Positions 1 to 64,000 of a stretch of 64,000 nt of DNA are shown piece after piece. The position numbers and the translations under genes were made by a program. The stretch is from Polychytrium aggregatum (taxonomy: Eukaryota; Chytridiomycota; Chytridiomycetes; Polychytriales). The stretch spans positions 248,001-312,000 of the forward strand of contig NW_026516214.1 in NCBI RefSeq assembly GCF_025602895.1, read 5' to 3'. Position 1 is the stretch's first letter; each line of letters starts with the position of its first letter. The notes beneath the pieces were generated by a model. It was not told where the DNA came from, made no database searches, and saw only the letters and a program-made list of their open reading frames with translations.

Positions 1-795
1 GTGATCCTCGTTGATGACAATGACGTCGGTGTAGTCTCGCTTCTGGCATAGCTCAATGATGCGCTTCAGGTCAAACTGATTGCCCCGCTTGATAAACTCG
101 GCTCCAGGGAAGACGGTGACAAGTTCCTCGGCAAACTCGTATGTTGTCTGCGCGCCAGGCCCGAGGCAGAGCAGATGCAGATGCAGAAGCAGAAGCAGAT
201 GCAGAGGCAGGGCCTTGGTGAGTGAACTTGATCCGCGAATGCAGAAGCAACATACAAGCTCGATGCTTTGCGGTCGGCAGAGTTGCAGGCAACCCTCCAA
301 TCCGAGTGCACCAGATCGGTTTGCGACAAACTCGAAATCAGCCCAGACGTACAGAGCACGGTCCCTTGCTGGTGGTGATGAGGATCTTGGGCTGCCTTCC
401 GTTGTTGAAATACTCGGCAAACTCGTCCGTGTCCTCATCCTGGAACACCTCCTCGTCGTCTTGGACAAGGGTCTCGTCCTCTTCCCGGGTGCTTTCGAGG
501 GTCTTGGGCACATTGGCTTTCAGGCGCTCGTCCTTGAGCTCGGGAGCTTTGGATTCCTCCTTCTTCAGCTGCTGGCGGCGCTTGAGCTTGGCCCGGGCCT
601 TCTCGGCCTTGAGCTTGTGATAAACCTCCTCACGTTTCTAGATACCCAGCGATGCAGAAGATGAGCGCCGTTGCGGCGATGGAGAGCAGCCCGCCGTCCG
701 TGGCGGTGATCGGTGAGTCTGCGAATGCTGTCGACGAGCCGGATGCTTGCCTGTTTGTTTTTGATGTCGAGGGTGTTGAGCGTGAGCCGCGGCAT
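1..795 (-). CDS. RPF1: RPF1-like Brix-domain ribosome biogenesis factor (3' end cut by window edge)
   Basis: Nucleolar factor of 60S subunit assembly. Exons on the minus strand are 795-751, 637-353 and 147-1, and the gene runs off the left edge. The spliced frame starts [15 protein letters not shown], passes a Lys/Arg/Glu-rich helix and the acidic motif [14 protein letters not shown], and enters the Brix domain with [12 protein letters not shown], then [18 protein letters not shown] and [11 protein letters not shown]. This order is typical of Rpf1 rather than Imp4 or Ssf1. Intron 1 (638-750) appears to use a GC donor (CAG|GCAAGC). Intron 2 (148-352) is full of GCAGAT/GCAGAA repeats. The gene is divergent from SAR1. 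Identity is well supported; the C-terminal half is outside the window. Confidence 0.85.
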
Positions 796-1475
796 GATGG
801 GTGTGCTGTCTGGGGAGGGAAGTGGTGCAGATACCAGAGTATGTCGATGGGATGGTGTGCTGGATGAGTCGGCTGAACGGGTGCGTTGGGCGAGCTGGTT
901 GGATGAGCTGGTTGGACCACGAGCAGACACCCGCCCAACCCACCAAACCAAAAAGAAAAAAACGAACCAGACAGAAAGCGCAGCAGCTGGCCACATGCAT
1001 TGAGACAGTGTGGACAAGCGGACAGATGCTGCAGTCGTTTGCATCGCATCGCATCGCACCGGCATCGCATCGCATCGCATCACATCGACCACTCGCATAG
1101 ACCATCGACTATCGCCTTCGCCTTCGCCTATCGACTACCGGCACCGGCACCGGCCCGAACATATCCGCCCACCCCGTCCATCGCCAACGACACATGCAGC
1201 ATCACCCCTTCCTTGGCCCGCGCGACGCACCTGCCTTTTCTGGCACTGAGGCCAAGGGCCGCTTGACACTTGGCTGGCCACGTCAGTCTCGCTGTCCGTC
1301 GCTCGCCGCGTCTCGGCGCCCCTCGCTGCGCTCTCGCTCCCCGGCGTGCCTCTCGCACGCTTTATTTGGCGGCTGGCTCCTTCGCTGCCCGATTTTGTCC
1401 ACCTCCATCTGCCGGCCAGCCAGCCCGTCTGCTGCCCTTCCCCATCCCTGCTCCCCCCCCCTCGCTGCGTCCGCC
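796..1475. promoter_or_regulatory. Divergent RPF1/SAR1 intergenic region with (GCATC)n repeat
   Basis: This 680-bp gap separates two divergent genes and should hold both promoters and 5' leaders. It contains an imperfect GCATC pentanucleotide array at about 1041-1083 and pyrimidine-rich stretches near the SAR1 start. I see no convincing ORF or TATA box in it. Confidence 0.5.
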
Positions 1476-2977
1476 ATGTTCCTGGTCAACTGGTTCTTCG
1501 ATCTCCTTAGCAGTCTCGGACTGGCAAACAAGAACGCAAAGATCCTCTTCTTGGGCTTGGACAATGCCGGCAAGACGACACTGCTGCACATGCTCAAGAG
1601 CGGCCGTCTCGCCCAACTGAACCCCACCCTCCACCCCAGTATGTTTGCATATCCTTCGTCCTCTCGTTGCAGCACCACATCCCTGGCCTCGTTGCTGCTC
1701 CATCCTCCCTCCCTGCATCGTTGATTCAAGGATGCTCTCGATCTTGTTTGATCGTGCCGTTGTCCATCGGGCGACGAGTTGTCGTCGATCGCAGCTATGG
1801 TCGTCCGTTCGGTGCCTCACCCTTTTCATCTCCCCTTGTTCTGCGATTCACCGCATTTGCAGCCTCTGAGGACCTTGCCATTGGAAACATTAAATTCACC
1901 ACCTACGATCTCGGTGGTCACAAGCAGGGTACCGTGCTCACATCCCGTCTATCAGTCGGCAACGGTGTTGCATTGCGGCAATGGATCGAGAGATTCCCCC
2001 GAGAGAAGACGAGCAACCCGCTCTCTGGGTGGTAGTTGCTCTCCTTTCAAGTGTGGATTCCTGCCCTGGCGGCGGTCCGGCTTGCACTGCCATTCTTCCC
2101 CTCGTTGCCGAGACGTCACCACTCACTCACGTTGTGTGATCTGATCTCAATCTACTCCTGCTACTCTGTGATCAATCCTCATCGGAACGGCCTGCATCGG
2201 CAACATAATTCAAATCACCTCACGGCAACTCTCTCTCTTGTCAAACAACAACGCTCCACAACCATACCTATGAACGCTGTCACCCTCGTGCAACTGACGG
2301 CCGGTCGACAGCTCGTCGTCTCTGGAAAGACTACTTCCCTGAGGTCGACGGCATCGTCTACTTGGTCGATGTTGCTGATCATGAACGTCTTTCTGAGTCC
2401 AAGGCCGAGCTGGATGTAAGCAGCACCCGCACTCGCACCCGCACCGGCTCCTCGCCCATTTCTATCCCGCTGGGTGCTATTGCTGTATACAAGAAGTTGG
2501 GGATGTCTGGGAGGCAGGCAGCGTTGTCGATCACGCCAGCGTTGACCGAGATTTGCGTCCCGTCCCCCTCAACCTTCCAGTCCCTTCTGGCTATCGAGGA
2601 GCTGCAGAAGACCCCTTTCTTGGTTCTCGGAAACAAGATCGATGCTCCTGGCGCCATCTCGGAGGACCAGCTCCGCATGTCGCTTGGCCTCTTCCAGACC
2701 ACCGGAAAGGGCAAGGTCCCTCTGAAGGATATCCGTCCCATTGAAGTTTTCATGTGCTCCGTCAAGCTCAAGCAGGGCTACGGCGAGGGTAAGTGATGAC
2801 GCCGCGCATGTCGCTCCGGCCCACACCCGCCAGTCGCATGCGACTTGTTGCTCTTCGTCTCACGGGCTGCTTCCTGTGGCTGCGGTCCCGCTATCGAGAG
2901 TCGACACCCCCTTGCGCCGACTAACCGATCGTAATTCTTGTGTAGGTATCCGCTGGCTGTCTCAGTACATGAACTAA
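1476..2977 (+). CDS. SAR1: Small COPII GTPase Sar1
   Basis: Sar1 recruits Sec23/24 to ER exit sites. Five exons (1476-1638, 1863-1928, 2312-2415, 2581-2788, 2946-2977) join in frame to 190 aa, the usual Sar1 length. Visible are the N-terminal amphipathic segment ([17 protein letters not shown]), P-loop GLDNAGKTT, switch region [17 protein letters not shown]3 motif DLGGH, the G4 motif [13 protein letters not shown] and the C-terminus [10 protein letters not shown]. All introns are GT-AG. The ATG at 1476 is chosen because the membrane-binding helix begins exactly there. An upstream in-frame extension is possible but has no family support. Confidence 0.97.
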
Positions 2978-3597
2978 ACCCTGGGCTCTCGGATGATCTG
3001 GAAGACGGAATGGGGACTCGGGACAGCCGTGCGATCGGTCGCCAAGGAGTGCGCTGCATCGCTCCATGCCCTCGCCCACCCCTGTCCAGGCTCGGCGCTG
3101 TTCCTTCTCCCCTTCTCCCCAACCTTCCTCAGCCATCCATCGTTCTCATTTGTTGCAGCGCGTCCGCTAGTAGTTGATCAGGAGTAAATATGTACTTTTG
3201 CCGTCTTCAACAACCCCTGTGCTCGAAGCGTTTCGTGAGTGCGGGTGAGTGAGTGCCAGCGTAGCTGTCGGCGAGGCTGTGGTTGGGATGCTTCTGAGGC
3301 TCAATCTCGAGGCTTGGCTGCTGTCTCAACTTGACCCCAACGTCCAGGCCGCACGAGGAGCCCTGTTCACATGAATGCTCGATAGATTCCGACTGCGAAA
3401 AATCCTATAGAGAGTCGTGAAAAGGCTCAGCACTTTGCTCCAGGATCTATGTGCACTTGCCGACAACGATGCCTGCAACAATGTGCGTCTGCCTGCGTCA
3501 AGTTCAGCAGTGACAGCGAAACAATAGCCACATTGACCCGTCATCACCGCAGGCATCGTTGTCGCCTCCATTGTGGGGCGTTCTGCAGCCAGGATGA
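2978..3597. other. SAR1 downstream region, no confident gene
   Basis: This stretch holds the SAR1 3' UTR. Short ORFs exist on both strands, and one on the minus strand (3326-3571) could be a second exon of the DMAC1-like gene. None is recognisable alone. Confidence 0.4.
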
Positions 3598-3930
3598 TCA
3601 GAGTCCTTGATTTGCAACACTCGACTCACCCGTGGACATCACAGCCAAGAGATTCCGATGCATCCTGGCCTCGCGCACGGCCTTCTTCAGAAGCAGCCCA
3701 TAGTCCGTGTCAGGAGGGACGTGAGCGAGGCGATCGGGGATGCGGACTCGGCTGCGTTCGTATAGACAGTAGCTGCCCAGACCAAGCCCGGTCAGGGTCC
3801 CGGTGATCTTGCACCCAAGGCAGTCCTGCATCTCGTTGGCGGCTGGATCGGCTGTGTGGCTCGATGCGGGCGAGTCGCTGCTGCTGCTGCTGCTGCTGCT
3901 GCTCGAATGCTCGGGGCGGGGGGTGCTCAT
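3598..3930 (-). CDS. DMAC1/DUF4536-like small membrane protein (first exon, 3' structure unsure)
   Basis: The 110-codon ORF starts MSTPRPEHSSSS with a poly-Ser run encoded by CTG repeats. It then has DCLGCKITGTLTGLGLGSYC, a two-cysteine motif followed by a hydrophobic helix, as in the small DUF4536 proteins related to DMAC1/TMEM261, which help assemble the membrane arm of respiratory complex I. A GT donor (ACGG|GTGAGT) lies near the end of the ORF, so the last residues before the stop may be intronic and the true 3' exon may lie at about 3400-3570. The family call rests on one short motif. Confidence 0.4.
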   Translation of the reverse strand: MSTPRPEHSSSSSSSSSSDSPASSHTADPAANEMQDCLGCKITGTLTGLGLGSYCLYERSRVRIPDRLAHVPPDTDYGLLLKKAVREARMHRNLLAVMSTGESSVANQGL

Positions 3931-4264
3931 GCTGTGCGGATAGTATGTTGGTCAGCGACCGATGACGGAGGAGCAGATCGAGCGCAAGAGCGGTCTGGGG
4001 ACTCTGAAGCCGAGTGCCTGCCAAAACGAGGGATCTCGATAGCGACATGGCTCCTGCATGTCCTCCTGTCATGGCACACAGCTCTATGCCCCTCTGACTC
4101 GATCCTGGGGGATAATCCGCTTCTGGACAGATACCTCTGCCTCTCTGATCCCAAGCCAGTCTCGATATTCAGAAGGCTATATTGATAATGCTGAGGTCGC
4201 TACTATTCATCGCACCCGTCACACTCGCTGCACTTGCACCCCCATCCACACACACATTCTACTG

Positions 4265-7200
4265 CTACTGGGGCTTGGTGAACTCTTTTGGGGGCTGCTG
4301 CTGTTGGGCTAGAAGCAGCGCTGCGAGTGTGGTGGTGAGCAGCGGTGCCGGGGTCGCTTCTGCGGGTCGTCCTGGAATGGGTTGCTGTTGCTGCTGCTGC
4401 TGTTGCTGTTGCTGTTGCTGTTGGAGAGCCGCGACCAGAGGAATCATGGCTGGATTCTGCAAGAGCTGGAGTGCGGCAGCATCGATCGAGCCAGGCACAG
4501 CGCCGATCGAGCCAGGCACAGCGCCCGTAAGAGGAGCGGGATTTGGGACAGGCACCGGCAGCGAAGGGGGAGCGCCGAGTTTGGCGGTGGGAGGAGGGTC
4601 AATTGGCAGCCGGTCTGCCGGCGCCTTGGGCTCGGAGCGGGACGAAGCCGATCCTCTGCGCCGGCCGCCGGTTCGTTCAAGTTGTCTCAGACGTTGCTGG
4701 TGCGCCTGCTCCAGTCGAGAGAGCCGGTCTGCTGCAGCCGAGCCAGCAGGATCCTCGGAGCTGGATGGATATCGAATCGGATCCGCACGGTGGCTCGGGA
4801 TGGCGTGGAGAGGTACTGCCGAGGCGGGCGGGACCAGAACCGAGGCGAGCGAGCCGAATGCCTGGAATGGCACCGGCGGACGGGCAACAAACGGAAGGGG
4901 CGCTGGCTGAGGCTCTTGGGCGCGCGAGTTGCTTGCATCCGGGGCAAAGTCTGGTCGATAGACCGGTGCTGCGATCGCAGCCGACCGAGGTAGTTTCGCG
5001 GAGCTTGTCGTCTCCAGAGGCGCTGGGTCCTGTGGGGTTTCCGACCGGGGGGTAGACGATGCGGGCGACGCTGCCTTGGTGCTGGGAAGGGTGTGGCCGA
5101 TGCCGCCAGCCCGGATCAAGCTCCGGACCAGGACAACGATGCCAAAGATCAGGTCGCGCTGGCGCAGATGCGGGATGCGGTTCCTCGGCAATTCCGACAG
5201 GAACGTCGGCACTGGGTCGTCGGCCTTGAGCGGGATCAGGTACATGTCCTTGACAGCTTGGTAGGTTTGGCTCATGACGGCGTATCGGCTGCGGCTGTGG
5301 AAGTACTCAAACAGGCTGCGGTAGCCCTCCCGGTCGGCGTCCTCGGGGTTGCAGTCAAACTCCACTACTACAATCTCCTTGCTGGTCGAATGGCGCTGTT
5401 GCTTCAGGTACTCCACCACCCGCTCCCGGGGGATGCGGCCCTGCACGGTGAGGATGGGCGCAAGCACATCCTCCCAGCCCTTCAGGTCGCCGATGGGCCG
5501 CCCACACACCTGTCGACACAGCCCCTCAAACTTGCCGACCGAGGGCATATGCAACCGCCCCTGCCAGCACTCTGGCGCACGCTCTTCGGTCGGCGTCGGT
5601 GGGCCTCCCGAAGGAGATAGTGAGGCAGGTGGGAGCTGCAGTGACGAGACCTTGTTTGCTTTGGCTTCCAGAGCGAGCTCGTTGGCGCTGTCCGGGTGGA
5701 GCTGAGCATACCGGTCGACATGGCTCAGGGTCTTCTCAAACTCCTCGTCGGTCACGATCGAATCAAGGGCATCGAAGGCGCGCTCAACCTCGGCCAACAT
5801 ACCACCGCCGGCTGCCGCTACCGGGTGATGTCGCTGGGGCTCGGAGTCGTCTCCAGAGCCGTCGGAGCCCGTTCGTCTTGCACGCTTTATCGAGTCTGGG
5901 CTGCCGAGGGTTTCGCTTGGACTGCCGAGTCGCTTGGTCGAGGTAGTCGAGTTGGCCGAGCCCAGACCTCTGTCGCTGTCTCCAGACGAACCAGGGCTGT
6001 CACCGCGGGCCTGAGTCGTCTCGAGCAATCGCTGGGCCAGCGGTTGGATCGGCGGTCGTATCATCAGGCCTGGACGGGAAGTGCGCTCGTTGTAGGTAAG
6101 TTCGTTCTTCGTGGTACTGACTTCAACCTCGCCCTTGTGGGTTTTGCGGATAAAGGATGTGTCGGACGGGGGCTTGATGGAGCTCAGGGTACTTTCCAAC
6201 CGGACCTGGGCCACGATCTGCTGGTGCTCCTCGCTGCCCATTTCTTCGGCACTGAGCCGGACGAGGGCATGCGGGGAGATCTCGCCTGAAACAACTCTGC
6301 GTCTAAGGTAGTTGTTATTCTTGGCTTTGAGATTGAACTGGATGCTCCGGTACTTGTTCTTGTACTGAGCGGCGTTGAGCGGGAAGAGAACAGGGGACGC
6401 ACGGGTCAGCACAAAACACCCCATCCACAACCACCATGGCCGACTGTCGTAGCAATCGGGCCAGCACAGCAATGCATTCGCACGGAGCTGCTGGCCGGGC
6501 TCCGCGACTGGTACATCAGAGTCCAGCCTACCTTATCCGTGCATTCGAGCTTGCCCTCCTTGTTCGGAAGCGCATAGCAATCAAAGAGCTCTTGCTCTAT
6601 CCGAAACGCAAACATCTTGGGATTGCTCAGGTCAATATCGGGGCTGATGGTCCACCGCAGACCCGTCTCGTCCTTGGCCATTTCAAAGATCTTGCAGACG
6701 GTTTCTTCCAGATACATGCGTGCCATCTTGCGAGTCTTGTCTTTCATCCAGACATTTTCCGCCAGGAGACTGCCGACAGTTCGGGCAGGCCGAGAGCCGA
6801 GCTCGGCAACACCAGGCTCCGGTGCTGGGCCCATGGTCTGGCGATTTATCAAGTTCAGGGGGGCAGACACGATCCGAGCCGCAAGGGGCAGATTGATGAG
6901 CGACGCACAAATCAACCAGCAACGGCATAGATTGGTGTGCACAGAAATGTCTGGCCCATGACTGAGTTGTACATACCTTGGCGGGAGCAATCACTGCAGT
7001 ATTCACTTGTGCCTCTGAGGCAGGCGTTGGGTCCTGCGCATCCTATACCACAGAACATGGCGGAGTCAGCGTTTGCGCGGCGCAAATGGTCGTTGGTCGG
7101 GCGATCTGCACCAAGCTTACCGGTACTGGCTCGGCTCCTTCGACGGCTGAGGGAGAGTGGGGTGATTGTGTGTCGACCGGATGGCCGACCATCACATCGG

Positions 7201-8202
7201 GTGGCCTAAATAGCGGTTGCTCGGTCACAGGCGAGTCTCTGTCCGGCAGATCCTCGTGCTTGATGGCTTTGGAGGCACCCTTGCTTGAGCCGGAGCCATC
7301 AGCGCCTGAAGAAAGCGACTTGCGCGACTTTTCTGGATTGGCGTGGACAGAAATAAAGGTTCAAAACGGTGGCGGCGATGCATAGCGGAGGTCGAGACAT
7401 AGATCCAGAAGGTCGTTGAGGGGGGGGGCTATGGGCACAAGGGACTTACTAGGCTGGTCAGTTGCGCCGTGCTGGTGGTCGATACATGGCTGGCAGATAA
7501 AGTCCTTCATGGCCTTGGACTGCTTCTCGGAGATGCCGACGCAGTCGATGTGGTACCTGGCGATGCATCGGGCCCAATTCGGCGGTGTTAGCGTCCGTTG
7601 AAGGGGACAGGGAGGGAGGCGGCAGTCGCGCAGGTGTTTGGGATGAGCCATTCCGGACCACAGTCGAACAAATCGCCGATGCCGTTTGCATCCTCGTCGA
7701 AAGAGAGATGCCCATCGTATCTGAGCAGGCGACATCGGCGGATCCAGGAGGCAGCAGATCAGCGTCATCGCGGCCACTCACCATTCCTTGCACTCGTCGC
7801 ACTGGATCATCAGCCTGCCGTCGTCCTTCTGGCGGCAGATGCAGTAGAGCGGCTCGCCGTTCTCGTTTCGGGCGATCTTGCGTGGACGCACGATGCGAGC
7901 ACTCACGACGGGTCCATTGAGGATGGCCTTGTAGGAGACTGGCGGCTGGTTGCTGTGTCGGGTGTTTCTTCGTGGGCGAGCGGGCGAGGTTGGAGAAGCA
8001 GCAGGATCGGAAATGGTGGCCGGGGCGAGGGCAGATGGTTCGGGCAGCAGCGAGACGGGAGGAGATGGCGATCGGGTGTGGGGGCCAGGATCGACTGCGT
8101 TGGCTGCAGAGCTGCCGGGGTCGTGCTGGTCGTCGTGCTGGTCGTCGTGCTGGTCGTCGCTGATCGCCGCGACGGTTGGGTTCGCAGGCTGGAGAGCGAG
8201 TC

Positions 8203-8233
<31 letters not shown>

Positions 8234-8845
8234 ATTGTTGTTGTTGTTGTCGTTGTCGTTGTCGGCGGGGATTTCGTTGGGGGTATCGGCGGTATTGCTG
8301 CCATCGCAAGTTCGTGTGGGTTCATCCGAGTTTGGGGGCTCGTTGGCGGCCAGATCAGAAGCCGCACGGGGGCCATTCTGCTGAGTGCCGACGGCGTCGG
8401 TCTTTGTCGTTGTTGCTGTGGTTACTGCTGTTGCGGTCGCTATCGCTGTCGAGGCGCTGGCACTATCCGAATTTACATTATAGCGCAAGGCATGGTTTAT
8501 TAGGCTAGGCGTCGTCTCGACGCTTGAACAGCCGTCGCGATTGTCCTGACCACGGCGATGCGTATCCTCGGCACGAGGCTCGTTGCCAGCATAGTCCATA
8601 TCCTTGCCAGCGCTGAGGCCGGCCGCCGGAGCATCCATGGGCGTGGCTGACAGGCCAGAGGCCACGGCAAAGTCGGAGCGACCCAACGACGAGTCGCTAT
8701 GATCCAGAAGGGCAATGCTTGCATGCGCGAGCGAGCCATCGGGGTGCAGAGCAGCATCACCGGCGTGTTCGAGCTCGAGGCTGCCAGGCAAGATGGCCGC
8801 CAGGGAGGCACCTGGAGTCGAGAGCGGTTGCCAGTCGGTGGTCAT
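4265..8845 (-). CDS. PHD finger - TFIIS central domain - SPOC protein (BYE1/PHF3/DIDO-like)
   Basis: Nuclear RNA polymerase II-associated factor. Exon 1 (8845-7782) encodes a long disordered, Asp/Asn-rich N-terminus ending in the first half of a PHD finger (YCICRQKDDGRLMIQCDECK). Exon 2 (7556-7450) completes it (YHIDCVGIS...FICQPC). A further exon lies near 7332-7121. A possible zinc knuckle (CAGPNACLRGTSEYCSDC) can be read around 7042-6977 in an alternative frame. The TFIIS central domain starts in an exon ending at 6532 (KTRKMARMYLEETV) and continues in the last exon, 6364-4265 (YKNKYRSIQFNLKAKN, SGEISPHALVRLSAEEM). The last exon also carries the SPOC domain (GRLHMPSVGKFEGLCRQV to RQRDLIFGIVVL) and a poly-Gln tail. 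Exons between 7120 and 6533 are not fully resolved, and the start at 8845 is a best guess. Confidence 0.8.
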
Positions 8846-9570
8846 GGAGTTGAAGACGGGAGGGACCTGCAGTGGCGCTGGACGAAGCACAGGCAGGGCG
8901 GGTGAGCCAGAGTCAAAGAGCGTGAGCAGGGCCAAAGACTTTCGAGATCTCGGAGCAAAGGAAACGAGATTCCGAGCGCCCGCCAGCGCAATCGAGCGCC
9001 AGGTTGGCTTGCACACAGGGCGATGGCCAGGCTGTCGGGTCCACCGGACATATCCGAGATAATCCATATTGCTCCTCTCTCAACCCGGTACTTGGGCCGT
9101 CCATCCATCCACTGGGCGCTGCCGATGGTCGCAGAGGCCAGTGTGATCAGGAAGCCCGTGTCTGGCCGCTGGCAGCCAAGCGAGGATCAAGCGCGGGACA
9201 TACCAGGACCGAGGCGTGGGTCGTGGATGTGCTTGCAGATGCGGGACGGTGTGCTTTCGACGGAGCAGATGCCGATGCGGCTGCAGACGTGGATCGGATG
9301 CGGATGGAGCTGCAGATGCGGTGCAGGAGGCGATACAGATGCGGGTGCCGAGGCAGATGCAAGTTAGAGCGCCGCCAGCGTCTGAGTCAGGCAAAGACAC
9401 GCCCCGGATCCATCCCGGCTGAGCGTGCCTGTGCATCATCTCGGTTTGCATCATCCCGGTTTGCATCATCCCGGTTTGCATCATCTCGGTTTGCATCGTC
9501 GAGTTATATCTGTCTTTATCCTCCCGTTCCGGCCAGTCCAGCCAGCCCCGGTCACATCCCTCTGCTCGCC
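8846..9570. promoter_or_regulatory. Divergent upstream region with 15-bp repeat
   Basis: This is shared 5' DNA of the PHD-SPOC gene (-) and the folate gene (+). GATGCGG-type imperfect repeats lie around 9235-9365, and about five copies of a 15-bp unit (GCATCATCCCGGTTT) lie at 9431-9500, just before the folate synthase start. The ORF frame stays open upstream of 9571, but that extension looks non-coding. Confidence 0.45.
9431..9500. repeat. 15-bp tandem repeat upstream of folate synthase
   Basis: The unit GCATCATCCCGGTTT, with C/T variants, repeats about five times and ends some 70 bp before the ATG at 9571. Because the period is a multiple of three it keeps a reading frame open, which artificially extends the ORF upstream. 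Confidence 0.8.
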
Positions 9571-10851
9571 ATGTCGATCGAGCTCGGTCTCGCAAAGATC
9601 ACCACGCTGCTCGCTGCCCTCGGCAACCCCCACGAGAAACTCAAGATTGTGCATGTGGGCGGCACCAACGGCAAAGGCTCCGTGTGCGCCTACATCTCCA
9701 ATACCCTCACCTGTGCCGGCTACAAGACCGGCCGCTTCAATTCGCCGCATCTCGTCGCTCCCAACGACTCGATCCGCATCAACGAACAGGCCATATCGCA
9801 GGAAGTCTACGTCCAAGCCCGAGCCGCTGTCACGCAGATCAATGCCAAGGAGGGCGTCCAGGCGTCGCTTTTCGAAATCTTGACCGCCACGGCATTCTGC
9901 CTGTTTGCCCAAGAAGCTGTCCAAGTCGCCGTCATTGAAGTTGGGCTGGGCGGCCGTCTCGATGCTACAAATGTGTGCTCAAGTCCCCTCGTCTGTGTCT
10001 TCACCTCCATTGGCCTCGATCATGTCGATCTGCTTGGCGACACCCATGCAAAGATCGCTCGTGAAAAGGCTGGGATCATGCGGAGCGGCGTTCCTGTCGT
10101 CGTCGGCCACCAGGCCAACTCGGATGCCAAGTTGGTCTTGGTCGAGCAGGCTACGGCCCTCGGCTGTCCTCTCGAACTCGCGCAGCCGCTAATCAAGATC
10201 CAGGACTCGGACGACACTCAGCTTGTCTCTGCCCGGTTTGCCGGCGCCAATATCGAGTTCCAACTGCCTCTTGTGGGCGATTTCCAACTCGAAAACTCGG
10301 CCATTGCCCTCAAGGCCCTCGAGTTCCTGCAGCACCCTCGCGCTGGCTTTGCCCTGTCGCCCGAGGCAGTCATCCAAGGCATGTCAACCGTTCGCTGGCC
10401 AGGTCGCCTCGAGTGGATCACGGCGCCGGCCGTTGGAAGAATGGTCATCGATGGAGCACACAACGCCCCCGCTGCGATCGAGCTTCGACGCTTCATCGAC
10501 AACTACCACCGCAGACACCCACTCGCTCCCGCTGCAACCACATTCATCTTTGCCATGACCCGCGGCAAAGACATGGCCAGCGTGTTGTCGCATCTGCTGC
10601 GAGCAAACGATCGGCTCGTCGCCGTGCCCTTCAGCCAGCCCGAAGACATGCCCTGGATCCACCCGACACTGCCTGCGGATATCGTTGCCCTGGTTGAGGA
10701 GCGATTTGCTTCGGTCGAGTGCGAGGCGGCGGCAGATCTGGACAGTGCCTTCCAAACAGCGGGCACGCCCGCATCGCAAGGACTGGTGGTTCTGTGCGGA
10801 TCGTTGTACCTTGTCGCCGATGTCTACCGACACCTGTCCCTGCCGCTGTGA
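9571..10851 (+). CDS. FOL3: Dihydrofolate synthase / folylpolyglutamate synthase
   Basis: Mur-ligase family enzyme that adds glutamate to dihydropteroate or folate using ATP. Single exon, 426 aa. It shows the ATP-binding loop HVGGTNGKGSVCAYI near residue 28, the substrate segment RFNSPHLVAPNDSIRIN, the family motif EVGLGGRLDATNV, FTSIGLDHVDLLGDT, and in the C-terminal domain RWPGRLEW and DGAHNAPAA. The length fits the short FOL3-like form rather than the longer FPGS. The ATG at 9571 is chosen because homology starts at once (MSIELGLAKITTLLAALGNP) and the upstream frame is repeat. The lack of introns is unusual for this window. FOL3 rather than FPGS (MET7) is inferred from length and the N-terminus. 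Confidence 0.9.
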   Translation: MSIELGLAKITTLLAALGNPHEKLKIVHVGGTNGKGSVCAYISNTLTCAGYKTGRFNSPHLVAPNDSIRINEQAISQEVYVQARAAVTQINAKEGVQASLFEILTATAFCLFAQEAVQVAVIEVGLGGRLDATNVCSSPLVCVFTSIGLDHVDLLGDTHAKIAREKAGIMRSGVPVVVGHQANSDAKLVLVEQATALGCPLELAQPLIKIQDSDDTQLVSARFAGANIEFQLPLVGDFQLENSAIALKALEFLQHPRAGFALSPEAVIQGMSTVRWPGRLEWITAPAVGRMVIDGAHNAPAAIELRRFIDNYHRRHPLAPAATTFIFAMTRGKDMASVLSHLLRANDRLVAVPFSQPEDMPWIHPTLPADIVALVEERFASVECEAAADLDSAFQTAGTPASQGLVVLCGSLYLVADVYRHLSLPL

Positions 10852-11106
10852 TACCATTTCCGCCCTTGAGTCCATGAGATTGACGGAATATACTCTTTGG
10901 CTGCGCTGAGCCAATCGATCTGGCACACGCACCCAGACGACCGAATGGATGACGGGCGGTGATGGCAAACAGGTCGGCACTGTTACAGATCGACACCTCG
11001 TTGCGGACGGGCATGCCGTATATCCTTGGACCGGCCGATTTGATCGTGCTATTGTGGGCATCGATGTCGACCGACCATGTTGAATGGTCTATTGCATTGG
11101 CAGCGC

Positions 11107-12554
11107 CTAGAGTGTCGCTGGATGATGGAGCAGCGCCTCGACTCTATCCGCGATGGCCAGCGAGCTCGTCAGCCCCGGTGACTCGATGCCAATGAGGTTG
11201 ACAAATCCAGGGAATCCTCGACCAGACTCTTCTGCGACGACAAAGTCGCGAAAGGAGCCGGAGGGTCCAGAGAGCTTGGGTCTGAATCCAGCGGGATGCA
11301 TGAGAAGGCCAGAGAGGGCAAAGCCAAAGCCGCAGCCAAAGCCAAAGCCAGAGCCAAAGCCAAAGCCAGAGCCAAAGCCGCAGGTAAATACCATGGCAGA
11401 TCAGCGTAGTTACAAGCAGCAGATGCGACTATCGGTCGCGGCCGATACTGCCAGAGAAACACAGTGCCGTCAGGGCGCACCCACCTCATGCCAGCGTAGT
11501 CCATGCAGAGGTCCTCTCGCCGGATCCCACGCAGATAGCGCTGGATGGCTCTGCAGGCCTGGTCCAGCTCGTCTTCGGTGATATCATCGACACTCAGGTT
11601 GGCCGCATCCGTCACATACTTGGTGTCGGGCCCGAACTTGAGTTTACCAGCCAGGTCGAGAGTGCAGTGGACACCAAGCCCAACCAAGTTCTTCTCGGGC
11701 ACGGGATAGATCAACCGAGAGACAAGTGGTTGGTTCCCTCGCAGACAAAAGTATCGTCCCTTGCAGTAGTGCAGGGTATAGTCGGGTGGCAGTGGGTCCA
11801 GCAGCAGCCCTGCAATTCGGTCGCTCGACAGGCCCGCTGCATTCACCACGCATCGGGCCTCGATGGCTTCGTCAGAGCCCTCGAGCTGGATTCTGTATGA
11901 GGCCGAGCTGCGGGAATACTCGATTCCGACGACGTTGGAGCGATATGCGACCATGCCTCCGGTTGACAGAAAATCCGACTGCACGAGGGAGTCCATGGAC
12001 GTCAGCATCGACAGCAGAAACAGGATCCGGGTGGCCGCAGCTGCCGGCAATCTGCAGCCATTCTGCCGTCATTCCGTGAAGCGAAGCCTACCGACCTCCA
12101 AAGCGCCCATCAGCGCATGCGAGTCGATGATGCCCGTCGAGGAACTCAATAGAACCTCGGTCGACTTGACGTTGGGCTCGAGCTCCCGCTCGCTGGCGGA
12201 CAAGAACCGCAGCTGCTCTTGCTCCGGATGCTTGATCTTATCAAACTTTTGCTGCAGAGTCGACAGGTAATCTGCCTCATCGGCACTGACAGCAACGATC
12301 CATTTGCCGATCCGCGAAAAGGGCACATTCTTGCTTTTGCAATACCGGTAGAGCAAGTGGTTGCCCTGCACACACAGTTTGGTCTTGAGCGAGTCATTGG
12401 GATAGTATATGCCTGCATGGATCACCTCGGAATTACGGGACGATGTCTCCATGCCAAACTGAGGATGCCGCTCGAGCAACAGCGTGGAGGCATTCGGATG
12501 CGATTCGGCGAGCCGGGCAGCAACAGCAAGCCCGACAACGCCACCACCGATGAC
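11107..12554 (-). CDS. L2HGDH: L-2-hydroxyglutarate dehydrogenase-type FAD oxidoreductase (first exon unresolved)
   Basis: FAD-dependent enzyme that oxidises L-2-hydroxyglutarate to 2-oxoglutarate, usually mitochondrial. Three exons join in frame: 12554-12096, 11978-11485 and 11281-11107. The first visible residues are the dinucleotide fold VIGGGVVGLAVAARLAE, then ERHPQFGMETSSRNSEVIH and AGIYYP, both family hallmarks. Later come RCVVNAAGLSSDRIA, YCKGRYFCL, PVPEKNLVGLGVHCTLDL, YAGMRPKLSGPS (spliced across the last intron) and the C-terminal IGIESPGLTSSLAIADRV. The initiator exon with any targeting peptide must lie between 12555 and about 12900; I could not place it. The last intron (11282-11484) carries (GGCTTT)n-type repeats. 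Convergent with the folate gene. Confidence 0.85.
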
Positions 12555-13137
12555 CTGGGCAGGCGGCCAGGAGCGATATCGATTGCAGTGGTAGCGACAC
12601 CCGGCGGCCGATAGCGATACCCGGCCATAGGTAGCGCCGATGAGCCGAGTTGTTGCAGGGCCGTTCCGGAGGGTGTTGTGAAGTCAGATTGCAGGAACGA
12701 TGGAACCAGAGCCATCGGCGGCGAGTCCACTGCAGCCAATGTCGATCCAGCAGCATCTTCCAGCACCACCACCAAATAGCTGCAGGGCTCTCACCAAATG
12801 ATCAACAGCGAACTCGCTCGAGGAAGACGATGATGATGCTGATGATGATGCTGAGCGCCCGTGCAGGATACGGGGGATGCAGCTGGGGTGCTGCTGCATG
12901 GCAGCGATGGTCCGCAGCGAGATGCTGCCTGCTGTCCTTGGCCAAAGCATGCTGGCAGTTGGTATCGACAGGGCCGCGGGTTTGGGATGGCTTTGATGGC
13001 CGAGAGAGGAGCAAAGCCGGTGCCAATCGGGCCTCGGCACGAAATCGTCTCAGGTTTGAGCCGGCCGTGGCCCGGTCAGTTTCGTCCTCGGCATCACATC
13101 CCCACGATATTCCAGCCCCGTCGCGGTCTGAGCAGAT
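12555..13137. promoter_or_regulatory. Divergent region between L2HGDH and the CCP gene
   Basis: It should contain the unplaced first exon of L2HGDH (-) and the promoter of the carboxypeptidase gene (+). A GATGATGCT-type microsatellite is near 12828-12856. No other gene is recognised. Confidence 0.4.
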
Positions 13138-16100
13138 ATGGTCAAGAAATCCAGCACCAAGGGCGGCTCGAGGAAAGCCGCCTCGATGCCCGAGCTCCAG
13201 AGAACCACCAAAGAGTCGCCGCTGTCGCAGGCCGTCGACAGCCTGAAGCAGTCGTCGCTCCGGGCACGAAGCTCCAGCAGCCTGAATCTCCCGAAAATGT
13301 ATGCTTGCCTCCGAAACCGCCGTTCCCACGCTCCCTCGGGTTGCGGCCTCCTGCTTCTCGTCCTCTCTTGCTCCCAGCCGCACTTGAACCTGAGCTCCCT
13401 CGCCTCCGAGCTCGGCCGTCGTCATTGTCTCGCAAGGCCGAGCGATATCTCCCTGAATCGACGGCATCGACGCGTGGGTTCGCACAACAACCAGCCCCAA
13501 AGCCGAAAGATTTGGCCGGGCCCATGCACTTGGACTGGCTTGCACCGACATGCCGGCGCATCGATACTGCGCTGCACCAGAGCCCGCCACGCCGAGACAG
13601 CATTCTCAAAAATATCTGCTTATTCGTGCTCTTTTGTCCTTGATCTTGCCTCACCAGCAAGCCCGTTCGGGAAGGCTCATCTAATACCGGCTTGGGATCT
13701 GCCTCGCCTGGAACCCGCATCCTCGAGTCGCTGTTCCAGCTGCTCCAAGACGTGAGCCCAACCACTCCCGAAAGCAACGGAGCTGGCTCTGGTGGTCAGC
13801 CGGTCTCGGGAGCTGTCGATACACCCTCGCTCCGCAAGCGCACGCCGCCCAGCGTCATTCCGCCTCCCTTCAGCCCCGTCGGCGGTCTGGTTGCAAATGC
13901 CCCCTTCAGTCGCAAGAGCAGCGAGACCAGCATCTCGGTCTCCGAAAGCAGCGCCCGGTCCAGCGTCACCAAGTTCTCGCTACCCAGCTCGGCCTCAGAC
14001 TTGGACATTACCCCCTTCGGAAGCAAGAGCCCCCAGATCTCGTCCGAGAACCGGCGGCGGATCGTCAAGTACTGCCTTGATCTGAAGCGACTGCTTGACA
14101 AAGAGGGCGGATATGTATTTTCAGGTTGGCTGCGCTTGCTGTTCTTCCCCAGTGTGTCGTTCATGCGGCTGGTTCAGGCTATCACCGCAACTGGCTCTGC
14201 TGCAGAGCGCTGCCTTGTCTGATACCGAGGGCCAGAGGGACACTTTCTAACAATGGGCTGCGCCAGACTCCACATTGCAGCGCTCGCTGTTCTCGACAAA
14301 GTCCAGCGTGAATGTCTCGATCCTGTTCAAGTGTCTCAAGGCAGGTTTTGCCGAGATTTGTTGCACGGTTGCTGATAGTGAAGGCGATGAGACGGCTGCA
14401 TCATTTGCCCCTGTACTATTCCTCAAATGTGGTTCCCTTGACTGCGCTTCTCTTCCCCATGCAGGTTCTGGTTGACATCGATGTCGCCATCATCATAACA
14501 AACATCCTCGTTCGGCTCACGCAACACACCGAGTCTAGCTCCTCGAATATGTCGTTCATGGCCAAGCGCGGGCTGTGCATAGCACTGCTACAGACCTTGC
14601 GAGTCGCTCAGGCCGAGATTGTCAAGCTGCAACAGATGCAGCACCAGATCAACAGCTCGTCCACATCTGGAGGCAGTGCACTTCCTTCGAACTCGGGCTC
14701 TCGTGCCGACGAGCTTGCCACAAACATATTTACCCTCCTGATCAAGCTCTCTCGATACGGTATAGTGAGCTTGCAGAGCACACAGCGGAAATTGCTCCTG
14801 AGGAAGTCTTGGGCCGTGGGTCTTTCCGACAGGCTGATGAGCATATATTTCTGGTACCCAACCATGTCCCACACCGTCCTGGGCATGTTTATCAACAGAT
14901 ACAAAGTTTCCTCTGCTGGCACGGTATGTGCCATGTGGATTACCATCCTGCGGATGAAGCGCCGCTGCTTCCGATGTCATGCTCTGGATGTTGAAGATAG
15001 CGCTCATGCTCTTGCTACCCCCGTGGTGTGGTCGTGAGACTGGTCTGCGGTGTATCTGGCTGACTTTGTTTTCTCATAGGGTGCACTGTTCCGTCGAGAT
15101 CATTATCGAGTTTGTCCAGCGGTTTCAGGAGAAAAAGGACATATCGGCAAGCTTGATGTCCTTTCACATTTTGAAGTTACTCTCAGCAAAGAACGGTGTG
15201 TGTCAGGCACTGGTGGCATGATCTGCTCAGCATAGCCTATCCGCGGTCTGACTCTCCTCTCATCAGGATGCAGCTTGATGTGCGACTGATTCTTTCATCC
15301 TTGCATCCTATCGCACTGCTCAACCGAGCAGAGAACAATGCGCTGTCCATGCACAAGCGTGGCCTCGTCGAAATGACTTCATCGATGCTCAAGACCCTGA
15401 CCACCCAGAATAAGGATACATACAAGCTCGACTGTCTGATCGATCTCCTGACCATCTTTGCCAAGATTAGTACGTGCAGCTGCTAGCTTGTGACCAGACT
15501 GCGTCGATCGGTTGCTTTTCGATTTCACTGGAGAAGAAGGGAGGAGGCGCTCTATCAGGTCATATGGCGGCTGATATCGGCATATCACAACCACCTCGGT
15601 TGCGCCGTTGCCCCGTGCTCAGAAAGCGCCATTCGTATATCACGGGGCATTTGCAGCTCAGTCAATCCACAACTGCGGTGGTTATGCTTATTGATTCGTC
15701 TCTTTCCCATAACAACCGACGGCGATGATGGTTTGTCGGAAACCTGCTGCAGAGGGTGTGCTGAGTGAAATTCTCAAGTCTCTGAGCGTGCGATACTTTA
15801 TTGGCCTGTTTGCGCTCTCTGGATCCGAGAGCATGCACAAATCCCTCCTGCGGTTCCTCAAGATTGTGGTTGACAATGGTACACTTGCTGGCTCAGCTGT
15901 ACACTCCAATTAACGTGCATCCCACGAAGCCACAGACGGTTTCTATATGCTTACCAGCCCATTATGGCATTTGCTCCATATAGACGAAGGACGCAGGATG
16001 TTTGTGAATGCCGACGGCTTCGGAGTGCTCATGTCTTATCTCGAGTCTATCATTAAGGGTATCGAATCCAACAGCTACTCCATATGCAACTGTAACTCGC

Positions 16101-19100
16101 TAGTTCTCGTGAGCGCATACGAACAAGATGATCAGCAACTAACTTGGGCGTTCCCTCTCGGCTCCTGATGTTTATCTACTCATCCATCAGAGTCAGAACA
16201 GTCGGCTGGATCAGCATACTCCAACATCATTCCGCAACTAATCGTCACGGTCATTCGCGCCGCCGTGCCCACATGCGAGCTTCCGTTTCTCAGCGAGCAT
16301 GTTCGCTACGAGTTTCCCCTGCCGCTATCGTCTGACGCAGAGGTAGAGGCAGAAGCAAAATTGGAACCGTTTGAGCTTCAAGAGGAGGAAGAGAGAGTGC
16401 TGATGTACCTCTCGCCCGAGTTTGAGATGACGGGAGGACAAGCGCCCGAGGTCGTCAGCGACGATTCCTGCTCCCCAGCCGTGCATTTCGCTCAGCCGCA
16501 CGCCACATCGGATCAGTCGTGCGGGCATAACTCGACTGAGGAGGCAGAGCCGTTCTTTCGGAAGAGCAACAACACATCACGGTAAGAACCTGCCGCAGAG
16601 TGAAGCTGGCTGCATGACAACAGCAAGTGGTCCTGCTGATATCGCCTCCATCCTCGTGTCGCTTGCTAGGCGACTGATCTGGGAGCAAACGAGTCGTCTC
16701 CTTCAACCGGGCTTGTCTCAGAACATCCTTGTTTACGATGTTATGAACGATAGCGTCGGTAAAGCGGCTCGTGCCATGGAAGGGTAAGTGCAGCCAAAAC
16801 GTATACGGGGCAAAGATGCGCCGGCGATGGCAGACAGCGGTGCGGTGGATTGTGGAGGCCGTTCAACGAGAGTCCGATGTCATTATTAGCGCAGCGCTGG
16901 TGAGTGCGAAGGACCTTTATTGTATCTACTCACTGGGCGGTCGATCGCATGGCCTAGGACACTCATTTTCGAATCCCGGTTCGAGAGCGGCAATCTCCAG
17001 ATGGCCATCAAGGTAAGCCACAGACGATAAGACTTGTAGCCATATTCACAGCCCACAATCCTATTTGCAGCAAGCAAGCTGCTGTAGTTGTATTGGAATG
17101 AGGTAGTCGGATGCCGAAATGTGGTCGAGTGATAGAGCGGCGCGATAATTCTTGACAAGTTAAGCAGATAACATTGGGGGGATGTAGCACTGACAGGGCC
17201 AATGCATGCAGGTCTCGGAAACAGAATATGATCTGATGCTGCAGAGCGATATCAATGCCGGCTTTGGAAAACACAATCAGGTAAGCGCTTTATCATCCCA
17301 AGCCAATGGGCGCATGCGCGCTGTTTGCGAGGTTGGCCAAGGTTGGGGCCTGTTCTTCAGCCGTGCAACGAACGCCTTCAGCAAGACCAACACAATGGGT
17401 GGCCGTCTCTTTGGCAAGTGGTTCTACTTTTCAATCGAAGGTATGATGTCAAATGTTTCGTACAAATTCAACATCATCAACATGAGCAAGGCCAACAGCC
17501 AGTTCAACTCAGGTGGGCCGTGAGATTTCAAAGAGCAGATCGTGGCATGAGTCGTGATCGTTACTCGCTCACGCCTGTGGCTCGCTGACCTGATGGGCAC
17601 CTTCTGTTCCAGGAATGCAGCCAGTGATCTATTCAAAGATTGACGACTGTTGGAGGCGCATCGGTGACAATGTGCTCTATTTGAGGTTGGCGCTGCTGCT
17701 GAGCGGAAGTTTCTGTTTGTTGATGAGCATTTGCATTCGTCCCAGCGGTGATGAGAAAGAGCATGTTGGCCAAGGGACTGTTCATGTCACCATCGTCCAC
17801 CGAGTCCAACAACGATTCACACGGGTGATACGTACACAGAAATCATTACCGCAAGTGCCCTGGCGAGAAGAACCCAAACGCTTGGATCTCATATTCCAGC
17901 GCCATTTTTGTCATCCAAGTCAAAAACGACAACGATGTGTACTCTCTGGCGTATCACTATCCATACACATACACTGATTATCAGGTGGGGATTCCTGCGG
18001 CTGGAGTAACCACGAAACACTGCTTGTCGACTCAGATGCCAAAAGTAGAGGGGCTCGGTTACGCTTCACGGGGCTGGCAGCCCAAACGAGTGCCCTACTG
18101 ACAGTACTAAGCATGCCACTAAACATCGATCGACCAGAAATTCATGTCGAGAGTCAGCCTGCTGCCGAATTTTGACCTCAAGTGTCGGCGGCAGCTGCTG
18201 TGTAAGACGCTCTCGCACAATAACTGTGATTTGCTCACGATCACGGCTTTCGACCCGGGTAAGCCTGGATGCTCTGTGGAGCAGGATGCGCTCCGGTTTT
18301 GTCGAGTTTGATGCTCCCCATTCGTGGCTGGCTCATTCCTGCTTATACCGCTGCTTGTACTGAGCAGAATCCTTGGGTGCCTCTCCGCTGGATGAGCGCA
18401 AGTATATCTTCCTCAGCTCTCGGGTAAGCCGCCGATCGATGGTCTCGCATCGGCCGGCTGTCCTTGGCCATTTCTGGGCTGACCTCCATTCTGGCTCAAG
18501 GTACATCCTGGAGAAACAAACTCTAGCTTCATCATCGAAGGTGAGCGCTCGAGAGAACGCTCGTTTCCTGCCAGGCGGCAAGACTGTTCAACCGCCGCCG
18601 AGAATGCCATGCTTTGCCCTGCTTGGATATTTGAAGCTGAATCAGGCCCTTCGGACTTTATCGTGGATCTTGCTGAACCAATGAACCCCTAGGAGTGATT
18701 GCCTTTCTGCTGAGCGACGAAGCGACAGCCATCAAGCTGCGATCCACATGTATCTTTAAGATCATCCCGATGCTGAATCCGGATGGTGTCATCAACGGCA
18801 GGTATGATACGGGAGCTGTGGACTCGCGGCAACGAGCAGGCGACACAGTCCCAACGACGGCTATCTGCGATGATGCGAAAGGACTGTTTCCGGCAAAGTA
18901 AAAACACCCGATACTGTCACAAGGCCAGGGCTTGGCTTGGCATGCTCTGACAATGGTACTGGCTCTGCTGGTTTGTCTCCCAGTCACCGATGCTCGCTCG
19001 CAGGTGTGGATCTCAACCGCCAGTGGCAGGCGCCCATGCTCAAACACCACCCGACCATCTACTGGGCCAAGAAGGTCCTGAGCCATCTTGTGGCCAAGGG

Positions 19101-19925
19101 CAAGCGGCCGTTACTATCGTGTGACTTTCACGGACACTCGAAGCGAAAGAACATGTTTCTGTTTGGGTGCGAAACCCTGGCTCCAAACGATGGGCTTGAG
19201 AAGGTCGGCATCCATGCTGCTGATGGTGTGCAGATGAACGAGGAAGCAGAGCCGAATCAGCTGCACTCGGGCGGCCTGCATTTGTCCATCGGCAGTGTGG
19301 CAGCTCACCTTGAACCAGCGCATCTGTTCGCGAACGCTTTGGTATTGCCGTCTACTGATCACTGACATGGTACTGATCACTGGCATGGTACTGATTATAT
19401 CTGTAGATTTTCCCTCAACTGATGTCAGATCGCTCCTCGCTCTTCGATCTGAGCCAGTGCAAGTACGCCATTGAAAAGTCCAAGGAGGCGACGGCCCGGG
19501 TGGTCATCTGGAGAGAGCTTGGCGTTGTTGCCTCGTATACGCTTGAGAGCACATACTGCGGCATCGACATTGGGCCGCTCAAGGTATGCCGGACATGCAT
19601 TCAGCTCGGAAGCGAGAGATGCACGGGTGCCAGTGGCCACTGATCCGGGGTATCAGAGCAATCATGGTGCTTGTGCTGGAGTACGCTGTTGCAGCCACAT
19701 CCGGTGACACTGCCGGCGATCGCTCTAACAGCTTGGTGGATGCACACGCGGCAGGGACTGCAAATCAAGCCGAACGACCTCTTCCAGGTCGGCCAGAGCT
19801 TCGCAAAGGCCGTCATGGTGATGGTCGAGATCTTTGGACCCAATGTGCCATGCAATGCCGTCGCGGGGCAGGACGGACCAAGACAATCGTCGTCGGGCGG
19901 CGGCTTACGAGGCAACGAGAGGTAA
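13138..19925 (+). CDS. AGTPBP1: Cytosolic carboxypeptidase 1 (NNA1/AGTPBP1-like tubulin deglutamylase)
   Basis: M14 metallocarboxypeptidase that trims glutamates from tubulin tails, acting on axonemes and microtubules. The gene has about 22 coding blocks. Approximate positions are 13138-13293, 13658-14125, 14466-14760, 15268-15470, 15744-15880, 16225-16580, 16640-16783, 16950-17012, 17210-17280, 17402-17517, 17613-17685, 17855-17981, 18362-18423, 18501-18540, 18693-18804, 18990-19210, 19407-19580 and 19780-19925. The N-terminal half is helical and ARM-like ([18 protein letters not shown]). The CCP N-domain shows [14 protein letters not shown] and [11 protein letters not shown]. Catalytic motifs are intact: VHPGETNSS (18501-18540), [32 protein letters not shown] (19121-19150) and [10 protein letters not shown] (about 19537-19562), which contains the catalytic Glu. 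Some N-terminal exon edges are approximate. Confidence 0.88.
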
Positions 19926-20723
19926 GCCTGAGACGGCCCCGCATGCGCCGACCATGAACGAGTGATGCACTTTGACGTGCTGGTGGTCCATCTGGCCGGA
20001 CATTAAGTTGCTTGGCACTGCATCTGGTCGGGCATCGAGTTGCTTTACCTTACATCTAACCGCTCCGAAACCCGCTTGGCGCCGATCTTGGCCGCAGCTC
20101 GGATGAAGAGGGAGGCGAGTATGGCCAGGACGACGCCGACGAGCTGTAACGCCAGACGCCAGCAGCCAACTCGGCGCAACAAGAGGCTTGTCACCAAGGC
20201 AACGGCGAGCCGCCAAAGCCAAGAGGGCACCGACAGCCCTGAGTGCAGGAGATGGGTCCCGGGAATACATCCCATTGCATGCTGATGCTGGACGCATCCG
20301 GGTGGCCTGCGATGTGGCCTGTGCTGGCTTGGACCATCCTGACTTGGACCATCCTGGCCACCCCGTCTTGCCCACGCCGACCATTTCGTCTGCACGGTGC
20401 CCAACACCCCGCCGGCTGTGTCGGCCCAATGCGATGCCCACCAAGCGACAGGTCGAGCAATGCGACATGCGACGCGCCGGGCGGTGCCGCTCCCAGCGCC
20501 GGCGGCCGCTCTTGGGCGCCAGCGCCTTGGCAGCGTCGCCCGCTCAGCCAACGCCCGCCCAGCCACTGTGTGGCCGTGTGTGGCCATGTGCGCCGCGGCT
20601 TTAAAGCCATGTCCCGTCCCACCTCCCACGGGCTCAGCGTCCGTCCTGCTCCAGCATCTCTGCCTGCCCAGAAGCAACCCCGTCTCGAGATCCATCTGCA
20701 CCCAGCACCTCTGTCCAGCCGCC
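19926..20723. other. Intergenic region, no confident gene on either strand
   Basis: It separates the CCP gene from the Asn-rich membrane protein. Long overlapping ORFs exist on both strands, as expected from GC-rich DNA. The only one with protein-like features is a 76-codon minus-strand ORF listed separately. A short CTTGGACCATCCTGA direct repeat occurs near 20320-20360. Confidence 0.35.
20045..20275 (-). CDS. Possible small two-helix membrane protein
   Basis: A 76-codon ORF beginning MGCIPGTHLL has two hydrophobic stretches (WLWRLAVALVTSLLL and LALQLVGVVLAILASLFI), followed by a basic tail. It is not recognised. The composition is more protein-like than its neighbours, but there is no homology or splice support. 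It could equally be a chance ORF. Confidence 0.2.
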   Translation of the reverse strand: MGCIPGTHLLHSGLSVPSWLWRLAVALVTSLLLRRVGCWRLALQLVGVVLAILASLFIRAAAKIGAKRVSERLDVR

Positions 20724-21614
20724 ATGTTTGTGGGAAAGCCTACTTCGCTGCTGCTCGTCGCGGCCCTGGTCGCCAACGCTATCGCCACCCCTCTCGTTCC
20801 CCGCGACAACTCGGTCGGTGCACCAAACTATGTGATCGATAACGACGACTATGCACCCCAGTCGTTTGGCAACAACTTTGGCGACAGCTACAGCAACTTT
20901 GGAGACGATACCAACAATGGTAACAACAACAACAACAACAACAACGGTAGCGATGGCAACGACAACTCCATCATCACTGACCTGAACAACGGCCAGCTGG
21001 GCGAACCCGGAAATGTCAACCTGCCCGACAACTTTAGCGCCAACGACGGCAACAACGGCAACAACGGCAACAGCTCGCCCGTGGCCAACTTTGTCCTGGA
21101 TCCCAACGACAGCCCTGCTCCTCCCAGCAATAGCAACAGCCAGCAGGGCAGCTCCAAGGCCGCCGACTTTTTGTTCGCTTCGCCGAGCCAGCAGCCCAGC
21201 AACTTCCAAATCGATGAGGACGACGATGCCCCGATCAAGCCCCTCGACCACAGCTCCTTTGTCACTTCGAACGGCCTTGGCAAGGTCCTGGCTGCCAACG
21301 ATGGCTATGGCCCTGACCCTTCCAGCAATGGAACCGTCGCTGCCAGCACTTCGTCCGATAGCGGCTCTTACATGAACATGGGTGACCCACGGGTCACCAT
21401 CGCTGCTTCCGTCATTGGTGGCGTCGTTATTGTCGGCTTCCTTGGCTTCATCGGCGTGGCCATTCGCGATCTCTACCGTAAGCGAGGTGCCCGGGTTATT
21501 CCAACCAAGGAGCAGATTCCTCCCCCGCCTGCTCTCACCCAGGTTGAGGTCGAGGCTCTTCCCATCAAGAGTGACCCCATCTACACGGATGTGTATTCCA
21601 CCGGCAAGCACTAG
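20724..21614 (+). CDS. Secreted/single-pass membrane protein with Asn-rich ectodomain
   Basis: 296 aa, single exon. The N-terminus (MFVGKPTSLLLVAALVANAI) is a classical signal peptide followed by TPLVPRD, a plausible cleavage region. Residues about 50-200 are low-complexity, rich in Asn, Asp, Ser and Gly, with a poly-Asn run and several N-x-S/T sites. A transmembrane helix lies near residues 220-245 (TIAASVIGGVVIVGFLGFIG). The cytoplasmic tail is short and starts RKRGARVIP. The layout resembles fungal wall-stress sensors or other plasma-membrane surface proteins, but no family can be named. The ATG at 20724 is chosen because the signal peptide starts there; the frame is open further upstream. 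Confidence 0.75.
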   Translation: MFVGKPTSLLLVAALVANAIATPLVPRDNSVGAPNYVIDNDDYAPQSFGNNFGDSYSNFGDDTNNGNNNNNNNNGSDGNDNSIITDLNNGQLGEPGNVNLPDNFSANDGNNGNNGNSSPVANFVLDPNDSPAPPSNSNSQQGSSKAADFLFASPSQQPSNFQIDEDDDAPIKPLDHSSFVTSNGLGKVLAANDGYGPDPSSNGTVAASTSSDSGSYMNMGDPRVTIAASVIGGVVIVGFLGFIGVAIRDLYRKRGARVIPTKEQIPPPPALTQVEVEALPIKSDPIYTDVYSTGKH

Positions 21615-22059
21615 ATTGCGCGTGTGAGCCTGTCTTCTTACTACTCGCCTCTGTCCCGGCTCTGCTCTTGCAATGCCTGTTTGCCGCCCAACTGTCCCGG
21701 ACTTTCCCTCGACTTGGCCTGCTGTCCTGGCTTATTTTGCCCGCCCTCCCGTGCTTCTCTCGGCCGGTCCGTGCCGAAGCGATGCAGCTTCAGGCCAGCC
21801 TTGCGTCTGAGACAAGCAGTCTCATTTTAATCTGTACATCTCTCCCCCCCCCCTGACCGTCGGTTGCATCATTTCACAACGTCCTTTTTATAATCGCACA
21901 TTCGTGTGCTGTTGCGCATGCGCTGAAATACAGCCCATTCGAAGTGTACAGTTCGAAAGGATGCACCTCGGGACACTTGGCGTTGGCTTTGCTCTTGCAG
22001 TGTTATGAAAGCGAGGTTTCGAAACGAGAGGGGGGGGGGCAAGACGACGGCTCGGGTAT
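21615..22059. other. 3' region of the Asn-rich gene
   Basis: Pyrimidine-rich 3' UTR-like DNA with C and G homopolymer runs (about 21843 and 22030). No gene is seen. Confidence 0.4.
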
Positions 22060-22600
22060 CGAGCCTCGGATATAACGGGGCACCCCGGTTTGAGCATTGG
22101 TGACTGTTCTCACTCAAAACATCGCGCGCTGGCCATGACCATCCAGTGATGTGTTTCTGGATCTGAATCAAGGACGCTTTCTCGCTCAGATGGCTCCCCG
22201 CAAGCGAAGGGCATCACCCAGGCGACCAAGTGGATCCAGAGCATCCACAAGGTCCTTGGTCTGCAGGAATGGATGAGTGTCACACCGGGACCCGGCGACA
22301 GCGATTCAAGCGACTCGATCCCCACAGCAAGCGACAGCGCACTGTCCACGAGATGTGCAAGCGAGCCATTGACTAGGCACCAAAGGAGACCAACATTGCG
22401 ATTGTCTTTGAGAATGCCTCCTGGAAACCAGGGAAGGGATATGCTTCCAGTCCACGGAGACTCAGGTTCGCCAAGTATTTCGCACCACACACGGATGACT
22501 TCTGTGGCTTGTGTGAATCGGGCGACTTTGATCCACTCGCCAAGGTCTTCCAGCGATTTTGTTCTTTGCCCTCTGTCCTCTCTCACACAGTGAAGCGATT
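22060..22600 (+). pseudogene. Decayed Fanzor element (relic 1)
   Basis: The left part repeats the region just before and including the transposase start of the element at 25.9 kb: 23 identical bases at 22120-22142 and 25940-25962, preceded by the related motif GGGGCACCCCGGTTTGAG. It then passes into DNA whose translation matches the Fanzor C-terminal half in shifting frames: TKWIQSIHKVLGLQEWMS matches TKWHNIMKYRLSIETWMS of the intact copy, and FENASWKPGKGYASSPRR matches FGNASWRQGKGYASSPRR. An in-frame stop and a frameshift break it. No zinc motif or final RuvC Asp is evident. It lies 100 bp past the CNG1 stop codon, convergent with it. Confidence 0.8.
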
Positions 22601-22705
22601 TGGCCCACTTGGTCGTTGTTGGCCGGGTGCGTGAAATGACCGACTACGCCGTGTTTGTCCGAAGGAGATGATGGATCCCATCGTTTCTTCAACATGCCAT
22701 ATGTC

Positions 22706-25516
22706 TCACGTTGCCACACTCGACCGGTGCCTGGTTTCAATTATGGAGACTCGCGGCGGCTCCGCTTTGGTAGGCGGCGCCTCTGGCGGCGCTCCGCTTT
22801 GCTTCTGAAGCCGAGCCATCCGGGCCTTGAAGGTCTCTCGGATATGCAAGCCAACATCCGGGAACTGGAGCAGGATTCGGTTGAAGTCATCCTGCATCAG
22901 CTTGTAGACCAGCAGCCTCGTCTTGGCCTTGACCGTGGCCGTGCGCGGGGCTCCTGTAATGAGCGATACCTCTGGCCAGCAGTCCATCAAAACTTTAGGG
23001 CACAGTTGCTGTAACGAGTGGCATGTCATCCCATCATAAGCAGTCGGCATATACGCTCTTCTGCAGGTCAGGCTCCACAGACCTCCGAAAAATGACCCGT
23101 CTTCCATTTCGGCCACCACGCTGCCCTTCACAATAACTGACGCCTTCCCCGTTTGAATAAAGTACATGTCGGATCCGTCCTGTGGGCGATGTAAGATTCA
23201 GTTCCGGCTCAGCAAGCGAACGCACCGGAACCGCTTCTCGAAAGCTGGCTTACCTCGCCTGCGCTGAAGACAATCTCGTCTTCGATGTAGTAGCCCGATA
23301 TCAGCGCCATGCACAGCTCCGTGAGAAAGAGCTCGTCCCGGCCGTCGCACTTGTTACGCCGCAGAAAGTCGACCTTCTCGATCAGTCCACGGCAGTTGAA
23401 CAGAGCAATCTCTTGCAGCATTGATCGATTGAGGTCATTCAACAGATCCTGTTGGGAGTACACGCAAGCGCTCGTTGGCAACAGCCCGACCGAGCATTCG
23501 CTGAGCGACGATGTTTTCGAAGGCCCTGCGCCCGTGCACCATCAAACTCGAATACGGAAGCCGCCCCAGTGTCTCGAGCTCAGCGCTCATGGCATAGTTG
23601 TCAAATGCATGGCGCCATGGCGGTCAAAACGACCTCGTACCTCCTGAAAGATCTTGCCCTGGTACTTGACCCGAAAGTACCGTCGGACCTTGACGCGAAT
23701 GGCTTCGGGGAACCTGTTGAATCTCAGATACTCGTTGACCATGTCGAGCTTTTGTCGATAGATTCGTCCGGAGGGATCGATGCCCATGACGAGTGACGAG
23801 AATGTCCCGATGATCAACCAGTACTGATGTGGTTGCGGTCAAATCGATGAGCGCGAGTGGGATGCACGGCTATGGCGATGTGCACCTGCCAAGGCCGCCA
23901 TTGGTAGGGAAGAGGCATCTGTTTGCGAACGAGGTAGCTCTACTCACCAGAATGGCCGATACGATCGTAAACACCATAAACATTGTCTGTTCGTTGATCA
24001 TGCTGATGCTAGGCGCAGGAAACTCGGGTCAGCGGGGAGCCGATCTGCCGTGCGCTGTCCACTCGTCATATCACTCCAGCGGAGCCACCATCCGCTCGCC
24101 ACATCTTGCGTTTCCAAGTGGCATTCTCAACCCAGCCTCCCTGATGTTCCAATGACACCATCCTGTTTCGCTGGCTTGCTACACAGGACGACTTTGCACT
24201 GATAGCTTACTGTAGTCGTCTGACGTTGAGCGGGAATGTGTTTGAGACTGCAATAAAGAACCCGTAGGCATATTCGGCTGCGATTTGGACGTAGATCAGC
24301 AGCTCTGGGGTCTGGCCCCTGTTCTCCATCATCACCCATACCATGCACGCCTCCCAGTGCATCAGAATGACGAGCAGCACTGTCGTGGAAATCAACGCCC
24401 ACAGCAGTTCACCAATGTTGAAGAACTCCTCCAGCATATAGCGAAATTGGCGGAAGATCTGGGACTTGGAGATCAGCTTGGGAAAGTGCCGGGTTCGGAG
24501 CAGGTGGATCAGGACCAGGAATCTATAACCTGGGATCGGAAGCAATTCGAACGGGAACAGAGATATCGCGTCGGCGAGAATCCCAAGGCGGTCGAGGATG
24601 ATGGTCGTGGCTATGGTCTTTTCTTGGCTCGGGAGCTGGTCCTCCAGCACTCGCTGGGTGAGCTGGACGATGATGGTGTCGGCGATGAAGATGGCTGTTG
24701 TGACCAGTCCGACGGGGAGCACCATGGCTCGGACACTGTCGTATGCCACGATCACCGGAAACAGCCAGAGCAGGAGAAAGTAAAAGACTGGCTCCCGAGA
24801 GAGAGCCCAGAAGACCATGCAGTTGCAATTGTTAGCTCATTCTCACGATCCACGACACGACTGCCCCGGGGATCAAGCAATCCGTTCGTTCGCTGATGGC
24901 CAGCAGCCGTAGACACACCTCCCATCAGCAGATCCCAGAAGGCGCGGAACTCTGAGAACGGATGAATGACCCGAATGGCCTTCTTCTCGACCTGGACATT
25001 CTGCAGTGTTTCCTTGTAGGACCATTCAACGGGTTTCTGGAAGACGTCGCTAATACTCTCGCGCCTGCTGCGTCGGCGGGACTGGGAGGCTTCGCTCCAG
25101 CTGCTCCGACGGGAGTCGTCATCGGCGGCGGGGAAGGACATGGTGGATCTCATATCCTGCGTCGACATGAGATCGATGTTTTTTCGAATCTCCTGTATAT
25201 CCTTCTTGGACTCTTCGAGGTTGCGTTTTAGGCCCTGGAGGTGACTCATGACCGTTTCGTTCATGCGGGCTCGCGATAGATCGCTCTTGGACTCGCGGCC
25301 GACTGCCGACCGGCTGTTGTTGAGGCTTCGAGTGTTTTCCAGATCGCTGACATCAATCGGGTGATCAAGCCCCGCTCGGCTTCTGGAGCCCGAGAGCAGA
25401 CTCGCAGAGCCGCTCTCGTTGATGCCCCTGCCCCGCGAGCGAGAAAGGATGTGGCTCGAGAGGTTGTACCCCTGGCCTCGATGCATATCTGGGGATAACA
25501 TGGTCCATGCGTTCAA
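22706..25516 (-). CDS. Cyclic-nucleotide-gated (CNG/HCN-type) channel, copy 1
   Basis: Six-helix cation channel with a C-terminal cyclic-nucleotide-binding domain. Seven exons join in frame to 658 aa: 25516-24919, 24787-24211, 24008-23948, 23823-23641, 23448-23254, 23179-23083 and 22971-22706. A Ser/Arg-rich N-terminus leads to FQKPVEWSYKETL and VIHPFSEFRAFWDLL, which precede S1. An S4-like segment is FLVLIHLLRTRHFPKLI. The pore region reads YGFFIAVSNTFPLNVR, unlike the usual K+ or CNG filters. The C-linker is IYRQKLDMVNEYLRFNRFP. The binding cassette (GSFFGEVSLITGAPRTATV) keeps the Gly-Glu and Arg-Thr residues that hold cyclic nucleotide. Exon phases match copy 2 at 30-33 kb exactly, so the pair is a tandem duplicate. 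The start codon is the first Met of the open frame. Confidence 0.92.
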
Positions 25517-25889
25517 GGTCGACAGAGAGAGCTAGGCTGTAGATGAGCTCGTGGAGTCGACGATGGGCTTGGACCGGTGTGAATCTGGTGCTGGGTTATC
25601 GCGAGCCCGCGCTCAAGGGGACACTTCGACATGCAGATGGTTCGTGTGGTTGGAATGATGCTGATCGATGTGGTTGAATGACGTCAATCGGCAATGGCGC
25701 TCTCGCGGTGGACTCGGCCGATGCGATATCGGCCTCAACTCAGCTATTAGTATTGGAGTCTTGGACTGGCTCCAGAGATGGACATCCAGGGAGATGGCCT
25801 GACTCGCTTGGCCGCTGTTGGCCGTTGTCGACTGAGTATGATAAAGTGTAGTATACTCTTTGACTCGATTACAGGCAATCCAATAAAAA
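25517..25889. other. CNG1 upstream region before the transposase relic
   Basis: 5' DNA of CNG1, about 370 bp, ending at the GGGACACCGGG motif that marks the left part of the mobile element. No ORF is recognised. Confidence 0.4.
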
Positions 25890-26759
25890 ACGGGACACCG
25901 GGTTTTTGACCATTCATCGAATATTTTGTTACCCAAAACCATCGCGCGCTGGCCATGACCATTCGCCACACATCCGACTTTCGCACCGCCGCATTGCGAT
26001 GCTACGCCCTCATCCATAGCCTGCGTAAGGTCGCCTCCATATTCAGTGTATCCAAGAGCACCATCCATCGATGGCACCGAGGATGCAAGCTGGATGACCC
26101 ATCCCGGGTCCCAGCTCGCAGATCCACTTTCTTTGAGCAGGCATGTCCAGTCATTCGCACCCTGATTGAACAGGACCCGTTCCAGACTGGTCCTGTGTTG
26201 CGATGCAAGCTCGAGTCCATCCTCCAGAGGAAAGTATCACTCTCGCTCTGCCACACTGCCATCCACCGAGCAGGTCTCTCACACAAGAGGGCAACACACC
26301 TCTACAAGTCCAAGCGACTGGATGAGCGAGTGGCACAGTTCAGGGACCAAGTCCACTCCATCGACCCACGGCGGCTCGTTTTTGTCGATGAGACAGGGAT
26401 CAGGAGATCCATTTTCCCTCTCTACGGATACTCACCGAAGGGTGCTCCGCTTCGCCAGCGCAATCACATGAAACACAAGTCTGTCTCGGCTGCATTTGCC
26501 ATCAACCACTGGTGTGCTGCATCGCATGTACATCCCCACATCATTCAAGACACACTCGATGGTCGAGTTCTTTGAGCGAGCGAGCTTCCCAGACGACTCT
26601 GTGATTGTGATGGACAATGTCAGCATGCACAAGACAATGGCTGTCCTGGACTGCATCGATCGCCGAGGATGGTCAGTGATCTTCACCCCACCTGCTTCAC
26701 CCGACTTCAATCCCATCGAGAACTTCTTTGGGGTTGAGTCCCCACCGCTTTGGGGTTGA
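25890..26759 (+). pseudogene. Broken Tc1/mariner (IS630)-type transposase
   Basis: The reading frame starts at 25955 (MTIRHTSDFRTAALRCYALI) with a helix-turn-helix (LRKVASIFSVSKSTIHRWHR), then the first catalytic Asp in RRLVFVDETG. Near 26500-26510 the frame changes by one base. The second frame (to 26759) holds DSVIVMDNVSMHK, with the second Asp, and SPDFNPIENFF, with the third acidic residue (Glu). All three catalytic acids exist but in two frames, and the protein ends right after ENFF, about 30-60 residues short of the usual C-terminus. The loss coincides with the GGGGTTGAGTCCCC repeats at 26727-26787. Upstream, 25890-25910 carries a GGGACACCGGGTTTTTGA motif shared with the relics, possibly an element end. 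Confidence 0.85.
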
Positions 26760-26787
26760 GTTCCTCCAATTTGGGGTTTAGTCCCCC
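26727..26787. repeat. Three tandem GGGGTTGAGTCCCC hairpin units at the element junction
   Basis: The units lie at 26727-26743, 26749-26767 and 26770-26787, spaced by about 22 bp. Units 1 and 3 can each fold into a hairpin with a GGGG/CCCC stem; the middle unit is degenerate. They mark the exact point where transposase coding stops and the Fanzor 5' region begins. Confidence 0.75.
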
Positions 26788-26894
26788 AATCACGCCGCCA
26801 TTTTCACGCTCACATCCCTGGCTTGAACCTCTCGACGATTTTTGAACAGGGTCGCTTCCCAACCAACCCGCAAAGACGGGTTCCTGCTCTCGGG

Positions 26895-26900
26895 TATAAA
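26895..26900 (+). promoter_or_regulatory. TATA box of the Fanzor gene
   Basis: TATAAA in the context CGGGTATAAATGCC, 130 bp before the Fanzor ATG, with no other gene between. It is a plausible core promoter for the nuclease gene. Confidence 0.5.
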
Positions 26901-27029
26901 TGCCACACCTTCGTCCTGCTGCTTTCTTCCCTCATCTCGCCTTGATCGGATCATCGCGCCATTGTACGATAAAAAAAAGTCTCTGCTCTGACGAGTACCA
27001 CTTGCAGGCATCCAGCATCCTCTGCCCCC

Positions 27030-29375
27030 ATGCCTCCGAAGCGCAAGGGTACCGGTGATGGCCAGCCTCAGCCACCCAGGCCCAAGAAAGCCAAGTCACA
27101 GTCGGAGCCTGTCTCTGGTTCGTATTCTGACCCCACGCATGCTTGGTCGTCTGTTGCTCCGTCGCTCACCACCACTGCTTCTACAGATCCAATGGATGTC
27201 GATCCCACCGAGCCTGGTCCATCTACTTCCTCGAGTACCGGCAAGCGATGTCGCCAGTGCGACGGTACCGATCACGAACGTTGCAACACCAGCAAATGTC
27301 CCAAATACCGGCCCCTCAAGAGTTCTGTCGTCCCACTCGTGGATGGAAGGTCATCCGCCCCTCAGTTCAGCTGCTTCAAGCAGACGATGGATGGCTGTTG
27401 TCTCAATCCCGCTCTCCGCGACAAGATCCAGGCCACCGTCGAGGCCATGACCCAGATCCAGTTCGAGGCATCCAGGCTGCTCAACCTGCACATCCTCCGG
27501 TGCATCGAGCAGGATCTTCCCGTCCCCGTCATCTCCAAGTCCACCCCTGCTTTCGTTCGCCAATGCTTCAAGATCGTCCAGGACGGTGCCCTCTCCCCGA
27601 CCGGGGACAATGAGAAATACAACGAGCATCTGGTCGCTTCCTTTCGCGACTACCAGACCACTCGGCACGCAGACCTGCCTCCGGCCCCTCGTCTGCCTGA
27701 TGGTGCTCACAGTCAGCTTCTCACCCTGGCTGTCAATGCCTATGCTACCAACTGCACCACCCACCTCGACCTGGCCTACTGGCGACTCCTTCGCCGCTTC
27801 TGCGCTGCCGTCTTCCCAGCCAACAAGCATAAGCACGAAGCCATCGAGGCCTGTCTCGAGCTCTTCGAGAAACCAGGGCAGACTCCACCCAAGGCCGATA
27901 TCGAGTTCCTCTATCCAGACTTTGGCCACGTCCTGGACGAGTTTCGGTACAGCAACGACCAGGACCGCTTCCGGGCCCTCCATCGCCTCTCACACCATGT
28001 GAGAATCCTCGCTCGAGACAAGATGGTCGACAATGTCCACAAGTGGATCGACTGTGACATGCCCGCCCTCCGAGTCACTGAGCTGCAGCGCCAGGCCAAG
28101 CTGGACGAGCTCACTACCCAAGGCATTCCCTCCGACGACAAGAGGTTCACCAAGGCCAAGATCAACAAGCTGGCATCCAGGATCAAGTGGTGCCTCAAGC
28201 AGCTCGCTCTTGACACTCCTCCGGCCGTGTGCACGATGGTTCCTCTGTGCACTGCCACGGCCAAATACATCAAGATTGACACGGTCACTCTCTGGGAACT
28301 CCTTGACACCGATCATCGTCTTGGCCTCACCAGGGACAAGCTCAAGGAAGAAGGTGAGGACGGTGTCAACAACCAGGATCGTCTCTGGCGCAGTTGCTTC
28401 AAGCTGCGTAGTTCCCTCTTCCAAGAGCGAGACGTGAACAAGAAGCTGTTCAACTACGAGATCAGCACCGATGGCATTGGATGCACCATCGGCCTCGTCA
28501 AGTTTTTGCGTCGAACCGATCACACCGAGACCCCCGAGCCTCCTCCGACTGCCGAGCAGCGTATCCAGACCCACATCGGCGACCCAGACCCCGATCGCAC
28601 CACTTGGATTGGCATCGATCCTGGAGTCGGCTCCATCTTCACGGCGGTCATCCAAACACCGGGCCACCAAGACGAGGTGGTCTCATTCTCCAATGGCCAC
28701 TACCAGCACATGTGTGACCATACGTCCAACACCAAGTGGCACAATATCATGAAGTATCGACTCAGCATCGAGACCTGGATGTCGACCACCCCCTCGCCCA
28801 AGGTGTCATCCTCGGAGGCCTTCAAAGTCCATCTCACCCATGTCCTGCGACCGGAGCTGCGAGTGCAGCTCGACTTCCACCTTGGCAAGAAGGCCCGTCA
28901 CCATCGCTTCACGGGCCACAGGAGACGCCAAGTGGCCGTCGACAGGATGTGCAAGGCCGTCCTGAAGCACGCCCCGAAACGGACCGATGTGGTGATCGCC
29001 TTTGGCAATGCCTCATGGCGGCAAGGCAAGGGCTATGCATCCAGCCCTCGGAGGCAGCGGTTTGCTCGGTACTTTGAGCAATTCGAGCACCACCGACGCC
29101 GTCCCAATCACCATCATGGAAGCGTCAAGGTGGCCTCGACGAACGAGTTCAACACCTCGCAAGTGTGCTCCAAGTGCCTGGAGCCAGTTCGGTTGGAAGG
29201 ACTCGATGCGCCCAGTGTTGCGAATTCCCACTTTGTCAGGAGCTGCAAGAATCCCAGCTGCCGGACAGTGTGGAATCGCGACGTCAATGCGGCGCGCAAC
29301 ATGATCACAGTATGCAGGTCGATTGTGGAGATCGGAGAGCGACCGGCGGTCTTCACTCGGAGGCTGCCAAAGTGA
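27030..29375 (+). CDS. Fanzor (eukaryotic TnpB-like) RNA-guided nuclease
   Basis: Single uninterrupted exon, 781 aa, in a region where most genes are split. The N-terminus is basic and Pro-rich (MPPKRKG, RPKKAKSQ), a likely nuclear localisation signal. It is followed by a Cys/His knuckle, C74-x2-C77-x4-H82-x2-C85, with C90 nearby. Residues about 100-520 form the long WED/REC-like part. RuvC-I is WIGIDPGVGSIFTAV with D530. The segment at the usual RuvC-II Glu reads FGNASW (658-663) and lacks a Glu, but E706 in STNEFNTSQVCSKC could serve as the alternative Glu described for Fanzors and their TnpB relatives. A C4 zinc site is C713, C716, C739, C744. RuvC-III is WNRDVNAARNM with D751. Nothing in the ORF looks broken. 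Known Fanzors are programmable DNA nucleases using an omega-RNA from the element's 3' end. Activity here is inferred. Confidence 0.93.
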   Translation: MPPKRKGTGDGQPQPPRPKKAKSQSEPVSGSYSDPTHAWSSVAPSLTTTASTDPMDVDPTEPGPSTSSSTGKRCRQCDGTDHERCNTSKCPKYRPLKSSVVPLVDGRSSAPQFSCFKQTMDGCCLNPALRDKIQATVEAMTQIQFEASRLLNLHILRCIEQDLPVPVISKSTPAFVRQCFKIVQDGALSPTGDNEKYNEHLVASFRDYQTTRHADLPPAPRLPDGAHSQLLTLAVNAYATNCTTHLDLAYWRLLRRFCAAVFPANKHKHEAIEACLELFEKPGQTPPKADIEFLYPDFGHVLDEFRYSNDQDRFRALHRLSHHVRILARDKMVDNVHKWIDCDMPALRVTELQRQAKLDELTTQGIPSDDKRFTKAKINKLASRIKWCLKQLALDTPPAVCTMVPLCTATAKYIKIDTVTLWELLDTDHRLGLTRDKLKEEGEDGVNNQDRLWRSCFKLRSSLFQERDVNKKLFNYEISTDGIGCTIGLVKFLRRTDHTETPEPPPTAEQRIQTHIGDPDPDRTTWIGIDPGVGSIFTAVIQTPGHQDEVVSFSNGHYQHMCDHTSNTKWHNIMKYRLSIETWMSTTPSPKVSSSEAFKVHLTHVLRPELRVQLDFHLGKKARHHRFTGHRRRQVAVDRMCKAVLKHAPKRTDVVIAFGNASWRQGKGYASSPRRQRFARYFEQFEHHRRRPNHHHGSVKVASTNEFNTSQVCSKCLEPVRLEGLDAPSVANSHFVRSCKNPSCRTVWNRDVNAARNMITVCRSIVEIGERPAVFTRRLPK

Positions 29376-29490
29376 TCTGTTTTATTTCTTGTGGCTTTGC
29401 TTGACGCAAGCACAGCACATACTACATGTTCATGGAAACGGCTATATTATCTCGTTTTTTTCTGAATAAAGTGTAGGCTGCATCTGACCG
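29376..29490 (+). ncRNA. Candidate omega-RNA / 3' end of the Fanzor transcript
   Basis: In studied Fanzor loci the guide RNA comes from the ORF 3' end and downstream sequence up to the element boundary. Here the 115 bp after the stop contain a perfect 6-bp hairpin with a 3-nt loop (TGCTTG-ACG-CAAGCA, 29398-29412), a T-run, and an AATAAA poly(A)-type signal at 29465-29470. Neither the guide boundary nor the element's right end can be fixed from sequence alone, so this is a location hypothesis. Confidence 0.3.
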
Positions 29491-30006
29491 AACACAGCAC
29501 AGGGTCGCAGCGGGCAAGTGAACTTCCCACGAGATGGACTGCTTCCAAATCTGGACACCCAGCTGGACTGCAGAGGTAAATCTACGTGTGCTTCCCAGGT
29601 TCATCCGGATACCAAGCCGAGTCAGCAAACTTCGGGACTATCGGCCATTTATTGCTCGCATCGCTCTCGCAATCATCAGCTCAGTGTGCTATCCAGGTTC
29701 ACGGCACACCATCGCAGACCACATGGCGGCGAGCTGTCAACGGTCGTGGGAATATGAACTCGTAGCGATATCCGACATGGTGGCAGCATCAGCGGACTCA
29801 AGAATACGATCGCATGGTGCGAGTCGATCGTCGCCCAGGGGAATCAACCCGCCAGTCTTCAAGACCTCATGCTCTCAGACGGATTTTCTGTCGACAAACG
29901 AAGGTGGCAGGGCCATGATGGGTCCGTGTGAGCCTGTTGACGAGCACCAGCTGAATATATTCTGAAACACAGAGTTTCATCTTCCTTCCGGGACGAGTCG
30001 CGATCG
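29491..30006. other. Gap between Fanzor and CNG2
   Basis: About 500 bp that may contain the right end of the Fanzor element and the CNG2 3' UTR. A 143-codon plus-strand ORF (29534-29965) has no recognisable motif. No inverted copy of the GGGACACC motif or of the GGGGTTGAG repeats is visible. Confidence 0.35.
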
Positions 30007-33000
30007 CTACACATCGCCCATGATGTTGCCTGACACCAGGAGATCCCCGTTGACGCTGATATTCGGGTTCATTCCAAAGGCTATTGAATTGCTGCGGCTG
30101 GAGACTCCCCCTGGTATTTTGGTCAGCCCTGCTTGAATGGTTTCTTTCAGCACCTTGGACATGCGCGCCGCAAAAGCGGCTTGGATGGTCTGGCCGACAT
30201 CGGGGAACTCATTCAGAATCTGGTTGAATCCCGACTGTCCGAGCTTGTACATGACACTCTTGCGGTTGGCCCGCACTGTTGCCGTGCGTGCGCTTCCCGT
30301 TATCATGGAAACCTCTGGGTACATCCAGCCAGGGCGGAAGAGCCGGGCGCTGTTAGCAACCCTTCCCTTTGATACGGCGACTTTGGCTTCTGCAGCCACA
30401 GCTTTGATTGCGCGGTTGTAGTGAGCTTCACGGATCAAAGAGCCTCACCTCCAAAGAAGCATCCGTCCGACAGTTCGGCAACGCTCATTCCGTTGACAAT
30501 CACGCTAACGTCTCCGGACTGGATGAAGTACATATCTGATCCTTCCTGTTTGGCACACACGATCGTCCGGCGGTGAGTTCAGTGTGCCGAGAGGCACTGG
30601 ATCGGCTTGCATAAGATCTGGCCTTGGGATGGCTTTCAATGACGGAAACAAACCTGTCCACTCGTAAAGATGATTTCGTTCCGGATAAAATAGCACGGCA
30701 CCAGCGCCATGCACAGCTTGGTGAGAAATAGCTCGTCGCGGCCGTCGCCTTTGTTGCGACGCAGAAACGACACTTTCGATATCAGGTCCCGGCAGTTGTA
30801 CATGGCTATCTCCTGCCTCATGGACTCGTTGAGCTCTTTCAGCAGCGTCTCCTGCGCAGCATCAACAGGGATCCAAGCGCATTCAGCCCGAGAAATGAGC
30901 AGGGTAAGTACCGCTGCACAAGATGTCCGCGTAATTCGTGGTGCAGTTGCTGCACAGCGGACAAGAAAGCCGCAAAACAACGAACGCAATGATATGCATG
31001 ACCACAGCAATCCCATCATGACGTGACATGTTGTTGCATCCATGTCAGCGACGCCTGGATCATGGCTACTTGCCTCCTCGAAGAACTTTCCGTGGTATTT
31101 GACCTGGTAGAACTCTCGGACTTTGGCTCGGGTTGAGTCGGGAATCTTCTTGAAGCGCAGATACTCATTTATGGCGTCGATTTTTTGCTTGTATTGCCGA
31201 CCGGAAGCATCGAAACCCATGACCAGCGATGAAAACGTTCCGATGATGGCTGCGTACTAAAGATCGAGACCAGAACGAGATTACAGCACAAATCGATGCA
31301 GTGCGAAGACGACCCGTCAGCAACTCCAGCAGCACCAGTAGCATCAGTAGCATCAGCAGCACTTACCAGCACTGCACACACAATTACAAAGAGAATGAAA
31401 ACGTTTTGCTCCGAGGTGATATACGTGCTAGTGTTGAAACCGCAATGTGAATTGTCTGCATTTCCCACAAAGTATGCCGGGCCGCCAACCCCCGATTGAG
31501 CCGGAGCGCTGTCTTGCTTTGGTCATCCTGCCTCGTTCAACAGTGCCAACCCGAGTATGCTTGCAGCCTCAAATGAACCCAAGTCGCGTTGCTGCTGTAT
31601 AGGGGCCACAAGTGCATCACAGGCCCACATTCGATTCGTGCCGAGTCAAGCCGCTGGCCGCTCACCTGAAGCTCAGCGGGAAGGTGTTGGAGACGGCAAT
31701 GTAGAAGCCCCAGACGTACTGTCCGCCAAAGCCCTGGTTGACGAGCTGATCCCGATACTCAGCTGGCCATGATGCGTATCCGTTGGCTTTGCCCATGATC
31801 CAAACGGCGCATGACTCCCAGTGCAAGATGATGAGCAGACTAAAAGTGAGTCCGATAAGGGTCCAGATCAACTCTCCGATGTCAAAGTGCTCCTCCAGTT
31901 CGTATCGTATCTGCTTGAAGATCTGTGACTCTGATATGAGCTTGGGAAAGTGGCGAGCTCGCAGGAGATGGATCAGGACGAGCAGGTTGCTGTTTGTGAC
32001 CGGAAGGAGCTCGAACGGAACCATACTGATCAGATCCATGAGCACTCCAAGGTAGAACGAGAAGGGTGTTGGCTTCTTGATGTTCTCGCCGTCCTCGACG
32101 ACCTTCTGTGTCAGCTGCCCGACGACGCTGTCGCACACATAGATTGCCGAGGTGAAGATGCCCATTGGTACAACGGCGATTTGAAAGACATCAAAGGCAA
32201 CGATCAGCGGCACGAGCCATAGCAGCAGGAAGTAGAACGCTATTGGTACAAGAAGTTCCGATGAGCCGTCAGAAGTGCAGGCAAGTCATGCAAAACTGCA
32301 GAACAGGTAGCGAGTTGGTCTGTCGGCAGCCCCCATCAACGCATGCCAATGCAAACGGCCTCCAGGAGCGGATATGCTTCATGAATCTGCTCGACGGAAG
32401 CGATATCACCACCCGCGCTCTTCGTTGTGCCCGAGCGTATCGACGATACGCGGCCAGTGTGCGGGGCTGCTTCGTACCTCCCATAGTCACATCCCAGCCG
32501 GCCCGAAATCCCGAAAACGGATGGATGATCTTCAGGGGCTTGCTCTCAATCTTGATGTTGGGCTGCCGGTTGACGGTCCACTCGACTGGTTTCGAAAAGA
32601 CCTCCTGGATGCTTGCCCGTCTGTTTTTCCGGGCCATCGACGGCATAACGCTTGCCTCTTCGTCAAAGTCGGGGACTTGATCGTGTACTTCTTCCAGGTG
32701 TTCTTGCGAAGTGTGCGGAGAGGACCGCGAGGGTGCGGTGACCTGATTGTCGTTACCCCCGGCGTTTTGGTTTGGATCGACGGCGCTTGTGTGTTCGTGG
32801 GCTGACCGACCATCGGACAGCGCCAGGAGGCTCTTCTTGATCTCGGAGAGTTCCTGGTTAGAGACCAGGATGTCGTTCCGCATGTCGCGGAGCATGGCCT
32901 CAACGGCGGGGTCGATTCGCGTCGACTCGTATCCCGATGCCGAAACCGAACGCCGTCGATGGGCGAGGCCGAACGACCCATCCTCAGACCGAGACCGGGG

Positions 33001-33084
33001 TTGCAGATCGCGGCGCTCATACAGCTCGTTCGTCGGGAGGATGATTTGACTTTGGCTTTTGCTCTCCACGGAGCTCTGGCTCAT
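30007..33084 (-). CDS. Cyclic-nucleotide-gated (CNG/HCN-type) channel, copy 2
   Basis: Seven exons join in frame to 675 aa: 33084-32478, 32239-31666, 31427-31367, 31256-31074, 30851-30654, 30545-30449 and 30314-30007. Exons 3, 4 and 6 (61, 183 and 97 nt) have the same lengths as in copy 1, and all phases agree. Landmarks are FSKPVEWTVNRQP, IIHPFSGFRAGWDVTM, the S4-like LLVLIHLLRARHFPKLI, the pore stretch WGFYIAVSNTFPLSF and the binding cassette GCFFGEVSMITGSARTATV, with ligand-contact Glu and Arg-Thr present. Intron 4 appears to use a GC donor (GAG|GCAAGT). Protein divergence from copy 1 is large, so the duplication is not recent. Confidence 0.92.
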
Positions 33085-34315
33085 TCTACAGGGTCGCCGT
33101 CACCGGTGTGTTTGCCGGCGGTATCGGTGGAGTTCGGTGCTGATGGGCGATGCCGCGAACCTGGCTCCGCCGTGTTGCTGTTGGCGGCGCTCTCGACGGC
33201 TCGGTCTCGATGGCTCGATCTCGGGCGGGCGAAGAGGGGTGATGTAGTGGTGCGATGAGTCTGCGGGAACAGTGTCTGGCTGCGGGTCTCTCGGCGGTGG
33301 TCTCTGGGCAGGTTGGGCCGTGGGCTCGAAGCGACAGGGAGCCCGCACTGCGCGGATGGATGTGAAGCTGTGCGCCGAGAGTTTTATTGTAGATGCAGCG
33401 ATCGCTTGAGCGCTCGGGAGGGATTGCCCGTGAGCAAGACAGAGGCACCAGGAGCAAAGCACAGTAGTGGTGGTCAGAGACCTTTCCAAGGAATGCTGGG
33501 AAAATTGCCGAATCGCCCGCGCTGCTCTGGTGCTGCTGACCTTTGCCAGACTGCCACACCATCGGTGACATAGTGGCAGGGGCCACCTCAGCCCTATCAC
33601 ACTCGATCCGCTTGGCGCTGAAACCGCCGAAGCTCTGTTGTGCTCGGTATCGATGCGCATATCGACCCGTGCGCCAGTGGCCGTCGTAGTCGATTGCGGG
33701 GAATGTGGTCGCCGATGTAGCTCGGGTCTCAGTATCGTTCGCTTCGCTCCATGAACGGGAACTGGGGAGCCGGGTTGGAGTGCACTGGCCGCGGGTCCCG
33801 GTTGTTAGTAGAGGGCAATGGAGTTGCCTGGCTATCGGGTTCAGCTGCCCCAAGACGACTCACCGTAGTGCTCAGGGACCTGGCTGGATGCGATGCGATG
33901 CGATGCGATGCGATGCGATGCGATGCGATGTGGCAGGGAAGCAAGCAGAATGCTGTTAGGCAGGAGCATGGACGACAAGGCGTGCAATTTATCCCGACTC
34001 CCAAAGAACCAGCTCGATCGTCACCTTGGTAGCAGCTCATTGACGAGAGCGTCGGTTTGGAAAGGAGTTCTGTCCATCAGAGAGTCAGCGCCGCCCAAGA
34101 ACAACCATGCGTGCATGCCCTCAATCTTGCATGCCGACGGCTCGCCCACGGGAATTGATATATACGCATGTATGATGCTGTGCAGCTTCTTACATCTCGA
34201 CTCGAGGCTTCCCAGCACATCTATATTCGGAGCAGAGACGAACATGTCAGTCGTGGCAGCACCCGCCTATGTGTCGCCCGTATGTAGTACCCGACTTGCA
34301 TTCGGCAGGCGATAG
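33085..34315. other. CNG2 upstream region, (GATGC)n repeat, no confident gene
   Basis: Long ORFs here (for example 33086-33853 minus) look like GC-rich noise. A 74-codon minus-strand ORF (34021-34245, starting MFVSAPNIDVL) is plausible but unrecognised. The region holds the GATGC microsatellite and presumably the CNG2 promoter. Confidence 0.35.
33886..33930. repeat. (GATGC)n microsatellite
   Basis: About nine perfect GATGC units. The same pentamer in reverse complement (GCATC) forms an array at about 1041-1083. Confidence 0.85.
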
Positions 34316-34498
34316 TTACGACTGAAAGACCCGCCGAATCGGGGTGCAGAGGATGCGGTGAGGATCAATGCGGCACTGGTACTGCACGATCTCGGATAGG
34401 ACGCAGTCCTTGGGATCTGTGCGCTCGGACGGATGTTGAACCAGGATCGGCTGGTGTGCTTGGGCGATCGAGATGGGCGGAATCGGCGTGAGTGTCAT
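34316..34498 (-). CDS. SOM1: SOM1-like subunit of mitochondrial inner-membrane peptidase
   Basis: 60 codons. The protein carries DPKDCVLSEIVQYQCRI and ends LCTPIRRVFQS. This matches the fungal Som1 pattern of DPKEC, a QY-x-C segment and a C-terminal C-x-P-x-x-R-x-F, needed for Imp1 protease function in the mitochondrial inner membrane. The ATG at 34498 is used because homology falls in the last 45 residues. An upstream in-frame ATG at 34807 would add about 100 low-complexity residues. The two Cys in DC and QYQC plus the later Cys are conserved. Small, unspliced, divergent from ATG7. Confidence 0.6.
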   Translation of the reverse strand: MTLTPIPPISIAQAHQPILVQHPSERTDPKDCVLSEIVQYQCRIDPHRILCTPIRRVFQS

Positions 34499-34860
34499 GG
34501 CGAGCGACCGAGAGAGGCGGACTGGCTGCAGCGGAGGGAGTACTGGTGTTGAGACGCAGATCGGCTTGGCAGCTGCTCTATCGACCGATGCCCAAGATCG
34601 GTCCGGGGACGACAGAGGCTCGGGGCGATGGCGGTCTGTCGAGATCACAGCCAGGTCGGCTTCGGCCTCTTGCTCGCGGCGTGCGCTGCCACAGAGCCAT
34701 CCATTCTCCCCATGACCAGGCCCTGGACAACAGGCCCTGGCACTTGCTCTCGATCTGCTCCTTCCGCACCATCTCCCCCCGGCGACCTGCAAGCGCCTCC
34801 TCCGCACTCGCCCATCCTACCTCGTCTCTATCTCGCCCCTGCGCATCGTCTCGGTTCATC
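34499..34860. promoter_or_regulatory. Divergent SOM1-like/ATG7 upstream region
   Basis: GC-rich 360-bp spacer with pyrimidine-rich DNA before the ATG7 start. No clear TATA box. Confidence 0.4.
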
Positions 34861-37800
34861 ATGTCGGCTCCAGCCAGTGCCCCTTTGCAGTTCGACACCT
34901 TCTCAAGCGCCGTCGAAGCAACCTTCTGGCATGCGTTGGCGGCTCGCAAGGTCGACGTCCTGCGCCTCGACGACTCGCCGCTTCCGATCCAAGGGTTCTA
35001 TGACGGGCACTCGAACAACACGGCGCTCAGCAACGCACTTTCTTCCGGGGCTCGCTCTGCAGGAAGCTTGCCGGCGCGCCTGTGCCTCTCGTCGTCGGCC
35101 TTTGAGCCAGGTCAAAAGTAAGCCGTGGTGTCTGGGAGACTGGTCCGTCCAATTCGGACGGGTATCCTGTTGGGCTTGGTGGCGGGGGGGTATGACGACG
35201 AACATGCCATCGAGGCCAGCCCGAACCGACATATTCTCGCTCATGCTGGTGTTCTTGGTGATGCAGCATTCCGCCGTTCTCTTGCGTCGCTCCGGGCACA
35301 CTGAAGAACACCAATACGGTGGAGGACTTCAAGGCCCTCGACAAAAACGCTCTGCTCAAGGACACGGCCGAACAGGTGGGCAGCCGCGGGCAGCTGTGTG
35401 TTCCTCTGGTCTCCGGGTGTGCTGGTGCCAGCGCCTCTCGCAAGATACTAACGAATGAGACTGCGATGTACTCGGTTTGCATCTTGGTGTACCTCTGATG
35501 CCGCAGATATGGCAAGACATTTGTTCCGGCGCAGCCCTCGACGATCCCTCGCTACTCTCGCGGTTCTTGCTCGTCACCTTTGCCGACTTGAAGAAGTACA
35601 AGTACTTTTACTGGTTTGCTTTCCCCGCGTTGATGCCGACACTCCCACTGAGACTCCAAGAAGGCACTGCGGTCGCCCCCTTGGCCGAGTATTACTCGGA
35701 GCAACAGGTAGTCATGCGTCGTCGAGTGTCCTCCGTCGCTGGTTTTGGTTCGATGTGCGCTGTTTTGCCAATGTCGATGCTTGCTGATACGATGATGTCG
35801 ATCGGCGCCCATATATTGCCGCAACGATGGCAATCTAGATCGCGGCTCTTTACCAAAGCTTCAGTACCCTGCGGGAGCGCCAGCCTTCAAAAGCCTCCTT
35901 CTTCCAGGTGGTTGAAGGGGAGGTGCCTGTCGCTCAAGCCCTCTCAGACGCTCCCGAGCAGGTGCCGGAGGAGATGACGGTCGGATTCGTGGATCCTTCG
36001 TGCCTCCCTGGCAACCCTGGATGGCCGCTCCGCAACTATGCGATCTTCCTGAAGAAGACTTGGCCCACGCTGCAGCGGATCAAGGTGGTGTGCTATCGGG
36101 AAGTTCTCGGACGAAGCGACATATCCAGCAGCCTCGTCGTGCTTCTGGATGTCTCGAGTTTGGAACTCGGAGGTGAGTCCATACGGAACAGCGTTCTCCG
36201 GCTCGCCCGATGATCCCTTGCTTTGCGCACTCGACTGGCGATCGCCTGACTGCAACGGCCCTTGGCCTGTGCCTGTGCCTCGCTCTAGATGACTGTCCCA
36301 AGTTTGGTGGCTGGGAGAAGAACACCAGCGGAAAACTCGGTGCCCGAGTCGTTGATTTGGCTCCTTTGATGGATCCTCACAGGTAGTACTTTCCCATGAC
36401 AGCGTGGCTGGACATTCTGGCAACCGAGAGCGCTGTGTATTCCGCATGGCTGTATCATCCCGGACTAACCACGATGCACGTATGGCGGCTGCAATCTCCC
36501 ATGATGCTGCCAGACTGGCCGATACAGCCGTGGACCTGAACCTCAAGCTGATGCGGTGGCGGATCATGCCTTCTCTCCAGCTGGAGAGGATTGGTGCGAC
36601 CAAGTGTCTGCTCTTTGGGGCCGGCACGCTGGGATGCTATGTCGCCCGGCTGTTGATGGTCTGTAATCAAAGCCATGGACTGAGCAACATGGGAACCGGC
36701 ATCATCCGAGTAGTCTTTGGGGCGAGGGTCAAGCTGGCTGACCGACTGCTGATTGTGTGATATCACCAGGCCTGGGGCATTCGCAACATTACGCTGCTGG
36801 ACAACGGCAAAGTGTCGTTCTCGAACCCAGTGCGCCAGCCGCTGTTCGAGTTCAACGACTGTCTGGACGGAGGAAAGCCCAAGGCCGCTGCTGCCGCCGA
36901 GCAGCTCAGAAAGATCTTTCCCGGGGTGGTGAGTTGCGCGAGACCTCGATATGAGACTACGAGGATCTGCGATCGTATGGAGAATCGCTGCGGCGTCAAT
37001 GTTGTACCTCGCTCTTGCTTTTGCTTTTGCTTTTGCTTTTGCTTTTGCTTTTGCTTTTGCTTTTGCTTTTGCTTTTGCTTTTGCTTTTGCTTTTGCTTTT
37101 GCTTTTGCTTTTGCTTTTGCTGACATCTCTGTATCCATCTTTTGTCGCCGTCCTGTGGACTTTGCCACCCCGGTGGTTCCAGAATGCGGAGGGCCACTCC
37201 GTCACCATCCCAATGCCCGGACACGAAGTCCCGGCCCATCTCGTGGGCCAAGTCAAAGAGGATGTTGCCAAGATTGAAGAGCTTGTGAAGAGCCATGATG
37301 TTCTGTTCCTCTTGACGGACTCTCGTGAGGCACGATGGCTCCCGACTCTGCTGGGCGCATATCACGAGAAGGTGAGACTTGCAAGCGACCGACGGCGATC
37401 TGTGCTGATCCAGCCAGAGTATGTCCCCCCTCCCTCACCGACGGTCCTGCTCTGCTCTGTATAGATCGTCATCAACGCCGCCCTCGGATTCGATACCTTC
37501 CTGGTGATGCGCCATGGAATGCGAGCTGCAGCCGCGGGCACAGACAGCAGACTGGGATGCTATTTTTGCAACGATGTTGTTGCACCCACCGATGTAAGTG
37601 TTCTGTAACCTGTGCTCTGTCCGCCGAGTCCCCCTCTCTGGCGACTGTGGCCAATCCAGTCATGGGCTTGCTTCTGGTCACCGAGTCTGACAATCGATGG
37701 ATGGAGCAATCGCCGCCCTTGGATATCGCTGCTGCCTCGGAGTGTTGCTGACCGCCGCCGTCGACAACAGTCTCTCAGCGACCGCACCCTGGACCAGCAA

Positions 37801-38466
37801 TGCACTGTTACGCGACCGGGTCTGAGTGCCCTCGCCAGCTCGCAGGCAGTCGAGCTGATGGTTTCCGTGATCAATCATCCGCTCGCGTAAGTGAAAGCAG
37901 CATTGCACTTGCAGCCGGCAGACGGCCTGGGAGAAAGGGATGGAGGCGGAAGCTCCACGACGGTGTCCGAGGGCGATTCCGTCGCCTATCCCAAGCCATC
38001 GAATCAAGCAGCAACCGCAACTGACAGCGACCTTGCCGTGCTCTTGATCTACTAGGGGACATGCCCCTGCTGACAGCCAAACCAGCCCAGCCGACGCAAC
38101 GCCGACACCCTTTGGACTGGTTCCGCATCAGATTCGCGGCTTCCTGACACATTTCAACAACCTACTGATCACCGGATCGGCCTATGACAAGTGCACGGCA
38201 TGCTCGCCCACGGTACGGTGCTTGGCCCTGGGAGAGAGTGGTCGGCAACACGCCAAGGAGCCCCACCAGGTAACTGACTCGGCTCTGTTGGCTCTGCTGC
38301 AAAGGTTCTCGCCGAGTACCAGAACGATGGGTACCAGTTCCTCCTCAAGGCCTTCAACACCCCAAAGTATCTCGAGCAAATTACTGGTCTGGCGGATCTG
38401 CACCAGCAAACCGAGGCCGCCGACGTCGACTGGATCGAGGACGACGACGAGGACCAACTGATCTGA
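34861..38466 (+). CDS. ATG7: Autophagy E1-like enzyme Atg7
   Basis: E1-like activator of Atg8 and Atg12 in the cytosol. The start ([20 protein letters not shown]) is followed by [19 protein letters not shown]. Exon 1 is 34861-35117 and exon 2 35267-35375 ([19 protein letters not shown]). Later blocks hold [35 protein letters not shown], the adenylation-domain core [19 protein letters not shown] (about 36597-36657), [34 protein letters not shown] and the thioester region [15 protein letters not shown] (about 37790-37830) with the active-site Cys. The acidic C-terminus ends [13 protein letters not shown], as Atg7 ends to bind Atg3. There are about 12 exons, not all placed to the base. One intron carries a long (TTTTGC)n array. 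Confidence 0.93.
37016..37121. repeat. (TTTTGC)n array inside an ATG7 intron
   Basis: About 17 near-perfect copies of the hexamer within the intron between the exon encoding FPG (ends about 36928) and the exon starting near 37182. The period of six keeps several frames open, so it creates long Phe-Ala, Leu and Lys-Ala ORFs that are not genes. Confidence 0.95.
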
Positions 38467-39799
38467 AAGCCCCGCACGAGGAAGAACTCGGGACCGAGCA
38501 GATCAACCCGGCGGCCAACAATGGCCCAGAAAAGCCTGCACCCGCCCATCCCGCTCTGCACCAAGTTGGGAGGGTGCTCGTTGGTCAAGAAATTGGCTGA
38601 TGCAATGTTTATTGGAGTCGATCGATTCACGAACGATTCGTGAGGACACATACATACACACAGGCTTTGGCTGGCGGGATAGTGCTTACTGGTGATGCGC
38701 AGAGAGGGACCGAGCTGAGTGCGTGTGCAAGGGATAGAGAGACCTGCAAGCGCGGAGGTGGTGGGTTAGGAAAGGGCAGTGGGAGCCAGCAAATCGACAG
38801 CGGCGCAGCGGTAAAATTCCGATGGCCGGGTCGAGCGATCAGTGGGATAGTCCATAAAGGAAATCTTCAACGGTCAAGCTTATAAAGCGACCTCATCAAA
38901 GCGCAAGCATCATTTCAACCCGCTTCCGAAGCCAGAACGCAGTAAAAACGAACGCCAGCGCGGAAACCTACCGAGTGGGAGGGGAGCAGCACCGACCAGG
39001 CGGCGGATGGATGCGAGTGAGAAAGGAAGAAGAGCAGGCCGCGCCGGGTTTTGAGCACGGGGCGGCCGTGATCAAGCGATTCAATTCATTTGCGGAAATG
39101 AACCGAGACACCCCGGTTTTGCTGACTCCAAGTACGCCTGCTGCGCGACCATGTTGAGCTCGGAGATGCGATTCGCTCCGCCAGACCACGGCTGCTCTCC
39201 TCTGGCGCTGAGACGGACACCGAGACATTGCTCGGCGGAGATCCATGCGGCGATCCCAGCGATCCCAGCGATCCCAGCGATGCAGCAGCAGTGCATCAAA
39301 GTCAGCGGCGACAGCAACCGTGCGCAGCCGTCGCGCTCGGACAGGATCGGAGATTGCGGTGGACGACGCGCGACGCGTGCGGCCCCAGGGTGCGCGGGCG
39401 GGTGGGACAGATGCGTCGCGGTGCAACAGAACGGCTTCTGGGGGCGGTCAGCCGATGGGCACTCGCGGTCCTTTGCGACATTGCTGCTCATCGCAATGGC
39501 CACGACACCCGGGCAGGTGCGCAAACGGCAGACGCAGAGGAATCGTCTGGAGCGTGCGAGAGATTGCGCGAGAGTGTGCGCAAGAATGCTCGAGAGGGGA
39601 GCGAGTGAGAGACGGGCATAGACTTTGAGGAACAAACCAAGTGCCGGGTGCTCTTCTTCGTCACGACGGTATCAGTACGGCGAACAGGTTGAGGCTCGCT
39701 GCTTGCATTTCTCTACCGCTGTTCGCTCGCGTCTTCCCGAGCCACCGAGTTTCATTGCCTCCGTTGGTGCCCATCACCCGTCACCCCATCGCTCTCAGC

Positions 39800-39873
39800 C
39801 ATGCACATCACCCTCGCTGCTCCCGTCGCCCTCGTCCATGCACATCACCCTCGCTGCTCCCGTTGCCCTCGTC
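39800..39873. repeat. 37-bp direct repeat, two copies
   Basis: Two adjacent copies of a unit beginning CATGCACATCACCCTCGCTG differ by a single C/T change, and the start of a third copy (CATGCCCATGACC) follows. Confidence 0.85.
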
Positions 39874-40601
39874 CATGCCCATGACCCCGTCGAACCCCCC
39901 CCCGGCCAGCCCAGGCGACGCCGTCTCGGCATTCGGGCCGCGTCCGCGCGCGTGATTTTTTTTTCTGCCGCCGACGCGCCGCTGTCGGTGTTGGCCCGGA
40001 CCACGCGAGAGCGAGAGGCAGCGAGCTGCAGCCGAGGAGCGGCGAGACGCCTGCCGAGACGCCCGCCGAGAGCCGCGCTCCCTGGCATCGCCGTTTCCCA
40101 TATCCCCCGTCGCCGAACGACCACAGCGCTCTCCGACCTTTGCTCCATCATCTGTCCCCATTACTAATACCCTTGGGCAGGTAATTAATGCTGGTCGGAA
40201 TGTTTCTGTTCCTCGGCGGTCTCGCTCCTGCCGGCCCTTGCGTCGTCCGTGGCTGACCCTCCCTTCGCCTTCCCCCGTGCTCCGACTGTCCCCCCTCGTT
40301 GTCGACGGGCACTGCTTTGGCCGACTCCCCAACTCCCGCCCTCCAGGTTTCCCTCCAAGTTTCCCTCCAGGCGTCCTTCAGGTGTCTTCAGGCATTCGAA
40401 GCTGCGCCCATCGCCCAAACCACTCCGTCCATCGCTCGAGGTCCATCCCGTGCCTTCTCCCGACCGGAATTCGTCAGAGAACAGCACGTTTTGAGGAACC
40501 CAATGGCCCCATCCGCCCTGGTCCTCTAACACGCTTCCTATCCAGCATCAACAAATCCTCCGTTGTCCCTCGCCGCCCTCGCCATCCAACCGGCCGCCGT
40601 A

Positions 40602-40607
40602 TATAAA
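40602..40607 (+). promoter_or_regulatory. TATA box upstream of the APSES-GATA gene
   Basis: TATAAA in GCCGTATATAAATCCGAG, about 1.07 kb before the start codon. It implies a leader of about 1 kb unless part is spliced out. Confidence 0.4.
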
Positions 40608-41673
40608 TCCGAGCAAGTGCCTCCTCCGTGCAGACAACCGTCCGTCGGTCCTCAGCCCATCCGCTCTCTACTTCCGCAGCTGTTCGTCGCTTGCTGCATC
40701 GGTTCCCTCAACGGCATCGCTCTCCACAGCACCCGGCCTCTGTGAATCGCTCTGCAATCAATTCGTCCCGGTGGTGAGTTGCTGTCCCTTGCTTATGCCT
40801 CGGCTTGTGCTGCCTCCCTCTCCCTCTAATACCCGAATTCCAAGGACCAGCACCGCCGGCGTCTCCCGCATCTTGTGCAGTGCCCCCGATCACTCTGCGC
40901 ACCCGGGCCCGCCCCAGGCCCGGCGTCCTGCAGACGAATCCCTCGCCGTGCTGTTATTTACCCCTCTCTGCATTGCCTGGCTTCCTGGTGTGCTTCCGGC
41001 GTCGTCTCCTTTCCCATCACGCCCGCTGTGTTTGTCGCGCCCCTCCAATCAGACCAGCGCTCGTTTGGGTGCCTCCGCGCCATCTGTTTCGTCGCGCTGA
41101 CCTTTCCCTCCCGTCGCGTGGTCGGCGGACATCCTCCCCTCCAAAAGCCCACAGGCCCACCCGCCAGCACACCCAAAGGCGCATCCAGCCTGCTTGGCCC
41201 AAAGCACCCATCGACATCGGCGCACCTTTGCACCAACACAAATCTTATCGCCTTTCGCAGACGACACCATCGGCACAGCGCCGCGCCTCCCCTTTCGGAC
41301 ATTCAACCGCCGTCCAGCCGAGCCTTCTGGACGCGAGTTCCCTCTGCCTCAATCTTATCCACCACAGACCACAGACCACACACCGTCTCTGTGTCTAACC
41401 TGACCTGGCCCTGGCCTGGCCTGACCCCGCATCGCTGCATTGCATTTGTCACCACAGGCCAGCTCTGCCCTACATCGTCCGACCCTTCACCGTCCAGAGC
41501 CCTCCTTCGAACCCGGTTCCCACGCCCTGCACAAGCTCGACCAACCATCTAACCCCCCCCCTGTGGTCTCCACTTTGATCCAATCATCTACTTTTGAGCC
41601 TCCGTGGCCACCAATCTCCTTCACCTTTTCCTCTCCCAATTGCTCGCCGCCAGGCCTGGTCATCTCTGGCACC

Positions 41674-43327
41674 ATGAGCAACTCTGTCCGAGGTGCCATT
41701 TACTCCAACGTCCCGGTCTGGGAAATCCGCGCAAAGAACATACCCGTCATGCGCCGCCAGGCCGATGGCTACATCAACGCCACACAGATCCTCCGAGCCG
41801 CCGGCTTGACCAAACCCCAGCGCACTCGCATCCTGGAGCGAGACGTCGTCGGGGGCACCCACGAAAAGGTCCAGGGCGGCTACCACGGCTTCCAAGGAAC
41901 ATGGATCCCGCTTGAGCGTGCAAAGTCCCTCGCCAACGAATACGCACTCTACACCGAACTGGAACCGCTCCTGAGCTACGACGCCGCGCCCCTGGCCATC
42001 GACCCAGAATCTGAGGCCAAGCGCCGCAAAAAGCTCCTGTCCACCCCATCCTCGCCGCTGCAGTCGCTGTCGCCCGGTCCCATGGAGGCCGGCGGTCCAT
42101 CGCTTCTCGACTCCCCCACAAGCAGCCGCCGATCCGCCCGAGCCGCTGCCTACGCCAGCCGCGGCTTCGCCCGCAGCCAAAACCAAGAGAACATTCCCCC
42201 ACTGGACTCGAGCAGCACCGACGATGAACCCAGCCTCCGATCCCATAGCCACTCGGGCCTCTTTGTGTCGTCTTCAGGACAGTCTCTGCGTCTGGGCGGC
42301 CGAGACGTCGACCATGTCTCAGCCATAATCAGTGTCACTCCTGCCACGCCCACAGAGCTGTCAGAGTCGGAAACAACAGATGGCCCCGTGCACCCGGCCA
42401 AGGTCAAGAGATTCTGCAGCATCTGTCACACTACCGACACGCCACAGTGGAGACGGAGCCCGGTTGACGGAAGCACCCTTTGCAATGCATGTAAGTAGGG
42501 TGTCCACTCGCTTGGATTCGCTTCCTGCCTTGCCGATGGTCCAGCCACAGCGATTCGATCAGTTTCATCCGCTGGGCTTGCCCTGATCGCTGCACCGATG
42601 ACTCGCCCATGTCCTGTGCACCGAGTTTGACCCCTTTGTGCTTCGACTTTATCTAGGCGGTGTTCGTCCATACGGAAGCCGCGTGAGAGCCGCCAACAGC
42701 CGCCGATCCGACTCCAGCGATGTCAGCAGCCACGAGGTCGAGTCCGCTTCGCCGAGCCGTCATTCGCGCTACCAGAGCGCCAATTCGACCAGCTCAGTCC
42801 CTGGCACCGCGGGTCCAGCCCCTCCAACCGACCCATACCAACTCGAGCGCGAGATTCTGCAGCTCAGACAGTCCGTCACCAGCAGCGAGCGCGATCGCAA
42901 GAAGATGGTCCGCGTCCTGAACCAGATCCGGGAGCAGGACCGTGCCCGCGATGCCAGCTTTCGCCGCATCATCTCAAAATGCAAGGCCTACAAGATCCAC
43001 AAGAGACGCGAGACCAAGATGGCCGAGTTCGCTGCTCTCTATGGCAACGAGGACTGCAACATGTCCGACGACGACGACGACTCGATGATGACCGACCACG
43101 ACGACCAGAGCGACGATCTTGAGGAGGTCGACAACCATGCCACCCAAAGCCAGCTCCAGAACTCTTTCTTGGATGCCGTCTCCAAGTTCAAGAGGAGGCG
43201 CGAACTCGAGCTCAAGTCGCTCATTGTCCCGTCCTACGACGAAGACAGCCCAGTGCCGACCGGAGTCCCGATGCACGACCGGCCCGTCGATGCCACCAAT
43301 GTCGGTCGCCCAGGCACCATGATGTGA
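41674..43327 (+). CDS. APSES/KilA-N DNA-binding protein fused to a GATA zinc finger
   Basis: Nuclear transcription regulator, 495 aa from two exons (41674-42490, 42657-43327). Residues about 10-105 form the KilA-N/APSES fold of the Swi4/Mbp1 type (IPVMRRQADGYINATQILRA, then TRILERDVVGGTHEKVQGGY and GFQGTWIPLERAKSLANEY). A disordered Ser/Arg-rich linker follows. A GATA finger is C248-x2-C251-x18-C270-x2-C273 (CSICHTTDTPQWRRSP, then LCNACGVRPYG), with the last Cys codon split by the intron. The C-terminus has a coiled coil (LEREILQLRQSVTSSERDRK) and an acidic patch. Ankyrin repeats, usual in Swi4/Mbp1, are absent. The ATG at 41674 is chosen because the KilA-N domain starts close after it. Confidence 0.9.
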
Positions 43328-43747
43328 TATCGTGGCCTGGCTGGTCCCAGCTGTGCTGCGAACAGTGCCCGTCTGCCGTCCACAAGGGCTTGCGATCCTC
43401 CATGAAGGCCTCTACCGCCGCAGCCATTCAATTCTCGAGACCGACTCGATGCACTTGCCAACGGCAGCGCACTGGCGGCGTCTGCTTCGCCGTGCTTGCT
43501 TCGCTGCCCTGGCCCACTTGCCGATCCCCATATCGGACCACCTTATTTATGATCCTGCACTCCCTCTTCTCACTTTGGATTCCCATTGTCACTCTATTCT
43601 GCAGCGCTGTTTCACTTCTCCTGTATAGTGCCGTTTCCGTCCCTGTTCGTTCCGACCGTTTTGTCTGTCTTGTTCGGTGTCTCCATTCCTTCGATTCCAT
43701 TCCATTGATACTCTCCAGTCAACCTGCAAAGTCACCACACCCATCCC

Positions 43748-43778
<31 letters not shown>

Positions 43779-43936
43779 GTTTATGATCATGTCTGTCGTT
43801 TTCATCAGCTCTTGTACCTTTAGTCTGCGCCTATCGTGTCAGCCTTGCGCTCATGCGCTCCGCTAGTTTTGTCCCGGCCACATCCCCACGCCCGCTCTCT
43901 CTTTCTCTCCCCGCTCACCTGTCTTCTATTTACAGT
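43328..43936. other. 3' region of the APSES-GATA gene
   Basis: Pyrimidine-rich 3' UTR-like DNA with a (TTTTG)n run at about 43748-43782. No gene is seen. Confidence 0.4.
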
Positions 43937-44151
43937 TCATCCAAAAACGAAACGGGAGACCCTGTTTTGAGCCAGGGTCGTCGCTTTTTTCTTGGTCCTG
44001 AATACACACGCCATCCATTGTCCACCATGACCAAACCGGTGTTTCCAAGGTGACCCAAAGCAAAGGGAGAGAGGACACCCACCCATCGAGCTCATACAGA
44101 CTCAGGCTTGTCAAGTACTTTGAGCAGCTCCACCATCACCAGAGACACCCA
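43937..44151 (+). pseudogene. Fanzor-derived miniature relic (relic 2)
   Basis: It starts with ACGGGAGACCCTGTTTTGAG, related to the left motif of the other copies, and passes through a segment shared with relic 3 (GTCCTGAATACACACG, then CCATTGTCCACCATG). It ends in DNA encoding RLRLVKYFEQLHHHQRHP, which matches RQRFARYFEQFEHHRRRP of the intact Fanzor. The rest of the nuclease is absent, so it is an internally deleted copy. It lies just downstream of the MACROD stop codon, convergent with it. Confidence 0.65.
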
Positions 44152-44183
44152 CCAGACCCAGCTCTGTTAACCGCGCACCGACT

Positions 44184-45655
44184 CTAGGCCGTGCCCGTTT
44201 TTGTTGAATCAGACTCGGGAGGGCTGAAGCTGTCGCCTCCGTCCTCGTCCTCGATAATGCTCATGGATGTTGTCAGCGTCCGAGGCCCCAGTGCCGGTCG
44301 ATTGCTGTGATTTCCGTCTTCGTATCGGATAGACTCCATACGATCCAGTACCGGCGCCTTGTCGGTCCTCTGCGCTTGACGGGGGCTTTTCTGGAGCCGT
44401 TCATCGGTACCCTCCTCTGCGCCGGCTGCACTTTTATCAGCGCGATCGTTGGAATGGCTCTCGATCTTCTGGCGCTTTTGGCTCGACTCGGCCTCGGGTT
44501 CGTACTCGTCCAGGGCGCCGTCGTCGACAGTATCCGCCGGCGGAAAGTACTCCACGCACAGCTGGCTGTAGATGCTGATGTCTATGTCGAGGAACAGACA
44601 AAAGATGATGCGGTCGATCGAGTCTGGGTGGGCATCGAGCCACTTGCGTGCGGTGTTGAGAGCCACTCGGGCGGCTGCCTGGTTGGGATATCTGTCGAAG
44701 CACAGGAATGTTGTGAGATGGAGCAAGAGGGCGTGCGAAAGGGCCTTCGATGCATTCCTCGCTCTGCAGCAGCAGCAGCAACTGACCCGTAAACGCCTGT
44801 TGCGATGCAAGGAAAGGCCTGCGAGAGGAGGGGACTGAGGTCAATCCAACGAGGAACATGGCATCACACACCGCTCATCATATGCCACACACCACCCACC
44901 ACACATCCCACGCGGCCATCTTATGGCGGCAGTTCCGGTTCATGGACAACCCACAATCGTTCGCAGCCCATGCTGCTGGGCCAGCTGCAGACATGTCTTG
45001 TAGCAGCTCGTGAGGACCGAAGAGGACTTGTTCATAGGGCCAACAGTGTGGATCACATGCTTGGCCGGTAGTCGATAGCCCTTGGTGATCTTGGCCAGCC
45101 CTGCAGGACATCCCTTGAGTGTCCGGCACTCGGCCAGCAGCTCGCGACCAGCGGCACGATGGATAGCCCCGTCCACACCGCCGCCACCCAGGAGGGTGCT
45201 GTTGGCTGCGTTGACGATGCAGTCGACCTCGAGGCGTGTGATATCGCCGCTCCTGGAAGTGTGCGGTCGGTTGGATCGAGGTTTAGAGATCGGCAAAATT
45301 GGGTCGAGGGGCCAAGGACGAGGCGAAACGAGTCCCCATCACAGATCCCGGCGACGACGGCTATGGGATGCCTACCACAGCGAGATTTTGTCGTTGAGCG
45401 GAGCGCTGGCTTTGTAGCTCGGCAGGAAACCTGGCACAGAACAGACATGCATTGGGTTTCAGCTGGCTGCTCGCTGGGCGGACTGCGGAATACAGCAGCG
45501 AGGCAGCGCTGGCAATGGCATTGGACAAGCGAGACCGGATGCATACCGATCGAGCTGGATGCAGGCCTGATCTCGGTCTGGCGTCGCCGGAAGGCCGGGG
45601 ACTTGTAGAATGCCGAGAGCGACTCGATGCTGCTGACAGAGATTCCTTTGGACAT
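44184..45655 (-). CDS. Macro-domain ADP-ribose hydrolase (MACROD1/2-like)
   Basis: Removes mono-ADP-ribose from acidic residues and deacetylates O-acetyl-ADP-ribose. Five exons join in frame to 333 aa: 45655-45547, 45430-45376, 45252-44955, 44818-44787 (32 nt) and 44691-44184. The N-terminus [20 protein letters not shown] leads to [17 protein letters not shown]. The ligand loops are [18 protein letters not shown] and [26 protein letters not shown] is also present. After the macro domain (about residue 205) follow roughly 125 acidic, Ser/Glu-rich, probably disordered residues with a KRQK basic patch. Loop residues known to be catalytic in MACRODs are present. Confidence 0.92.
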
Positions 45656-45876
45656 GGTGGCGATTCTTGGTCAGATCGGGGTGTTGCATGCAATCGTCCT
45701 GGATGTCCAGCGAGCAGGCATTCCAGCACAGCGAGAGCGGCCGTCCTTCTCGCTGTGTGGTGAAGCGTTCCCGCCGAGAAAGATGTCCTCGCAGTTCTCT
45801 CCAGCCAAGCCAAGCTTCATCACCCGCCATCGCCACCCAGGTTGACGACCCAGCCCTCTCAAGCCCGATCTACCGA

Positions 45877-46829
45877 ATGCTCGTCAACCCGCTGTCCTGG
45901 GCCGTGCTTGCCCTGTGTCTGGTGGGCCCGCTGGCTCGCCTGGCTGCAGCCGCCCAGCCACATACCCACACCTTCCGCTACATGCTCACGAATACCACTG
46001 TCCTGGAATATCACTGCAAGTCCATCGGGCCCTGTGTGTCCTGCACTATCCTGGAGAAGGTGCGGCAGCTCGTGGATCTGCACTCCGGCAACGTCCGAAA
46101 ACACCAGATGCATCCGGACGAGCATCCCGCACCGCTCTCCTCCTGTGCTTTTGCTCACCGAGACCATCTCTTAAAACCTCTGTCTGACCCACGCTCCTTC
46201 GCACGCACATTCGATCGACCCACCTCCATCACCGAGCAGAAAGCGGATCAATGCCAACCATTCGGAAACAAAGAGCCCCTGTCCTGTCGTGAAGAAGTCG
46301 TCGACTTTGACCAGGGCAATCCACATCACGTCGAGGCAGCCCGAAAGCACTCGCTGTCGCTGCCGGCCAACGACTCGGAGCACCAGACTCAACGACCCGA
46401 GCCTCCCGCCTGGGGAAGCTGCTTGATCGTCACGACGACCGAGAACCTGCGGTTCATGATCTTTGTGGTAAGTAGGCGTCGCGGTATAATGCGGCTTGGC
46501 TCTTCTGGCCAAAGACGCCGCGCATCCAAGGCAAATGTGTCGCAGTAACAGCGGCATCATTGGCAGTGGCGGAAAGCGACGACTCGAATGGGATCGCTGG
46601 CAGTGACGGAAGCGATGAAAAGCGACACGGCGAACGGATGGATGTCCGACCGAACCGACTGCACCGCAACCTATGGCCGTGCCGACAGCAATATGCTGAT
46701 GCAGCTTTTGGTTCTTCCTAGCTCCTGAACCTGTCGCTGCTGATCGTCGCTGGCAGCATCGTCTTCTGGCGGAACCGGCTCATCAAGCAGGAGCAGCATC
46801 GCCGCATCCGGATGCGCATTCAGTCATGA
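45877..46829 (+). CDS. JTB-like single-pass membrane protein
   Basis: 232 aa from two exons (45877-46467, 46722-46829). A signal peptide (MLVNPLSWAVLALCLVGPLA) precedes a Cys-bearing ectodomain with CKSIGPCVSC and, further on, QCQPFGNKEPLSC, matching the Cys spacing of the JTB family. A transmembrane helix spans the intron (FMIFVLLNLSLLIVAGSIVF). The cytoplasmic end RNRLIKQEQHRRIRMRIQS resembles the conserved basic JTB tail. An acidic, His-rich insert between the Cys clusters makes it longer than animal JTB. JTB's molecular role is unclear. The family call rests on Cys pattern and tail. Confidence 0.6.
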
Positions 46830-47278
46830 TGTCCGCACAAGTTTCTCGTCGCTGTTTGGCCCCGTGCGTTTCATCACCACCACCCTATTCATTTCACACG
46901 CTGGCTGGAAAGCGATGGGCCGGCCCGGCCTCTGCTTCACTCTTGTGCCGGCGCTCGCTTTCGCCCCTCCCCGTCTTCTTCCCCTTAGTCCATGTACATG
47001 CCGATTTCATTGTGTTCAGAACAACGATCCAACACCCGTGTTATCATATGAAGAGCCGCCATTGCGAATGGCACCTTGGAGCGCCCTCTCTACGCACACA
47101 CCTGGGTGACTGCCGGCAACACCCAATCCCCGCGACAGCATTCAAGGACGATCTGCATTCTGCGGAGCGGAGCTGCTCGAGCAGCGGTTGCAGTCCAGGG
47201 CATGGTTATGGCGAACAAGCTCGCTCTCTTTGGCTGTATTGGGATGCCCTGAACCGATCGGCACGCTATACTCTACCA
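46830..47278. other. Spacer between JTB-like and RCE1 3' ends
   Basis: About 450 bp between convergent genes. No recognisable coding or RNA gene. Confidence 0.4.
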
Positions 47279-48957
47279 CTACCACAAGACCGAATGATAC
47301 ATGCCGGGCTCCGTCAAAGGGAACAGCATAAAGGAAAAGGCAGCCACACCGCCAACGTAGCATGCCATCAGAGCTGGCAGATCCGAGGCATCGTCTTAGT
47401 ACGGCATCGCAGTGGCCCGCCAGCACACTATCATGGTTTGCATCCTTGGGCTTCTCGACATACCTGTCTTGAGTTTAGGGTCGTGCCGGATGGCTTCGAA
47501 ATCAGGGAATCCCAAGTAATTGCAAAACATGTGGCAGAGTATTGGTGCAGCGATATGGCCTGGCATACATGGGGGCCGTTCCGTTGCAGTTCCGCATGTG
47601 AGTATTACGCCGGGCAAACATGCTCAGGAGGGCCGGAAGCGATTCCAGAAGCGATTCCAGAACCCAGAAGAGATTCCAGAAGCGATTCCAGAAGGCACAA
47701 GGGAATACCCACCTGTCCGCAGGAAGAGAAATGCACTATATGCGCCAAAGACAGACGTATACGCCAGCTGGAAGACTGTCGCAAATGACGAATGAGTTCC
47801 CGAGCAGAGCGGGCCAGTTGGCGGTCCAGCCAGCGAGGAGTCGAACCGGAGACGCCGACAGAGACCATGAAGTGAAGGCGAGCTCGATCGGCATCGTTGT
47901 TCGTGCAGCGCCAGCTGTATCGACCGGGAGCTCTCGGCCATCGACTTACTCGAGCTCGAGACTGCTTGTCTGAGTGCGTGTGGGGTAGATCCGCCTTGAC
48001 GATACGCCTCCCAGGCATGATGCAGATGGGCTGCACCGGGCAGTTACGAAACAAACCCAGTCAGCAGGCACCGCATCTCCAGCAGGGGGTTCGAGAATGC
48101 ATGGATGTTTCGAAGGATGTCAGAGTGTTCCGAGGCAGATGCCCGGGCAACGAGACGCACCGATTCCAAAAAAGAGAGGAGACCCAAAGATGATGGCTAC
48201 GTTGGAGAATCCGCTGGCCTTGAGTGGTGGAATCATGCACATCCGAAAGACGATTTCCTCGACGATCGGTCCCTTGAGAATCCCCCCCCCAGGCAGAGCC
48301 AGATCAGTCAGAGGCCCGGATCACAATTGCGGTGCGCCGTATTGCCCATATACCAGTGATCTGACCTACCACGACATAGGTCCGAAGCGCGAAGATGTTA
48401 AACGCAGAGTTGAAGCCCGGCTGGAAGGGAAGCGCTTCGTGGATCAGTCCCTCCGACATAATCGGACCAAAGAAGATGACGGCCGTCAGGAGTAGCGGCA
48501 AGAACAGCGCGGCCATGAGCCCATCGAAGCGGAATCCGAGGCTGTGGAATAAACCGAGAATGGAGACCTAGATGCGATGTGTGCAGGAGCCCCCCCCCCG
48601 AGACATCGATAGATGGGTTAGCAGACGAGGAAGCTTGCAGTTTCCGAAGGGATGCCTCGGATCTTGCAGAGTGGCATTCCGTGATGACGACTCTACTCTC
48701 GGGAACAGAGTGCGAACGATAAGGACAGGGCCTACCTCGTATCCAATAACGCCTTTATATTGGAGGAGGAGGACCATCGAGACCGAGCTAACCACGCATG
48801 AGCCCAGGGAGGCCTTGAATCGGTTCCTGATAACGGCAGGATCATTCCGCGAGGCGAAGAGCGCACCCGGGAAGAGATAGAACGAGCCCACAAAGCCAGC
48901 CGCCACCAAGGCGCAGAACAGGATGCCCTCGGACGGGTCGAGAAGTTGCGGCAGCAT
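47279..48957 (-). CDS. RCE1: CAAX prenyl protease Rce1
   Basis: ER-membrane protease that removes the last three residues of farnesylated or geranylgeranylated CAAX proteins. Seven exons join in frame to 288 aa: 48957-48736, 48567-48370, 48272-48161, 48030-47950, 47775-47713, 47559-47464 and 47373-47279. Multiple membrane helices are visible. The catalytic motif is GPIVEEIVFRMCMIPPL, with the Glu-Glu-x3-Arg signature. The following motifs are AHLHHAWEAYRQGG, FQLAYTSVFGAYSAFLFLRT and GHIAAPILCHMFCNYLGFP, in the usual Rce1 order, so the conserved Glu, His and Asn-bearing helices are all present. One intron contains a 12-bp repeat. Confidence 0.95.
47639..47694. repeat. 12-bp tandem repeat in an RCE1 intron
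   Basis: The unit GCGATTCCAGAA occurs four times, one copy altered, within intron 47560-47712. Confidence 0.85.
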
Positions 48958-49326
48958 GGGTGCAGGACGAGCCAGAGCCAGAGCCAGAGTCAAAGCCAGG
49001 GTCAGATCGAGGCGGCAGGCGGATGCGCGGCTTGTTCGCCAGATCAGGGCGGAGAGCGGCAGGCCGGAAGAGCCTCTCAGACGAACAGCACACCTGCAGT
49101 GTGGGTCGTCCGGCTGCGAGCTTTCGTCTTTCCACCATCGATGAGCCAATCCAGCCGTGCTCGACTGAGGTGTGAACAACGGCCGATCAAAGTCGTCTGA
49201 TTCACACAACCCACACAAGTATCCACCTCGCCATTTGCTGGCTGATTAGTTTTTGGCCTTTCGTACCCTTGGGCTTTCAAGCGAGCGCTTTCTTCCACTC
49301 CACAGCGAGCCAGCTGCACCGACGCG
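48958..49326. promoter_or_regulatory. Divergent RCE1/cortactin-like upstream region
   Basis: 370-bp spacer with a short AGAGCCAGAGCCAGAG repeat near 48972. It presumably holds both promoters. No gene is seen. Confidence 0.4.
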
Positions 49327-49908
49327 ATGTGGAAAGCCAACACCACCATCGACTCGAAAATCAGCGAGCATCTCCAGCAGACCAAGGATGAAGACGACTG
49401 GGACACGGACCCGGACTTTGTCAACAACGTCTCCGAGAAGGACAAGCGCTACGGCAATCAAAAGACAATGGCCCCGGACGTGCTGAAGACACCGACGGCA
49501 GACGTCGAGCGGCTGGGCGGTATGTTCGCCCACGAGCGATGGAGAGTGCACCACAGCACGTCGGTCTGGCTTGCGTGTGAGACGTCCTGGAAGAATGGTG
49601 CTCGCTGATGCTCGAAGCTGCCTCAGATATTTGCGGAAATGTCGTAAATGCCAACAACTCGAGGGTAAGCACTGGCTTCTGGCAATGACAGTGGTCGCGG
49701 ACGTCTCAGCAGCAAGCAAGCGAGCGGGCAAGTAGACGAGTAGTCCGCCCAGCAGGGCTGAGCCGATGCCGTTGTAACTTCATGCTCCATGTCTCATGTC
49801 ATCATCCACCACGCGCCCCTCGGTGATTCCAAGATCGTGCAAGAGTGGAAGGAGCGGGACCAGACCAGGAAGCAAAGCTACGGAGTGGACAAGGCCCCAA
49901 AGACGTAG
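49327..49908 (+). CDS. Mini cortactin/HS1-like Arp2/3-binding protein (exon edges partly unresolved)
   Basis: Exon 1 (49327-49519) encodes MWKANTTIDSKISEHLQQ followed by DEDDWDTDPDFVNNVSEK. This matches the cortactin/HS1 N-terminus, where the DDW motif binds Arp2/3 and DPDFVNxVSEKxxRxG precedes the F-actin repeats. A likely second exon ends at a GTAAGC donor near 49665. A last exon includes GDSKIVQEWKERDQTRKQSY and stops at 49908. Only about 110-120 residues are predicted, so there is no room for the cortactin repeats or an SH3 domain. The final acceptor is uncertain. An actin role is inferred from the N-terminal motif. Confidence 0.55.
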
Positions 49909-50329
49909 ATTTGCTGTTCGGCAGAAGACAAGCCAGGCCTGGCCGTGTTGTTGCCGCCTGCTGCTTTTGGCTGCGGGAATGTTGCGGCGAATACACCTGG
50001 CCATTCGTTCGTTCGTTCGTTCGTTTGTTCGCCCCTCGTTCATTGGCCCAGCACGTGGCTATCCTTCCTGGCAAGCGAGAAGGCCCGGGACCCGAGAAGC
50101 GCCCGGAGCCACAGACAGCGTCTCTCGCTGTCCCCTCGCTGCGTCCTCGCCCACTCTTGGTGCCGCCACCGACCTCCCTTGCCTCTGGCTCTGGTCCCAA
50201 GTTCGCTCCAGGTCCAGCCCCGCCGTCGTCATCTCCTGGCCCACCATCTCGCCGTGCAAGCGTCCTGTGCTGTTGTCGACAGCCTGCCACGCCCCGGAGT
50301 GAGAGTCTTGCCAACGCTGCCCCGCCACC
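49909..50329. other. Calpain upstream region
   Basis: About 420 bp before the calpain start, containing TTCG repeats (GTTCGTTCGTTCGTTTGTTC near 50010). No gene is recognised. Confidence 0.4.
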
Positions 50330-53300
50330 ATGATCTCGCCAAAGGACAAGAAACCCAATGCCGCCGCTGTCGAGTCCCGCCGGAAGGCCACCATTAAGGC
50401 TGGTACCGGCCCCACCCAGGAACCAACCTGGACCGGCGGCCTCCAGAAATCGGCCACAGTCAATCGGTCGGACTGGAACGCATTCAACTCTGAGTTCTCC
50501 TTCCCCCGCAGCAAGAAAACCACCAAGAAGATTGCACCCCAGCCTGTCACTCTCCTCGTCACTGCGGGTCTGGAGGAGGCCAAGCGCCAGTGCCGCGAAA
50601 AAGTCGCCCGCATCGCCCGTAAGTTGCCTGGCTCATCTCTGACCAGCGGGTTTACGAGTCCTGCTTCAACAGTGCTGTCTTGCCCATGCCATGGTGTCGT
50701 ACTTTATCGAGCTGTCTACGCCGTGGCACATCGGCCTCTGATTGCCTGTGCCGGCGAGCCCAAGTCTTGGGTTCTGTGACCGGCTCTCTTCCTCGAGCAG
50801 CCGTACAAGATCGGCTCAGCTGCCAGTCGAGGGGTCGGCGCAGCAAAGGCAGCGCTTCCTCGAAATGGCCGTCCGTAGCCACATGTCCGCTTGTCTTGTC
50901 TCTGCTGGGCTAACCTCGTTGGATCGCGCTCTAAACCCCGGCCGGCAGGCGAATGCAGAGAGCGCAATGTTCGCTTCAGAGACTCCAACTTTGACCTCTA
51001 CAGCGATACTGAGAGGTGCCTCTACAACCTCCTCAAGGACAAGGACGAGGTCCAAAAGGAGGGCGTGCAGCCCGCCAAGCGCATCGGCCAGATCTTCGAG
51101 AACCCGGTCTTTTTCGCCCAGGAAGGCGAGCCCGGCGACATCAAGCAGGGCTCGCAGTCCGACTGCTGGTTTCTGGCTGCAGTTTCGACGCTGCGCAACT
51201 GCAAGCACGCCATGGGCGAGAGTCTCATATCGCAGATCTGCATCGATCGAGACGAACAGGTGGGCTTGGCGGCATCCTGAGAGCATGGACCGCTTGCCTC
51301 TGGCTCTCAATGCTTGGATGGCGATTGTTTAGCTTCGAGCTACTCGAGCACCGGCATCCCCCGTCAACGCTGACCTCACTCCCCTGTGGGGGCATCTGTC
51401 TGTGCTCGCTAGGTCGGTGTCTACGGCTTTCTGTTCTTCAAGGATGGCGACTGGATCTCGACTGTTGTCGATGACCAGCTCTTTGTAAAAGAGCCCGATT
51501 TCCACTGGGCCGACAGCGACATACAAAAAACCCTGAAGAATGAGTACATTTACAAGAAGGTGATGCTGACGGGCTCTGAGTCGCTGTACTTCTCGAGCTG
51601 TGAGGTTCCAAACGAGACCTGGCTGCCTCTGCTCGAGAAAGCCTATGCCAAGATTCATGGCGACTACGAAGCCATCTCAGGTGATCATGTCGATTGCCCC
51701 TTTGCAGTGCTCGGCAGGACTTGTCTGCGAGTGTGTTCGCCCGTGTGCTGCATCCGGCCCGGCGTCGCCTGATACTCAAGTCCTGCTGCCAAGTAAGCTA
51801 GCCAAGTCATCTGGCCATGAATCTGTACTGACCTGTAGCTTCATATTGGAACTTTTATCTGTGCATATGCGGCCGATCTCCGGCGCTTGGAATGGCTATC
51901 CTGCGGCCTTGAATGCCATTGCCGGACCCTGGTGCATATCTCGGTGGCCACATCTTTGCGATGCTTGGCGGACACAGGCGGCATTGCCGGGTGAGTTGCA
52001 CACAGCGTGCTCTCCTCTTGCTGAACTGCTGCATTCGTCGCACCGATAGCGGTTTCCTGTGCTTACCCGTGCGCCTCTGTTCCTCCAGAGAGGCTGTTGA
52101 GGACCTCACTGGTGGTGTCACGACGATCCTGTGCCCGCGTGATATTCTTGATATCGATACCTTCTGGACCAAGGAGCTCACCCGAGCGAACGAGAACTTT
52201 TTGTTTGCCTGCTGGATTGATCGTCCCCCTGAATATGACGAGCTCGGCAATCTAAAGCAGATCCGGGCTACGAACGGGCTGATTCCAAACCACTCCTACA
52301 GCGTGATCAGCACACACGAGGAGCATGGCAAGCGGTTTGTGAAGCTCCGGTGAGTATCTGGATGCGCTGCTGTGTAGGATTCGCGGGCGATCGATTCCCT
52401 ATGTACTGATGCTCTGCCCTGATCGCCACAGAAACCCGTGGGGCCGCCAAGAATGGTAACTACAGAGCCGAGACGGCCTTGCGATGTTTGTTGCGCCTGT
52501 ACTCCACCCAATCGCCCTTTTGATTGCTACTCCGCAAACGCCATCAGTCTGGACTAAGCACGCGTCTTTGATGCTGTCCGTCACTAGGAACGGCCCGTGG
52601 AGCGATGGCAGCCACCTCTGGTAAGCTCGGACGTGTTAGGACCTCCGGTCGGGCCGAATGTCCTTCCTGTGTTTGCTTATGTTTTCCGTTCGGTGCCTCC
52701 TACTATAATCAGGACCCCGGAGTGGATGGCAAGACTCGATCACCACTTTGGCGATGACGGTGTTTTCTGGGTAAGTACGGCTTCACCCGGTGTCCTGCTG
52801 GGTTGTCATTTGTAAATGCTCGGGGACGAGAGCTCATCGGCATATCGCTAATCCCTGTCCATCGGTGGTGACGCTTCGTCGTCCACCTCGTTTCTGCCTC
52901 GCACATACTAGATGGAGTGTAAGTTCCCTGTCTGCTGTCTTTACCAACGCTTGCCCGTGCCCGCTGTCCTGCATCGCTGTCTTGCTGAGCGCTTGCTCGC
53001 TGTCTTGCTGAATGCCTGTCTATCGTCTTGCACATGTAGACTCGGACTTTTTGCAGGAATGGTCGTACATCGACCGCACCCGCCTCTTTGACAGCAGCTG
53101 GACCGTCGCCCAGCACTGGGTGGAGGCTCCTGTTCACTTCCCTGGTCAGTTCGGCCAGATCTACTTTGACCTGACCATTCACAGCGAAACAAACGCCATC
53201 GTGGTGCTGTCGCAGTTGGACACGCGCTACTTCAAGATGCTCGAGGGCCAGTACGACTTTATTATCCACTTCCGGATCCATCGAGACGGATCGGACGATT

Positions 53301-53989
53301 ACTTTGTGCGTAACCGCACCCTGGATGTCAACCGCCGCTCGGTCAACGTCGAGCTGCAGCTCAAGCCTGGATGCTACCAGGTCCATGTCAAGGTCGAGCG
53401 CGAGTACAACTACAATCTCCCTCTCGAGGATGTTGTCAAGTCAGTCCGTCCCGAGAACTGGGCCAAGTGTATCCGGCTCAACCAGAACATGAACATCAGC
53501 AGATCGCAGGTCATGGGTCCGCAGCCGCGCCACAAAAAGGCCGAAGTCGAACTGCAGTTTTCGACCGAGACAGCTTCCCGCCCCAAGGTGCAGAAGCAGC
53601 CCTCGCTGTCCCACGGTCCCCGAGATTCTCCCACGCCGGAGCCGCCCGCCGAGGTTCTGACCTTGGAGAGAAAGAAGGGCAAGAAGGCCGTCTACGCCGC
53701 CGAGACCGAGATCCTGGATGTCGAGGAAGCCTATCTGTCCGACCCCGAGAGCTCGCCCAGCGAGGACGACGATGACGACGAGGACCTTCCCTGCGTCGCC
53801 GTTGGGCTGCGCGTGTATTCGCACGATCCACAGATGAGCGTCCGCGGCTATGTGCGCGAGAGCCTCGAGCCCGTCAACATTGCCCTCCACTCGCCTGACC
53901 CGGAGGATGTGCATTATGAATTCAAGACCAAGCGCAAGGTCACTGCCCGTCGCCACCTCAGCCAGATCCACGACGCTGTCCACAAGTAG
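50330..53989 (+). CDS. Calpain-type cysteine protease
   Basis: Calcium-regulated intracellular protease (family C2). Ten exons join in frame to 737 aa: 50330-50618, 50949-51259, 51413-51680, 51978-51990, 52089-52349, 52432-52455, 52588-52620, 52713-52770, 52912-52918 and 53040-53989. Two are micro-exons of 13 and 7 nt. The catalytic triad is intact: C169 in GSQSDCWFLAAVS, H362 in GLIPNHSYSVIS and N382 in LRNPWGRQEWNGPWS. Further core motifs are GDYEAISGG, EDLTGGVTT and FWMEYSDFLQEWSYIDRTRL. The C-terminal part has one beta-sandwich-like domain followed by an acidic, Ser/Pro-rich tail (SPSEDDDDDEDLPC). No EF-hands are seen, so this is a non-classical calpain. Confidence 0.93.
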
Positions 53990-54514
53990 TGGCGCCTTCA
54001 TCTGTGAGGAGGTGCGACTTGCGTGCACATTGCCAAATACGACCGAGCGAGCGGGGCTAAGCGGATAGGCAGTACGAGTATCTCTTGCAGTATAGTTCGA
54101 TGGTGCGTCTTGGGCTCGTCGTTGTCGTCGCTGCGGCGCAGGATGCACAACGCATCCAAAACGAAGCGCCCTGTTTTTGAGTTAGGGCTGTCGCTGTTTT
54201 CTGGGTCCCGAATACACACACCAATCCATCGTCCACCATGGGCAACGGCGTGTCCAGCATCGGGCAAAGGGATGCCCATCGAGCAGACTCAGGCTCGCCA
54301 AGTACTTTGAGCAGCTCCCCCAACCAACAACGGGCGGTGCGAAGAGCGCAAATGGGTGCTGGTGGTGAGCCGCCGTTGTGGCTCATGAGTCGCGGCGCCA
54401 TCGCCATCGCCATCCGGCGCTCTGCCTCCGTCAAACCATATTCCACTCTCCCCCTCCCTCCCCTCCCCACCTAGCCGACTCTCTTCGACGACGCTCCAGC
54501 CTTGATTTTCGGCC
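53990..54514. other. Calpain-HUL5 spacer containing relic 3
   Basis: 3' UTR of calpain, the Fanzor-derived relic 3 (54152-54335) and the promoter side of HUL5. No other gene is seen. Confidence 0.4.
54152..54335 (+). pseudogene. Fanzor-derived miniature relic (relic 3)
   Basis: It shares its whole layout with relic 2: CCAAAACGAAGCGCCCTG, then TTTTTGAG, a GTCCCGAATACACACA segment, CCATCGTCCACCATGGGCAA, and finally DNA encoding RLRLAKYFEQL, which corresponds to RQRFARYFEQF of the intact Fanzor. Both copies lack the same internal part of the nuclease gene. It stands about 180 bp before the HUL5 start codon, in the same orientation. Confidence 0.65.
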
Positions 54515-57500
54515 ATGGACTTTACGCCGCTCAAGTCATCTAAACGGAATGCCGATGCCAAGTCGCTCGTTGCCAAGGCCAAGGAGGAGCGAGAGAAGCG
54601 AGAGCAAGCCCGGCTTGAAGCCCAACAGGCCAATACCCGACAGGCAGCAGCCCGGACCATCCTCCGTTCGCTCGTGCGGCTCCGTCGTCAAAGAACATGC
54701 ACAGCCGAGCTGAGAAGTGACTGGGACCAAAGGACCCGCTTCCGGGTTCTTGACGAGCATCCGCTGCCCGCCGGCACCGCAGCGTCGTCGCCGCCCAAGG
54801 ATGCTGGCGAGCCGCTACTGCACATCGAGCTCGATCTGGACGGCCTGCCTCCTGCCGCCGGACTGCTCGTACGATTCTACGAACCCGAGCAGGATCAACT
54901 CCGGCTCCTGGCGCTTTGCCGGGCGCTTCTTGCTCACTCCCCAACCAAGGTTGCCCAGCAACTCTGCTCGTGTGCGGTTCCGCTGATGGGGCGGCTGCTC
55001 CAAATCTGCGCTCGTCAAGTGATTCAGGCCAAAGCCGACGGGCGTTTGGTGAGGGCCTTCAATGACCTGACGGCGGTCCCAAATATGGATCTCTACCTGA
55101 CCGGACCAGAGCTCCGCTTCATGATTGTTTTCATGGACGTCAAGGTGCTTGGGCCCCACAGCGCCGGTGTCTTCCGGTACCTGCGGGGATCCGACTTTTA
55201 CGAAATCATTGCCGTTGGACTGGAGGTGAGCACGGCATGCCTCTGAATGCTTGGCACGCTATTGGCGGCCCTGGCGAGCTGACACATGGGCTGTCGCATG
55301 GCCCGATACAGGTCCGGATCCAGAAGCTTGTCCATATCGGATCGTTGAAAAAACGTCTCGATATCCACACGGCAGTTGTCAAGAAGCTGAACCTCTGGGT
55401 GAATGGGATGGTGCATATCCTGTCGCTCTCGCTATTGGCGAGCAACTCGCCGGCCCCGTCGATGGAGAAGGCCCCTGATCAATCGCCGGATGGCAGCACA
55501 AGACCCCACGATGAGCCAGAGCACGGGCCAACACTCTTCATCAGCCGTTTCATGACGATACCGCTCCTCATTTCGGCCATCGACCCAACAGCGGTGACGC
55601 TGCTGTCGAAATCGCTGCTCCTCGACAAGATTACGGCAACGCTGGCCTCGCACACAGGCCGCCGCCAGGTGCTTGCCGAGGTCGCTGGATCCGAGTCGGT
55701 CGTGTTTCTTACTGCCAATCTGTCGGCACTCTATCACAGGGCACCGGGTCCATCAAGCGCATCCCGTGTTGAGGGTCGTCCGGAGCGGCACAGCGACTTT
55801 GTGCGATCTGTGCTGTATATTCTGCAACAGGGACTCGAGCCGTCCGGTGTCCTGCCAAGCAACCGCAAATATCACCCAATCCTGAAGTGGACCCAGGCAC
55901 GCAGCATCAAGACGTACTCACCCGAATGCTACCAGAGACTTGGCGATGATCTCGCACTCTTGTGGAGGCGATCGTTTGTGGCCACAAGCTTTGCGGCCGT
56001 GCTAGATGTCAAGGCTGCGTCTGCATCAGCGACAAGTACTCCGGCACAGAGTCCACGAGGATCCGTAACGGAGCAGACCTTGGCAACAATTGCCGTCCAT
56101 GATGCATGCGAACTCTTCCTGGCTCTCACACGGACCATACAGGCCTTCAAGCCATCGATCATGAGCTCGCTGAGCTTCCACCCTGGCTTGGTGCCTGGCC
56201 TCTGGCGCTTTTTGGCCGCGACGACAGTCCCGTCGTCGCTCTTTGGCGGATCTCGCGACCGTCTGCACATTCTTCTGGATGCTGTCGGCGCTGAGCCAGC
56301 GAAAGAGCCGCTGATGCCTATATTGGAGCTATTTTGCGAAGGAATGTACCTCATCTTTCTGTAAGTCTGCGTGCCCTTTGAGTCCTCTTGGGCAGACAGA
56401 GACAGTTGCAATATTGGCCACTGCCGAATCGGCCCGCGGCGACCATCCGCAGCATAGCTCACCGATGGCCAACTTATCTGACAACAGGACTCTGGACGAA
56501 GAAGAGATCTACCAAACTGAGCGCCCCTTTCGTCTGCAGGAGCTGTCCAAGATTTCGCTCTTCCTGAATCATTTTTGCTACCAGCTCTTTTGGAATCAGT
56601 CCAGAGTTGCCCGTATCTCGGCACCATCGGACTCAACAACAGTTCAGGAGCAGCAGCAGCCGGATGTCATTGAACTCCATGGAGCGTTGGCCCAGAGCAT
56701 ATCGATTCTGGATCCAGCCCTGAAGCTACTGACGCTTCTACATACCCGCAGCGCTCGCCGCGCGTTCGGAGAAGAGACCGACATGTGGGGCATTGTAAAG
56801 TCGAGCTCGAACCCTTGGAAGAGAAGCACCGGCACCATAACAGCGAAGGACTTTGTTCGCGATGTGCGAGCGGGAGACAGGCGATGCACGCTCATCTTGG
56901 CCAATCAGCCGTGGTGTCTGTCGTTTGCGAGGTAAGATTCGGCCGACCAGACGGATGCTCGGAACAAGGGGGTCGAGGGGCAGCGCTTGTCGAAGCGATA
57001 CTTCCAGCGTATTATCCAAAACTCATCACTGTGCTGATCCTCGTGATTTTTTGGATTGCTACGGCTGCTGACTGCTGACTGCTGACTGCTGACTGCTGAC
57101 TGCTGCCATGGATGCTCTAGCCGTGGTAAGACTCGAATATAGTGTGACGCATTGCCTGCAGCGCTGGTTCCATGGTCTATCCCGGTGCGATCGTGTGTTT
57201 GCCTGTCCGACTGTGTGATTGCCTAAACATGTCCGCATCTCAGTCGAGATATTTCGTAGTTACATCGAAGCCGACAAGGCGCTCTACCAAAGCTCTGGCT
57301 CTACGCGCATTGTTATACACCGAGAGAGGGTAGGTCTCTGGTTCCCGAGTCCGAATCAGTCAACATTGGTATCTGAACAAGCTCGATGCAGCGTTGTTAT
57401 TGTATGGGCCCGGCGTCTGCCACGTGAGCGTACTTGAGCGCTCACAGCTACCTGGGGTTGCATGGACCCATGCGCTCGAACCAAAAGGTCTTGGAGGACG

Positions 57501-59752
57501 GCTTTACTCAGCTTGGACCTCTTGCGGGCCACCAATTCAAGCAAACCATTCACGTCAAGTTTGTCAACCGACTCGGTAAGTAGCTCAGCATTCGCGGTGC
57601 GCTTGCAGAACGAGGTGTTGACTGTGAATCTGGGCTCGTTGAACCCACAGGGCTTCAGGAGGCCGGCATCGACCGCAGCGGAGTGTTCAAAGAATTCCTC
57701 GAGGACCTGGCCTCAAAGTGCTTCGAGCCCAACTTGAACTTGTTCAAGAGTACACCCGATGGGACCGTGGTTCCGTCTGCGACGTCATTCGTGCAGGAGA
57801 ATCATCTCGAGCTGCTCGAGTTTGTCGGGCGGGTATTTGGCAAGGCGCTCTACGAAGGCATTACCCTCGACATTCCCTTTGCAGATTTTATTTACTCCAA
57901 GTTGCTGGGCATGTACAATTTTTTGGTTAGTGGCTGACGGAGGAGTGATCACGTCTCTTCCAAAAGCATCGACGGGATGCATCTTCTTGTTGCTGCGATG
58001 GCTGCACTGGCCCTGCACAGACTGACCCTGCACGGACTGGCCCTGCACGGACTGGCCCTGCACGGACTGGCCCTGCACGGACTGGCCCTGCACGCATCGC
58101 TAACTGTGTTTCGTATGGCGACAACGGCGTTCCTCTTTCAGGATGAGCTTCCATCGTTGGACCCTCAGCTTTACAAGAACCTGACATCGCTGCGCCACTA
58201 CGAAGGGGACTGTGCCGACTTCGGCCTCAATTTCACCATTGATCTGGATGTGTTTGGCAAGGTCGTGACTCGAGGTAGATTTTGCACTCTCTTTGAGTGA
58301 AGGGCAGATTGCGCCGGAAACCATCAGGCGGCGGAAGTGACAAGAATATGCAAGTTCTGTCGGCACTCAAGCTGCCCGCTGGGCTCACTTCTCGCCCATG
58401 TTCTCCGTGTCCAGAACTCAAGCCTGGTGGCACCCACATCTCCGTGACGAACGACAACGTGCACGAATACATCTACCTCACAGCCGACTATCGGCTCAAC
58501 CAGGAGTGCCGAGATCAGTACAGAGCCTTCATTGAAGGATTCCGCAAGATCATACCGGAGGCGTGGCTGAAGCTGTTTTCTCCCACCGAGCTGCGCGTGT
58601 GAGTGGATTCGGCATCGCTGTGCACTGCAGTGCGAGGGATCAGGCAGCATGCTTGGCTATTATGCGGCCCTGGCTGTGTCGGCTGGACCGCGACTGAACG
58701 ATTCTTGCTATTGCTCCTGCAGTCTGATGTCAGGCGAAGATAGCTTGTTTGGTAAGTCGTGAGTCTCGGCCCAACCTCACTCTCCAACCTACAACCCTAC
58801 GGCTGAACCGCACTGATCCATAATCTTCGATCCCTCCTTGATATGTACGCGAGCAAAGATGTCGGCGAGTTGCGACGATACACCAGATACGAGGGCGGAT
58901 ACTTTGACCAGCACAAAGCCATCAGGATGTTCTGGCAGGTATGTACTGGAAGATCCAGCGTCCCAACGAGGCATTCTCCGCTACGCCATTCCAAGAGCAG
59001 GGCTTTATGTCGCCAACCCCTGAGCAGTGTCGAGTTCGTTCCCTCTTCACCTAACCAAAGGTCACACTGGTCGCTTGCACACCGGAATCGCCGTAGGTCT
59101 TGGATGAGTTTGATGCTGCTGATAGGAGCAAGTTTTTGAAATTTGTGACGAGCTGCTCCAAGGTTTGGGCCAACCCTGCTCTGGGCTTGCTTGCACTGCT
59201 TCGTCGTCATCTCTCTGGTCTCATAGACCAGTGCCGGCAAAGTCGACGTCTGCAGTCGCACTGGAATCGAGATGGGGCGATGCATTGAGCAGCACAACGG
59301 CTGATTTGTGCCAACTCGCACCGTTTGTGCTGGCCAACCAGCCTCCCGTCGGGGGCTTCCAGCATCTTCACCCAGCATTCACAATCCGGATGGTAGCGGT
59401 ATCCGCTGGAGACAACGGCCAAGCCGAGACAGAGATCGTCCCCGTGATGAGCCAGATGCTTGGATCTGTCTTTGGTCTTGGCAAGGACTCCAAGCGGCTG
59501 CCGACCTCGGCTACCTGCTTCAATGTCCTCAAGCTGCCTGCCTATGTCAAGAAGAGCACCTTGCGCGACCGACTGAGATATGCGGTGAGTGCGGCTGCAA
59601 AGACGAGAGTGAGCGGCTGACTTGAGAATATCGGACGAGGGCCAGCCGTCGGCGGAGACAGCGTGCGCATCATACGTAGCCATGACAAGCTAATTGTCCG
59701 TCACTGCTGAACTGCACAGATCAACGCCGGTGCAGGATTTGAGCTGTCGTAG
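54515..59752 (+). CDS. HUL5: HECT E3 ubiquitin ligase Hul5/UBE3C
   Basis: Proteasome-linked HECT ligase that extends ubiquitin chains. The start MDFTPLKSSKRNADAK with KAKEEREKREQARLEAQQ and an IQ-like helix (RTILRSLVRLRRQR) is characteristic of Hul5/UBE3C. Approximate exons are 54515-55226, 55311-56360, 56489-56932, 57238-57330, 57427-57573, 57650-57926, 58141-58275, 58417-58600, 58720-58752, 58838-58939, 59096-59163, 59342-59583 and 59720-59752. HECT landmarks are DRSGVFKEFLEDLASKCF, ELLEFVGRVFGKALYEGI, FGLNFTIDLDVFGK and VHEYIYLTADYRLN. The active Cys lies in LPTSATCFNVLKLP, and the end INAGAGFELS is canonical. Two introns carry tandem repeats. Some exon edges are approximate. Confidence 0.92.
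57064..57105. repeat. 7-bp (CTGCTGA)n repeat in a HUL5 intron
   Basis: About six copies of CTGCTGA in tandem, within the intron following the exon that ends near 56932. Confidence 0.85.
58006..58094. repeat. 15-bp tandem repeat in a HUL5 intron
   Basis: The unit ACTGGCCCTGCACGG repeats about six times within intron 57927-58140. Since 15 is a multiple of three, all frames can stay open. Confidence 0.9.
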
Positions 59753-60220
59753 GGCCACTCCAACCTGGTATCGATCACGAGCGCCGTATGGATGGGCAGG
59801 GCGGTGGACAATTTGAACAATGTGGACAAAATCGTATTGAAGAATGGCTACATACAAACATAAAGTCCATCATCGTCGGCCGCAACATGACCGCGATGGC
59901 CAATGCGAGCGAAATGCCGGCGCAATCATCCAAGAGAGAATCACCAGGAGCACAAATGGAGGATATGAAACTGCCAAAAAAAAAAACAAGATAGGTCGAG
60001 TCAAAAAAAGAGAAGAAGAAGAAAACTGGCGAGAGGATCCCGATCGATCATCACAGGAAACCAATTCGAGGCCACTCGTAACCCGGGCGGGGACGCTGCC
60101 AGGATATTCTGGCGCGCCGGCCTGCGACTGAGGGCACATCATCAGTGGGAATTGAGCGTATCGCATGCCGACACTGGTTGCTGGTCGTATCAACGTCACT
60201 CCAAAGGCTGCTTGACTCGA
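59753..60220. other. Spacer between HUL5 and DUSP 3' ends
   Basis: About 470 bp with A-rich patches (near 59977 and 60004). Consistent with two convergent 3' UTRs. No gene. Confidence 0.4.
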
Positions 60221-62028
60221 TCACACAGTGGTCGGGTACGAGTGGTTGCGCGAAACAGGATATGGGCCGAGCGACAGCGTGCCCTTGCACACGAAACACA
60301 ATTTCGGGCATTCGTGGATATCGTCCATGTGCGTCTTGAGCGTTGCGGCATCGGCGCTCTCCATACTTCGCAGCAGATGCTCCAGCTCCTGCTCGACAGC
60401 AGGATCAACGGTGGTGCTGGGTCGGGCGGCATAGTTGGACGAGTCCTTGAGGGCAAAGCTGACCTTCCGTCGCCCCAGCAGCGGTTTCAGATCGGGCGTC
60501 GAGTCAGATGCGACGGGGGTTGGTATAACTGGAGACGAGTTGGATCGTGACCGATTCAGATAGATGGATTTGGGCTTTTGGAGAGCACTGCTGCTGTCGG
60601 CGCTTCCGTCAGCACTGCGATCGGATTTGTCGCTGGCGCCCGGTACAGGTTTGGCGGGCCGGGTAGGAGACTTGGAGAGGATGCCGCGGCCCAGTGGAAA
60701 GGACGGGGGCAGCATCGTGCTCATACCAGGCTCGGACTGCGAAAGGGTCGGGCGAATAAAGATTGTCCAGTAGCGCTCCAAAAAGTGTTCCTGGAGACGG
60801 TTGCGCACATATTCGCCGGTGTGCGAAAACGGATCATCCGAGACCCAGGTCTGCGGGTGAAACTGCAGCGACTGAGGTCGGATGCGCCGCAGGCTCTTGA
60901 GCGCCTCGGCAGCGGTGCACTGGTACTTTTCCATCAAATAGACTGCCAGGAAGATGCCGGTGCGGCCGACGCCGGCCTTGCAGTGGACCGCGACCTTTTT
61001 GCCCTTTGCGATGGTCTCCTTGGAGCTCTTGACGAACTGGCGGAGTTGCGACCAAGTCGGCACGGAGCCGTCGTGGACGGGAAGGAACAAGACCTTCATC
61101 TCGCTTTCGGGCTCGAGCAGCTCGAAGACGTCTGGATCCACAGCGGTGTCTTGATATGAGCCTGGTCAGGGTTGGGTTGCGTTGGGTGGGGTTGGATGAA
61201 CAGCAAGCGGATGGGTGTCAGGTCAGGGGCTCGCAGCTACCAACCGGCGTCAGGTAGCGGATGCTCAGGGCCGTCGGTCGAGCAAGAATGCACCAACGAG
61301 AAGCGGGACTCACATTTCATACAGCGGATTCCTCCGTTGGGATCCCGGCCAGCTATCAGCGACTCGGTGGTGTTGACGACCAGTCCGACGCCGATCTCAA
61401 CCAGAGCGCTCCAATGGCATTTGCGATCCTGTAAGCAGGCCGTGCAGAGCATTGCGCCGCAGGGGTAGCATTGACGAAGAGACCGCCGTTGAAAGTCGTC
61501 GTGGGAGCGATGGTGGTTAGTGGCGACATTCGGGAGCTGTTGCCGACAGAAGCGGATTCGCACAACCCTGGGCTGGCCAGTGCCCAAGGACCACAGACGA
61601 TCGTGCGGGGTGTCCATGATCCACTGGAGCACAGAGTGGGGTGGGGAGAATGCCGAACCTACCGGGATGCTCATGCCGGCAATCATGCCGTCGTCGATCC
61701 ACGAAAAGTGCCGGGGCAGCCGTTCATCGGCAGGATAGTAGCTCACAGTCTCGGGGACAGCGACTGCAGGCTGAGTCGCAGCCGGGAAGACCGGTCCCGA
61801 CACAGGACGAGGCGGACGAACGGGCTGAGGCAGCAAAGCGGGCTGATCGGCGGCCTGCTTGCGGCTCGAGCCAAGCTCGGGCTGCGAAGAGCGCCGGATC
61901 AACCGCCGAGGGCCGCGGGAGGGGATGCCGGGGCTATGTTGGGGAGCGGTGAACAGCACCGACAGATCAAAGAAGGCCCAGAGTGTGTTGAGGTTGATTC
62001 GATCCTCCGACAGGGAGAGCGGGGGCAT
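60221..62028 (-). CDS. Atypical dual-specificity phosphatase (DUSP23/PTPDC1-like) with long tails
   Basis: Cysteine phosphatase. Three exons (62028-61663, 61428-61314, 61149-60221) join in frame to 469 aa. The first 100 residues are Pro/Arg-rich and disordered. The catalytic core begins LPRHFSWIDDGMIAGMSIP, then VEIGVGLVVNTTESLI and FLPVHDGSVPTWSQLRQF, which carries the likely general-acid Asp. The P-loop is VHCKAGVGRTGIFLAVYLM, matching HC-x5-R. After the core (RIRPQSLQFHPQTW) come about 250 Ser/Pro-rich residues ending in LCFVCKGTLSLGPYPV. DUSP23-like by the FSWIDDG-x-x-AG motif, but much longer than that family's usual 150 aa. Substrate unknown. Confidence 0.82.
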
Positions 62029-62952
62029 GGCGGGTGTAAAACGCTGGGGAGTGATATTTAAGGGTGCCGTTGACGGCTGGATGATTCAAGATTCAGGGTC
62101 GCCGAGTCAGGTCGATAGCGATAGTCAGGTTGATAGGGGTAGTTAGGCTGATTGTCGAGAGCAGATGGCGGTGGGCTAAAGGACCAACCGGGGCTGACGG
62201 TCGAGAGACGGTCGAGAGGGTTGATGGCCAAAGCGAACACCAGACAGAGCGAGTTCTGGGCGGTGCCGGCAAGAGGAGACCAGCGGGACGACAGGGCAAC
62301 CTTGCGATGGAGATAGAGGCCACAAGACGCCCAGCCCGGCACAACAACAGCACCAGCAGCGCCAGCAGGCGAACGATCCCTCGGCCGAACGAACAACAGC
62401 GCCGATGGACGAACAACAACGGCGAAGGGCGAACAACAACGGCGGCCAAAGGGGCGGCTGGCAAGGTTTGCCGCACATGATCCTGGGACAAGGTCGGACA
62501 CGGTGGGACACGGTGGGACACGGGTGCGCAGCGTGCCACGCCGCCGGCGATTGGTTCGTTCAGCAAGGCGCACACAGACAGTGGCCCCGCTGCCACTCGA
62601 CGGCTGGACGAATCAGCGCGCGGGGACGCAGCCGGCGAGTCTGAGTGGTCGCCGAAACCGACGAATCAGCGGGCCAGGACGAGCCCAAACGAATCGAGCC
62701 CGAACGAATCGAGCCCGAACGAATCGAGCCTATATGAATCGAGCCTATATGAATCGAGCCTATATGAATCGAGCGACAGGTCGATGCAGCGAGGATTTAT
62801 GACAGGCGTCCTGCTCTGTGCTTGGTGCCAACATGAAACATCGACTGCGGGCAAGGGTGAGCCAGGCTGACGGCTGCTTGGCCAGGGACAATCGGCATTC
62901 GCGGTGTAGCACCCCACCCGCAGCGGCCGCGCTCACGATGACTCTGGCCGTT
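62029..62952. other. Spacer with 15-bp GAATCGAGCC repeat
   Basis: About 920 bp between the DUSP start and the RPGRIP1L stop. It contains ACAACAACGGCG repeats near 62400-62450 and the 15-bp minisatellite at 62686-62775. No recognisable gene. Confidence 0.4.
62686..62775. repeat. 15-bp minisatellite (CGAATCGAGCCCGAA / TATATGAATCGAGCC)
   Basis: About six units share GAATCGAGCC. The first three carry CGAAC spacers and the later ones TATAT spacers, so a variant unit appears to have been amplified secondarily. Confidence 0.85.
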
Positions 62953-64000
62953 TCAGTCCGCACCGCCGATGAGTTCTCGAAGGGCGTCGCAACCGCGGAG
63001 CACGATCCGCAGCTGCCCAAGGCAGAAGGCTCCGTCTGGGGTCGTCACCGGCAGCAGCTCCTCGTAGGTGTCGCGTCCGTATTCCAGTGCATCGCGCACA
63101 TCGAGCTCGGCATATCCGAGCTCGCTGGCCTGGGTCGGCTGGGGTCCGGACTGGCTGTTCTCGGAGCCGGGGCCTGGCTCGTTGACAACGGTGATGAGGA
63201 TCCTGGACTCGGAGGGCTCGGTCGAAGTCAGCATTTGACACAGAGAGCGTCGCTCGCGCGGGGACCGATCCAGGCTCATGTCGAAATCTTGTTCAGGTGG
63301 CCATGAAAGCAGAGGTAGCAGCTGGTTAGTGCGGCGCCTCGATCTGCACAAGCAATCGCCGACACATCGGCAAGAGCACATCGGCAAGGGCACATCGGCA
63401 AGGGCACATCGGCAAGGGCACAGCGGAGAGATTGCGCAGTGCTCCAGCATACCGTTGCTGTGGTCGAAGCGAGCAAATCCATCGTCGCCTATCGTCACCG
63501 AGGGTGTCTCGAGGCTCTCGAGTGGATAGCCCAGGAAGTCGTAGCTTGCATAGAGCTGCTCGACCTCCTCGATGATCTCGCAGACATCTTCGTCGGAAAC
63601 GTCGAACTGAAGACCAACCAGCTCGATCGAGAAGGCGCACTGATCTTGGTGCCGATGCGACCGATCGCTGTCGTCCCGCTGGGCCCCAAGCTTGTCCCTG
63701 GAGCGATTCACGAACTGCTGTTCCTCTTGACCGCCGATAGAAGGCTGGGTATATGGGTGTTTGAGTGTCAGTACCTCATGGGGTGCTGGAGCACCGTGCT
63801 TTATCAAAGGTATTCCGGCAGCACGCTCTCGACTATAGCAGCGTGCGCTTACCTCGGAAGCTTGACTCTGTGAATCGGCGGCTGGTTTCTGGCCCAGCAG
63901 GTTTCCGATGCTCCAGCCCGACTCGCCAGATTCATGGACAGTTGGCAAAGGCGGTGGCTTGGGAGTTCTCCGGCCCTGTGACGACACATTCGAGCCGCGA
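62953..64000 (-). CDS. RPGRIP1L: RPGRIP1L-like ciliary transition-zone protein (C-terminal C2 domain, 5' cut)
   Basis: Transition-zone scaffold of the cilium. Visible exons are 64000-63853 (partial), 63744-63453 and 63287-62953; phases agree. The last two exons form the C-terminal RPGR-interacting C2 domain: AFSIELVGLQFDVSDEDV, SYDFLGYPLESLETPSVTI, RFDHSNDFDMS, RILITVVNEP, SELGYAELDVRDALEYGR and the closing LGQLRIVLRGCDALREL. The order and spacing (ETPSV, GYA-x-L, L-x-x-L-x-x-GRD) match RPGRIP1/RPGRIP1L. The upstream exon is Pro/Ser-rich linker. The rest of the gene lies beyond the right edge. Intron 63288-63452 contains a 14-bp repeat. Confidence 0.8.
   Translation of the reverse strand, partial: RGSNVSSQGRRTPKPPPLPTVHESGESGWSIGNLLGQKPAADSQSQASEVSARCYSRERAAGIPLIKHGAPAPHEVLTLKHPYTQPSIGGQEEQQFVNRSRDKLGAQRDDSDRSHRHQDQCAFSIELVGLQFDVSDEDVCEIIEEVEQLYASYDFLGYPLESLETPSVTIGDDGFARFDHSNGMLEHCAISPLCPCRCALADVPLPMCSCRCVGDCLCRSRRRTNQLLPLLSWPPEQDFDMSLDRSPRERRSLCQMLTSTEPSESRILITVVNEPGPGSENSQSGPQPTQASELGYAELDVRDALEYGRDTYEELLPVTTPDGAFCLGQLRIVLRGCDALRELIGGAD
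63361..63422. repeat. 14-bp tandem repeat in an RPGRIP1L intron
   Basis: The unit ACATCGGCAAGGGC repeats about four times, the first copy with one A/G change, inside intron 63288-63452. Confidence 0.85.

Follow-up and report, generated by a model that had tools for sequence, protein, structure and literature searches.

The Fanzor gene in the window, a stretch of 64,000 nucleotides from the chytrid Polychytrium aggregatum (contig NW_026516214.1, positions 248,001 to 312,000), is almost certainly carried as cargo by a Tc1/mariner DNA transposon, fuller copies of which also encode a DDE transposase. The copies of this transposon are mosaics, in which linkage is lost within about 50 bp. We propose that the element is retained by a break-and-copy mechanism, possibly driven by the Fanzor protein, and we put the probability of the mechanism as a whole at roughly one half. 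The proposal builds on the structure of the element, the catalytic residues of the protein, an asymmetric WTTA motif, the mosaicism of the copies and the pattern of selection, all of which were observed directly.

The Fanzor1 gene and its transposon

An earlier note on this DNA had described an intact Fanzor gene in a chytrid-type genome, and the source organism does belong to the Chytridiomycota. The gene is a single open reading frame at positions 27030-29375 (+), which encodes 781 amino acids without internal stops, as described. The residues singled out in the note were all found at the positions given, namely D530 (in IDPG), E706 (in NEFNTSQVC), D751 (in WNRD) and the cysteines C713, C716, C739 and C744. 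The N-terminal motifs PKRK and RPKKAK are likewise present and resemble a nuclear localization signal, as the note had suggested.

The identification as a Fanzor was borne out by profile comparison. Residues 699-758 matched the Pfam family Cas12f1-like_TNB (PF07282) with an E-value of 6.4e-9 and 36.3 bits (cut-off 26.3), and weak resemblances to TnpB, under the cut-off, and to Cas12f were recorded with NCBIfam and PADLOC, respectively. A protein search with the full-length sequence yielded 0 matches at E <=1e-3 among 7999 scored candidates, and no Fanzor was found when the single sequence was compared with the PDB at E-values up to 1. With residues 505-781 as the query, 5 relatives were retrieved, 2 of which were fragments from P. 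aggregatum and 3 of which were metagenomic proteins. A profile built from the window protein and the 3 metagenomic relatives matched the solved structure of SpuFz1 (8gkh) with an E-value of 1.8e-8. The alignment paired D530, E706 and D751, which the note had taken for the catalytic D, alternative E and D, with D383, E541 and D606 of SpuFz1, the pairing being based on the mutual spacings of the aligned SpuFz1 residues (158 and 223), which equal those of the latter 3 residues. These are described as metal-ion binding (PMC10432273). Both proteins also contain a CxxC...CxxxxC zinc site in the profile alignment.

The protein conforms to the Fanzor1 motif as given by Bao and Jurka 2013 (PMC3627910), D-X(125,275)-[TS][TS]XX-C4 zinc finger-X(5,50)-RD, with D530, T709 S710 Q711 V712, C713/716/739/744 and R750 D751 in the respective positions. 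It also has the hallmarks listed in PMC10711439, a DPG at RuvC1 (D530-P531-G532) and an alternative E separated from the zinc site by six residues (E706, ahead of C713). It falls outside the strict pattern used for searches in the same source, DPGx(120-160)Ex6CxxCx(12-18)CxxCx(4-8)D, because 173 residues separate G532 from E706 and 22 residues separate C716 from C739, followed by CxxxxC. This pattern is a search filter and not a definition, and SpuFz1 too has CxxxxC in the alignment. Judged by sequence, the assignment of the product to Fanzor1 is supported.

The gene is not isolated but lies within a transposon, the features of which are as follows (+ strand throughout):

25868..25871 (+): ATTA, composed of target-side bases and the left TA duplication (the latter at 25870-25871); a predicted TAM of the WTTA type
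25872..29473 (+): Tc1/mariner-type element carrying Fanzor1, 3602 bp without the target-site duplication
25955..26759 (+): broken Tc1/mariner DDE transposase in two frames, with other sequence in place of its 3' part
26895..26900 (+): TATAAA, the likely core promoter for Fanzor transcription, present in 46 of 46 aligned copies
27030..29375 (+): Fanzor1 open reading frame, 781 amino acids (usual length among the copies, 790)
29376..29473 (+): predicted omega-RNA scaffold, from the stop codon to the right transposon end, positioned as in SpuFz1
29474..29475 (+): right TA target-site duplication, from the sequence and the ends of aligned copies
29476..29490 (+): predicted guide, made up of the 14-15 nt of right flank nearest the element, by analogy with SpuFz1

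The genome searched comprised 64.7 Mb in 418 contigs. A comparison with the Fanzor protein gave 59 stretches at 94% to 100% protein identity (58 of the 1279 first-look candidates were scored), and the borders of the element were determined from 30 of these stretches, each cut out with 1.5 kb per side, together with the left and right ends of fetched copies. The right end was sharp across the copies (...CTGAATAAAGTG-TA), and the left end read TA-CAGGCAATCCAATAAAAAACGGGACA. The terminal inverted repeats are imperfect, in that AAAAAACGGGACA is common to both ends and the outer 12-13 bp differ. The aligned copies were flanked at both ends by a TA target-site duplication, as is characteristic of Tc1/mariner elements. 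Variation in the left extent of the copies was accounted for by internal indels, and a retrotransposon-like 5' truncation was rejected.

A 310-amino-acid transposase frame was retained in 12 of the 46 copies, and the one in copy L002 matched DDE_3 with an E-value of 1e-23, which identifies a transposase of this type. The longest transposase frame in the window copy is 206 amino acids; HTH_23 and DDE_3 were weakly matched in its first frame and DDE_3 in its second (E 5e-12). A search of the PDB with the transposase gave no match. The window copy has lost its transposase and, as is well supported, belongs to a family that has about 250 matches in the genome.

The surrounding transposon, the broken transposase and a private deletion described below were absent from the earlier note, which had treated the gene as a unit with its own promoter and poly(A) signal. 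The TATA box is indeed located 135 bp ahead of the ATG. An AATAAA does occur about 90 bp past the stop codon (29465-29470) and was kept in 41 of the 46 copies. It lies within the final 12 bp of the element, at its right end. The transposon is the appropriate unit here, in place of a gene with its own promoter and poly(A) signal. This is a new but ordinary Fanzor1 in an already known kind of element, and no isolated intact gene.

Full-length Fanzor frames were obtained from 48 of 50 loci, and the catalytic triad was nearly invariant among these 48 copies (D530 in 48, E706 in 47 and D751 in 47). The window copy alone among them contained a 27-nt in-frame deletion, near position 28153. This deletion may be tolerated, since the 3 metagenomic relatives lack most of the surrounding stretch. 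The description of the gene as intact therefore holds for the open frame and the catalytic residues, but it overlooked the private deletion and the loss of the transposase. The window copy was also considered as a divergent outlier, which was rejected, its mean distance to the others of 3.8% being below the average.

A 24-mer spanning the catalytic D had 248 matches in the genome at <=3 mismatches, compared with 0 for the reversed control, and the right-end sequence had 278 matches at the same threshold. The gene is therefore no chance resemblance. The 248 matches do not represent as many separate loci, as some are second-haplotype copies of one site. We examined 20 copies taken in contig order, unselected by score and all with the exact 24-mer, and found that 9 had open frames and 11 were broken or partial. 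Open frames are therefore nothing special in this family.

Mosaic copies and a possible break-and-copy mechanism

Linkage within the Fanzor frame decayed from an r2 of 0.32 at distances below 10 bp to 0.09 at 10-25 bp and 0.03 at 25-50 bp, compared with 0.024 after permutation (44 copies, 175 sites). The decay was the same across the whole element (213 sites), and it was alike when the best-scoring and the unselected copies were taken apart. The element copies are thus mosaics. No account of mosaicism among Fanzor copies was found in the titles and abstract openings of the literature searched.

Five sites with equal flanks on 2 contigs allowed the haplotypes of single insertions to be compared (L002/L020, L013/L037, L027/L045, L044/L056 and L046/L057). 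The flanks of these pairs differed at 7 of 5390 sites (0.13%) and the elements at 540 of 18171 sites (3.0%), where the longer of the 2 right flanks was used for the counts in L027/L045. At 3 further sites on 2 contigs, known from coordinates only, the elements were of equal length (L036) or differed by 38 nt (L043) and 325 nt (L047). Because the elements differ and the flanks hardly do, the copies must have exchanged sequence after insertion, provided that the repeats were assembled correctly.

At the window site, only the right flank was found on a second contig, C191, which contains the final 371 nt of the element, the TA and 74 nt of flank, all identical to the window. The 373 nt that remain of the pair are thus identical, as against the 3% divergence in the other pairs. 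Beyond the 74 nt, the contig turns to different sequence, which includes a Ty3-type gag gene, and the window site thus has an interrupted copy in its second haplotype. A search for RVT_1 repeats, considered as a Fanzor-free family for comparison, gave at least 150 matches, many of which had identical scores and which were too uniform for this purpose.

The bases next to the element were strongly asymmetric. Among 214 exact left ends located across the genome, the left TA was preceded by T in 204 and by another base in 10. In the 43 fetched loci, T was found at position -1 in 42 and W at position -2 in 40, while the base after the right TA was G in 18, C in 12, A in 7 and T in 6, with no mirror bias for A. 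The register of the flank bases in these 43 loci is a fixed offset, which introduces slight misreadings wherever an end has changed in length. We predict by analogy with SpuFz1 that WTTA is the TAM of the Fanzor. A fixed left-flank motif (TTA 204, VTA 10) is what RNA-guided retention would be expected to produce, with a putative origin of the motif in the Fanzor.

The left end was canonical (CAGGC or CGGGC) at 35 of the 43 loci. Of the 8 noncanonical left ends, those of L002, L005, L006 and L029 matched their own right flank at the first four bases, and those of L038 and L044 did so once shifted by one base, while L004 and L040 deviated with no match to their own right flank. When the noncanonical ends were compared with random flanks, the observed match sum was reached in 1 of 20000 trials. 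A single base separates the ends of L006 and L029 from a canonical one, and the strong cases are therefore L002, L005, L038 and L044. The second haplotype of L044 has the same left end as L044 itself. If the element-less site were cut and the left tail then only partly trimmed as the element was copied, right-flank bases would stay behind at left ends, as seen in up to 6 of the 43 loci; a one-ended insertion closed by microhomology would do so too. A search for joined flanks at 12 loci yielded 0 empty sites, and both flanks were present on a second contig in only 4 of these, all occupied, a result that old fixed insertions would also give.

We suggest the following sequence of events. The transposase would insert the element into TA sites, and an RNA that starts at the stop codon and extends past the right end would serve as the omega-RNA. 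Its guide would be the adjoining 14-15 nt of right flank, as in SpuFz1. The Fanzor and its guide would then cut the matching element-less site, recognized by the WTTA at its left flank, and repair of the break from the element-bearing chromosome would keep the element or copy it in. Switching of the repair synthesis between dispersed copies would produce mosaics, as well as haplotypes that are unlike inside the element and alike outside it. The Fanzor, rather than the transposase, may be the starter of this repair. In its strongest form, the proposal describes a eukaryotic element that homes by RNA guidance and cuts empty alleles carrying WTTA with guides from its own right flank, the template switching leading to near-free recombination among a couple hundred copies. 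We consider this form less likely than not. If it is correct, the copies would constitute a genome-scale record of Fanzor activity, made up of the fixed left motif, the right-flank bases at left ends, the occupation of both haplotypes, the haplotype divergence limited to the element and the purifying selection on spreading alleles.

The most serious competitor, which we regard as less probable than the break-and-copy mechanism, attributes everything to the transposase. WTTA would then be an insertion preference of the Tc1/mariner transposase, the mosaics would result from excision-gap repair and ordinary gene conversion, and the Fanzor would be selected for some other role or in trans. Concerted evolution is well established, as is the repair of gaps left by Tc1-type excision, transposase frames of intact length persist in the 12 copies mentioned above, and any link of the breaks to the Fanzor is putative. 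However, a symmetric TA preference should be mirrored by an A following the right TA, where A was found at just 7 of 43 loci, and excision-gap repair would hardly place right-flank bases at the left end. Both objections are arguable, since the 2 ends of the element differ. Should the transposase alone be responsible, the family would still illustrate strongly how fast dispersed copies of a transposon can exchange sequence.

It is unlikely that the mosaics are unreal and that the correction or polishing of reads shuffled the differences between copies of this high-copy repeat. Repeat-specific errors would also be expected to give near-identical flanks around differing elements, but the shuffling extends to 3 large indels (243, 134 and 108 nt), which occurred in 7 of the 8 possible combinations among 46 copies. 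Two of these, indels A and C, showed strong linkage with sites up to 50 bp away (r2 averaging 0.51 and 0.68, respectively) and none past 200 bp. Indel B is bordered by 8-bp direct repeats, could recur and weighs less. Furthermore, the elements in 4 of the 5 same-site pairs differed by gaps amounting to >=100 nt, and the few flank differences (7 of 5390) are real ones.

Selection on the Fanzor1 gene and diversity of its 3' region

To compare private and shared changes in the Fanzor frame, the ratio of amino-acid to silent changes was divided by an expectation corrected for base change and CpG context, with shared changes counted by event. In 43 copies, this observed-to-expected ratio was 0.72 for singletons, compared with 0.38 for alleles seen twice, 0.29 for those seen 3-5 times and 0.35 for those seen 6 or more times (singletons versus shared alleles, Fisher p 6.5e-5). 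The singleton ratio was 0.88 in the 15 unselected copies. Among the 155 alleles seen six or more times, 0 were stops, compared with 4.1 expected. Private changes are thus near neutral, and spreading changes have been filtered. That filtering occurs despite the many open copies suggests that an allele benefits the very copy in which it resides, with selection at the level of the host as a further possibility.

That the Fanzor frame is inactive cargo, open by chance or because the family is young, fits the 11 broken or partial copies of the 20 unselected ones, the private deletion in the window copy and the near-neutral private mutations, but it is made highly improbable by the constraint on shared changes (0.29-0.38), the missing stops and the almost invariant catalytic residues. 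Taken as sequence evidence, the conserved TATA box and the signal of selection support a function of the Fanzor family and not of the window copy in particular, which the note had supposed to be expressed and catalytically competent.

The 98 nt between the stop codon and the right end had a nucleotide diversity of 0.029, as compared with 0.080 at the fourfold sites of the Fanzor frame. The consensus fold of this region contained a stem closed at the right end, with a covariation term of 0.15 kcal/mol and any double change in only 4 of the 28 pairs. Folding of the single strand of the predicted omega-RNA region gave a z-score of -1.76, and a search of Rfam with the predicted scaffold returned no match.

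Comparison with known elements

The closest described system is SPu-1/SpuFz1 of Spizellomyces punctatus, for which 42 loci and elements of about 2.1 kb are given (Bao and Jurka 2013, PMC3627910; Saito et al. 2023, PMC10432273). According to the account in PMC10432273, the omega-RNA derives from about 80 nt between the stop codon and the right repeat, guides consist of the 14-15 nt beyond the right end, a CA is conserved upstream of the left repeat and the TAM is CATA. As far as these descriptions go, SPu-1/SpuFz1 and the window element share a chytrid host, a Fanzor1 encoded by a single frame, terminal inverted repeats, many copies, a TA duplication (putative in SPu-1), conserved bases before the left repeat and the CxxC...CxxxxC site. 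In contrast, the same descriptions report no transposase found between the SpuFz1 repeats, whereas the fuller Polychytrium copies encode a DDE transposase, and the Polychytrium element is larger (3.6-3.7 kb) with WTTA as its predicted motif.

Elements of the Mariner type with Fanzor1, of the same architecture, are presented along with SPu-1 in Bao and Jurka 2013 (PMC3627910), and these likewise combine Fanzor1, a Mariner transposase and a TA duplication in one element. Compared by description, they are virus-associated or single-copy, whereas the family studied here has hundreds of matches in a free-living fungus. A search of viral contigs for Fanzor gave 59 pattern matches, none of which was confirmed.

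The role that Fanzors play for their transposons is stated to be an open question in PMC10711439 and PMC10432273. With a couple hundred similar copies and two haplotypes, the role of the Fanzor could be tested in this genome from existing DNA traces of the motif, the guide, the retention and the repair.

TnpB reportedly aids the retention of bacterial insertion sequences, in the manner of a gene drive, in that the empty site is cut under guidance and then repaired on a template that contains the element. The logic proposed here would be the same, but with a eukaryotic DDE transposon in place of a bacterial insertion sequence. If the homing form of our proposal is correct, RNA-guided self-preservation by breaking and copying would thus extend to a eukaryotic cut-and-paste transposon.

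The window Fanzor1 would in addition be a useful further enzyme with a predicted target motif. It is distant from GtFz1 and the other solved Fanzors, the element context of which is unrelated and to which the profile gave a weak C-terminal match (9cer, E 0.0038; mimivirus L79, 9b0l, E 7e-7).

Surroundings and second haplotype of the element

The element lies between 2 similar pieces of open reading frame (ORF) on the minus strand, which together with the other features of the window are listed below.

Features of the window
9004-10851, ORF of the Mur-ligase/folylpolyglutamate-synthase type
24207-25516, minus strand, ORF piece (HLLRARHFPKLIS...)
26726-26790, three 22-nt repeats of type CTTTGGGGTTGAGTCCCC
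30007-33084, minus strand, similar ORF piece (HLLRARHFPKLIS...)
41440-42498, ORF for a KilA-N plus GATA finger protein
60221-61141, dual-specificity phosphatase ORF

One of the 2 minus-strand pieces contained a cyclic-nucleotide-binding domain, with a match below the cut-off (E 1.6e-5), and the pieces probably represent 2 tandem ion-channel genes with introns, between which the element is located. The second haplotype of the site was identified in L055 (C191:14300-18600), where the Fanzor element was interrupted at a junction corresponding to window position 29103 and adjoined by a Ty3-type gag ORF with a zinc knuckle (PF03732, E 2.7e-12).

Fanzor relatives and variation among copies

In 16 of the 46 aligned copies, namely those that lacked the large indel block C, the 3' part of the transposase was replaced by three 22-nt repeats of type CTTTGGGGTTGAGTCCCC.

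Two public Polychytrium proteins, P0002 (1140 aa) and P0003 (640 aa), contained C-terminal Fanzor pieces with 66% and 53% identity, respectively, covering 40% to 48% of the queried region (residues 505-781 of the window Fanzor), which indicate a second Fanzor family. The pieces were fused to a male-sterility/AMP-binding protein in P0002 and to an F-box protein in P0003, and these fusions reflect either Fanzor sequence that inserted into the genes or errors in the gene models.

Insertion flanks and other repeats

Related ends with ...CGGGACA adjoined several insertions (right flanks of L008, L009, L012, L015, L029, L041, L046; left flanks of L018 and L048), and some of these flanks contained pieces resembling the Fanzor C-terminus; these are likely to be short relatives of non-autonomous type. 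In five cases (L008, L009, L029, L041, L046), the right flank opened with CAG, as at an element end. The element copy L044 (flanks C8:64443-68779) is inserted in a putative cytochrome P450 exon (VKETQRLHPPAPL).

The genome also contained at least 150 reverse-transcriptase matches (for example on contigs C11, C115, C173, C201, and C366), very many of which shared a single score and a 1284-aa frame and were clustered at a spacing of a few kb. They constitute a very uniform LINE-like family, perhaps of centromeric or subtelomeric location.
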